Assembly (NCBI GenBank): GCA_022843745.1
Contig: JALHNB010000061.1
Coordinates: forward strand, 1-39,769
Length of the DNA: 39,769 bases
Direction: 5' to 3'
From: Anaerolineae bacterium
GTDB taxonomy: Bacteria; Chloroflexota; Anaerolineae; Aggregatilineales; Phototrophicaceae
Shown: positions 1 to 39,769 of the stretch, piece after piece
Position numbering within the stretch: the first letter of the stretch is position 1
Layout of the letters: every line of letters begins with the position of its first letter
Notes under the pieces: generated by a model
What the model was told of the DNA's origin: nothing
Databases searched by the model: none
The model's input: only the letters and a program-made list of their open reading frames with translations
Program-made: the position numbers and the translations under genes

Positions 1-1
1 C

Positions 2-544
2 CTAGGGGATAGCTGGTGCAGGCGGCAGCAGCGACAGCGAAAGAATAATCATGAAAATAAAAGCCAGTAATGCGCTGGCGAAAATGGCAGTTTTTTGTGC
101 CTTCGAAATTGGCATCATCTCCATCGCTGAACTGGGTGGCTGTAACCCGACATGAATTTCAACCGATGAAACCTCGCGATTTTTGATTTGCCACGCAGCC
201 ATACGCGGTGTGCCATCGCGCAGCCCAACAATGATATAAGCGGTATCAGGATAATATGCCTGCTCAATATCGGTTGTGGAGGGTCTGAAATCACCGGCTG
301 GATGTGAGTGATAGAAGGCGATGATTGACATTCCGGCTTTTTCGAGCTTGAACAAGGCATTCGTTAAATCGCGCTCATCAATCTGATAATGCTGTTGAGG
401 ATTCCCGGCAATATTTCGCGCGGGGATGACTTCATAAACACGGCTGCCGACCCCGCCGATGATCCCGCAGGCTTCGTTGGGTGAGTCCGCCAGTGCATGT
501 CGGACGATGATTTGTGCCTGTTCTTCGGTCATCCAGATCATCAT
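2..544 (-). CDS. Tail-anchored JAMM/MPN (M67-like) metalloprotease-domain protein
   Basis: The 180-residue product carries a full JAMM zinc motif: Glu24 in the segment NEACGIIGG, then H79-S-H81-P with Ser89 and Asp92 in RPSTTD. Proteins of this family cleave isopeptide or peptide bonds next to ubiquitin-like or sulfur-carrier proteins. After the catalytic domain (about residues 1-125) a linker leads to one hydrophobic helix near residues 152-174 and a short Pro-rich end, so the enzyme looks anchored by its C-terminus with the domain in the cytoplasm. No sulfur-carrier or cysteine synthase gene sits next to it. It is the last gene of a leftward cluster, 35 bases after the small conserved gene. 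Starts at 544, 541 or 532 are all possible; 532 (MTEEQ) begins at the conserved domain. The family call is firm; the substrate is unknown. Confidence 0.85.
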   Translation of the reverse strand: MMIWMTEEQAQIIVRHALADSPNEACGIIGGVGSRVYEVIPARNIAGNPQQHYQIDERDLTNALFKLEKAGMSIIAFYHSHPAGDFRPSTTDIEQAYYPDTAYIIVGLRDGTPRMAAWQIKNREVSSVEIHVGLQPPSSAMEMMPISKAQKTAIFASALLAFIFMIILSLSLLPPAPAIP

Positions 545-579
545 GGGCGCTGCTTTATACCCTTCACGAATGCTGCTCT

Positions 580-933
580 TTATGCTTTGGGGACAGTAAA
601 AGTTTCAACCAGCCGATCCTGGGGTGGATTCCGAGTCTCATAAAACAGATCGGTTGTCAGCGTATAAACCCCCGCTGGGTCTTGCACGTTGCGGATGTGC
701 AAAGTGAACTCCATATCATAGTGCATGGTTTCGATGACATTTAATTCGCTGACGATGCGGTCTTCTTCGTTATGCGCCACGATCAGCAGATTAGGCCGTT
801 CCTGAAAAGGTGTCACCTGGATATGAATATGGACGCGAAAACGGTCAGGATAGGGCGTGATGACCACATCTTCGATGCGAATTTCGTCTTTGGGTCTCGG
901 TACTTTGTCAGAAGGAAATAGCGGTATGTCCAT
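580..933 (-). CDS. Conserved hypothetical protein, beta-rich
   Basis: A 117-residue soluble protein with no signal peptide or membrane segment. I do not recognise a named family. The pattern of alternating hydrophobic residues (for example RFRVHIHIQV and YTLTTDLFYE) suggests an all-beta, immunoglobulin-like sandwich; the phrase DPAGVYTLTTDL is typical of such folds. It lies between the ACT gene and the JAMM gene, same strand, with short gaps, so it is probably co-transcribed with them. No catalytic motif is visible. Confidence 0.7.
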   Translation of the reverse strand: MDIPLFPSDKVPRPKDEIRIEDVVITPYPDRFRVHIHIQVTPFQERPNLLIVAHNEEDRIVSELNVIETMHYDMEFTLHIRNVQDPAGVYTLTTDLFYETRNPPQDRLVETFTVPKA

Positions 934-973
934 ATATCAAGAATTATAGAATGTGTTTGACGGATCGTGTATC

Positions 974-1408
974 TTAACTATTCGTCTTAAGTTTTTCCAG
1001 TGTGGTGATTGCGAGGTTGAAATTTTCTTCGGTCACAAACAGATGGTCACGGGTGTAAGCGGCGAAAGGGAGGATGCTGATGCCCGCGTCCGCCAGTGCC
1101 TTGCTGATATGTGCCATAAAGCCGACAAGATCGGGTTCGAGCGCCACGTCAATCGTAATCAGGCGGTAACGTTGGGGACTGAGCGTGCTGCCGGGAAGCC
1201 GTTTGGCAAAATCATCCCAGGCTTCCGCCGGGATCATCAATGTCACTTCGTCTTTATCAACCAGCAGAGCACCAAAAGGCTCACCAATTTCCGCGATGAC
1301 ACCTGCCGCTGCCATGATCGCCGCCGCTGGTAATCGTGCGAAGGCATAGGGCTGACCGTCACTGTAAAATGATGCCGCGCTCAAGGCCTGCTTAACAGTT
1401 TGGGACAT
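974..1408 (-). CDS. ACT-domain protein (ACT_7/CASTOR-like)
   Basis: A 144-residue protein. The C-terminal half (about 83-141) has the ACT pattern, with PDLVGFMAHISKALADAGIS followed by a strand, as in free-standing ACT_7 proteins that bind amino acids. The N-terminal half (about 20-75) carries GEPFGALLVDKDEVTLMIP, the segment that usually precedes this ACT type. ACT domains sense small ligands, most often amino acids, and normally dimerise. It lies 10 bases downstream of the SerK/SbnI-like gene, so a shared link to serine metabolism is attractive but inferred. The start is ATG at 1408. Confidence 0.82.
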   Translation of the reverse strand: MSQTVKQALSAASFYSDGQPYAFARLPAAAIMAAAGVIAEIGEPFGALLVDKDEVTLMIPAEAWDDFAKRLPGSTLSPQRYRLITIDVALEPDLVGFMAHISKALADAGISILPFAAYTRDHLFVTEENFNLAITTLEKLKTNS

Positions 1409-1418
1409 GTTTAGCCTT

Positions 1419-2243
1419 TCATTCGTCGAATTGGTAGGTTGATTCGGCGTAGAACCGAACAGCTCGATTGGCCAGTTTATGTTCCAGCCAGGTGCGCAGT
1501 TCTTGGTTTTTAACGTCTAAATGGGTATTCTGGGCGCGCAATAGGGCAATCGGGTAATTCACGCGCAGCGCACGTCCATAAACGACATGACGGCTGACAC
1601 CCGCTGGCAAATAGGCTTTGTGACGGGCGGCGTTAATGATGTCCACAGGCTCATAACGCGGGAAAATGACGAGTGCAAACGCATCCTCATACAGCGGCCA
1701 GATTTCATCCGGCTCAGTGATTGTTGTGCGATTCAGACGCGCGTTTTTCTGGTAAATATGAACCACATCGCGAAGCGCGGCGTTGCGTTCGTGGGTGTTC
1801 TCAACAGGTGAGCGCAGGGCGATGACTTGTCCATCCTTGAGCAGGATATGAGCGATTGCGTGTATATTCTGGCCGTTTGAGATTTCGATGTCAGGTAGCT
1901 GTGCCACATGATCTAGAAAAATCTGGCTGTCCCAATCGCCGACAATGTGACACCATGTTTGCAGGTCAACAAGGCCGCTGTCGTAAGAAGCGATCTGCAC
2001 GAGAATATGCGGATAATTCAAATGCTGAAAGGCGTGGCAGCGATTCGCGCCGTCAAGAATGACATATTGACCGTCCCCCATTGGTGCGACTATGGGCGGA
2101 TTAATCATCGTTTCTTCTTGTTCGAGTCGTTCAATAAGCGGCAGGGAACGCTGCGAGTCGTGATCCTCATGGGCGTGCAGGCTACCCGTCGGTACGATGC
2201 GCAAGTCTGGAATGGGTGCGTGGTTGCGATCAGTTAACATCAT
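1419..2243 (-). CDS. ParB/Srx-fold protein of the SerK/SbnI (free serine kinase) type
   Basis: A 274-residue protein. The N-terminal 90 residues have the ParB/sulfiredoxin arrangement: LHAHE (His25-Glu26), a helix LIERLEQE, then NPPIVAP, VILDGANRCHAF (Asp64, Arg68) and HILVQIASY. In SerK and SbnI, enzymes that phosphorylate free L-serine with ADP or ATP, the equivalent His-Glu and DGxxR segments form the active site. The usual chromosome-partition ParB helix-turn-helix region is not apparent, and the C-terminal 180 residues resemble the long tail of the SbnI group. It is the first gene of the leftward cluster, followed by an ACT protein. Starts at 2243 and 2240 are adjacent ATGs. The fold is confident; the serine kinase activity is an inference. 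Confidence 0.72.
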   Translation of the reverse strand: MMLTDRNHAPIPDLRIVPTGSLHAHEDHDSQRSLPLIERLEQEETMINPPIVAPMGDGQYVILDGANRCHAFQHLNYPHILVQIASYDSGLVDLQTWCHIVGDWDSQIFLDHVAQLPDIEISNGQNIHAIAHILLKDGQVIALRSPVENTHERNAALRDVVHIYQKNARLNRTTITEPDEIWPLYEDAFALVIFPRYEPVDIINAARHKAYLPAGVSRHVVYGRALRVNYPIALLRAQNTHLDVKNQELRTWLEHKLANRAVRFYAESTYQFDE

Positions 2244-2293
2244 CCCTGTAGCGTAGCACGAACGAGACTATTGAGCAATTTTTGGGGTATTAA

Positions 2294-2806
2294 ATGGGCG
2301 CAAATGAACAAGGTGCAGATGTCACCGCCGGACGATGGCTGACCATTCCGCGAACGTTGTGTTTTGTGCGGAATGGCGGCGATATTTTGCTGATGAAACG
2401 CGCGGCGCATAAACGGGTATTTCCCAATCAATATAATGGTGTTGGTGGACATATTGAGCGCGATGAAGACCCTCTCAGCGGTGCGCGGCGCGAAGTTCTT
2501 GAAGAAACGGGTTTAACAATCGAGCAGCTTGAATTACGCGCTGTGTATAATATTGACGCTGGCGCTGTAACCGGAATTATTTTGTTTGTTTTTATCGGCG
2601 ATAGTTTATCGCGCGAGGTCGTCCCGAATTCTGAAGGGACGCTGCACTGGGTTGCGCGGGATGAGGTGGCAAAGCTCGATCTGGTGGAGGATTTGCCGCT
2701 GCTTTTGCCGCGTATTCTCGCGATGCAGCCGGGGGAAGCGCCCTTATTTGTGCATGTCAGTTACGATTCTAACGATCTAATACAAATGCGATTTGCCGAG
2801 GTTTAA
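2294..2806 (+). CDS. Nudix hydrolase
   Basis: A 170-residue Nudix protein with the full signature GX5EX7REUXEEXGU: Gly52, Glu58, then REVLEETGL at 66-74, which binds the metal and cleaves nucleoside diphosphate-type substrates. PNQYNGVGGHIERDED just before the box is typical of the MutT/8-oxo-dGTPase-like group (YNGxGGxxE), so a nucleotide-pool role is plausible but not proven. The start ATG at 2294 has TTGGGG about eight bases upstream. It diverges from the SerK-like gene over 50 bases, and its stop is immediately followed by the TTG start of the next gene, so the three rightward genes form one unit. Confidence 0.9.
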   Translation: MGANEQGADVTAGRWLTIPRTLCFVRNGGDILLMKRAAHKRVFPNQYNGVGGHIERDEDPLSGARREVLEETGLTIEQLELRAVYNIDAGAVTGIILFVFIGDSLSREVVPNSEGTLHWVARDEVAKLDLVEDLPLLLPRILAMQPGEAPLFVHVSYDSNDLIQMRFAEV

Positions 2807-3241
2807 TTGTCTGAAATTCAAAATGAATTGGTTCGGGAACAACAAGAAGTCGCGGTTACTCGCAAACCGCGTGGGCCATTGGCGCGTTTGGGCTGTGCAG
2901 TCGGGCTAGTGATTTGGGCAATTCTGATTTTGTCTCCCTGTATTCTCATCACTCTGGCGGCTCAGGGCGAAATTAATATCTCGACAGGCGATGCGCCAGA
3001 CCAACGCCTGCGCATCTGGCTCATTATGGAAGCGGCTCAGCGCGGGGTGGGCATTTCGAATGCGTCGATTCATAAGCAGGATAATGGTCAAACCTGTGTC
3101 CAGACGGATACGAGCTTTTTCTTGTGGCAGGGGCAGGCTGATTCGGTCAGCTACTGCGAGTGTTATCAGCATGAAGATGGTAGTCAGGATTGGGCGGCAA
3201 CAGGGCTGACACCGGGGCAGTGTGAGGCGGAATCACCATGA
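2807..3241 (+). CDS. Small single-pass membrane protein, unknown
   Basis: A 144-residue protein starting with TTG directly after the Nudix stop codon. It has a charged cytoplasmic N-terminus (about 1-27), one membrane helix near 28-52, and an extracytoplasmic domain of about 90 residues with four cysteines (in QTCVQ, YCECY and GQCEA), which could form disulfides outside the membrane. I do not recognise the family. Its TGA stop overlaps the next ATG as ATGA, so the two small membrane proteins are translationally coupled. Confidence 0.72.
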   Translation: MSEIQNELVREQQEVAVTRKPRGPLARLGCAVGLVIWAILILSPCILITLAAQGEINISTGDAPDQRLRIWLIMEAAQRGVGISNASIHKQDNGQTCVQTDTSFFLWQGQADSVSYCECYQHEDGSQDWAATGLTPGQCEAESP

Positions 3242-3534
3242 ACATTGATGCGGGAAGTGCGGTTCTGCTGGTAGTAGGATGTGCGGTTTTGTGTGTTGTC
3301 GGTTTCATCCTGCTTCAGGTATTACAATTTCTCGGCGGTATCCTGGAATTTCTTGGCTCGTTTTTGGCGATATTTTTTGACATTCTCAGCGGTGGGCCAG
3401 TATCGTGGTGTGGGTGTCTATTGGGATTAGTCGGATTAGCGGGCTGCTGCGTTGTGACCTTATTGATACTTCAGTCGCTATCGACTTGTGGAACAGCGCA
3501 GGCATCCAATTTTTGTACTTTATTTGGGCAATAA
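3238..3534 (+). CDS. Small hydrophobic membrane protein, unknown
   Basis: A 98-residue, almost wholly hydrophobic protein with two or three membrane segments (about 8-30, 33-50 and 61-80) and a Cys/Gly-rich stretch (WCGCLLG, GCCVVT) in the last third. No family recognised. It starts inside the stop of the preceding membrane protein (ATGA) and ends just before a hairpin repeat that separates it from the convergent ftsH gene. Confidence 0.62.
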   Translation: MNIDAGSAVLLVVGCAVLCVVGFILLQVLQFLGGILEFLGSFLAIFFDILSGGPVSWCGCLLGLVGLAGCCVVTLLILQSLSTCGTAQASNFCTLFGQ

Positions 3535-3540
3535 TTCACA

Positions 3541-3564
3541 GGGCGCATCGCCATGCGCCCCTAC
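3541..3564. repeat. GGGCG-type hairpin repeat, copy A
   Basis: A perfect 8-bp stem, GGGCGCAT (3541-3548) and ATGCGCCC (3553-3560), with loop CGCC, followed by CTAC. It lies between the convergent stops at 3534 and 3576, so it may work as a terminator in either direction, though there is no T-run. The same form recurs at 9612, 12770 and 13589. Confidence 0.75.
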
Positions 3565-3575
3565 TCAGCCGTTCG

Positions 3576-5504
3576 TCAGGCGAGGCTCGGCTTTGGCCCC
3601 AGTGGTGCCGTGCGGTCACTTCCTTCGTCAACATCCGGCAGCAAACGTGACGACGGGGATGATGGCGGGGTAGAAGGTACTTGGGTCAATGCTTTACCCA
3701 TCAAGCCTCCAAATTCTTCGGCATTAAGCGTTTCAACTTCGAGCAAACGGTTTGCAACCGCGTTGAGTTGTTCGCGATTCTCGTTAATGATGCGGCGTGC
3801 TTCGTCATAAGCAAAGTTCACGATTTTACGAACTTCGGTGTCGATTTCCTCGGCGACGGCTTCGCTGTAATCACGCTGTTCGCTGATCTCACGCCCCAGA
3901 AAAATCATTTCTTCTTTTTGACCATACATCATCGGGCCAAGTTTTTCGCTCATACCAAAGCGCGTCACCATTGCGCGGGCGAGCTTTGTGACTCGTTCAA
4001 GGTCACTGGAAGCGCCTGTCGTGATTTCATCAAATACGATTTCTTCGGCGGCGCGTCCCGCCAACGCCACAACGATCTGATCTTTCATGCGCGAACGAGT
4101 CACATAGGAAATGTCTTCTTCGGGTACAAAAAGAGTCGATCCACCACTCATCCCGCGCGGCATGATCGTGACTTTGCGAACAGGATCGCTGTGGGGTAAT
4201 AAATGGCCGACAACGGCATGCCCCGCTTCGTGATAAGCTGTGATGCGCTGCTCGGCTTTGCTGATGACGCGGCTGCGGCGCTCCGGCCCTAGGATCACAC
4301 GCTCGATTGCTTCCTGAAAATCCTTGTCGTTGATGGTCTTTTTGTTCTTACGTGCTGCCAGAATCGCGGCTTCGTTGACCATATTTTCGATGTCCGCGCC
4401 GACGAAACCGGGTGTCATTTTGGCAAGGATGTTCAGATTAACGTCAGGGGCAAGTGGTTTGCCGCGCACATGAACTTTGACAATTTCTTCGCGACCTTTA
4501 ACATCGGGACGATCCAATACCACACGGCGATCAAAACGCCCTGGACGCATGAGAGCCGGATCGAGGATGTCTGGGCGGTTAGTGGCCGCGATGATGATGA
4601 CGTTCGTATCCGTATCAAAGCCATCCATCTCGACAAGAATCTGATTGAGCGTTTGCTCACGTTCGTCGTGGCTTCCGCCCAGCCCTGCACCGCGCTGGCG
4701 GCCTACCGCGTCAATCTCATCAATGAAAATGATGCACGGGCTATGGCGCTTGGCCTGCTCGAACAGGTCGCGGACACGGCTGGCACCCACGCCGACGAAC
4801 ATTTCGACAAATTCTGAGCCGGAGATGCTAAAAAACGGTACGCCTGCCTCGCCAGCAACCGCTTTTGAGAGCAGCGTTTTGCCTGTGCCGGGGCTGCCAA
4901 CCAGCAAAACGCCTTTTGGAATCCGTGCGCCAAGCTGGATGAATTTTTCAGGTTCCTTGAGAAACTCGACCACTTCAGCCAATTCTTCTTTGGCTTCGTC
5001 CGCGCCTGCGACATCGACAAATGTGATGCTGGGCTGATCGCTGCTGAACATCCGCGCACGGCTTTTGCCAAAGGCCATCGCTTGATTATTCGTCCCCTGT
5101 GCCTGCCGGAACATGAAGAAAATCAGGCCGCCGATGAGCAGGATAGGCAGAAACGCCGTTAAAAGACTGATGCCGAGCGACGGCCAGTTACTTTGCGGCG
5201 GAAAACCCCATTCTATACTTTCGATTTGCCGGGTCGAAACACCCAAAAGGGCAAGTTGTTCCTGAGCTGTCGATTCAGGGCTTTTGTAGCTGGTTGCACG
5301 GGTGTTATCATTAAACGTAACCACCATCTGGTTGCCCATGACCTGGATGCGGCTGACATCGCCGTCCTTGATGCGGCTGACCAGATCGGAAAAACCAATT
5401 TCACGAGGGTCCTGGCTGGCACCGCCAACGCTCAGGAAAATAACAGCAATAATCAAGCCGATGAAGACATACAGTAAAATATTGCGGATTCGAGGGTTAT
5501 TCAC
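3576..5504 (-). CDS. ftsH: ATP-dependent zinc metalloprotease FtsH
   Basis: Membrane-bound AAA+ protease that unfolds and degrades membrane and regulatory proteins. From the start chosen here the protein has 642 residues, normal for FtsH. It shows two membrane helices (about 8-26 and 110-132), Walker A GSPGTGKT (203-210; Ser where Pro is usual), Walker B IIFIDEID (258-265), the second region of homology ending MRPGRFDRR, the zinc site HEAGH (425-429) and the third ligand Asp501 in ASSDLERVT. The open frame extends 11 codons upstream to a GTG at 5537, but GTG at 5504 is preceded by GGAGAGG at the right distance and gives MNNPRIRN, the usual FtsH beginning. The gene diverges from the MoxR/Bat operon. 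Confidence 0.97.
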
Positions 5505-5710
5505 GGCCTCTCCAAATACTCTAAAACCACCAAACACAACAATTACGTATCATTTGTTCAATAATCGTTGTACTGTGAGATATTTTCAGCCATTTATAGT
5601 TTAACATATTTGCCTCACCAGTCCTATACAGCGAAAAATTCTCTTGTGTATTTCTTGGATTTGGGTTTCAGGTACAATTATCTGCGATTGAAAGTGCAAC
5701 CAGGACAATT
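5505..5710. promoter_or_regulatory. Divergent control region between ftsH and the moxR leader
   Basis: About 200 AT-rich bases separate the ftsH start from the first micro-ORF of the moxR leader. On the plus strand TACAAT occurs near 5673-5678 and AGGA lies just before the ATG at 5711; no strong -35 element is obvious. On the minus strand GGAGAGG precedes the ftsH GTG. No clear operator palindrome was seen. Exact promoter positions are not resolved by eye. Confidence 0.4.
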
Positions 5711-5775
5711 ATGATCTTCACACAGCAGTTAAACGAGCGTTTTCAGCTATGACCTCTATACGGCGAAAAATATGA
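5711..5775 (+). promoter_or_regulatory. Two chained micro-ORFs leading into moxR
   Basis: ATG at 5711, with AGGA eight bases before it, opens a 13-codon frame (MIFTQQLNERFQL) that stops at 5750-5752. That stop overlaps ATG 5749 as ATGA. The second frame has 8 codons (MTSIRRKI) and stops at 5773-5775, again overlapping the moxR ATG at 5772 as ATGA. The moxR ATG itself lacks a visible ribosome site, so ribosomes may be handed down the chain. The micro-ORFs look like copies of the gene's own beginning (MTSIRQLNERIQ). Translation of them is inferred. Confidence 0.55.
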
Positions 5776-5809
5776 CCTCTATACGGCAGTTAAATGAGCG
5801 CATTCAGCG
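5711..5809 (+). repeat. Imperfect tandem duplication of the moxR 5' end
   Basis: The 38 bases from 5711 match the 38 bases from 5772 at 29 positions, with most changes being transitions. A third partial copy starts at 5749 and shares 16 identical bases (ATGACCTCTATACGGC) with 5772. The three start codons are spaced 38 and 23 bases apart, so the copies are in different frames. Confidence 0.8.
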
Positions 5810-6758
5810 AGAATCCAGCTTCATCCAGCAAATCGTGGTGGAAACCGGGCGAGTGATTGTCGGTCAGGAACGGCTGATTAATCGCCTGCTGATTGCTCTA
5901 CTCTCGAATGGGCATATTCTGATCGAGGGTGTGCCGGGACTGGCGAAAACGCTGGCGGTACGCACACTGGCGGCGACCATTGACGCGAAATTTCAGCGAA
6001 TCCAGTTTACGCCGGACTTGCTGCCTGCGGATTTGACAGGTACACAAATTTATAATCCGCGCACGGGTGACTTTACGCCGCGCCCTGGGCCGATTTTCAG
6101 CAATATCGTTCTGGCAGATGAGATCAACCGCGCTCCGGCGAAAGTCCAATCGGCGCTGCTGGAAGCGATGGAAGAACGGCAGGTGACGCTGGGCGACCAG
6201 ACGCACAAGCTGCACGATCCGTTTATGGTGCTGGCGACGCAAAACCCGATTGAACAGGAGGGAACTTATCCGCTGCCGGAAGCCCAACTTGACCGATTTA
6301 TGCTCAAGGTGATCGTCGGCTATCCCACCCGCGAGGATGAACGCCTGATTATCGAGCGTATGTCCGGCGAAACGCCTGCGCCACCGAATGCTGTGGTGAA
6401 TCCCGATCTGATTCGCGAGGCGCGGCAGGTCGTCAATTCCATTTATGTTGATGAGAAAATCAAAGATTACGTCCTGAATATTATTTTCGCTACACGCGAC
6501 CCCGTTTCCAGCGGCATGACCGATCTGCGCCCGTTGATCGAATTTGGCGCATCACCACGCGCGACCATTTTTTTGATGAAAGCCGCGAAAGCGATGGCGT
6601 TTTTGCGTGGGCGGGGTTATGTGACACCGGATGATGTGAAGCAGGTCGCGCCGGATGTGCTGCGGCACCGTGTAATCGTGACATTTGAAGCAGAAGCGGA
6701 AGAGGTGACTGCGGCACAGGTTATCCAAAAAATTCTCAGCCGGATCGAGGTTCCCTGA
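5772..6758 (+). CDS. MoxR-family AAA+ ATPase (first of two)
   Basis: A 328-residue MoxR ATPase. Walker A is GVPGLAKT (53-60), Walker B is VLADEINRAP (about 113-122), and sensor 1 lies in [23 protein letters not shown], a MoxR hallmark. MoxR proteins act as chaperone-like ATPases with VWA-domain partners. It heads an eight-gene operon with DUF58, VWA, TPR and BatD-type proteins, the arrangement called the Bat (aerotolerance) system in Bacteroidetes and found in many bacteria. Its stop TGA overlaps the next ATG by one base. The leader with two micro-ORFs is described separately. Confidence 0.95.
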   Translation: MTSIRQLNERIQRESSFIQQIVVETGRVIVGQERLINRLLIALLSNGHILIEGVPGLAKTLAVRTLAATIDAKFQRIQFTPDLLPADLTGTQIYNPRTGDFTPRPGPIFSNIVLADEINRAPAKVQSALLEAMEERQVTLGDQTHKLHDPFMVLATQNPIEQEGTYPLPEAQLDRFMLKVIVGYPTREDERLIIERMSGETPAPPNAVVNPDLIREARQVVNSIYVDEKIKDYVLNIIFATRDPVSSGMTDLRPLIEFGASPRATIFLMKAAKAMAFLRGRGYVTPDDVKQVAPDVLRHRVIVTFEAEAEEVTAAQVIQKILSRIEVP

Positions 6759-7645
6759 TGCTCAACGCCGGAACGATGCGAAAAATTCGCCGTATCGAAC
6801 TGCGAACACGGCGGCTGGTGACGGATTCATTCGCGGGGGCGTATCACGCGGTTTTCAAAGGGCGTGGTATGGCGTTCGACTCAGTGCGAGCTTACGAGCC
6901 GGGCGATGATGTGCGTGATATTGACTGGAATGTGACGGCGCGGACAGGCGAGCCGTTCGTCAAGCGTTATATCGAGGAGCGCGAATTGACGGTGATGCTG
7001 GTGCTGGATGCCAGCGCATCGGTATTATTCGGTACGGTCAATCGCCAGAAACGTGATCTGGCGGCGGAGTTAGGCGCGGTGCTGGCTTTCGCCGCGATCA
7101 GCAACAATGATAAAGTTGGCCTGCTGGTGTTTAGCGATCAGGTCGAGCTTTTCATCCCTCCCCGCAAAGGACGTAATCATATTTTGCGCTTGATTCGCGA
7201 TCTTTTGGCGGCCAAGCCGACTCATCGCGGGACGGATTTGTCGTTGGCACTGCGAACGGTCAACCGCTTTTTGAAACGGCGAGCGATTGTCTTTGTGATC
7301 TCCGATTTTTTGATACCGAGCGATGATTATTTGCGCGATTTGATGCTGGTCAGCCGCCGCCATGATGTGATCGCGATTACCGTCAGCGATCCGCTGGAAC
7401 AATCGTGGCCGGATGCCGGATTGGTTGGCTTGCGCGATGCTGAGGCCGGAACAATTCGCTGGGTGGATACCAGTTTGCGCGGTTGGCGGCGACAGTTCGC
7501 GGAGCAGGCGCGGCGTTTCCAGCAGATGCGGGATGCCGCGTTGGTGAAGGCCAGAGCAGATCGTATTGATGTGCCGCTGGATGGCGATTATGTCGCAGCG
7601 CTGATGTTGTTTTTTCAGCGACGTTCTCGGCGCTTACGTGCATGA
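6758..7645 (+). CDS. DUF58 protein, partner of MoxR
   Basis: A 295-residue protein with the DUF58 signature RAYEPGDDVRDIDWNVTART (44-63) and a VWA-like core beginning with VLDASAS (82-88), where Asp84 and the two Ser residues recall a metal-ion-dependent adhesion site. It has no N-terminal membrane segment, unlike the larger DUF58 protein at the right end of the window, so it is the short soluble form usual in Bat operons. It overlaps moxR by one base and the next gene by four (ATGA), consistent with tightly coupled translation. Confidence 0.92.
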   Translation: MLNAGTMRKIRRIELRTRRLVTDSFAGAYHAVFKGRGMAFDSVRAYEPGDDVRDIDWNVTARTGEPFVKRYIEERELTVMLVLDASASVLFGTVNRQKRDLAAELGAVLAFAAISNNDKVGLLVFSDQVELFIPPRKGRNHILRLIRDLLAAKPTHRGTDLSLALRTVNRFLKRRAIVFVISDFLIPSDDYLRDLMLVSRRHDVIAITVSDPLEQSWPDAGLVGLRDAEAGTIRWVDTSLRGWRRQFAEQARRFQQMRDAALVKARADRIDVPLDGDYVAALMLFFQRRSRRLRA

Positions 7646-8535
7646 TGAAACGTTGGCTGCTGCTATGCTTTTTGATTTTGCTTGCCCAACCGGTGAGTGC
7701 GCAGGATGGCGGCACAGCGCGTTTTTCCACCAATGTGGGTGCGCCACTGGTCGGCGAGCCGATTGAACTCACGCTGACCGCGACCATTCCGGCAGGTACG
7801 ATCATCATCTCCTGGCCGGAATTCCCCACCGAATGGCAGCCTTTCGAGGTGCAAAATGTCGGCGAATTGAGCATCGGCGCTACAGAATATCGCCAAAATC
7901 TGACGGTCATTTTGTGGATTCCGGGCGAATATCAGACCCCTGAGACAACGATTACTTATCAATTGGCTGAAAATGCTGAGGCACAAACACTCGTTGTTGA
8001 ACCCGTCTTTTTCAGTGTGCCGAGCGTGCTGGATAGTCAGGATACGGCACTGCGTCCGTTTAAAGCGCAAATTTCGCTGCCCTATATTTCGCCACTGGTG
8101 ATCGCTGCTGGCGCATTTGGCGTGGTTATTGCGGCATTTTTCGCGTTTCGCCGGTTGCGATCTCTTCGAGCAGTTGTCTTAAAACGAACAGTTGAGGAGG
8201 ATGGACTGGGGGCAGCGGCACGAGCAGCGTTGGCTGAACTACGCCGTATCGCATCGCGTGGGTTGCCGCCGGAACAGCTTTATGCAGAGGCTGCCGATTG
8301 TTTACGGGGATATGTTCATGATGAAATGAATGTCGCGGCGCGGGATATGACCACCGCCGAACTGATGGAATCGCTGCACTTGCCGGATGTGCTTCAGCGT
8401 GAATTGCAGCGCATTCTGGAGCAGGCCGATCTGGTCAAATTTGCGCGTTATCAGCCCAGTGGGGAAACCGCGCAAAAATATCTGGATGTGGTAGGGAAAT
8501 GGGTGCGGACTGCTGACCAGAAGGAGACGGCGTGA
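7642..8535 (+). CDS. Short BatD/DUF4381-like membrane protein
   Basis: A 297-residue protein with a signal peptide (about 1-20, ending SAQ), a beta-rich extracytoplasmic domain (about 25-140), one membrane helix (about 150-169), and a cytoplasmic helical part in which AALAELRRIASRG and LYAEAADCLRGYV resemble DUF4381 and the C-terminal part of BatD. In Bat operons such a protein normally lies between DUF58 and BatA, as here. It starts inside the DUF58 stop (ATGA) and ends in GTGA overlapping BatA. The operon also has a longer BatD (11375), so two related membrane proteins are present. Confidence 0.75.
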   Translation: MMKRWLLLCFLILLAQPVSAQDGGTARFSTNVGAPLVGEPIELTLTATIPAGTIIISWPEFPTEWQPFEVQNVGELSIGATEYRQNLTVILWIPGEYQTPETTITYQLAENAEAQTLVVEPVFFSVPSVLDSQDTALRPFKAQISLPYISPLVIAAGAFGVVIAAFFAFRRLRSLRAVVLKRTVEEDGLGAAARAALAELRRIASRGLPPEQLYAEAADCLRGYVHDEMNVAARDMTTAELMESLHLPDVLQRELQRILEQADLVKFARYQPSGETAQKYLDVVGKWVRTADQKETA

Positions 8536-9527
8536 TTTTTCGGTTCGCGCATCCTCTCGCACTTTTTATTCTGGTGATCCCGATTCTTGTTTTTGTTCTC
8601 TCGCGCTTGGGACGCTGGCGTACTATTCCCGCAGTGATGCTCTATTCGGATGTGCGCCTTTTTGATGATATGAATTCCGGCTGGCGGGTACGAATGCGCC
8701 GCACACCGGATGTGCTGCGGTTGATCGCGTGGGTGCTGCTGGTGATCGCATTGGCGCGTCCACAGGGTGGGCGAACCCAGGAAGTGATTCGCGGTGAAGG
8801 GGTTGATATTGCGCTGGCGTTGGATATTTCCGGCAGCATGGCGGCGTTGGATTTCGACCCTCAAAATCGTCTGCAAGCCGCAAAATCGGTGATCGGAGAT
8901 TTTATCGCTGGACGCGAATTTGACCGGATAGGTTTGGTAGTCTTTGCACGTGATGCCTTTCATCAATCGCCGCCGACGCTCGATTATGAGGTGTTGTTAA
9001 GGCTGCTGGATGAAGTGCAGCTCGCACCAGATTTGCTGCTGGATGATGGCACTGCGATTGGATTAGGGCTGGCATCGGCGGCGAACATGCTACGCGCCAG
9101 TACCGCACCCTCGCGCATCATTATTTTGCTGACCGATGGCGCGAATAATGCCGGGGCGATTGACCCGCTCACCGCTGCCCAAAGTATTGCCGCTTTAGGA
9201 ATGCGGGTTTATACGATTGGCGTGGGCAAAACCGGACTCGTGCCGATTCTGGATGATCTTGGCAATTCGCGGCTGATCGAAAGTGACCTGGATGAAGATA
9301 CGCTGCGGGGTATCGCAGAAATAACCAACGGTGCTTATTTCCGCGCGGTTGATCTGGTTGACTTGCAGCGCATTTACGATCAAATTGATGTGTTGGAGCG
9401 CTCGGATGTCGAACGGCAATCATTTGTGCGCTGGCAGGAGCAGGGATTCATATGGTTAGTGGTAGGCTTCGTGCTGCTGATAATTGAGCGTTTGCTGCGA
9501 CATACCGTGTTTCAAACGATACCCTAG
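8532..9527 (+). CDS. VWA-domain membrane protein, BatA-like
   Basis: A 331-residue protein. It has two N-terminal membrane helices (about 7-24 and 61-76), the VWA domain starting at LALDISGSM (95-103, complete DxSxS metal site), LLTDGANNAG as the later VWA motif, and a final membrane helix near 305-323. This is the BatA layout, a membrane-anchored VWA domain. GTG start at 8532 overlaps the preceding TGA, and AAGGAG at 8521 provides a ribosome site. After this gene comes the only long break (about 134 bases) in the otherwise overlapping operon. Confidence 0.92.
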   Translation: MIFRFAHPLALFILVIPILVFVLSRLGRWRTIPAVMLYSDVRLFDDMNSGWRVRMRRTPDVLRLIAWVLLVIALARPQGGRTQEVIRGEGVDIALALDISGSMAALDFDPQNRLQAAKSVIGDFIAGREFDRIGLVVFARDAFHQSPPTLDYEVLLRLLDEVQLAPDLLLDDGTAIGLGLASAANMLRASTAPSRIIILLTDGANNAGAIDPLTAAQSIAALGMRVYTIGVGKTGLVPILDDLGNSRLIESDLDEDTLRGIAEITNGAYFRAVDLVDLQRIYDQIDVLERSDVERQSFVRWQEQGFIWLVVGFVLLIIERLLRHTVFQTIP

Positions 9528-9560
9528 TGGTGACTAAAAAGGATGAGTTTAAAGTAATGA

Positions 9561-9585
9561 GTGAAGCGTGAAGCGTGAAGCGTGA
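9561..9585 (+). repeat. Short tandem repeat (GTGAAGC)n
   Basis: Three full copies and one partial copy of the 7-base unit GTGAAGC, in the gap between batA and batB. The unit length is not a multiple of three and the stretch is not in a gene. Confidence 0.85.
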
Positions 9586-9611
9586 TGAGTAAAAACCGGA
9601 AAATTACAGGC

Positions 9612-9645
9612 TTTGTAGGGGCGCAGTGTGTTGCACCTTTACAAA
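9612..9645. repeat. GGGCG-type hairpin repeat, degenerate copy B
   Basis: TTTGTAGGGGCGCA (9612-9625) can pair with TGCACCTTTACAAA (9632-9645) around a GTGTGT loop, with one mismatch and two G-T pairs. GTAGGGGCGCA matches the other copies read in the reverse direction. It lies in the batA-batB gap and just before the batB start. Confidence 0.65.
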
Positions 9646-9661
9646 AATTGGCGACATAACA

Positions 9662-10669
9662 ATGACATTTTTGAGTGCCGGTGCGCTGGTATTATTAGCA
9701 ATTTTGCCTGTATGGGTCGTGTTTTTCGTCTGGCGGGGTCGGACGCGCATGGCGATCCTGCGGCAATTGGGCGAAATTGACCTGATCGCAGCACTGTTTC
9801 CTCAGGTTAGCAGCGCTCGGCGGCGTTGGAAATCGGCACTTTGGTTATGCGCGTTGGGGTCACTGATTATTGCATTGGCGCGTCCTGTATGGGGTGTTGA
9901 TCTGGATGTTGTTCAAACTCAGGGCGTATCCGTGATGATCGTTCTTGACGTAAGCAACAGTATGGCCGCGCAGGATATTTTGCCGAATCGCCTTGAACGC
10001 GCAAAGCTGGCAATACGTGACCTGTTTAACGGATTGGCAGGAAATGAAATCGGGCTAATTGTTTTTGCTGGAACGGCTTTTGTCCAATTTCCGCTTACGA
10101 ATGACCCGGTTTCTGCGGTGACGTTCCTGAATGCCGTCAGCACCGATTCAATTTCTCGGCAGGGGACAGCGATTGAAGATGCGCTGCGGCTTGCAATCGA
10201 GACTTTTGGAGAGCAGAGTCCGGCGGCGCGGATCGTCGTTTTGATGACCGATGGCGAAAATCATGAAGGTGATCCACTCAGCACGGCGGACGAAGCGGCG
10301 CAAGAGGGTATTACCATTCATGCGATTGGTTATGGCGATCCCGATGAAGGCGTTCCAATCCCGGTTGTGGATGTCAACGGGAATATCATTAATTACAAAA
10401 CAGATCAGGCAGGGGATGTTGTATTATCGCGCCTGGACGAGGCAATTCTCGAATCTATAGCAGAACGCGGCGGTGGGATTTATCAGCGTGCCAGCGCCAG
10501 TGGTGTTGAGATCACGAACCTGATCGCTCAGATACAGGAGGCCGAAGCGGGTGATCTGGGAAGTCGTAGCGAGACGCGCGGCGTAGAGCGATTCGGCATT
10601 TTCGTGGCGCTGGCGGTGCTGGCGCTCTCACTGGAAATGCTGCTGCCAGAGACAAAGGCTCTCGCATGA
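9662..10669 (+). CDS. VWA-domain membrane protein, BatB-like
   Basis: A 335-residue protein from ATG 9662 (MTFLSAGA). The frame is open 12 codons further upstream, but that part is the hairpin repeat and carries no domain. Membrane helices lie near 6-24, 57-73 and about 309-327. The VWA domain shows VLDVSNSM (94-101, DxSxS) and VLMTDGENHEGD. BatA and BatB are paralogous VWA proteins that occur together, as here. The stop overlaps the next start (ATGA). No strong ribosome site is visible before 9662. Confidence 0.9.
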   Translation: MTFLSAGALVLLAILPVWVVFFVWRGRTRMAILRQLGEIDLIAALFPQVSSARRRWKSALWLCALGSLIIALARPVWGVDLDVVQTQGVSVMIVLDVSNSMAAQDILPNRLERAKLAIRDLFNGLAGNEIGLIVFAGTAFVQFPLTNDPVSAVTFLNAVSTDSISRQGTAIEDALRLAIETFGEQSPAARIVVLMTDGENHEGDPLSTADEAAQEGITIHAIGYGDPDEGVPIPVVDVNGNIINYKTDQAGDVVLSRLDEAILESIAERGGGIYQRASASGVEITNLIAQIQEAEAGDLGSRSETRGVERFGIFVALAVLALSLEMLLPETKALA

Positions 10670-11370
10670 AAAATTTTGTATTTATCGTGGTTATTTCTCT
10701 TACATTGACAAGCTGTGAGGTTAACCCCGCCGAACGGAACAATGCAGGTAACACGCTCTATGAGCAAGCAGGCTATGCCGACGCGGTTGATGCTTATCAG
10801 GCTGCGCAGGTGGCTGCACCCGATGCGCCAGAATCGTATTACAACGCCGCGAGTGCTTTAGCCAATACCGGACGTTTAGAATCGGCTGTCGAAGCGTTAG
10901 AACAAGCCTTGAAAACGGCTGATGCTGAACTGACAACCAAAGCTTACTACAACCTGGGAAACGTGTATTTTGACATGGCGCAGTATGATAAGGCGATTGA
11001 GGCCTATCGCGAAGTTTTGCTGCGACAACCAAATGACGAAGATGCCCGCTATAACTACGAATTGGCATTGAGCCGCCTGCCCTCGCCGACACCAGAAGAC
11101 CAGTCATCTGACCCACAGGCTACGCCAACGAACAATCCCGGTGGTCAGCAGGATTCAACCCCTACGCCGGATATGGGTCAAACGCCCACGCCGCAAAGTG
11201 AAAATGGTCAAAATCAGGACTCGGCAGCGCCAACACCGATGCCAGAGGGAACATTGAGCGTCGAAGATGCCGAGCGTATTTTGGACGCTGTTCAGCAAAA
11301 TCAACGCACACTGCGCGAATATCTGGAACGTTTTATCGCCCCGGTTCAGCCATCGGGTAAGGATTGGTAG
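10666..11370 (+). CDS. TPR lipoprotein, BatC-like
   Basis: A 234-residue protein with a lipoprotein signal peptide: hydrophobic core then LTSC with the lipidated Cys17. Two to three tetratricopeptide repeats follow (about 25-130, e.g. YYNLGNVYFDMAQYDKAIEA), then a Pro/Thr/Gln-rich linker (about 140-200) and a short helical end (EDAERILDAVQQNQRTLREY), the segment seen at the end of BatC proteins. It presumably works outside the membrane as a scaffold for the VWA proteins. It overlaps batB by four bases. Confidence 0.86.
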   Translation: MKNFVFIVVISLTLTSCEVNPAERNNAGNTLYEQAGYADAVDAYQAAQVAAPDAPESYYNAASALANTGRLESAVEALEQALKTADAELTTKAYYNLGNVYFDMAQYDKAIEAYREVLLRQPNDEDARYNYELALSRLPSPTPEDQSSDPQATPTNNPGGQQDSTPTPDMGQTPTPQSENGQNQDSAAPTPMPEGTLSVEDAERILDAVQQNQRTLREYLERFIAPVQPSGKDW

Positions 11371-11374
11371 GGTG

Positions 11375-11440
11375 ATGCGCCGAATCCTTCATCTGTACAT
11401 TAGGGCGATGTACCGAATCCTTTACTTCTGCATTCTGATG
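11375..11440 (+). repeat. 33-base tandem duplication at the batD start
   Basis: Bases 11375-11407 and 11408-11440 match at 22 of 33 positions, including the ten-base core CCGAATCCTT. They encode MRRILHLYIRA and MYRILYFCILM in the same frame, so each copy begins with a possible start codon. Confidence 0.7.
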
Positions 11441-12736
11441 TTGATAGGGAGTGTTACTGCCCAGGCGCAGGAGACGAATTTAGATTATTTTGTTGAAGCC
11501 GAGGTCACGAATCTGTCGCCATTTGTGGGGCAGCAAATCATTTATCGTTTTCGCCTGTTTACGAATATCACGCTCCCGGATACACCCTATATGCCGCCGG
11601 ATTTTCAAGGATTCTGGAAATCTGATATGGGGTCGCCGACCAGCTATTTTGAACAGCGGAATGATCGTACTTATACCGTCGTACAGCTTGAAACCGCACT
11701 CTATCCAACCTATGTGGGTGAAATCGTGATCGCGCCAGCCTCGGTCATGCTGCCAGACACCGTTTTTCAGGATGGCGAGGAACTGGTATCGAATCCGATT
11801 ACGATTCAAGTGCGTCCGCTACCGGAAGGCGCACCGGAAGATTTTGGCGGGGCAGTCGGAGATTTTACGATGCAGGCGACGCTGGATCGGCAATCGCTTA
11901 CGCTGGGAGAACCTTTTAGCCTGAAGCTGATTGTGACAGGGACAGGTAATGTCGAGCAGCTTCCCGCGCCGGAACTGCCTTTACCGGACGATTGGCGTGT
12001 TTATCCGAACCCAACGGCGTATCGCTCGGCGGTGCAAAATGGAATTCTGGTAGGCGAAAAAACGTTTGAATGGTTAATTTCGCCTGCACAAACTGGCTCA
12101 CAAATTTTGCCGGAAATCACGCTTAACTATTTCGACCCTTTGAATCTGATTTATCGCTCTGCCAGCACTGAGTCTGTTACGCTGGATATACAACCGGGAG
12201 AGGAATCGCCCACCCAGATCGCTGCCGCGCCCAACCGATCTGCACTTGCGATCAAGCCGATTTCAGCGTCTTTGCAAAGTGGACAGTCGAGTAGTCCGGG
12301 TCTGTTTTTCTGGCTATTGTGGCTTATTCCACCAGCCGTATTGGGCGGCATCTGGTGGTGGATGCGACAGCAGTCCCTTATCAAAGGGAATCGACTGAAA
12401 AGCCAGCAGTCAAAGGCGCTGCTGCGGGCAAAAGAACATTTGCAGGCCGCCCGTAAAATGCAGCCAGAGATTGCCTATCGCCGGACAGCCGAAGCGATTT
12501 TGACCTATCTGGGCGATAAACTGGATTTTTCGCCATCTAACGTGGTTCAATCGGATTTGCGCGGATTGATGGTCAAAGGTGGGGTAGATGAATCGTCAGC
12601 GGAAAATGTGCTGGCATGTCTGGAATGGGCGGAGAGTGGACGTTATGCGCCTATCGAGGAAACGAATATCCAGCCACTGATTGAGCAGACGTATAAAGCG
12701 CTGGCGGCTGTTGATGCGGCATGGAAAACGACATGA
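11375..12736 (+). CDS. BatD-like membrane protein
   Basis: From ATG 11375 the product has 453 residues: signal sequence, a long beta-rich extracytoplasmic region typical of BatD (VSNPITIQVRPLP, FTMQATLDRQSLTLGEPFSL), a membrane helix near 308-329, and a cytoplasmic helical part (SKALLRAKEHLQAA, TAEAILTYLGDKL). The start is uncertain: ATG 11408 also gives a good signal peptide (MYRILYFCILMLIG). The two start regions are imperfect copies of one 33-base unit. The open frame also extends upstream into batC, but without a signal peptide at that end. The gene follows batC by four bases and its stop overlaps batE. Confidence 0.85.
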   Translation: MRRILHLYIRAMYRILYFCILMLIGSVTAQAQETNLDYFVEAEVTNLSPFVGQQIIYRFRLFTNITLPDTPYMPPDFQGFWKSDMGSPTSYFEQRNDRTYTVVQLETALYPTYVGEIVIAPASVMLPDTVFQDGEELVSNPITIQVRPLPEGAPEDFGGAVGDFTMQATLDRQSLTLGEPFSLKLIVTGTGNVEQLPAPELPLPDDWRVYPNPTAYRSAVQNGILVGEKTFEWLISPAQTGSQILPEITLNYFDPLNLIYRSASTESVTLDIQPGEESPTQIAAAPNRSALAIKPISASLQSGQSSSPGLFFWLLWLIPPAVLGGIWWWMRQQSLIKGNRLKSQQSKALLRAKEHLQAARKMQPEIAYRRTAEAILTYLGDKLDFSPSNVVQSDLRGLMVKGGVDESSAENVLACLEWAESGRYAPIEETNIQPLIEQTYKALAAVDAAWKTT

Positions 12737-13548
12737 ATGGCTTGGGGCGGTTATTACGATTATACGAATGGGCGCAGCACTCTGCGCCCCTACGACGACA
12801 ATATGCGGTTGGACTATTTCTTATTGTTTTGTGTAGATTCGCAACGGTTGCAGCCGCACAGGGCGATTTAACGAATATTGCGGGGCAGGCTAACGCGCTC
12901 TATGAGCAGGGGGATTACGCAGGTGCGATCAATCTCTATGAATCGCTGGTTGCCACCGGGATTCGTGATGGCGTGATTTATTTTAATCTCGGCAATGCCT
13001 ATTTTGAGACTGAAAATCTGGGAAAAGCGCTGCTGAATTACCGGCGGGCGCAAATATTGATGCCGCGTGACGGTGAGTTAAGTGCGAATATGGCGCGGGT
13101 GCGGTCTGAGCGAGTCGATATTCAAGGCGATGAAACCATATTGGTGGACAGCCTGGCCTCGCTGACCAGCGGCGTTTTGACATTCGGTGAATTAGGGTGG
13201 GTGACACTCGTTTTATGGACGCTGTTTTTTGTGATCTTTGCGATCTGGCTTGTGCGCAGGGAGTGGCGTGATATTTTGCGTGTGCCATTGATCGCGGCGA
13301 GTGTTTTGATGATGAGCGCGGCAGTGATACTTGGCAGTCGTATGTTCGTCGAGTCGAATCGTCCGGCGGCGCTCCTGGTCAATGACGCAGAAATTATGAG
13401 TGGCCCAGGTGAAGATTATCTTGAAATCTACCGCCTCTACAGCGCTGCTGAACTGCGCGTTCTGGAACAACACGGCGACTGGGTGCGTTTTATTCTGCCG
13501 GATCAGCGACAGGGATGGATTCAGAGCAGGGTGATCGAAATTATTTAG
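12733..13548 (+). CDS. TPR and SH3-like membrane protein, BatE-like
   Basis: ATG 12733 overlaps the batD stop as ATGA and gives 271 residues; an in-frame ATG at 12721 lies inside batD. Layout: signal-like hydrophobic helix (about 25-42, ending AAAQ), two TPR repeats (about 47-115), two membrane helices (about 152-173 and 182-201), and a C-terminal bacterial SH3-like domain (about 212-270, with [13 protein letters not shown] and QGWIQS). This is the BatE arrangement. Residues 13-19 (WAQHSAP) are encoded by a copy of the GGGCG hairpin repeat, which lengthens the N-terminal region before the signal helix. Last gene of the operon. Confidence 0.85.
12770..12793. repeat. GGGCG-type hairpin repeat, copy C, inside batE
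   Basis: Perfect 8-bp stem GGGCGCAG (12770-12777) / CTGCGCCC (12782-12789), loop CACT, followed by CTAC. It sits in frame in the coding sequence just ahead of the batE signal helix. Confidence 0.78.
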
Positions 13549-13588
13549 ACCACAAACGCCTACAGGGTACGAAAAAAGGCGGGACAAA

Positions 13589-13613
13589 GGGCGACTCGCC
13601 GAGTCGCCCCTAC
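13589..13613. repeat. GGGCG-type hairpin repeat, copy D
   Basis: Perfect 9-bp stem GGGCGACTC (13589-13597) / GAGTCGCCC (13601-13609), loop GCC, followed by CTAC. It lies between the convergent stops of batE (13548) and sucD (13633), so it may end transcription from either side. Confidence 0.78.
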
Positions 13614-13632
13614 GCACTTGTCGCTCATGCGA

Positions 13633-14490
13633 TTACAGAAGCAGGTTTGGAATTTGTTCAGGGTTTTCGGCTACGCGGACGTATGCTGCCTGTAAAGCCG
13701 CGATTTTTTCCTCGGCTGTGCCTTCGCCGCCTTCAACAATCGCCCCGGCGTGGCCCATGCGAGTGCCTTTGGGTGCGCTCTTACCAGCAATAAACGCTGC
13801 GACAGGCTTGGTCATATGCGCCTTAATAAATTCAGCGGCTTCGATCTCCGCGCGTCCGCCGATTTCGCCAATCAATACGACTTTTTCGGTTTCGGGATCG
13901 TCCTCGAACATCTGAAGAACATCCACAAAACTCGTGCCGATCACCGGGTCGCCGCCGATACCGACGCAGGTTGTTTGTCCCAGTCCGGCCTGAGTCAGCG
14001 CGTAGACCACTTCATAAGTCAGTGTGCCACTCTTGGAAACCACACCGACGTTGCCGGGTGTGGCAATATAGCCGGGCATGATGCCGACTTTGGCCTGCCC
14101 AGGAGTCAAAAGGCCGGGGCAGTTGGGGCCGATGAGACGGCTTTTGCTGGTTTTGATATATTCGTAAATTTTCATCATTTCCAGAATGGGGATGTTTTCG
14201 CTGATGCAGACGATCAATTCGATGCCTGCGTCAATGCTTTCGTACATCGCATCAATCGCGAAAGCCGCTGGGACATAAATGATGCTGGTGTTGGCACCGG
14301 TAGCATCAACCGCTTCTTTGACGGTTTCAAAAACAGGTTTGCCAAATGCCCACTGACCCCCTTTGCCAGGAGTCACACCGCCGACGACGTTCGTGCCGTA
14401 CTCGATCATCTGAGGGGTATGGAAGCCACCCTCGCGTCCGGTGATGCCCTGAACAACAAGGCGCGTGTTTTTATCGACCAGAATAGACAT
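13633..14490 (-). CDS. sucD: Succinate-CoA ligase (succinyl-CoA synthetase), alpha subunit
   Basis: A 285-residue alpha subunit, normal length. It has the CoA-binding Rossmann start ([14 protein letters not shown]), GPNCPG (121-126), KSGTLTYE (153-160), and the active-site histidine His247 in GHAGAI, phosphorylated during the reaction succinyl-CoA + NDP + Pi to succinate + CoA + NTP in the TCA cycle. The start ATG at 14490 follows the sucC stop with no gap (TAAATG), so both subunits come from one transcript. Confidence 0.97.
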
Positions 14491-15648
14491 TTATAAGGCT
14501 CCTTTTGCGGCTTCAACGGCCTTTTGCGCGGCCTCGGTGAGTGTGGCAGCGCTGGTGATATTGGGGAGATGGGCTTCATCAATAATACGGCGACCTTCTT
14601 CAGCATTGGTGCCGTTTAGCCGAATAATCATCGGGACATTGGTTTTGATTTCGTTGAGCGCCTGAAGAATACCACGTGCAACCTCATCGCCGCGCGTAAT
14701 ACCGCCGAAAATATTGAACAGCACGGATTTAACATTCGTGTCACTCAGAATGATGCGCAGGGCAGCCGCTACTTTGTCTGCCTGTGCGCCGCCGCCGATG
14801 TCCAGGAAATTGGCCGGGCCAACCAGATCGCCACCATAGAGCTTGGTCATATCCATTGTGGTCATTGCCAGCCCCGCACCATTAACCATGCAGCCGATCT
14901 GACCATCGAGCTTGACGTAGCTGATGCCTGCTGCGCGTGCCTGGGTTTCGGCTTCCGGCTCGGCGCTGGTATCGCGCATTTCGGCGAGGTCTTTATGTCG
15001 AAACAGCCCGTTATCATCAAGAATCATTTTGCCATCGAGCGCGAGCAGTTGGTTATCGCCTGTAATCACCAGCGGGTTGATTTCTGCCAGTGTCGCGTCG
15101 CTTTCGACGAAGCAGCGGAAAAGGGCATTGGCGATTTTGATGAAGGCTTTCCAATGTTCGCGAGGAAGATTAATGCCACTGGCGAGATTACGCGCTTGAT
15201 AATCGCGAAGGCCGAGAAACAGATCAATATGTTGACGGATGATGGCTTCCGGCTTTTCGTGCGCGATTTGCTCGATTTCAACGCCACCTTCAGAAGAGGC
15301 CATAAATACGGGCTTACCCGCTGCGCGATCATTGGTGATGCCGAGATAAATTTCGGTCTGGATTTTAGATGCGGGGTCGATCAGGACTTTTTGAACGGTT
15401 AACCCCTTGATCTTCATACCCAGGATTTCGTTCGCGCGTTGTTCAGCTTCAGCTGGCGTTGCTGCCAGCTTGATGCCGCCTGCCTTGCCGCGTCCTCCAA
15501 CCAGGACTTGCGATTTGACGACGACGGGGCCATCCAACTCGCGGGCGATCTCATAAGCTTCCTGTGGCGTCGTAGCGACTTTACCGTGGGGAATGGGAAT
15601 GCCAAATTCGGCGAAACGGTTTTTTGATTGATATTCGTGCAGGTTCAC
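14491..15648 (-). CDS. sucC: Succinate-CoA ligase, beta subunit (ATP-grasp)
   Basis: A 385-residue beta subunit. It starts MNLHEYQSK from GTG 15648, with AGAGGA six bases upstream. The ATP-grasp part is visible in [16 protein letters not shown] and AEINPLVI (nucleotide and Mg binding), and the C-terminal ligase part in [16 protein letters not shown]. It binds nucleotide and succinate and pairs with SucD directly downstream. TATACT about 50 bases upstream on the minus strand is a possible -10 element. Confidence 0.97.
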
Positions 15649-15849
15649 CGTGTTCCTCTCTTATCTTGTATTTGTGTTATCCGGTAAAATGATGATTGAG
15701 TATAACACCGTTATGCGGAATAATCCTCAAAAATAAGGACAAGATGAGTAACCTATATAGACGGAATTAAATTCTTTATGGTAGACTGATAATAAGACAA
15801 TTGTTTTATTAAACTTTCACCAGATTTTGCCCAATGGAGGCATATCCTG
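15649..15849. promoter_or_regulatory. Divergent intergenic region, sucCD / response regulator
   Basis: About 200 AT-rich bases. On the minus strand TATACT near 15700 may be the sucC -10 element. On the plus strand GATAAT near 15789 is a possible -10 for the response regulator, and TGGAGG at 15835-15840 is its ribosome site. -35 elements are not clear; no strong palindrome was seen. Confidence 0.4.
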
Positions 15850-16230
15850 ATGGCAAATACACCGTTGCGTGTCATTTGTGTTGAAGACGAGCCAGAGATG
15901 ATTGATCTCGTTCAATTAATTCTGTCCCGCAAAGGGTTTGAAGTGATCGGCGCACGCGGTGGCATGGAAGGTTTGCAAGCGATTGAACGATTGCAACCCG
16001 ATTTGGTTTTGCTTGACCTGATGATGCCGGATATGGATGGCTGGGAAGTTTACCAGCGCATCAAAGCCAATGCGTTAATCAATAAGATTCCCGTGATTAT
16101 CGTTACGGCAAAGGCGCAGAGTATTGACCGGATGCTCGGATTGCATATCGCGAAGGTCGATGACTACATTACCAAGCCATTCGGCCCGACTGAGCTTTTG
16201 AACAGTGTCGAAAAAATCCTTGCACGGTAA
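15850..16230 (+). CDS. Single-domain response regulator (CheY-like receiver)
   Basis: A 126-residue receiver domain without an output domain. Key residues are all present: acidic pair Glu12/Asp13, phosphorylation site Asp56 in LVLLDLMMPDMDG, Thr86 in IIVTAKA, and Lys109 in DDYITKPF. TGGAGG lies ten bases before the ATG. No histidine kinase lies in the window, so its partner is elsewhere. It stands alone and is followed by a terminator. Confidence 0.95.
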   Translation: MANTPLRVICVEDEPEMIDLVQLILSRKGFEVIGARGGMEGLQAIERLQPDLVLLDLMMPDMDGWEVYQRIKANALINKIPVIIVTAKAQSIDRMLGLHIAKVDDYITKPFGPTELLNSVEKILAR

Positions 16231-16255
16231 TCCAGCCGTTTAGATAACAATCTCG

Positions 16256-16297
16256 AAAGAGCTGCCCGATGAACAAAAGGCGGCTCTTTTAATTATT
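16256..16297 (+). terminator. Rho-independent terminator after the response regulator
   Basis: AAAGAGCTGCC (16256-16266) pairs with GGCGGCTCTTT (16279-16289) with one G-T pair, a 12-base loop, and TTTTAATTATT at the end. It lies 26 bases after the stop codon. Confidence 0.8.
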
Positions 16298-16301
16298 CGA
16301 T

Positions 16302-16330
16302 TTGGCTTGTCTGGCGAACACGCTTATACT
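16302..16330 (+). promoter_or_regulatory. Sigma70-type promoter of the LysM operon
   Basis: TTGGCT (16302-16307), 17-base spacer, TATACT (16325-16330), about 50 bases before the LysM gene start. It lies directly after the terminator, so the envelope operon has its own promoter. Confidence 0.65.
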
Positions 16331-16379
16331 TAGGCGTTAGGATAATTTATATGCGCCCAACCTCGTTGTGGAGGTCCTG

Positions 16380-18059
16380 ATGAGACGACCCTCTGTGTAT
16401 CAAATCTTGCTTGTGTTCTGCATCGGTTTTAGCTTGCTTGTGGCGGGGATACCCGCGCTGGCACAAGACTCGAATTTATTGACGAATCCTGGCTTTGAGC
16501 CACCTTTTAGTACGGTTGATGGTGATCCGCCGCGCGAAGTGGCACAGGGATGGGTTCCCTGGCATGTCCCCGCGCCAGCCGGATCGCCGAGTTTTTTCAA
16601 TCGGCAGCCCGAATATTATCCCACCGCGCCGGATACGGCCCGTATCCGATCCGGTAGTGATGCGCAGCAGGTGTTGTCATTTTTTGCTGTGCATACCGGC
16701 GGTGTTTTCCAACGTGTAACTGGCGTTGCGCCGGGTGCAGAGTTGGAATTCAGCGTTTACGCCTATATCTGGTCAACGACATTCGATGAAGCCGACCAGA
16801 GTGAGGAAGATGGCGATGTCATTGTTGATGTTGGTATCGACCCTACAGGTGGAACTGATGGCGAGAGTGAAAACATCGTCTGGTCGAGTTCGGTTGAAGC
16901 TGACGACTCCTATGATGCTTATAAGCAATATACGATTCAGGCTACCGCACAGGGCAGCGCAGTCACGGTATTCATCCGTACTCAGGCGGGCGTACCCGTC
17001 AAGCATAACAATATTTACCTGGATGATGCTTCACTGACCGCAACAGGTGGGCAGCCAGGTGCGCCAACTGAGGCAGTAACGACTGCGCCAACGGAACAAG
17101 CGAGCAATACACCCGTGCCAGCCGCGACGAACACATCAGCCCCAGCAGGCAGCACACTGACCAATACGCCGCGACCTACTGTGGGTATTGTTTCTACCTC
17201 AACGCCAGCCGATCAGCCGCTTCCGACGACTGAAGAACCGACGAGCGAACCACCAACGCCCACATCCGAGCCAACCATCGCCTCAACGGAAGTACCATCT
17301 GAGGTGCCAACGGACATTCCAGCCGCCACCAATACCACTGAGCCGCCAACAAGTACCCTTGCACCATCTTCGCCGACTCCGCTGGTCGAAGAATCGACAC
17401 CGACGACTGAGGGCGGAGAGGCCGGAGAGACGGCAACACCAACGCCTACATCAGAGCCGAAACCAATTAGTGACGAGTTCCCCGGCACGATTATCCACAC
17501 AGTACGACGTGGGGATAATGTGGACAGGCTGGCAACGCTCTACAACAGCACCATCGAAGCGATCACCGCCGCGAACGGGCTGGACGATAGTTATCTGATC
17601 CACGTAGGACAAGCACTCATTATCCCGGTGCGTATTGTCCCAGCACTCACGCCGACAGGTACCGTTGATGTGATTGTTGTGACCGCTACACCTATTGGGC
17701 CAGTGCCACCGATTGGCAGTGGCAATGTCTACACCGTTCAGTTTGGCGATACGCTCTCCCGCATCGCACGCTTGTTTGACACGACTGTTGAAACAGTGGC
17801 GCAGATGAACGGAATTGTGAATCCGAATCAAATTCAGATCGGTCAACAGTTGAATATCCCAGGGCCGCCACCTGCGCCAGAACCTGTACCAACGGAAGTG
17901 CCGCCTGTCGTGGAAACGCAAACCTATATTGTTCAGCCGGGCGACACGCTGAACCGTATCGCGATCCGATTTGGGGTGTCCATCAGTGCGCTGATTCAGG
18001 CGAACGGTATCCGAAATCCGCATCTGATTTATTGGGGACAACTGCTGGTAATCCCATGA
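16380..18059 (+). CDS. Secreted protein with three C-terminal LysM domains
   Basis: From ATG 16380 (GGAGG six bases upstream; a GTG at 16368 would overlap that site) the product has 559 residues. A signal peptide ends near residue 29 (GIPALAQ). A beta-rich domain of about 200 residues starting NLLTNPGFE resembles the carbohydrate-binding-like modules found at the front of secreted proteins. A long Thr/Pro/Ser linker (about 225-365) is probably an exposed spacer. Three LysM domains follow at about 372-416, 450-494 and 515-559 (HTVRRGDN, YTVQFGDT, YIVQPGDT), which bind peptidoglycan or other N-acetylglucosamine polymers. No catalytic domain is seen. First gene of the envelope operon. Confidence 0.9.
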   Translation: MRRPSVYQILLVFCIGFSLLVAGIPALAQDSNLLTNPGFEPPFSTVDGDPPREVAQGWVPWHVPAPAGSPSFFNRQPEYYPTAPDTARIRSGSDAQQVLSFFAVHTGGVFQRVTGVAPGAELEFSVYAYIWSTTFDEADQSEEDGDVIVDVGIDPTGGTDGESENIVWSSSVEADDSYDAYKQYTIQATAQGSAVTVFIRTQAGVPVKHNNIYLDDASLTATGGQPGAPTEAVTTAPTEQASNTPVPAATNTSAPAGSTLTNTPRPTVGIVSTSTPADQPLPTTEEPTSEPPTPTSEPTIASTEVPSEVPTDIPAATNTTEPPTSTLAPSSPTPLVEESTPTTEGGEAGETATPTPTSEPKPISDEFPGTIIHTVRRGDNVDRLATLYNSTIEAITAANGLDDSYLIHVGQALIIPVRIVPALTPTGTVDVIVVTATPIGPVPPIGSGNVYTVQFGDTLSRIARLFDTTVETVAQMNGIVNPNQIQIGQQLNIPGPPPAPEPVPTEVPPVVETQTYIVQPGDTLNRIAIRFGVSISALIQANGIRNPHLIYWGQLLVIP

Positions 18060-18436
18060 GCAGTCAATGGCGAATCCTTCGTAATAGCACCACTGGCCGG
18101 GTGATTCTTGCCCGTGCCAAGTGGTGTACCAGTTTTTTTTGTCACCTCAAGGGGTTGCAGTTTGTACGCCAGCTTCCTGAAGATCAGGGAGTCCTCTTTG
18201 TGACCAAAAGCGAAAGCCGGACGAATACGTCGATACACATGTTCTTTATGTTCATGAGTATCGGCGTTCTCTGGCTGGATAAAAGCGGACGTGTGGTGGA
18301 TAAAACTCTGGCAAAACCCTGGCGACCTTACTATGCGTCTTCAGCACCCGCGCAGTATTTCATTGAGGCTAATCCGAGCATCCTGGAGCAGGTCAAGATT
18401 GGCGATGTGCTGAGGTTTGACGAGGGAGCTGCATGA
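18056..18436 (+). CDS. DUF192 (UPF0127) family protein
   Basis: From ATG 18056, overlapping the LysM stop as ATGA, the product has 126 residues. An upstream in-frame ATG at 18032 lies inside the LysM gene and is not preferred. The DUF192 pattern is visible: QGVLFVTKSES, FFMFMSIGVLWLDKSGRVVDK, and PAQYFIEANP followed by IGDVLRF. DUF192 proteins are usually secreted or periplasmic; this one has no clear signal peptide. Function is not established. Its stop overlaps the peptidase gene. Confidence 0.82.
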   Translation: MSSQWRILRNSTTGRVILARAKWCTSFFCHLKGLQFVRQLPEDQGVLFVTKSESRTNTSIHMFFMFMSIGVLWLDKSGRVVDKTLAKPWRPYYASSAPAQYFIEANPSILEQVKIGDVLRFDEGAA

Positions 18437-19977
18437 AAGTGCATCGCTGGTTGCTGGCAATTTTATCCGTTTGCATGTTCTGGTTGCCTGCTTCGATAGT
18501 CGCGCAGGAAGCAAACCCGAATGTCACCATTCATGTCGTGCAGCGTGGAGAAACACTGTTCCGCATTGCACAGCGTTATGGTCTGACGGTAGATGATATG
18601 GTGCGACTGAACGGCATTACCAATCCGAGCAATATTCTGGTTGGGCAACGGTTGTTGGTGCCAAATGAAAATGCGGCGCCGGTAGATATTCCAACGCAGG
18701 ATCATACGGTTCGCCCCGGTGAAACGCTGCGCAGCATCGCCCAGTTTTATGGGTTAACGGTGCAGGATTTGGTGACTCTTAACCAGATTGCCAACCCTGA
18801 TACGATTTATGTTGGTCAGGTATTAAAAATTCAGGCGAGTGGTACAGCCCCAGCGGAAACAGTGGTTGAGGCGACTATACTGCCAGAGCCACCACTGGAA
18901 GCCACTTCGCTGGCCGAAGCCACTTCACCACCCATACCAACAGCGACTCTGCCGGAATCGCAAACGGTAGCCGCCCAGCCGCAGTCTTCGACATCGAGTG
19001 TGCTCCATATCGTCCAGCGCGGCGAGACGCTTTTTCGGATTGCCACGCAATATGGGTTGAGTGTCAACGAACTGGCGAGCGCGAACAGTATTTCTGACCC
19101 AACGTTGATTTATGCGGGGCAGGAGCTTGTCATCCCGAATGTCGAAGCGCCCCAGGCCGTCGCGCTCGATTTACCTGCACCGCTTACTGGGCTGGATGTG
19201 ATGCCGCAAACGCTGGTTGAAGGTCAGACGGTTCGTTTTCGACTGACAACGAGTAAGCCAGCGACCATCACAGGATCATTTTTGGGGCTTACACTTCATG
19301 ATGGGGCGGAACAGGATAATACGGTTCATACCATCTTGCAGGGGATACCGATATTTACCGAAGCGGGTGTTTATCCATTAACGCTCACGATCACGGATGG
19401 GGCAGGGCAGCAAACGCCATTTTCGATGAATTTGCAGGTTGTTTCAGGCAGCTATGGCAATGAATATATTCAGTTGTTGGCGGATCGGTCAGGTTTGCTC
19501 GACCCAACACTGGAGACCAATGAGCAAAATCTCGTGGCCGGAGTGATGAGTACCTATAATCCGATACGCGCATTTAACGGGGTTATGGGCCTGCCTGCTG
19601 CTGCGACGATCATTTCACGCTTCGGTACCCGACGTGCTTATAATGGCGGCGCATTTGACCGCTTTCATGCAGGTACCGATTTTGCAGGTGCGCCAGGGAC
19701 ACCGATTCTGGCGGCAGGGCCGGGGCGTGTCGTTTTTGCAGATACGCTCAATGTGCGTGGAAACGCGACGATTATCGATCATGGGTGGGGTGTTTTTACT
19801 GGTTATTGGCATCAATCGCAATTTTATGTGCAGCTTGGCGATGAGGTGAGCGCGGGGCAGGTGATTGGCGCTATCGGCTCTACCGGGCGTGTAACTGGCG
19901 CACATCTGCATTGGGAATTATGGGTTGGCGGCACGGCGGTTGACCCCATGCAATGGGTGCGGTTGGCTTTCAACTGA
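18433..19977 (+). CDS. Secreted LysM / M23 peptidase (LytM-type)
   Basis: A 514-residue secreted protein. Signal peptide about 1-25 (SIVAQ). LysM domains at about 33-78, 91-134 and 190-236. A beta-rich middle region (about 250-340) is followed by a C-terminal M23 domain with all zinc and catalytic residues: His412 and Asp416 in RFHAGTDF, His460 in GYWHQ, and H491-L-H493 in GAHLHWELW. Enzymes of this type cut peptidoglycan cross-bridges or serve as activators of amidases; a full set of residues argues for activity. Coupled to the DUF192 gene by ATGA. Confidence 0.95.
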   Translation: MKVHRWLLAILSVCMFWLPASIVAQEANPNVTIHVVQRGETLFRIAQRYGLTVDDMVRLNGITNPSNILVGQRLLVPNENAAPVDIPTQDHTVRPGETLRSIAQFYGLTVQDLVTLNQIANPDTIYVGQVLKIQASGTAPAETVVEATILPEPPLEATSLAEATSPPIPTATLPESQTVAAQPQSSTSSVLHIVQRGETLFRIATQYGLSVNELASANSISDPTLIYAGQELVIPNVEAPQAVALDLPAPLTGLDVMPQTLVEGQTVRFRLTTSKPATITGSFLGLTLHDGAEQDNTVHTILQGIPIFTEAGVYPLTLTITDGAGQQTPFSMNLQVVSGSYGNEYIQLLADRSGLLDPTLETNEQNLVAGVMSTYNPIRAFNGVMGLPAAATIISRFGTRRAYNGGAFDRFHAGTDFAGAPGTPILAAGPGRVVFADTLNVRGNATIIDHGWGVFTGYWHQSQFYVQLGDEVSAGQVIGAIGSTGRVTGAHLHWELWVGGTAVDPMQWVRLAFN

Positions 19978-19987
19978 AGGTTTTGAA

Positions 19988-22498
19988 ATGACAAAGCGCG
20001 CTGAAAATCTGAAATTTTTTACGATGCTCGGCGGTAAAGCGCTGGCTGAAGATGTTCTGGCCTACGAAAAGGTGATGGCACAAAACGATCAGCGTTATAG
20101 CGCACCCAAACCTACCCCCTCCAATTGGCGAATTGTCGGCGCGGTTGAAAAGGCGCACCTTCATGAGCGCAGCCTGCGTCTGGAATGTGAATATGGCTGG
20201 GTTGAGCTATATTGGATTGCCCCGAACTGCCTGCGTATTCGTAAAAGTGACACGGATGATTTTTCACCTCTGTTTTCATATTCGGTAGGCAAAACCGAGT
20301 GGCCGGAAGTACGCTTCGAAATGACCGAAGGGCCGGACGCGATTGAAATGCGGACCTCCTCACTGGTGTGCCGCGTTGGAAAACAGCCGTTTCGTCTTGG
20401 GCTTGAAACGCTGCAAGGCCATCTGATTTGCATCGATTCCGTCGGCCTGCAAAGCCGGGATGATGGCGCAGTGCGTTTGTCGATGAAGATGCATCCTGAA
20501 GAGGCCAGTTATGGGCTGGGGGAGCGTGCGTCAGGCTTAAATCTGCGTGGGAAACAATTCAGCCTGTGGAACACGGATGCGGTTGATTATCAGCGGGGTA
20601 CAGATCCACTTTACTACAGTATTCCGTTTTATCTGGGCGTTCATACGGATGTCGCTTACGGTGTATTCTGGGATAATTCCAATCGAGGGCTGGTCGATAT
20701 TGGCAAGGCTGTGCCGGGTGAATTGACGTTTGAAGCGGAAGCGGGTGAGTTGTGCTATTACCTGTTTGCCGGGTCGGATGTCAATAATGTGCTGTCGCGC
20801 TATACGGAGCTAACGGGTCGGATTCAACTCCCACCGCTTTGGGCGCTTGGCTATCAGCAATCGCGCTTTAGCTATTATCCACAGGCTACGATTCTTGACC
20901 TGGCGAAGAGTTTCCGCGAACGAGGTATCCCCTGCGACGTGATTTATCTGGATATTCATTATCTGGACAGCTTTCGCATATTTACCTGGGATGAAGCGCG
21001 ATTCCCGGATTTGAAAGGCATGATTACCCAGCTTCATAAGCTCGGTTTTAAGGTCATGGCTATTCTTGATCCTGGCATCAAGATGGATACGGACTCACAA
21101 TCCTATCGCAGCGGTTTTTTTAACGATGTTTTTCTCAAATACGCTGATGGTGAAACCGTAATTGCTCCGGTGTGGGCTGGCATGTCGCAGTTTCCCGATT
21201 TTACGAAACCTGCCGCGCGAGCATGGTGGGCGGGGCAGTGTGCAAAATTGCTTGAAGCTGGGATCGACGGCATCTGGAATGATATGTGCGAACCAGCGAT
21301 TTTTGCGCCGGACGGCACTGTCACACTCCCGGATTATGTCCAGCATGATAAAGATGGTTTAGGCGGCAACCATCTTGAAAACCACAACGTATATGGCATG
21401 TTGATGGGGCGATCTTCGCTGGAAGCGCTTATCAAACATCGTTCGGGATTGAGACCTGTGAATATTATCCGAGCAGGTTTTGCCGGGGCGCAGCGTTATG
21501 CCATGTCTTGGACGGGGGATAATACGTCCGATTGGGATCATCTGCGGTTGAGTATCAGTATGACCTTAAACATGGGGCTTTCCGGCGCGCCGCTTACTGG
21601 GCCGGATGTTGGCGGCTTTCAAGGCGATGCAAAAGCGGAATTGGTGACACGCTGGATTCAAGCTGCTTGCTTATTACCATTTTTCCGTACACACACCTCG
21701 TATGGAACTGCCGATCAGGAACCCTGGTCATTTGGACAGCCGTATGAAGTCATCAATCGCCTGATGATTGAGCTTCGCTATCGCCTGATGCCCTATCTTT
21801 ACTCGGTTGTGGCGCAATGCAGGGAATATGGCTGGCCTATTGTTCGCCCTATTTTTACCGCCGAGCCGTATAACCCAGAGATTCGTTCGATTGACGACAG
21901 CTTTCTGCTGGGGAACGCGATTCTGGTCGCGCCTGTTTTGCAGGAAGGCGCGACGAATCGTTCCGTTTATCTGCCTGCGGGTCAGTGGTACGATTTCTGG
22001 TCGAATGAACTTCTGGATGGCGAGGAGCGCATTACTATTCCAGCGCCTTTGGAGCGCTTACCACTGTTTATTCGAGCAGGTACTGCGCTGCCCATGTGGC
22101 AGGAAATGCAGTATGCGGGTGAGAAGACGGTAGAAACGCTGGTGCTGCGGATTTATCCCGGTGACTTCGAAAACATCATTTATGAAGATGCTGGCGAAGG
22201 ATTAGACTATGAAAATGGTGATTATCGCTGGGTGTATATTTCATCGGCCTGGGATGACGATAAATTGATTATTAACCGTCGCGTCGCTGGAAGTTATGAG
22301 CCGTCGTATAAATCAATTCGGCTGGAAGTTTTTGGTTTTGAGGAAGAACCTGCGGAGGTACGCGTAGATCGTCAGGGAGCGCCATTATGGTTCTACGACG
22401 ATGATACGCTGGAATTGACTGTAGAGCCTTTCCGTACCCTTGAAATTACCCGTAAACCCACCACGTCTGAGCGCACGATGCTGCGCAAGACGTGGTAG
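19988..22498 (+). CDS. Glycoside hydrolase family 31 (alpha-glucosidase-like)
   Basis: An 836-residue GH31 enzyme. ATG 19988 is ten bases after the M23 stop; upstream in-frame starts lie inside that gene. The nucleophile is Asp432 in GIWNDMCEP (usual WxDMNE), and the acid/base is Asp511 in SWTGDNTSDW. GLGER (177-181), VIYLDIHYLD (318-327) and FRTHTSYG are GH31 landmarks, and a beta-sandwich domain follows the barrel. There is no signal peptide, so it acts in the cytoplasm on imported or stored alpha-glucosides, or alternatively alpha-xylosides. It is the last gene of the envelope operon, although its link to the LysM genes is unclear. Confidence 0.94.
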   Translation: MTKRAENLKFFTMLGGKALAEDVLAYEKVMAQNDQRYSAPKPTPSNWRIVGAVEKAHLHERSLRLECEYGWVELYWIAPNCLRIRKSDTDDFSPLFSYSVGKTEWPEVRFEMTEGPDAIEMRTSSLVCRVGKQPFRLGLETLQGHLICIDSVGLQSRDDGAVRLSMKMHPEEASYGLGERASGLNLRGKQFSLWNTDAVDYQRGTDPLYYSIPFYLGVHTDVAYGVFWDNSNRGLVDIGKAVPGELTFEAEAGELCYYLFAGSDVNNVLSRYTELTGRIQLPPLWALGYQQSRFSYYPQATILDLAKSFRERGIPCDVIYLDIHYLDSFRIFTWDEARFPDLKGMITQLHKLGFKVMAILDPGIKMDTDSQSYRSGFFNDVFLKYADGETVIAPVWAGMSQFPDFTKPAARAWWAGQCAKLLEAGIDGIWNDMCEPAIFAPDGTVTLPDYVQHDKDGLGGNHLENHNVYGMLMGRSSLEALIKHRSGLRPVNIIRAGFAGAQRYAMSWTGDNTSDWDHLRLSISMTLNMGLSGAPLTGPDVGGFQGDAKAELVTRWIQAACLLPFFRTHTSYGTADQEPWSFGQPYEVINRLMIELRYRLMPYLYSVVAQCREYGWPIVRPIFTAEPYNPEIRSIDDSFLLGNAILVAPVLQEGATNRSVYLPAGQWYDFWSNELLDGEERITIPAPLERLPLFIRAGTALPMWQEMQYAGEKTVETLVLRIYPGDFENIIYEDAGEGLDYENGDYRWVYISSAWDDDKLIINRRVAGSYEPSYKSIRLEVFGFEEEPAEVRVDRQGAPLWFYDDDTLELTVEPFRTLEITRKPTTSERTMLRKTW

Positions 22499-22534
22499 GT
22501 ATAAGTTAATTCCTCAAAAAATCAAGCGGCCCTG

Positions 22535-23677
22535 CTACGATTTGGCATAAGCTTCCTCGTCCAGCGCTTCGAAATTAGTGAACAGGAAATGATCGTGGTA
22601 GTAGTGAATCCACAGGAATGACAGGATCGCTGTGTAGTAGGCGATGTCAAAGTGGCGGTTGGCATCAATATTCGGGATGATTGCACCAGCCAGCGCATAG
22701 ACGATCACAAAGACACTGATCGACCCACCGAGCATCAAAGCACTGAGCAGGTACAGACCTTTGTAGCTATCGGTTTTGCTGAATCGATTCACCAGTGGTG
22801 CGGTTTCATTCAACTTTCCAGCTTTTTGGCGCATCTGGATAATGTAGAAAGTAATGGGCAAATACTGGAATGAATGCCAGGTGTTCGCACCCTGGAAAGC
22901 GGTATCGAGATTGGAGAAGGCCGCCAACGGGAAGAAAACAATGACGCTCAGGGAGATGAAAATCGTTTTCGGCCAGTTGATCGTTCCATCACGCAGTTCA
23001 CCAGCGGTCTTGATGATGTACGCGATCAGTGCGACAACAAATACGCTGGTTGCAGCCACAAAGAACCATGTTTGCTGGAAAGCGCCAGGGATAACCTTGG
23101 TAAGATCGTTTGTGCCAATCGCGAATGACCCCTGGCTGATTTTGTAGGCGGCCATTGGGAACAGGCAGGTCAGAATCAGCGCATAATCAATCCCACGCGA
23201 TACCAGTGTGACACGACTGATACTGCGAACCTTGCGTTCTTTATGCGTATATAGCTCTGTGACGTACATCACCTGATGCAGCACATGCAGCATTGCCCAG
23301 AAGAAAAAGATCGTCAGGAGCAGGTCGAGGTTCAAAAATGCCAGCGAGACGACGATGATCGGGATAATGATTGATGATCGGATGAGCATGGGATAACGCT
23401 TTTTAAAGTCTTTATCCAGCCCCGTTCGTAAAAATGTGGACATCATATGCGGGCCGCCGACGGCAATCGCGACAAAGCCATTGATAACATTGCGGGCCAC
23501 ATCTTCATTTACGCCCGCCTGAATGCCCAGAAGATAGAATATATAGGGCAGCGGAACAACGAGCACACTGAGAACGATATAAGTCAAATCCCAGCGGCGA
23601 TTTTTCAGCCACAGGTTTGACTGGCTCGGAGTATATGTTTGAGATTCGGGTGAAAATCTAGCAGTTGTGACAGCCAT
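22535..23677 (-). CDS. Histidine-rich polytopic membrane protein, unknown
   Basis: A 380-residue protein with about 8-10 membrane segments. Histidines cluster in or near the helices: GGPH77MM, LH131VLH134, NTWH268SFQY and H358YYH361DH363. This is the kind of pattern seen in integral-membrane di-iron or iron enzymes such as the Brp/Blh carotenoid dioxygenases, whose active site uses His residues from several helices. The rest does not match that family clearly, so it is a resemblance only. A strong AGGAGG site precedes ATG 23677. It is convergent with the GH31 gene and upstream of nothing obviously related; probably monocistronic. Confidence 0.78.
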   Translation of the reverse strand: MAVTTARFSPESQTYTPSQSNLWLKNRRWDLTYIVLSVLVVPLPYIFYLLGIQAGVNEDVARNVINGFVAIAVGGPHMMSTFLRTGLDKDFKKRYPMLIRSSIIIPIIVVSLAFLNLDLLLTIFFFWAMLHVLHQVMYVTELYTHKERKVRSISRVTLVSRGIDYALILTCLFPMAAYKISQGSFAIGTNDLTKVIPGAFQQTWFFVAATSVFVVALIAYIIKTAGELRDGTINWPKTIFISLSVIVFFPLAAFSNLDTAFQGANTWHSFQYLPITFYIIQMRQKAGKLNETAPLVNRFSKTDSYKGLYLLSALMLGGSISVFVIVYALAGAIIPNIDANRHFDIAYYTAILSFLWIHYYHDHFLFTNFEALDEEAYAKS

Positions 23678-23776
23678 CGCTCAATTCCTCCTGTGATTAC
23701 CTTACTCACACACTATACCAAATTTATTTAGTGTTGCAAAGTAATTTTAGTTGGAATCGTTGAGAAATGCTATGGA

Positions 23777-24367
23777 TTACTTGGGATTCACCGTAGATTG
23801 CATGACGACATGGTGTTTGCGGCATCGTGCTTCATAGCTTTCCAGCGCACCAACCAGGATAATTGGATCGTCGTAACCCGCTGGCTGCCCATTGACGAGG
23901 CGTTGGGTGAGCGCGGCTTCTTCACCACATACGACGCATATAGCATGTAATTTAGTGACTTCTTCGGCGGCACACAATAACTGTGGCATTGCGCCAAAGG
24001 GTTCACCGCGAAAATCCATGTCCAAGCCTGCTACGATGACTCTTACCCCGCGATTCGCTAACTCCTGGACAACATTCAGAATTTGGGAATCAAAAAACTG
24101 CACTTCGTCGATGGCAACTACAGTAGTTTCCGGCGCGATGAGCGTGAGAATTTCGGAGGCTTGTGTGACGTGCTGGGCTTCGGAATGCTGACCGCTGTGG
24201 CTGGTGACTTTCTGGACACCATCGTAACGATCATCGAGGCTGTGCTTGAAAACTTCGACCTGCTGCTTGGCAATGACAGCCCGCCGTATTCGACGGAGGA
24301 GTTCTTCGGTTTTGCCGCAAAACATGCTGCCGCAAATGACCTCTATCCGTCCGCTGTGGTGTATCAT
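23777..24367 (-). CDS. tdk: Thymidine kinase (type II)
   Basis: From ATG 24367 (GGGGG seven bases upstream) the product has 196 residues; an in-frame start 10 codons further upstream lacks domain support. The ATP site is GSMFCGKT (13-20), the catalytic Glu88 lies in IDEVQFF, and Cys144, Cys147, Cys182 and His185 form the structural zinc site. The enzyme phosphorylates thymidine for salvage. It lies downstream of rpmE in the rplU-rpmA-rpmE run, 69 bases away, so it may share that transcript. Confidence 0.96.
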
Positions 24368-24436
24368 ATTTCCCCCTGGAAAATAAAAGGCAGACATATC
24401 GGTGACATGCCTGCCTTTGTGATTTGATACGCGAAA

Positions 24437-24898
24437 TTATTCGGTTTCGGGAATCTCATAGCCCCGGTTGCGGAGCGTCTTCTTGAGGTCAGCCAGAATC
24501 TTGCGACCAATGCCGGGGATTTCCAGCAGGGCTTCATCGCCGCCTTCCTGGAGCTTCTTCATAAAATCGCCAACGACCTCGATGCCATTTTCGGCAAACA
24601 GAGTCACATAGCGTTTCGCCAGGTCAAGATCGGCCAGCGAAAGTGTCGGCGATGTACGTGCTGCGACGCGATCTTCGGCTTTTTGGCGAATAGCCGCGCG
24701 CTGCTGTAGGCGCTTGGTGAAGCGGTCAACCTGGCCTTCGGTATCGACGATGCGCTGCTCACCGGTGTAGAAGGGGTGGCAAGCCGAGCAAATGTCGGTA
24801 CGAATTTCTGCGATAGTAGCCCCAGTTACCCAGGTATTGCCACAGGCGCAAGTCACTTTGGCTTCAGAAAACCACTTTGGGTGGATTGCTTCTTTCAT
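24437..24898 (-). CDS. rpmE: 50S ribosomal protein bL31 with long C-terminal extension
   Basis: The first 60 residues are a normal zinc-binding bL31: MKEAIHPKWF, then Cys17, Cys19, Cys37 and Cys40 and HPFYTGEQRIVDTEGQVDRF. Normal bL31 has about 70 residues; this one has 153. The extra part has a charged helix (about 60-82) and a domain ending ALLEIPGIGRKILADLKKTL (123-142), which looks like a helix-hairpin-helix motif of the type in the RNA polymerase alpha C-terminal domain. No frameshift is visible and the frame is open throughout, so the extension is real coding sequence. It lies between rpmA and tdk. Confidence 0.93.
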   Translation of the reverse strand: MKEAIHPKWFSEAKVTCACGNTWVTGATIAEIRTDICSACHPFYTGEQRIVDTEGQVDRFTKRLQQRAAIRQKAEDRVAARTSPTLSLADLDLAKRYVTLFAENGIEVVGDFMKKLQEGGDEALLEIPGIGRKILADLKKTLRNRGYEIPETE

Positions 24899-24928
24899 GT
24901 TCGTTCCTTACTCAAATTACGCCTTGTT

Positions 24929-25201
24929 TCAGGCCTGGGGTTTTACTGGATAAACGCTGATTTGTTTCTGACCGTCCCGGCCATGCATCCGTTCGAATGT
25001 TACAAAGCCTTCGACCATCGCATAAATGGTGTGGTCGCGGCCAATTCCAACGTTATTGCCGGGATGGAACTTTGTCCCATGCTGGCGCACGATGATATTG
25101 CCGGGGATGACATGCTCTCCGCCAAAACATTTGACACCAAGCCGCTGCGATTGGCTATCGCGGTTGTTGCGGCTGGAACCACCACCTTTTTTGTGTGCCA
25201 T
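24929..25201 (-). CDS. rpmA: 50S ribosomal protein bL27
   Basis: A 90-residue bL27. It starts directly with [20 protein letters not shown], the N-terminal arm that reaches the peptidyl transferase centre, without the cleaved presequence found in Firmicutes. [22 protein letters not shown] and GRDHTIYA are conserved. Start ATG 25201 follows rplU by 11 bases, the usual rplU-rpmA order. Confidence 0.97.
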
Positions 25202-25212
25202 AATTTATCCCT

Positions 25213-25527
25213 TTATTTTACAGAAATGCCATCAATGCGTAAGCGGGTGTAATGCTGTCGATGACCGCGCTTGCGGCGCAATGTCGTGCGCTGTTTATAA
25301 TGAAATACGATGACCTTGTCGCCCCGGAATTGATCGACCACCGTTACCTTGACCGATGCGCCTTCGACGGCAGGCTGCCCAATAACGGTGCTATCATCGT
25401 TACCAATCAGCAGAATATCGGTAATATCAAAACTCTGGTTCACTTCATAGGGCAAGCGCTCAACATCGAGCGTTTTACCGACTTCGGCACGGTATTGGCG
25501 TCCGCCGGTACGGAAAATTGCGTACAT
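25213..25527 (-). CDS. rplU: 50S ribosomal protein bL21
   Basis: A 104-residue bL21 starting MYAIFRTGGRQYRAEVGK at ATG 25527. The frame is open further upstream for about 52 codons, but that part has no L21 character and crosses a terminator-like hairpin, so it is not coding. The C-terminal basic segment YKQRTTLRRKRGHRQHYT binds 23S rRNA. First gene of the rplU-rpmA-rpmE group. Confidence 0.97.
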   Translation of the reverse strand: MYAIFRTGGRQYRAEVGKTLDVERLPYEVNQSFDITDILLIGNDDSTVIGQPAVEGASVKVTVVDQFRGDKVIVFHYKQRTTLRRKRGHRQHYTRLRIDGISVK

Positions 25528-25620
25528 TGTTTGTCTCCAATCTTCACTTGCCACCGCCGCTGTGCCATACATGCTCAGGGTACAACCTGCGGGGAAAATT
25601 GGCTGTGAATATCGTGGCGT

Positions 25621-25643
25621 AAAAAGAACCCCAAAATATGGGG
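25621..25643 (-). terminator. Terminator-like hairpin in the rplU leader
   Basis: CCCCA (25639-25643 read leftward) pairs with TGGGG (25629-25633), five-base loop, followed on the minus strand by TTCTTTTT. A T-run also follows on the plus strand, so it could act both ways. The stem is short. Confidence 0.5.
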
Positions 25644-25724
25644 CAAGGATTTTTATTATATCTGGTGGGGATTGGCGCGTCAACGGGCAAGAAGCGTTTC
25701 AGCGGGTCAGCTTTTGGTGCAGAA

Positions 25725-25767
25725 TAAAAAGTCCTGAATGCCGAGTAAAGAGCATATTTTTAGGACT
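25725..25767 (-). terminator. Terminator-like hairpin after queA
   Basis: AGTCCT and AGGACT (25762-25767 and 25730-25735) form the outer stem, with an inner ATGC/GCAT pair, followed leftward by TTTTTATTC. The interrupted stem makes it weaker than a classic terminator. Confidence 0.5.
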
Positions 25768-25780
25768 CCGCCCTCGGAAA

Positions 25781-25836
25781 TCAGCATTTCCATTTGAAAT
25801 CCTAATTCTTTTTTAGCTGATACGCTGAAATGCTGA
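25781..25836. repeat. 10-bp inverted repeat downstream of queA
   Basis: TCAGCATTTC (25781-25790) and GAAATGCTGA (25827-25836) are perfect inverted copies with a 36-base loop. It begins about 12 bases after the queA stop. Possibly part of a termination structure; function unknown. Confidence 0.55.
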
Positions 25837-25848
25837 CACGCTCATGTG

Positions 25849-26916
25849 CTACCGAATGAACATCGCGTCACCGAAGGAGAAGAAGCGATAACCCTCGCGT
25901 TTGGCGATTTCGTAAGCATTCAGCACGTTCTCGCGCCCTGAGAACGCGCTAATCATCATGACCAGCGTCGATTTGGGCAGGTGAAAATTCGTAATGATGG
26001 CATCTGTGACGCGCCAGGGATAGCCGGGATAGATGAACAGGTCGGTATCCCGTTCAAAAGCGATAACGGGTCGCCAGGGGCAAAAATCCGGTATTTCCAA
26101 GGGCTTTGAGGGGTCGCCACCGCTGCTGAGTATGGCGGCAGTTTCCAACGTGCGGACGCTGGTCGTGCCAATGGCGATTACACGGCCTCCAGCGAGTTTG
26201 GCTTCGTTGATGATTTTTGCGTTTTCGGCAGTAAGAATTGCGCGTTCAGTGTGGATGTGATGCTGCTCGACCTGTTCGACACGCACAGGTTGAAAGGTGT
26301 CGAGGCCGATATGGAGTGTGCAATAGGCCAGCCGAACCCCTTTATCTCGCAGGGCGATCAAAAGCTCAGGAGTGAAATGCAGCCCTGCGGTGGGCGCTGC
26401 TGCCGAGCCTTTATGCTGATTATAGACAGTCTGATAGCGTTCAGAATCGTCGAGCCGCGTGTAAATGTAGGGCGGGAGGGGAGTTTCACCGAGTTCGATC
26501 AGCAAATCATTGACGGGTTGGCTGAATTTGACGATGCGCTCGGACTCTTCCAGAACTTCAGCGATTTCTGCGGTAATGGTGCTGTCGGGAAAGGCCATTT
26601 TTTTCCCAGCGATCATGCCACGTCCGCCGATTAACGCCTGCCACCGGGTATCGTCAAGCTGACGGAGGAGCAGAATTTCGACTGCCCCGCCTGTATCAGC
26701 TTTGACGGCATGCAGACGTGCCGGAATCACACGGGTGTTATTCATCACCAACACATCGCCGGGGTTGATGAGATCGAGAATATCACGAAAAATGCGATGC
26801 TCGACTACGCCCGTCTGCTTGTCGAGCAGCATCAAACGCGACGAATCGCGGGGCTCGGCGGGAGTTTGGGCGATGAACGATTCGGGCAGGTCATAATCAA
26901 AATCGGAGACATTCAT
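25849..26916 (-). CDS. queA: S-adenosylmethionine:tRNA ribosyltransferase-isomerase
   Basis: A 355-residue QueA, normal length. It makes epoxyqueuosine in tRNA by transferring and rearranging the ribose of S-adenosylmethionine onto 7-aminomethyl-7-deazaguanine. Landmarks: FDYDLPESFIAQTPAEPRDS at the start, VMNNTRVIPARL, KGSAAAPTAGLHFTPELL, and TNFHLPKSTLVMMISAF. It starts at 26916 overlapping the DUF2905 stop by one base, completing the ruvB-DUF2905-queA run. Confidence 0.97.
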   Translation of the reverse strand: MNVSDFDYDLPESFIAQTPAEPRDSSRLMLLDKQTGVVEHRIFRDILDLINPGDVLVMNNTRVIPARLHAVKADTGGAVEILLLRQLDDTRWQALIGGRGMIAGKKMAFPDSTITAEIAEVLEESERIVKFSQPVNDLLIELGETPLPPYIYTRLDDSERYQTVYNQHKGSAAAPTAGLHFTPELLIALRDKGVRLAYCTLHIGLDTFQPVRVEQVEQHHIHTERAILTAENAKIINEAKLAGGRVIAIGTTSVRTLETAAILSSGGDPSKPLEIPDFCPWRPVIAFERDTDLFIYPGYPWRVTDAIITNFHLPKSTLVMMISAFSGRENVLNAYEIAKREGYRFFSFGDAMFIR

Positions 26917-27155
26917 CAGCGGTTGATAATCCTGATGATAATGTTAAGGATAACGGTCAGAATGACACTGATGAGAATCATGCTGACGACAGGCACGAAG
27001 CACGAAAACCCCTGACCTTGAACGCGAATATCGCCGGGGAGGTTGCTGAGATTGCTGAAAATTGGCAGTCGGCTTAAGACCAACAACAGTCCGCCGAGTA
27101 GTGCGATTCCGATGCCGATCACCACCATGACGCGCCCGATTGATTGCAAGTCCAT
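26916..27155 (-). CDS. DUF2905 small membrane protein
   Basis: A 79-residue protein with two membrane helices (about 7-29 and 55-76) and the DUF2905 core LSRLPIFSNLSNLPGDIRVQ between them. Function unknown. Its place between ruvB and queA is a conserved arrangement in several phyla. It lies 12 bases after ruvB. Confidence 0.88.
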   Translation of the reverse strand: MDLQSIGRVMVVIGIGIALLGGLLLVLSRLPIFSNLSNLPGDIRVQGQGFSCFVPVVSMILISVILTVILNIIIRIINR

Positions 27156-27167
27156 AGGAATTAACCT

Positions 27168-28196
27168 TTAGAATAGAGGCGGTTGCGAACCGTTCTTTTC
27201 GTCGTAAGGGATGCCCAGGTGTTCGTAGGCATGGCGAGTTGCAACACGTCCGCGCGGTGTGCGATCCAGAAAGCCGAGTTGCAGCAGAAAAGGCTCGTAC
27301 ACATCCATGATGGTGCTACTATCTTCGCTGATGGAAGCGGCAATCGTTTCCAGACCGACAGGGCCACCACCAAATTTTTCGATGATAGCCGACAGTACAC
27401 GGCGGTCAATATCATCCAGGCCGAGATGGTCGATGTCCATAAGCGCCAGCGCTTCCCCGGCGACGCTGCCTGTAATAATGCCTGCCGCGCGGACTTGCGA
27501 ATAATCGCGCACACGGCGCAGTAAACGCAAAGCGACGCGGGGTGTACCTCGTGAACGTCGGGCAATTTCGGATGTGCCTTCAGGCTTGATCTCGACTTTA
27601 AGCATACCCGCAGCGCGTGTGATGATGTGTTCCATTGCAGGCTGGTCATAAAAATCGAGCCGGAAACGCGCACCAAAACGATCTCGTAATGGGCCGGACA
27701 GCAGGGAGAGCCGGGTTGTTGCGCCGATCACGGTGAAACGTGGCAAATTCAGGCGCACATTTTTGGCTGCCGGGCCTTTGCCGATCACAATATCGAGCGC
27801 GAAATCTTCCATGGCCGGGTAAAGAATTTCCTCGACGGCGCGACCCAGGCGGTGAACTTCGTCGATAAACAGGATTTCGTTTTGCTTAATATGCGTCAGA
27901 ATTGCCGCGAGATCACCTGCACGCTCAATCGACGGGCCAGCGGTGATGCGAATGGCGACGTTCATCTCGTTGGCGACAACGTGCGCTAATGAAGTTTTAC
28001 CAAGACCAGGAGGGCCATAAAAAAGAATATGGTCAGCTTGCTCTTTACGACCTTTAGCGGCATCGATGATAATTTTTAGGTTTTCGCGCACACGATCCTG
28101 ACCGATAATATCTGCAAGATATTTTGGGCGCAGGGCGATATTTTCGCGGTCATCCTGGCGGCGTGCACCGCCAACCAGCCGTCCGTCATCGGACAT
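27168..28196 (-). CDS. ruvB: Holliday junction branch migration helicase RuvB
   Basis: From ATG 28196 (TGGAG eight bases upstream) the product has 342 residues, normal for RuvB. Walker A GPPGLGKT (61-68), Walker B LFIDEVH (109-115), sensor 1 IGATTR, and the C-terminal winged-helix part with IDRRVL and [12 protein letters not shown]. It is the AAA+ motor that drives branch migration with RuvA. The frame is open 32 codons further upstream, but that stretch is translated repeat DNA, not RuvB. ruvA and ruvC are not in the window. It diverges from upp over a control region with two palindromes. Confidence 0.97.
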
Positions 28197-28229
28197 AAAT
28201 TGCTCCAGGGAATGAATAATATGTTCTAC

Positions 28230-28259
28230 AGTATATATGGGATGAGGGCATAGGCGCAA
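28230..28259 (-). promoter_or_regulatory. Putative ruvB promoter
   Basis: On the minus strand TTGCGC (28254-28259), an 18-base spacer, and TATACT (28230-28235) lie about 35 bases before the ruvB start. The -35 element overlaps the first palindrome. Confidence 0.5.
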
Positions 28260-28303
28260 CGGTTGCTTTGTGAGATTAGGGCATGGACGCAACGGTTGCT
28301 TTG
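28245..28303. promoter_or_regulatory. Two GCAACGGTTGC palindromes, 33 bp apart
   Basis: Each 33-base unit (28245-28277 and 28278-28310) contains the 11-base palindrome GCAACGGTTGC, at 28256-28266 and 28289-28299. The first 26 bases of the units agree at 24 positions. One palindrome overlaps the ruvB -35; the other ends one base before the upp -35. This fits a repressor or activator binding pair three helical turns apart. The regulator is unknown. Confidence 0.65.
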
Positions 28304-28329
28304 ACAGTCAATGGTATCGCGCATACAAT
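28301..28329 (+). promoter_or_regulatory. Strong sigma70-type promoter of upp
   Basis: TTGACA (28301-28306), exactly 17 bases, then TACAAT (28324-28329), 35 bases before the upp start. GAGGAGGGG follows at about 28345-28353 as the ribosome site. Confidence 0.8.
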
Positions 28330-28364
28330 TGCCTCGGTTATTTTGAGGAGGGGTTTCATAAATC

Positions 28365-28988
28365 ATGAGTCAAGTGCATATTTCACAGCATCCCCTGGTG
28401 CTGCATAAATTAACGGTCTTGCGCGATGCCACCACCGATCATCGTGCGTTTCGCGAGTTGGTGCGCGAACTAGCACTGCTGTTGTGCTATGAAGCGACGC
28501 AGGATTTACAGCTTTCGCCCAAGACGGTGATGACACCGATGGGGGAGGCCGAGGGGCATAAAGCCGAGGATAAAATCGGCCTCGTGCCTGTCTTACGCGC
28601 GGGACTGGGGTTGGTTGAGGGGGTCATGGAACTGCTGCCGAGCGTGCAGGTCTGGCATATCGGCCTGTACCGCGACGAAAAGACGCTGCGTCCGGTGCAG
28701 TATTATAATCGCTTGCCAACAGAGCCGACGGTCAATGTGTGTCTGGTGTTAGACCCGATGCTGGCAACGGGCGGATCAGCCGTCGCGACAATTGATATTC
28801 TCAAAAAATGGGGTGTCACGAAAATTAAGTATCTGGGGCTGATCGCTGCGCCGGAAGGTGTCGAACGGCTGACAACAGCACATCCCGATGTGCCAATTCA
28901 TGTGGCGGCAGTTGACGAGCGCCTCAACGAAATCGGGTTTATCGTTCCCGGCCTGGGTGACGCGGGTGATCGACAGTTTGGAACATAG
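28365..28988 (+). CDS. upp: Uracil phosphoribosyltransferase
   Basis: A 207-residue enzyme of normal length that makes UMP from uracil and PRPP in pyrimidine salvage. The PRPP loop is LDPMLATGGSA (129-139); LVPVLRAGLGLVEG (73-86) and the C-terminal DERLNEIGFIVPGLGDAGDR are typical of Upp. It has its own strong promoter and is followed after three bases by the WecA-like gene. With tdk it gives the window two nucleoside or base salvage genes. Confidence 0.97.
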   Translation: MSQVHISQHPLVLHKLTVLRDATTDHRAFRELVRELALLLCYEATQDLQLSPKTVMTPMGEAEGHKAEDKIGLVPVLRAGLGLVEGVMELLPSVQVWHIGLYRDEKTLRPVQYYNRLPTEPTVNVCLVLDPMLATGGSAVATIDILKKWGVTKIKYLGLIAAPEGVERLTTAHPDVPIHVAAVDERLNEIGFIVPGLGDAGDRQFGT

Positions 28989-28991
28989 ATT

Positions 28992-30056
28992 ATGACTGAT
29001 TGGCTTCCGTTTGTCATCGTATTTGGCCTGTCATTGAGCATCACGCTGATTCTGACACCGCTGGCGGATTATCTGGGGCATCGCTATAAGATCATCACCA
29101 TGCCAGGGGGTCGCCGCCAGAATGAAGGGGACAAGCGGAAAGTCTCAAAGTTAGGCGGTCTGGCGCTTTATGGTGGATTTATGCTTACGGTGCTGATCGC
29201 CCAGCTTTTGCCTGTCCCGCGTATGGATCCGTATGAAATTGTCCGTCTTACCGGGTTGATGATCGGCGGTACGCTCATTTTTGTGGTTGGTGTGCTGGAC
29301 GATATTTTTGAGTTTTCAGCCGTACCTCAATTTCTGGCACAATCGCTGGCGGCGGCGATTGCCATTAGCTTTCAGATTTTTATCGAGTATGTGAATAATC
29401 CCCTATCTGGTCAACAGACGGAACCCTGGCCGTTTATTGTGACGGTGACACTTAGCTTTTTCTGGCTGGTGGGGATGATGAACACGGTAAATTGGCTAGA
29501 TGGGCTAGATGGGTTGGCTGGTGGGGTAGCGTTTATTGCCGGGGTGATGTTGTTCGTCAACAGCGCTTTTCGAGTCGAACCCGCGCAAACCAGCGTGAGT
29601 TTGCTGCCGTTGGCATTGATGGGGACAGCACTCGGATTTGTGCTGTATAACTTTTATCCGGCGAAGATTTTCATGGGTGGCGGTGCGCCGTTCCTGGGGT
29701 ATATCCTGGGGACGTTAAGTATTATCGGCGGCGCGAAGATGGCGACAATCCTCTTGGTGATGGGTCTGCCGCTGCTGGATGCGGTGTGGCAGGTCATTCA
29801 ACGTTTACTGAGAGGTCGAAGCCCATTTGCCGGGGATCGCGGGCATATTCACTTCCGGCTGTTGGATATGGGCTTTAGCCAGCGGCAGATCGTGCTGGTC
29901 TACTACTGTTTTTGCGCGTTTTTCGGCATCCTGACGCTCATAACGACCAGCCAGCTTTTTAAATTTATTGCGATGGGCGTGATGCTGACGCTGGTGATGA
30001 TTGGGTTTGTTATTCTGGCGCGATTTACTCAGGCGCGTTCTTCTGCGTCTTCCTGA
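28992..30056 (+). CDS. WecA/TagO/MraY-type membrane sugar-phosphate transferase, atypical
   Basis: A 354-residue protein with about ten membrane helices, in the family that transfers N-acetylhexosamine-1-phosphate from UDP-sugars to undecaprenyl phosphate. Asp103/Asp104 (GVLDD) and the NTVNWLDGLDGLAGG segment (164-178) are typical. Two key places differ. The usual FMGDxG motif reads FMGGGAPFLGY (227-237), lacking the Mg-binding Asp, as if one Asp codon were lost. The cytoplasmic HxHH motif reads DRGHIHFRLLDMGFSQRQ, with Phe for the last His. It may be a changed-function or weak enzyme. The gene ends overlapping the convergent neighbour by 28 bases. Confidence 0.85.
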   Translation: MTDWLPFVIVFGLSLSITLILTPLADYLGHRYKIITMPGGRRQNEGDKRKVSKLGGLALYGGFMLTVLIAQLLPVPRMDPYEIVRLTGLMIGGTLIFVVGVLDDIFEFSAVPQFLAQSLAAAIAISFQIFIEYVNNPLSGQQTEPWPFIVTVTLSFFWLVGMMNTVNWLDGLDGLAGGVAFIAGVMLFVNSAFRVEPAQTSVSLLPLALMGTALGFVLYNFYPAKIFMGGGAPFLGYILGTLSIIGGAKMATILLVMGLPLLDAVWQVIQRLLRGRSPFAGDRGHIHFRLLDMGFSQRQIVLVYYCFCAFFGILTLITTSQLFKFIAMGVMLTLVMIGFVILARFTQARSSASS

Positions 30057-31264
30057 GATTCGTCTGATTCTTCATCATCGACAGTCTGATCGAAATCTAT
30101 ATCCGGGATTTCGTCCACTTCTTCGTCCTCATCCTCAAACATCTCCTCTTCGTCCTCGTCCTCCTCATCGTCATTTGCAGCGGGCAGCGATGGGAAGGGC
30201 GACACGGGTTTCGCAGGTGGTGGAGACGGAAGAGGCGACACCGATTTTTCGACCTTAACAGCCGGAGAAGTAATCATATCCGGGCCTGCTCGACTATCGC
30301 GCAGTGGCGTTGAAGGCACCGGCTTTTGTGCAGGGGTTAAAATGACTGTCTCGGACTGAGTGATCGCTTCCTTGCCGGGTGGCCCTGGAATTGGCAATGC
30401 AAGTTTGTAAATGGATGGCGTACCTGTTTCGGCAGGAATAGCAGCGGCACGGCGGGCGGGTTGGCCTGCGCGGGCATTCTGTTTCTTTTTGTATTCGGCC
30501 ACTTCCTGGCGTGTCATAGCGATGAGTTTGCCATTTTCGAACGTCGCGCTGTTCCCAGTGATGCGCTCGATGACGGCCTCAATCGTGCCGAGGATGGCCG
30601 TTACAAGAATATCTACGGCGATAATTATGGTGAGTGTGCTGGCAAGGGCGTAGAGCGCATCGGCAATTGGCCCAGCCAAAACGGTGACAACGATTTCATT
30701 GCCCACGCCAAGCGCGAAAAATCCGATACTGATTGCCACTATAACAACAAAGATAATCCGCAAACCCCGTAAATCCTTGAGGTTAGGCATCATCGTGTTG
30801 CTGATCGTAAAGGCCAGATAAATCCACAGCCAGAAATCCGGCGTGGAGGTGAGGAATCCAATCCCGCCCGTGACATCGGCCAGGTTGCCCGTGCTGATGC
30901 GTGTCAAAAACTCGTTAATGGGGATGACGTTATTGGCAATAAACCAGATTGCGATAATTCCGGCGATTAACGGCGCGAGGGTAATTAATGCGAGTTTTAG
31001 CGGGGAGGTGTTCTTGCCAATTTTGATAAAAGTCAGCCGCAGTTCAGCGATTTCCTGCTTTTCCGGCCACTGGATAGCACGTTCGGCGCGAATATCGAGG
31101 ATTCCCGCAAAAAGCCAATAGCTAAACTCATGCAGGACAACCCCAGGCAAGAAAAAAGTGTAATACAAAATGGTCGTGGTCTGGAAGTTCTTGGTCAGCA
31201 GCCAGCCGACCTTAAAGATATGCTGATGCAGCCAGCGTTCGAACCAGCGCAAAAGCAAGATCAA
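30029..31264 (-). CDS. M50-like multi-pass membrane protein with degenerate HExxH and acidic tail
   Basis: A 411-residue protein. The N-terminal half has several membrane helices, and PGVVLHEFSYWLFAGIL (about 40-56) looks like the metallopeptidase M50 helix GVxLHExSHxL, but the second metal-binding His is Tyr49. Other helices lie near 92-112, 142-160, 170-195 and 200-225. A cytoplasmic half follows, Pro-rich and then very acidic (about 345-411, long Asp/Glu runs). Start codon is TTG 31264; coding-like hydrophobic sequence continues a little upstream without a standard start, so the true N-terminus is uncertain. Its end overlaps the wecA-like gene. A peptidase-derived but inactive protein is the best guess. 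Confidence 0.72.
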   Translation of the reverse strand: MILLLRWFERWLHQHIFKVGWLLTKNFQTTTILYYTFFLPGVVLHEFSYWLFAGILDIRAERAIQWPEKQEIAELRLTFIKIGKNTSPLKLALITLAPLIAGIIAIWFIANNVIPINEFLTRISTGNLADVTGGIGFLTSTPDFWLWIYLAFTISNTMMPNLKDLRGLRIIFVVIVAISIGFFALGVGNEIVVTVLAGPIADALYALASTLTIIIAVDILVTAILGTIEAVIERITGNSATFENGKLIAMTRQEVAEYKKKQNARAGQPARRAAAIPAETGTPSIYKLALPIPGPPGKEAITQSETVILTPAQKPVPSTPLRDSRAGPDMITSPAVKVEKSVSPLPSPPPAKPVSPFPSLPAANDDEEDEDEEEMFEDEDEEVDEIPDIDFDQTVDDEESDESQEDAEERA

Positions 31265-31311
31265 CCCACCGATAACTACCCAGGGGGTGAGAGCTTCCAG
31301 ACCTGTCAGCG

Positions 31312-32082
31312 TTATACGCCTTTCGCTTGGGCAGCGCCCTCGACTAACGCGGCAAAATCATCAACTTTGAGCGATGCACCGCCAACCAGAGCGCCATCAA
31401 TATCCGGTTGCGACATATATTCGGTCATGTTGCTCGGCTTGACGCTGCCGCCATACTGGATGCGCACGGATTGGGCGATTTGATTACCGTAAAGCTCGGC
31501 TAGGGTCGCGCGGATCGTGCCGCCGATGATGCTGTTAGCAACTTCGCTGGTCGCGTTTTTGCCCGTGCCAATCGCCCATATGGGTTCGTAGGCCATGACG
31601 ATATTCGCCATATTCGCAGCATCCACCCCGGCGAGCGCGGCGCGTACCTGCCCACCGACAAACGTCTCGGTTTCGCCAGCTTCGTTCTGGGCAAGGCTTT
31701 CGCCAACTGCGATGATTGGCTTCAGGCCATAAGCCAGCGAAGCTTTAACTTTCTTGTTAACCGTTTCGTCCGTTTCGTTCAGATAGGCACGGCATTCGGA
31801 ATGACCGATGATGACATATTCGGCCAGACCTTGCAGCATAGTGGGCGAAATTTGTGACGTAAATGCGCCCTGAGCTTCCCAATGAATATTTTGTGCGCCG
31901 ACATGAACTTCTGTCCCACGCAGGGCATCGGCAACACCAGCCAGGGCGATAAATGTCGGGCAGACGACGCGCTCGACACCGCTGAATGAGGCGAGGCGAG
32001 GCGCAAGCTCACGAGCGAAACTCACCGATTCGGCGAGTGTTTTGTACATTTTCCAGTTTCCAGCGATGATGGGCTTTCGCAT
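31312..32082 (-). CDS. tpiA: Triosephosphate isomerase
   Basis: A 256-residue enzyme interconverting glyceraldehyde 3-phosphate and dihydroxyacetone phosphate. Visible are MRKPIIAGNWKMYKT at the start (Lys of the NWKM motif), the catalytic His in VIIGHSECR, the catalytic Glu in VMAYEPIWAIGTGKNA, and the phosphate-binding QYGGSVKPSN. It lies downstream of pgk on the same strand, with about 156 bases and a hairpin repeat between them. Confidence 0.97.
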   Translation of the reverse strand: MRKPIIAGNWKMYKTLAESVSFARELAPRLASFSGVERVVCPTFIALAGVADALRGTEVHVGAQNIHWEAQGAFTSQISPTMLQGLAEYVIIGHSECRAYLNETDETVNKKVKASLAYGLKPIIAVGESLAQNEAGETETFVGGQVRAALAGVDAANMANIVMAYEPIWAIGTGKNATSEVANSIIGGTIRATLAELYGNQIAQSVRIQYGGSVKPSNMTEYMSQPDIDGALVGGASLKVDDFAALVEGAAQAKGV

Positions 32083-32139
32083 AGTTATCCTTTGTTGTTA
32101 GAACTATAAAGATGCAAAGAGGTTTAACCTCACCCCCGT

Positions 32140-32165
32140 CCCCTCTCCAATGCGTTGGAGAGGGG
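32140..32165. repeat. CCCCTCTCC hairpin repeat between pgk and tpiA
   Basis: A perfect 11-bp stem, CCCCTCTCCAA (32140-32150) / TTGGAGAGGGG (32155-32165), loop TGCG, preceded by CTCACCCCCGT. The form CTCACCCCC...CCCCTCTCC is a dispersed hairpin seen in many genomes, and differs from the GGGCG family here. There is no T-run, so strong termination is not expected. Confidence 0.75.
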
Positions 32166-32238
32166 AGTTTCAAGCGGGGTTGTATTTTTTACTGATATAC
32201 CCTACGACTGTTTACGCACGTAAATAGGACTGGTTGCG

Positions 32239-33426
32239 TTATTTATCTTTAAGGGCAGCTACGCCAGGCAGGGTTTTGCCTTCGAGCATTTCCAGGCTTG
32301 CGCCGCCGCCTGTTGAAATATGCGTAACCTGATCGGCCAGACCCGCATTTTCAATCGCGGCTACCGAGTCGCCGCCGCCGATAATGGTGATTGCGCCTGT
32401 TTTGGTCTGGTCGGCGAGTAGCTGAGCAACGGCATTGGTTCCGGCGGCGAAATTCGACATTTCGAACACACCCATCGGGCCGTTCCAGACGACTGTTTTC
32501 GCCTTTTGCAAAACTTCCTTGAAAGATTCAATGGTCTTTGGGCCGATGTCATAGATTGCCCATCCATCGGGTACGCCATCGTTAATGTCAATCGTTTTGT
32601 GATTGGCTTCGTTCTTAAAATCATCGCCGATCACGGCATCGACGGGCAGTACGAGTTTATCGCTGCCTTTTTTGAGCATTTCTTTAGCGGTATCCAATGC
32701 CTCGTCTTCCGCAAGCGATTTTGCAACAGCGATGCCCTGCGCCTTAAAAAAGGTGTTCGCCATGCCGCCGCCGATCAGCAGCTTATCGACCTTGCCGAGT
32801 AGCGATTCGATCACCTCGATTTTGTCGGAGACTTTTGCGCCGCCCAGAATGGCGACAAATGGCCTTTTCGGGTCTTCGAGCGCGGTTGCCAGATAGTCAA
32901 GCTCTTTTTCCATGAGGAAGCCAGCGACGGCGGGCAAAAATTCAGTCACACCGACGGTTGAGGAGTGGGCGCGGTGAGCCGAGCCAAACGCATCCATGAC
33001 GAACACATCGCCGAGACTTGCCATCTGTTTCGCCAGATCGGTGTCGTTCTTTTCTTCGCCCTTGTGGAAGCGCGTATTTTCCAGCAGGAGAATCCCGCCT
33101 TCGGGCAGATTTTTCGCAGCTTCTTCAGCTTTTGAGCCTATGCAGTCCTCCGCAAATTGCACGTCCTTGCCAAGTAATTTCGCCAGGGCAGGTGCAACCG
33201 GAGCAAGGGAGAACTTCGGGTCTGGCCCGCCTTTTGGTCGTCCCAGATGCGACATCAGCAGGATCGACTTGGGATTGTGATCGAGAATATAGCGCAGAGT
33301 GGGGACGGCAGCGCGGATGCGGGTGTCGTCGGTAATCGTGCTGCCTTCGAGGGGAACATTAAAATCGACACGGATTAAAACGCGCTTGCCTGTCAGATCG
33401 ACATCGCGAATGGTCATTTTGTTCAT
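32239..33426 (-). CDS. pgk: Phosphoglycerate kinase
   Basis: A 395-residue enzyme making ATP and 3-phosphoglycerate from 1,3-bisphosphoglycerate. Motifs: [12 protein letters not shown] near the start, [10 protein letters not shown], the hinge-region nucleotide site in [13 protein letters not shown], and the C-terminal [22 protein letters not shown] precedes ATG 33426; a second ATG nine bases on (MTIRD) is possible. It is followed by tpiA, so two glycolytic genes lie together; gap is not in the window. Confidence 0.97.
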
Positions 33427-33490
33427 GGTTTCTCTCCTAACCTAACAAACGATGATAACTGAAGTTGTCATACTTCGGGAAAGATAAGCT

Positions 33491-34762
33491 TTAGGGAACG
33501 CCGATTTTCTCTTTTTCAACCAGATTTAAGATTGCCCCAACGAGTTTTTTGGAATCGTGTCGCCAGGGATGTTCAACATCGGTCAAATCGACAGATTGTA
33601 CATCGTAACGCTGAAAAATCTCATGGTGATCGGGCGCAGGCTTAACATAATGTGTATTGGTTCCTGCATTTAAAGTCGGATAAGCATTGTTTGCCAATAC
33701 AACCTGGAAAACACCGCGTCCGATATGATCTTCGAGCGCAATAACATGATCGGCTACCGTGTAATCCTCGGTTTCGCCGGGTTGAGTAGCGACGTTGCAT
33801 ACATAAATCTTGTAAGCGCGGGTGGCACGTACCGCGTCCGCGATGCCATTGACCAGCAAATTGGGAAGGATACTGGTATAAAGGCTTCCAGGGCCGATGA
33901 CAAGTAAATCCGCGTCCAGTATCGCTTGGATGCTGCCGGGATAGGCCTGGACATCCGCCGGATAAAGCTCGATTTTTTCGATCTGACCACCTGCTTCGCT
34001 GATCTGTGATTCACCCTCGACACGAATGGCTGCGGGGGCAGCAGGGAGGCGAACCGTCCCCACAAGATTCACATCCTGCAATGTCGCGGGCAGCACACGA
34101 CCCTGTATGTTGAGTACCCGTTCGGTTTCCACGAGCGCTTTTTCCAGACTGCCTGTAACACCTGCTAAAGCGGTAATAAACAAATTTCCGAAGGCGTGTC
34201 CACCGAGATCGCCATTATTGAAGCGATATTGAAAAAGCTGGGTCATCAGATTTTCGTCGTCAGCCAGTGCAGCGATATTGTTACGCAGATCTCCGGGAGG
34301 CAGCACGCCAAATTCGCGGCGGAGACGGCCTGAACTGCCGCCATCATCCGCAACGGTCACGACGGCGGTGATATTGCTGGTGTAGTTTTTGAGTCCGCGC
34401 AAAACAGAGGGCAGACCCGTCCCACCGCCAATGGCGACGACTTTAATGCCTTTTTGTCGTTTATTGTGAGCATACACGATGTCGCTGACGCTGCCCTGCT
34501 GATATTTGCGATAGGGCGCAAGAAGGTTGCGTGACAATTTGAGCAGTGAAAAGGCGATCAAAATCAACCCAAGTGCAATTTCGAGCAGGGCTTTATCCCA
34601 TATTTCCGTAAACGGCACCGTCGCTAACAGACGTAATTCGACCATAATGTACGACAAGCCCAGAGTCATCAAAAAGATGCCAGCGATAAAAATTATCAGC
34701 CAGCGTTTGACACCCAGACCGGGCCGAAACCATTTAGTAAGCGCAAAAAGCCTTTTGGACAT
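33491..34762 (-). CDS. yvcK: YvcK/CofD-like UDP-sugar-binding protein with N-terminal membrane helices
   Basis: From ATG 34762 (MSKRLFAL) the product has 423 residues, about 100 more than the soluble YvcK of Bacillus. The extra N-terminus contains two membrane helices (about 21-43 and 58-78). The YvcK domain starts near 106: VVAIGGGTGLPSVLRGLK, VADDGGSSGRLRRE, PPGDLRNNIAALA and GHAFGNLFI, the UDP-N-acetylglucosamine-binding type used in gluconeogenic growth and cell-wall control. A start at 34804 (MLIFSIVF) is also possible. It lies upstream of pgk. Confidence 0.92.
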   Translation of the reverse strand: MSKRLFALTKWFRPGLGVKRWLIIFIAGIFLMTLGLSYIMVELRLLATVPFTEIWDKALLEIALGLILIAFSLLKLSRNLLAPYRKYQQGSVSDIVYAHNKRQKGIKVVAIGGGTGLPSVLRGLKNYTSNITAVVTVADDGGSSGRLRREFGVLPPGDLRNNIAALADDENLMTQLFQYRFNNGDLGGHAFGNLFITALAGVTGSLEKALVETERVLNIQGRVLPATLQDVNLVGTVRLPAAPAAIRVEGESQISEAGGQIEKIELYPADVQAYPGSIQAILDADLLVIGPGSLYTSILPNLLVNGIADAVRATRAYKIYVCNVATQPGETEDYTVADHVIALEDHIGRGVFQVVLANNAYPTLNAGTNTHYVKPAPDHHEIFQRYDVQSVDLTDVEHPWRHDSKKLVGAILNLVEKEKIGVP

Positions 34763-34819
34763 TTGCTGCCTGTGGGGTAAGAACACTATAGAAAAGATTA
34801 GCATTTCCGGGTAAGCGTG

Positions 34820-35503
34820 TCAAAGTGCTTTGCGCCATTTCCAGGTGACGAAAAGCACGATCAGCGCTACGAACGTCGATAAGCCACCTACCAGCAAGGC
34901 CGAATCAAACCAGAATTGTTCGGGGAACAGCCGAATGAGCGTATCCGAGTAGGCGAAATACCAGGTATCGCTTTCAAAAAAGATGCTGTGAAAGCCGACG
35001 AAGAAAAATTCCCAGTTAAAAACGGCAACAATGATGATCGCGGCGATGATCCCCAGTGTGAGGAGGCTGCCGCTAAAGAGCGCTTGGCGTAGTTTACGAC
35101 GTTTCCAGAGAATATAAGCAGCGACCAGCGCGAGAATCCCCGCAATCGTGGCAAACAGGAAGGTGTACTGCGTGACAACTTTGACATCGCGCATGTGGCG
35201 AAGTTCGCGGCTGTTGAAAAGCTCATCGCCGTTCGGAAATTCGAGATCGTCCAGGAACGAAATATCCGCACCATTCATCAGGTATTCAATGGCGTAGGGG
35301 GCATAACTCAGACGTTCTTCGCGCGTCAGGCCGTAAAAATCTTCTGGGAAGCCGGGGCGCGTGTATTCGAAATACAGGAATGCAGGTGTCATCACCAGCC
35401 GAACGGCGATCAAAACTAGCAAAATTGGGAAAATGATCGTGAGATAGGCTCGCAACAGGATGGTTACGATGTCAGGTCGCATTGTAGTTTGTTCAGTTGT
35501 CAT
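34820..35503 (-). CDS. DUF1461 (TIGR01906-type) integral membrane protein
   Basis: A 227-residue protein with four membrane segments (about 14-37, 113-132, 138-162 and 200-222). The two DUF1461 landmarks are present: FNSRELRHMRDVKVV (95-109) and FFVGFHSIFFESDTWYF followed by DTLIRLFPEQFWFD. Function unknown. Start 35503 is one base after the stop of the spermidine-synthase-like gene, so they are co-transcribed. Confidence 0.88.
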   Translation of the reverse strand: MTTEQTTMRPDIVTILLRAYLTIIFPILLVLIAVRLVMTPAFLYFEYTRPGFPEDFYGLTREERLSYAPYAIEYLMNGADISFLDDLEFPNGDELFNSRELRHMRDVKVVTQYTFLFATIAGILALVAAYILWKRRKLRQALFSGSLLTLGIIAAIIIVAVFNWEFFFVGFHSIFFESDTWYFAYSDTLIRLFPEQFWFDSALLVGGLSTFVALIVLFVTWKWRKAL

Positions 35504-35504
35504 T

Positions 35505-37088
35505 TTAATTGCTTAACTGCTCAACGCCGCCGGAGAACAAAAAGTTGAGTACCAGCGAATCCACCAGCGTTTCTACGGGGGCGTGGTCGTCGGTGAAGAC
35601 TGTTTCGGAGGCTCTAACCGGGACGAGTTTGCTGACACCGACAGTCAAAGCATCGCGCAGGAGTGGGTCGGTTTCGGTGGGTAAGGCGGCCAGATTTTGC
35701 GCGAGATTTTCCTGAGAGGTCGGTTGATTGGTCGCCACGAGCAGCGTATTGAAGGAAATTGGCACGTCCATCGCATGAACACTGGGGAAGACTTGCAGCA
35801 GGGTTGCCGCCATTGCATCAACGAGCCGTCGATCTGTCTGTGTGCGGCCAACATTGATCGCGACGACCCCATTGTCGGTGAGATGGTCGCGAATCTCCTG
35901 GAAAAACTCGACGGTGGTCAAATGCCAGGGGATATAGGGTGGACGATAGGCATCAACGGCGATGACACTGTAGCGCTTGTCGATGTGGTTGAGCATATAG
36001 CGCCCATCCTGTGCATGTACGGTCAGATTAGGCATCATTTGCGCGTTCATATCGAAAAACAGCGCCCCTGCCTCGATCACGCCGGGGTCGATTTCGATGC
36101 CCTCTATCGGAAGCTCACCATAGACTTTGGTATACTGGCGGGCGATTGTGCCAGCGGCGAGGCCGATAATCATCAACGAGTCGAAGTCACCGGGGGCATA
36201 GGGTGGGTTGTTAAAGTAGGGTGCAGTCAGAAAAAAACTCCAGGTGCGATTCTGGTCAGCATAGTTGGTGGGATGCCATTGGCTGTGAATGCCCTGGCCT
36301 TCGTTCAGGTAGAGATAACGATAACCGTTTGGGTCTTCCTGTACCTGGATAAAATTGTAGGCGCTTTCGTCTTCGTAGAGCAGCTTGGCATTGGCGACAG
36401 GTGCGCGGAGTGGCCCCTGAAGCACGAGAAACGCGAGAATGGCGATTGCGACAGGCATCCATAAAAACCGCAGCGTTGATCGCCCCTGCGTTTGAAAGAG
36501 GCCGATGAAACCCACGACGTAAAGAACTGTGGAGAAAGTCAGAAAGGTGGCGAATGTTCCAATTTGCGGGATCAGAATCAGAACTGGTAGAAATGTGCCG
36601 ACTAAACTGCCGAGCGTACTGATGGCATAAATGCGCCCTGAGATTTTGCCCGCGTTTTCGATGCCCGTCACGCCGAGGCGGATGGCAAATGGTGAGACAC
36701 AGCCGAGAAGGGTGACGGGGATGGCGAATAAAATCAGGATGGATATGAACGAACCCAACACGAGGCCTGCTTCAGCGCCGACAAAAGCAACCGCCGCCGC
36801 ACGTAAAACCGGACGGGATACCAGTGGAATCAAGGCACTTAAAAATGCACCCCATAGAATGATGCGGTAGAAAGTGGGGTAGGTCGGAGAACGATCCGCC
36901 CATCGCCCGCCGATGAAGTAGCCAACGGTCAGATAGAGGAGCATCAGGCCGATGACATTTGCCCAAACGAGATTGCTGGTGCCAAAGACGTTACCCAGCA
37001 AGCGAGATGCTGAAAGTTCGATTGCCAGTGTTGTCATGCCACTGATAAAAACCGTCAGGTAGAGATATTTTGAATTTCGTGTAGTCAT
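35505..37088 (-). CDS. Spermidine-synthase-like membrane fusion protein
   Basis: From ATG 37088 (AGGTG four bases upstream) the product has 527 residues. The N-terminal 230 residues have about seven or eight membrane helices, typical of MFS/spermidine-synthase-like fusions. The rest has a SAM-binding-like Rossmann fold: MIIGLAAGTIARQY, GIEIDPGVIEAG and HAQDGRYML. Differences from real spermidine synthase: the DxxDPxGP catalytic segment reads AVDAYRPPYIPWH, and the usual GGGDG loop is GLAAG. Aminopropyl transfer is therefore doubtful. The real substrate is unknown. Confidence 0.85.
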   Translation of the reverse strand: MTTRNSKYLYLTVFISGMTTLAIELSASRLLGNVFGTSNLVWANVIGLMLLYLTVGYFIGGRWADRSPTYPTFYRIILWGAFLSALIPLVSRPVLRAAAVAFVGAEAGLVLGSFISILILFAIPVTLLGCVSPFAIRLGVTGIENAGKISGRIYAISTLGSLVGTFLPVLILIPQIGTFATFLTFSTVLYVVGFIGLFQTQGRSTLRFLWMPVAIAILAFLVLQGPLRAPVANAKLLYEDESAYNFIQVQEDPNGYRYLYLNEGQGIHSQWHPTNYADQNRTWSFFLTAPYFNNPPYAPGDFDSLMIIGLAAGTIARQYTKVYGELPIEGIEIDPGVIEAGALFFDMNAQMMPNLTVHAQDGRYMLNHIDKRYSVIAVDAYRPPYIPWHLTTVEFFQEIRDHLTDNGVVAINVGRTQTDRRLVDAMAATLLQVFPSVHAMDVPISFNTLLVATNQPTSQENLAQNLAALPTETDPLLRDALTVGVSKLVPVRASETVFTDDHAPVETLVDSLVLNFLFSGGVEQLSN

Positions 37089-37156
37089 ATACACCTAATG
37101 AGAATTGATAATCACCATATCATAGCTGAAAAACTATATGCTCTGAAAGACAAAAC

Positions 37157-37831
37157 ATGATTAGAAAAGCCCTATTAAACGATGCTCAAGCGATTAAAAT
37201 CCTCAAGGACACCGTATGGCCTTCTGATACAACAAGTGAAGATCATACTCAATCCATTCTGAATGACATTAACCAGACGATACTCATCAACGAGAACGAG
37301 ACAGACATAACCGGACTCGCAGCAGCGTTCATGACAACATCACTCGATTATATCCAACGCTGGGAAGTTGATTTATTGGCTGTACATCCCAACCACCAAC
37401 GACAGGGGATCGCTAAAAATCTGGTCAACGCGATTACCAAGATTGGGCGACAGAAAAATGCCCAAATAGCCCGTGCGCTGATTCAGATCGAAAATATTGG
37501 CAGCCAAAAGACATTTACTGCCTGCGGATACACCACAAACGGGGGCATTCAGGCACTCTACATCTCTGACAGTGAGAATACCAGCGCACTTGATCCCGCT
37601 GGTGAATGCCATCTCATCCCTGTCAGCACCCTGAATTATCGTGGTGTGTGGGTCGAAGGAGAGCTAAAGGCAGTGGCGTTTATGTTGGGTCAAGCGATGC
37701 GGACGCAACATCATTGGGATATTGCGGGTGCTGTTATCCCCAAAGCTAATGACCAAGCAATTGCCACAGCAGAAGCCAGTGGATTCACATTTGTCAGTTA
37801 CTTTCAAACATGGGTATACGATTTCAAATAG
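37157..37831 (+). CDS. GNAT-family N-acetyltransferase
   Basis: A 224-residue protein. The acetyl-CoA site is VDLLAVHPNHQRQGIAKNLV (71-90) with the QRxGxA core at 81-86, and a following Asn-containing strand (QIENIGSQKTFTACGY) fits motif B. The second half (about 125-224) has no acetyl-CoA motif but ends like a GNAT barrel (ASGFTFVSYFQTWVY), so it could be a degenerate second domain. Codon use looks more A-rich than in its neighbours, so recent acquisition is possible. It overlaps the convergent DUF58 gene by eight bases. Confidence 0.85.
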   Translation: MIRKALLNDAQAIKILKDTVWPSDTTSEDHTQSILNDINQTILINENETDITGLAAAFMTTSLDYIQRWEVDLLAVHPNHQRQGIAKNLVNAITKIGRQKNAQIARALIQIENIGSQKTFTACGYTTNGGIQALYISDSENTSALDPAGECHLIPVSTLNYRGVWVEGELKAVAFMLGQAMRTQHHWDIAGAVIPKANDQAIATAEASGFTFVSYFQTWVYDFK

Positions 37832-39074
37832 GGCGCTGACCTAATGCAGCGGTGAGATCATCATTTTTTCGGATAACAATCGTCGGGATTTTTGCCAACC
37901 GCAGTATCCCACGTATTTCCTCCGATGATTTTATGCCACCAAAAGATGACGGATCAATGAGGACGCAGACCGGACGAATACCCCGGCGAGACAAAATCTG
38001 CGCTTGGCTTACCCACGCCGGATCGAGCGAGGCGGTAACAATCACTAATGTCGTACCACGTGTCAGATAGGGTGTTTCCAGCGTGAGCATCTGCCCAACC
38101 GTATAATTCGAATAGCTGCGGGCTACAGCCAGCGTTTGCAGGATATTGGTCATCTGGCGATTGCCGCGCTCCGGCTGGTAGACCTCGCGATGCGGTATAT
38201 AAGCCGCGAAACCGAGCGCTCGCTCCAGCTCAATAAAATATTGTGCTAAGGAAGCTGCGACGACAACACTGTATTCCTCTGTCGATGGGGGAATTGCCTG
38301 ACTGGTCGGGATAATCGCGCCCCGTTCATTCCGGCGCAGGCTTGGGTCTTCGACCAGCGAGCTTGCCGAGAAATCGACGAATAACCAGATGTCCACCAAC
38401 GGATCAATCTCGAATTCCTTCACCACCAGTTGATCTCTACGTGCGCTTGAGCGCCAGTGGATGCGGTTGAAGCTGTCGCCAGATACATAATCGCGTACTC
38501 CGGCAGCATTAGTGGTCACAGAATGCGCCCGCCGCCGCTGTGCCTCACCACCAGAAAGCATCCCTATTGGAAGCTCAAAATGGTTAACGGGGACAGTGGC
38601 AGGGTAAACAATCACTTTTGAGGTGACACCCAAGCGGCGGGGAGACAGGAATAGTCCAAATGGATCGCCACTGAGGATCGTCAGTGGGCCAAGCTGAAAC
38701 TCACCGCGAACCAGACAGGGCGTTTCTATATACCAACGGTAACTGCCACGTGAGCCTAGTACCGGAACGACATGGCTGGCACGATGTCCCGGCAGGTCTG
38801 AATGATCGCGAACCTCTAACCATAGCTTGGGGATAATCGACTGGTTGCGAACGATGAACACTTCGTCGAGACTGCGGCCTACCTGCGCACGGCGGGCGCG
38901 TGTGCGGCGGCTAATGCCAATCCAGCGAACGGATAGCCACGCCCATATAAACGAAATTACAAGCAGGCCGCCGAACAGGTAGGACAGATTGAAAAAGAAA
39001 GATCGACCTGTGAAAAGACCTGTTAGCAAGCTGAGGATGAGCAGGAGATAGACAGCGGTGCGCCGATTCTGCAT
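37824..39074 (-). CDS. DUF58 protein, large membrane-anchored form
   Basis: A 416-residue protein with two membrane helices at the start (about 7-23 and 29-46), a beta-rich region, then the DUF58 segment VRDYVSGDSFNRIHWRSSAR (193-212) and a VWA-like core with LFVDFSAS (231-238). It is the partner of the MoxR ATPase just upstream (6 bases). This is the longer DUF58 type, different from the soluble one at 6758. Confidence 0.92.
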   Translation of the reverse strand: MQNRRTAVYLLLILSLLTGLFTGRSFFFNLSYLFGGLLVISFIWAWLSVRWIGISRRTRARRAQVGRSLDEVFIVRNQSIIPKLWLEVRDHSDLPGHRASHVVPVLGSRGSYRWYIETPCLVRGEFQLGPLTILSGDPFGLFLSPRRLGVTSKVIVYPATVPVNHFELPIGMLSGGEAQRRRAHSVTTNAAGVRDYVSGDSFNRIHWRSSARRDQLVVKEFEIDPLVDIWLFVDFSASSLVEDPSLRRNERGAIIPTSQAIPPSTEEYSVVVAASLAQYFIELERALGFAAYIPHREVYQPERGNRQMTNILQTLAVARSYSNYTVGQMLTLETPYLTRGTTLVIVTASLDPAWVSQAQILSRRGIRPVCVLIDPSSFGGIKSSEEIRGILRLAKIPTIVIRKNDDLTAALGQRPI

Positions 39075-39080
39075 AGGTGA

Positions 39081-39769
39081 TTAGGTGCTTACGGATGCGC
39101 CGGGGATCGGCGTAGCTGCCAGGATGTCCTGGACAATCGTGCGCGACGAAATATCCTTGATGCGTGCCGCCGGGCCAACAATGATGCGATGAGCGAGTGT
39201 AACCTCCGCCAGTGCTTTAACGTCATCAGGGATCACATAATCGCGGCCTGTCATCGCGGCTCGTGCCTGAGCAGTGTGGAATAAGGCCAGCGAACCACGC
39301 GGGCTGCTGCCGAGATAAACATCCGGGTGCTGCCGGGTCGCGTTTACCAGATCAATGATATAGCGTTTAATCTCGTCGGCGACATAAATTTCACGGATAG
39401 CCTGTTGCGCCGCAAGCAGTTCCTGGACGCTGACAACCTGATACATATTATGAATTGGATGCTGATACTGCTGCGCGGAAAGTACCGTCAGCTCCTCAGC
39501 AGGGCTGGGATAGCCAAGTTGAATGCGCAGCAGAAAACGATCAAGCTGGGCTTCTGGAAGTGGAAATGTACCCTCATATTCAATCGGATTCTGTGTCGCC
39601 AGGATGATAAAAGGCTCATCCAGCTTATAGGTCGTGCCATCAACAGTAATCTGCTTTTCTTCCATCGCTTCAAGAAGGCTGGATTGCGTTCGTGGTGTGG
39701 CTCGGTTGATTTCGTCAGTAAGAAGAATATTGGTAAAAATCGGACCGGGCATGAACGTGAAAGTGCCTT
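39081..39769 (-). CDS. MoxR-family AAA+ ATPase (second), N-terminus outside window
   Basis: The last 229 or so residues of a MoxR ATPase; the start and Walker A lie beyond the right edge. Seen: [20 protein letters not shown] (Walker B region), [37 protein letters not shown], and the lid with [19 protein letters not shown] and [14 protein letters not shown]. An in-frame ATG at 39752 is internal, because the reading frame continues as GTFTFMPGP to the window end. It precedes the large DUF58 gene, forming a second, simpler MoxR-DUF58 pair. Confidence 0.93.

Follow-up and report, generated by a model that had tools for sequence, protein, structure and literature searches.

A putative free-serine kinase of SerK/SbnI type beside an ACT-domain protein in Anaerolineae

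Does a ParB-fold protein encoded at the left end of a 39,769-nucleotide stretch of Anaerolineae DNA (hereafter the window) phosphorylate free serine, and if so, for what use? Its gene (1419..2243, minus strand; 274 amino acids) opens a minus-strand row of four, continued by genes for an ACT_7 protein, a 117-residue protein and a Prok-JAB protein, after which the contig ends. Characterised free-serine kinases come from archaea and staphylococci, as far as the literature covered shows, and a 2016 report states that clear-cut SerK homologues were not found in bacteria (PMC5120207). No paper among the literature matches listed, which give partial coverage, describes such a serine kinase in Chloroflexota; a 2025 survey of ParB folds mentions SerK and SbnI, and its main text contains neither 'Chloroflex-' nor 'ACT domain' (PMC12704722). 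A broad bacterial clade would make serine phosphorylation a general alternative to CysE. We consider it very probable that the 274-residue protein is an enzyme of the SerK/SbnI superfamily, and on balance we favour the narrower reading that it is a free-serine kinase making O-phospho-L-serine (OPS) chiefly for cysteine-type synthesis.

Predicted fold and active-site residues

Two NCBIfam profiles matched the protein, both far below their equivalog cut-offs: SbnI (NF033589; E 6e-16, residues 13-271, 58.6 bits against a cut-off of 350) and SerK (NF053625; E 9e-7, residues 21-105, 28.3 bits against 380). By these scores, it belongs to neither equivalog. No ParB match was found in Pfam at E <= 1, where the sole match was sub-threshold and unrelated, and a profile of the C-terminal part of the SerK-like family retrieved SbnI, not SerK.

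The AlphaFold2 model (mean pLDDT 90.5, pTM 0.86; 60 aligned sequences) was compared with solved structures, as the earlier note had proposed, and showed the same fold as SerK and SbnI. The nine top rows of VIA-align were SbnI, SerK and P. furiosus 1vk1, with Z 20.6-22.4 over 217-248 residues of the predicted model; the next were Noc and ParB (Z 7.7) and sulfiredoxin (Z 6.9), and Foldseek gave the same outcome. The likeness to the staphylococcal OPS synthase SbnI (PDB 5ujd, 5uje, 6nr6) spans the whole chain (model residues 8-274; Z 22.0-22.4), whereas that to Thermococcus kodakarensis SerK (TK0378; PDB 5x0b-5x0k) covers model residues 4-236 (Z 20.6-21.3) and leaves the last 38 residues outside the alignment. 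The predicted model thus has the two-part SerK/SbnI fold, which extends beyond the ParB N-domain. The ParB, Noc and sulfiredoxin rows each cover no more than about 90 residues; past residue 100 the model follows SerK/SbnI, not the helix-turn-helix and dimerisation parts that come after the ParB N-domain in a partition protein. Genes of this sort tend to be annotated as coding for chromosome-partition proteins. A partition protein was nevertheless ruled out by the predicted fold and the missing ParB match, in agreement with the earlier note, which had denied the protein a partition-protein layout.

The His-Glu and DGxxR segments that the same note had singled out are present. In the HMMER alignments, with numbers counted from these alignments, E26 corresponds to E20 of SbnI and E30 of T. 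kodakarensis SerK, D64 to D58 and D69, and R68 to R62 and R73, and N67 stands where both enzymes have a His (H61 and H72). Among 96 relatives (an 80-locus set and 16 from further genomes), H25, E26, D29, R32, D64, G65, R68, W97, H99 and R218 were invariant, and the [ST]RH motif at 217-219 (S217-R218-H219 in the window protein) was kept in 90. We take this motif to be carried by SerK as well. The kinase activity of SbnI is reported to require both E20 and D58 (PMC9641203), and PDB titles include the SerK mutants E30A and E30Q. Misplacement of the active-site Glu and Asp relative to SerK had been named as grounds for rejecting the serine-kinase idea; both align with those of SerK, so that neither sequence nor predicted fold refutes it. 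The DGANR segment of the window protein differs from DGVHR of SbnI and DGHHR of SerK, and residue 67 was Asn in 92 of the 96 relatives, Thr in three and Lys in one. The alignments indicate that the clade retains the acidic pair and swaps one residue; N67 in place of the DGxHR His marks a separate clade, though we do not take it as defining.

On this evidence the protein would phosphorylate free L-serine and represent a third clade of the SerK/SbnI superfamily, centred on Chloroflexota. Phosphate would move from a nucleotide, either ATP or ADP, to serine, giving OPS, and E26 and D64 would be the acidic residues central to the reaction; the donor used by SerK is reported to be ADP (PMC5120207). 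For the window protein both the activity and the donor are inferred.

Two alternatives bear on this step. The same fold and chemistry might serve another substrate, such as homoserine, threonine or a serine derivative, a reading to which N67 and the identity of only 13-20% to the solved kinases lend some weight. Against this, the Glu/Asp pair and W97 are conserved, as is the PxGx[ST]R region, and the CBS-like and TrpB2-like enzymes encoded beside the gene in other loci (below) act on serine-type substrates, so we regard another substrate as improbable. Slightly less probable still is a nucleotide-binding regulator without enzymatic activity, a CTP or ATP switch in a regulatory complex with the ACT and Ig-like proteins. 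ParB-fold relatives are reported to bind various NTPs (PMC12704722), and EdeB, which has an SbnI-like N-terminus, to bind promoter DNA (PMC9641203); the binding of CTP but not ATP by a SerK-like archaeal protein, described in the same 2025 survey (PMC12704722), counts against the kinase reading. Against a mere switch, the model follows SbnI along residues 8-274 and SerK along 4-236, and the invariance of the Glu and Asp (96/96) is not expected of a regulator.

The four-gene cassette and the ACT protein

The earlier note had treated 974-2243 as a two-gene pair. Its coordinates, strand and spacing hold: the ACT gene (974..1408, minus strand; 144 amino acids) starts 10 bases after the stop of the SerK-like gene (2243-1419). 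Both genes are present, but the row continues with 933-580 and 544-2, and the pair is part of a larger cassette. The third gene (580..933, minus strand; 117 amino acids) encodes a predicted seven-strand Ig-like sandwich with no Pfam or NCBIfam match; its model is good, and the structural matches, to GH2-type sandwich domains, are little informative. The fourth (2..544, minus strand; Pfam PF14464, 74.5 bits) encodes a Prok-JAB protein whose JAMM motif (HSHPAGDFRPSTTD) is intact and which has a hydrophobic stretch at its C-terminal end. On the other side lies a divergent NUDIX hydrolase gene (2294..2806, plus strand; Pfam, 61.1 bits), used here as a synteny marker and for context only. Beyond it, the window has two small ORFs (2807-3534; 144 and 98 amino acids) with hydrophobic stretches, in an order found in many relatives. 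In relatives (L061, 3912-7055; L062, 4553-7745), the JAB gene is followed by a prepilin-peptidase-like gene and then by convergent MnmA-like and cysteine-desulfurase-like genes, all named from sequence; an A24 peptidase match was confirmed in a further locus, L267.

We surveyed 101 genomes, namely the host and 100 relatives. The SerK-like gene was found in 76 of them, with no internal stop among the matches listed, and the ACT gene in 79. Among these 76 genomes, 53 have an ACT gene on the same strand within 100 bases downstream of the SerK-like gene, 5 have it at a distance of 1.2 kb downstream and 4 have it elsewhere; in the remaining 14 it was not found. The recurrence of the SerK-like ORF without stops, and of an ACT gene within 100 bases downstream in 53/76, makes the arrangement more than a chance one.

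The ACT protein scored 53.5 bits against ACT_7 (PF13840), above the gathering cut-off of 27, and matched the VC0802 and CASTOR arginine sensors weakly (E about 3e-4). It is not an exclusive or dedicated partner of the SerK-like protein. In 17 genomes the ACT gene occurs without SerK, and in 15 of these the 117-residue gene lies on the same strand within about 1.4 kb of it (in the other two, G065 and G074, the 117-residue gene was not found). Four genomes (G004, G050, G057 and G060) retain the order NUDIX, ACT, 117-residue, JAB, with SerK alone missing from it. In the 80-locus set, counted by eye from tblastn matches at E 1e-4 and including several contigs that end early, the ACT gene was seen in 47 loci and the 117-residue gene in 53, and of the 33 loci in which no ACT gene was detected, 9 (for example L122, L123 and L128) keep the 117-residue gene beside SerK; the 117-residue gene is the steadiest neighbour of SerK in this set. 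The proposed pairing of the ParB-fold and ACT proteins consequently survives as adjacency in 53/76 genomes, but not as an exclusive bond, the ACT gene also staying with the 117-residue gene where SerK is missing (15/17). The ACT protein may tune the kinase in response to an amino acid, for instance cysteine or serine; this sensor role is a guess.

Genes for the supply and use of O-phosphoserine

Once made, OPS would be consumed by PLP-dependent beta-replacement enzymes. The likely user in the host is CysM, working with the sulfur carrier CysO, which MoeZ would charge and a JAB/Mec-type peptidase would release, to give cysteine. In mycobacteria, CysM, CysO, Mec and MoeZ are reported to make cysteine from OPS (PMC3227635), and the host has the corresponding gene set, in gene presence only: a CysM-like protein, a CysO-like protein with C-terminal GG, a JAB peptidase and a MoeZ-like protein. 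The CysM-like protein scored 344.7 bits against TIGR01136, just over the cut-off, and 376 against TIGR01138 (cut-off 394); the host has two more proteins of this kind, a CBS that passes its cut-off and a CysK-like protein that stays below the cut-offs. Contig 35 of the host (G000, L262, 2649-9977) carries a sulfur-assimilation-type row of JAB, rhodanese-type, MetY-like, MetX-like, CysO-like ThiS ending in GG, DUF4395-like, thioredoxin-like and MoeZ-like genes, of which JAB, ThiS and ThiF-rhodanese were confirmed and the rest named from sequence. In a relative (G067), CysM-like, JAB, ThiS, DUF4395-like, thioredoxin-like and ThiF-rhodanese genes form one row. The host differs from mycobacteria in adding a serine-kinase-like gene as a possible source of OPS, and its window JAB is a second paralogue, not the neighbour of CysO. 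Two JAB genes were found in the host genome, and the hydrophobic C-terminal stretch of the window JAB is absent from the one beside CysO, so that the former is possibly a membrane-anchored paralogue. The window JAB is the less likely Mec of the CysO route, since the other JAB sits in the CysO cluster.

A Lys near the putative OPS-recognition position was found in 45 of 45 aligned CysM-like proteins and was absent from 25 CysE-type CysK and five CBS-type rows; E. coli CysM has Arg there. These 45 come from 48 regions fetched from 79 genomes, three of which (L226, L239 and L249) gave no motif-bearing frame. The recognition position is taken from work on archaeal CysK (PMC5120207), its placement on the CysM-like proteins being made in this analysis, and C. 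jejuni CysM is reported to use only O-acetylserine (PMC9855970). The Lys is weak evidence for OPS use.

OPS could also arise in the host without a serine kinase, from 3-phosphoglycerate, given its SerA (512 bits) and a SerB-like HAD protein encoded 1.4 kb upstream (86.8 bits, below the cut-off of 144). T. kodakarensis is reported to have both routes, SerK and 3-phosphoglycerate (PMC5120207). SerB (TIGR00338) was over cut-off in 0/101 genomes and weakly matched in 101/101. The host further has an EpsC-type acetyltransferase-like gene on contig 63 (132.8 bits against a cut-off of 150), between DUF6492 and glycosyltransferase genes.

Co-occurrence points towards cysteine. Across the 101 genomes, SerK and CysM-like genes were found together in 66, SerK only in 10, CysM-like only in 13 and neither in 12 (p 6e-4; the 79 CysM-like genomes were chosen by bit score and frame length). 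CysE tends to be missing from both groups. With CysM-like genes the tally was 15 with both, 16 with CysE only, 64 with CysM-like only and 6 with neither (p 5e-6); with SerK, counting CysE over cut-off, it was 16 with both, 60 with SerK only, 15 with CysE only and 10 with neither (p 8e-4). In the 67 better genomes the corresponding SerK and CysE counts were 14, 38, 9 and 6 (p 0.03). A phylum-wide draw of 301 genomes, in which two draws were treated as the same genomes from equal tallies and handles, gave CysE (E <= 1e-50) in 2/21 genomes with SerK and in 143/280 without (p 1.6e-4, uncorrected for descent), or 2/21 against 104/280 for CysE over cut-off (p 0.009); among the same-class genomes listed, CysE was found in 1/10 with SerK and 11/20 without (p 0.02). 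The opposition between SerK and CysE weakens among close relatives, being non-significant within the host family (p 0.37) and among the relatives without the sister family f3 (p 0.12). CysE over cut-off is also lacking in 10 of the 25 SerK-negative relatives and, of the four genomes in which SerK alone is missing from the cassette, was found in G050 only.

Other Anaerolineae place further candidate users of OPS next to the gene. In eight loci, seven in one cluster and L171, the gene immediately upstream of SerK is CBS-like; of three tested by HMM, two (L140 and L142) score above the cystathionine beta-synthase cut-off, and the third, L150, matches in its C-terminal part only. Seven loci have a TrpB2-like gene downstream of SerK, six of them immediately downstream, and six carry a SerB-type gene on the opposite strand. 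Both TrpB2-like proteins tested (L149 and L151) and the one SerB tested (L149) passed their HMM cut-offs; in L157 some 4 kb, including other ORFs, separate the TrpB2-like gene from SerK. Neighbours were clustered from chosen ORFs, and in L124, L146, L151 and L171 some of the picks lie opposite to SerK. TrpB2 enzymes are reported to use OPS (PMC11917138, citing Busch 2014), and the OPS user of these sister lineages may be the cystathionine-beta-synthase-like enzyme or TrpB2. The TrpB2 loci group together in the tree (bootstrap not settled), whereas the CBS loci, among which L171 and L150 stand far apart from the others, require two changes; the CBS link may therefore be old. No CysM-, CBS- or TrpB2-like gene adjoins SerK in two host-family loci checked gene by gene, and in other lineages the neighbours had no evident link (RluA-type, M23 peptidase, prolyl-tRNA synthetase, esterase and M32 peptidase).

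A serine kinase could alternatively feed OPS elsewhere, returning serine carbon to 3-phosphoglycerate through reversed SerC and SerA or providing for the synthesis of tryptophan (TrpB2) or diaminopropionate, cysteine being a secondary use. In T. kodakarensis, SerK is reported to act in serine assimilation as well as in the synthesis of cysteine (PMC5120207). Of the 101 genomes, 99 gave a SerA match at E <= 1e-80 (70 of them over cut-off), and one lineage has TrpB2-like and SerB-type genes adjoining SerK. The positive link with CysM-like genes and the opposition to CysE, however, point to cysteine, and we consider these other ends unlikely as the main use, though the least unlikely of the alternatives weighed here. 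The flow of OPS chiefly into cysteine remains our preferred reading of the pathway-like genes and gene order. Of the serine-phosphate module that the earlier note had envisaged, the kinase half is supported by the predicted fold, both residues reported as essential, OPS-type enzymes adjoining the gene elsewhere and the phylum-wide opposition to CysE; the amino-acid-responsive half, with the ACT protein as a possible sensor, stays conjectural.

DUF1015 replacement and distribution across lineages

In all eight genomes of the sister family f3, SerK is absent and a DUF1015 gene (PF06245) lies directly upstream of the ACT gene, at the position that SerK holds in the host family. DUF1015 was found in 14/25 SerK-negative genomes and 3/76 SerK-positive ones (Fisher p 4e-8, uncorrected for descent). 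A functional link between SerK and the ACT protein stays plausible because the ACT gene still follows DUF1015 where the latter replaces SerK. HE and DGHHR motifs, the latter that of SerK itself, are invariant in 14/14 aligned DUF1015 proteins, taken from 17 loci after L277 (wrong frame) and L279 and L283 (overlong start) were left out; DUF1015 genes with both motifs were seen in L263, L264, L265, L270 and L271-L287. DUF1015 proteins differ from the SerK-like protein in their length (about 450 amino acids) and in the long stretch between their two motifs. An hhalign comparison of DUF1015 with the SerK-like family was not significant (probability 3.2%, E 0.014) and aligned around the DG motif only, and DUF1015 had no PDB sequence match. 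Judged by these motifs and positions, the exchange of DUF1015 for SerK is a lead, not proof. DUF1015 presumably also lies beside serA in some Firmicutes. CysE was found in 13 of the 17 DUF1015 genomes, so if DUF1015 is a serine kinase too, the simple idea that either route stands in for the other will have to be revised. In another locus, L266, an aminotransferase gene upstream of ACT was considered as SerC and rejected, its best matches being NifS/IscS cysteine desulfurases, below their cut-offs.

More speculatively, and with less than even prospects in our estimate, much of Chloroflexota may activate serine by phosphorylation instead of acetylation, with a DGANR-clade ParB-fold kinase feeding CysM/CysO, CBS-like enzymes or TrpB2 under ACT control and with DUF1015 as a second type of serine kinase in the same cassette. 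If so, predictions of cysteine auxotrophy based on the lack of a CysE route would often be wrong for uncultured Anaerolineae; Thermoflexus hugenholtzii, for one, has been predicted to be a cysteine auxotroph (PMC8129789), while a SerK-like gene is present in L150, from a metagenome-assembled genome titled Thermoflexales. The SerK-like gene offers a direct test of cysteine synthesis in Anaerolineae without serine acetyltransferase, and the cassette offers a testable function for the 117-residue family and for DUF1015, a family of unknown function seldom named in the literature covered.

No viral homologue of the SerK-like family or of the 117-residue protein was confirmed. Eight loci (L143, L149, L151, L152, L154, L155, L157 and L158) come from metagenome-assembled genomes (MAGs) titled beta proteobacterium, Betaproteobacteria or Comamonadaceae, and their SerK-like genes fall among Chloroflexota rows of the tree; the titles may be wrong. 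Records titled Bacteroidetes bacterium and Pleurocapsa minor (L099 and L120) carry SerK, ACT, 117-residue and JAB genes as in Chloroflexota and are probably contaminated or mislabelled bins. Most of the nearest records are MAGs with the titles Anaerolineae, Chloroflexi, Aggregatilineales or Phototrophicales.
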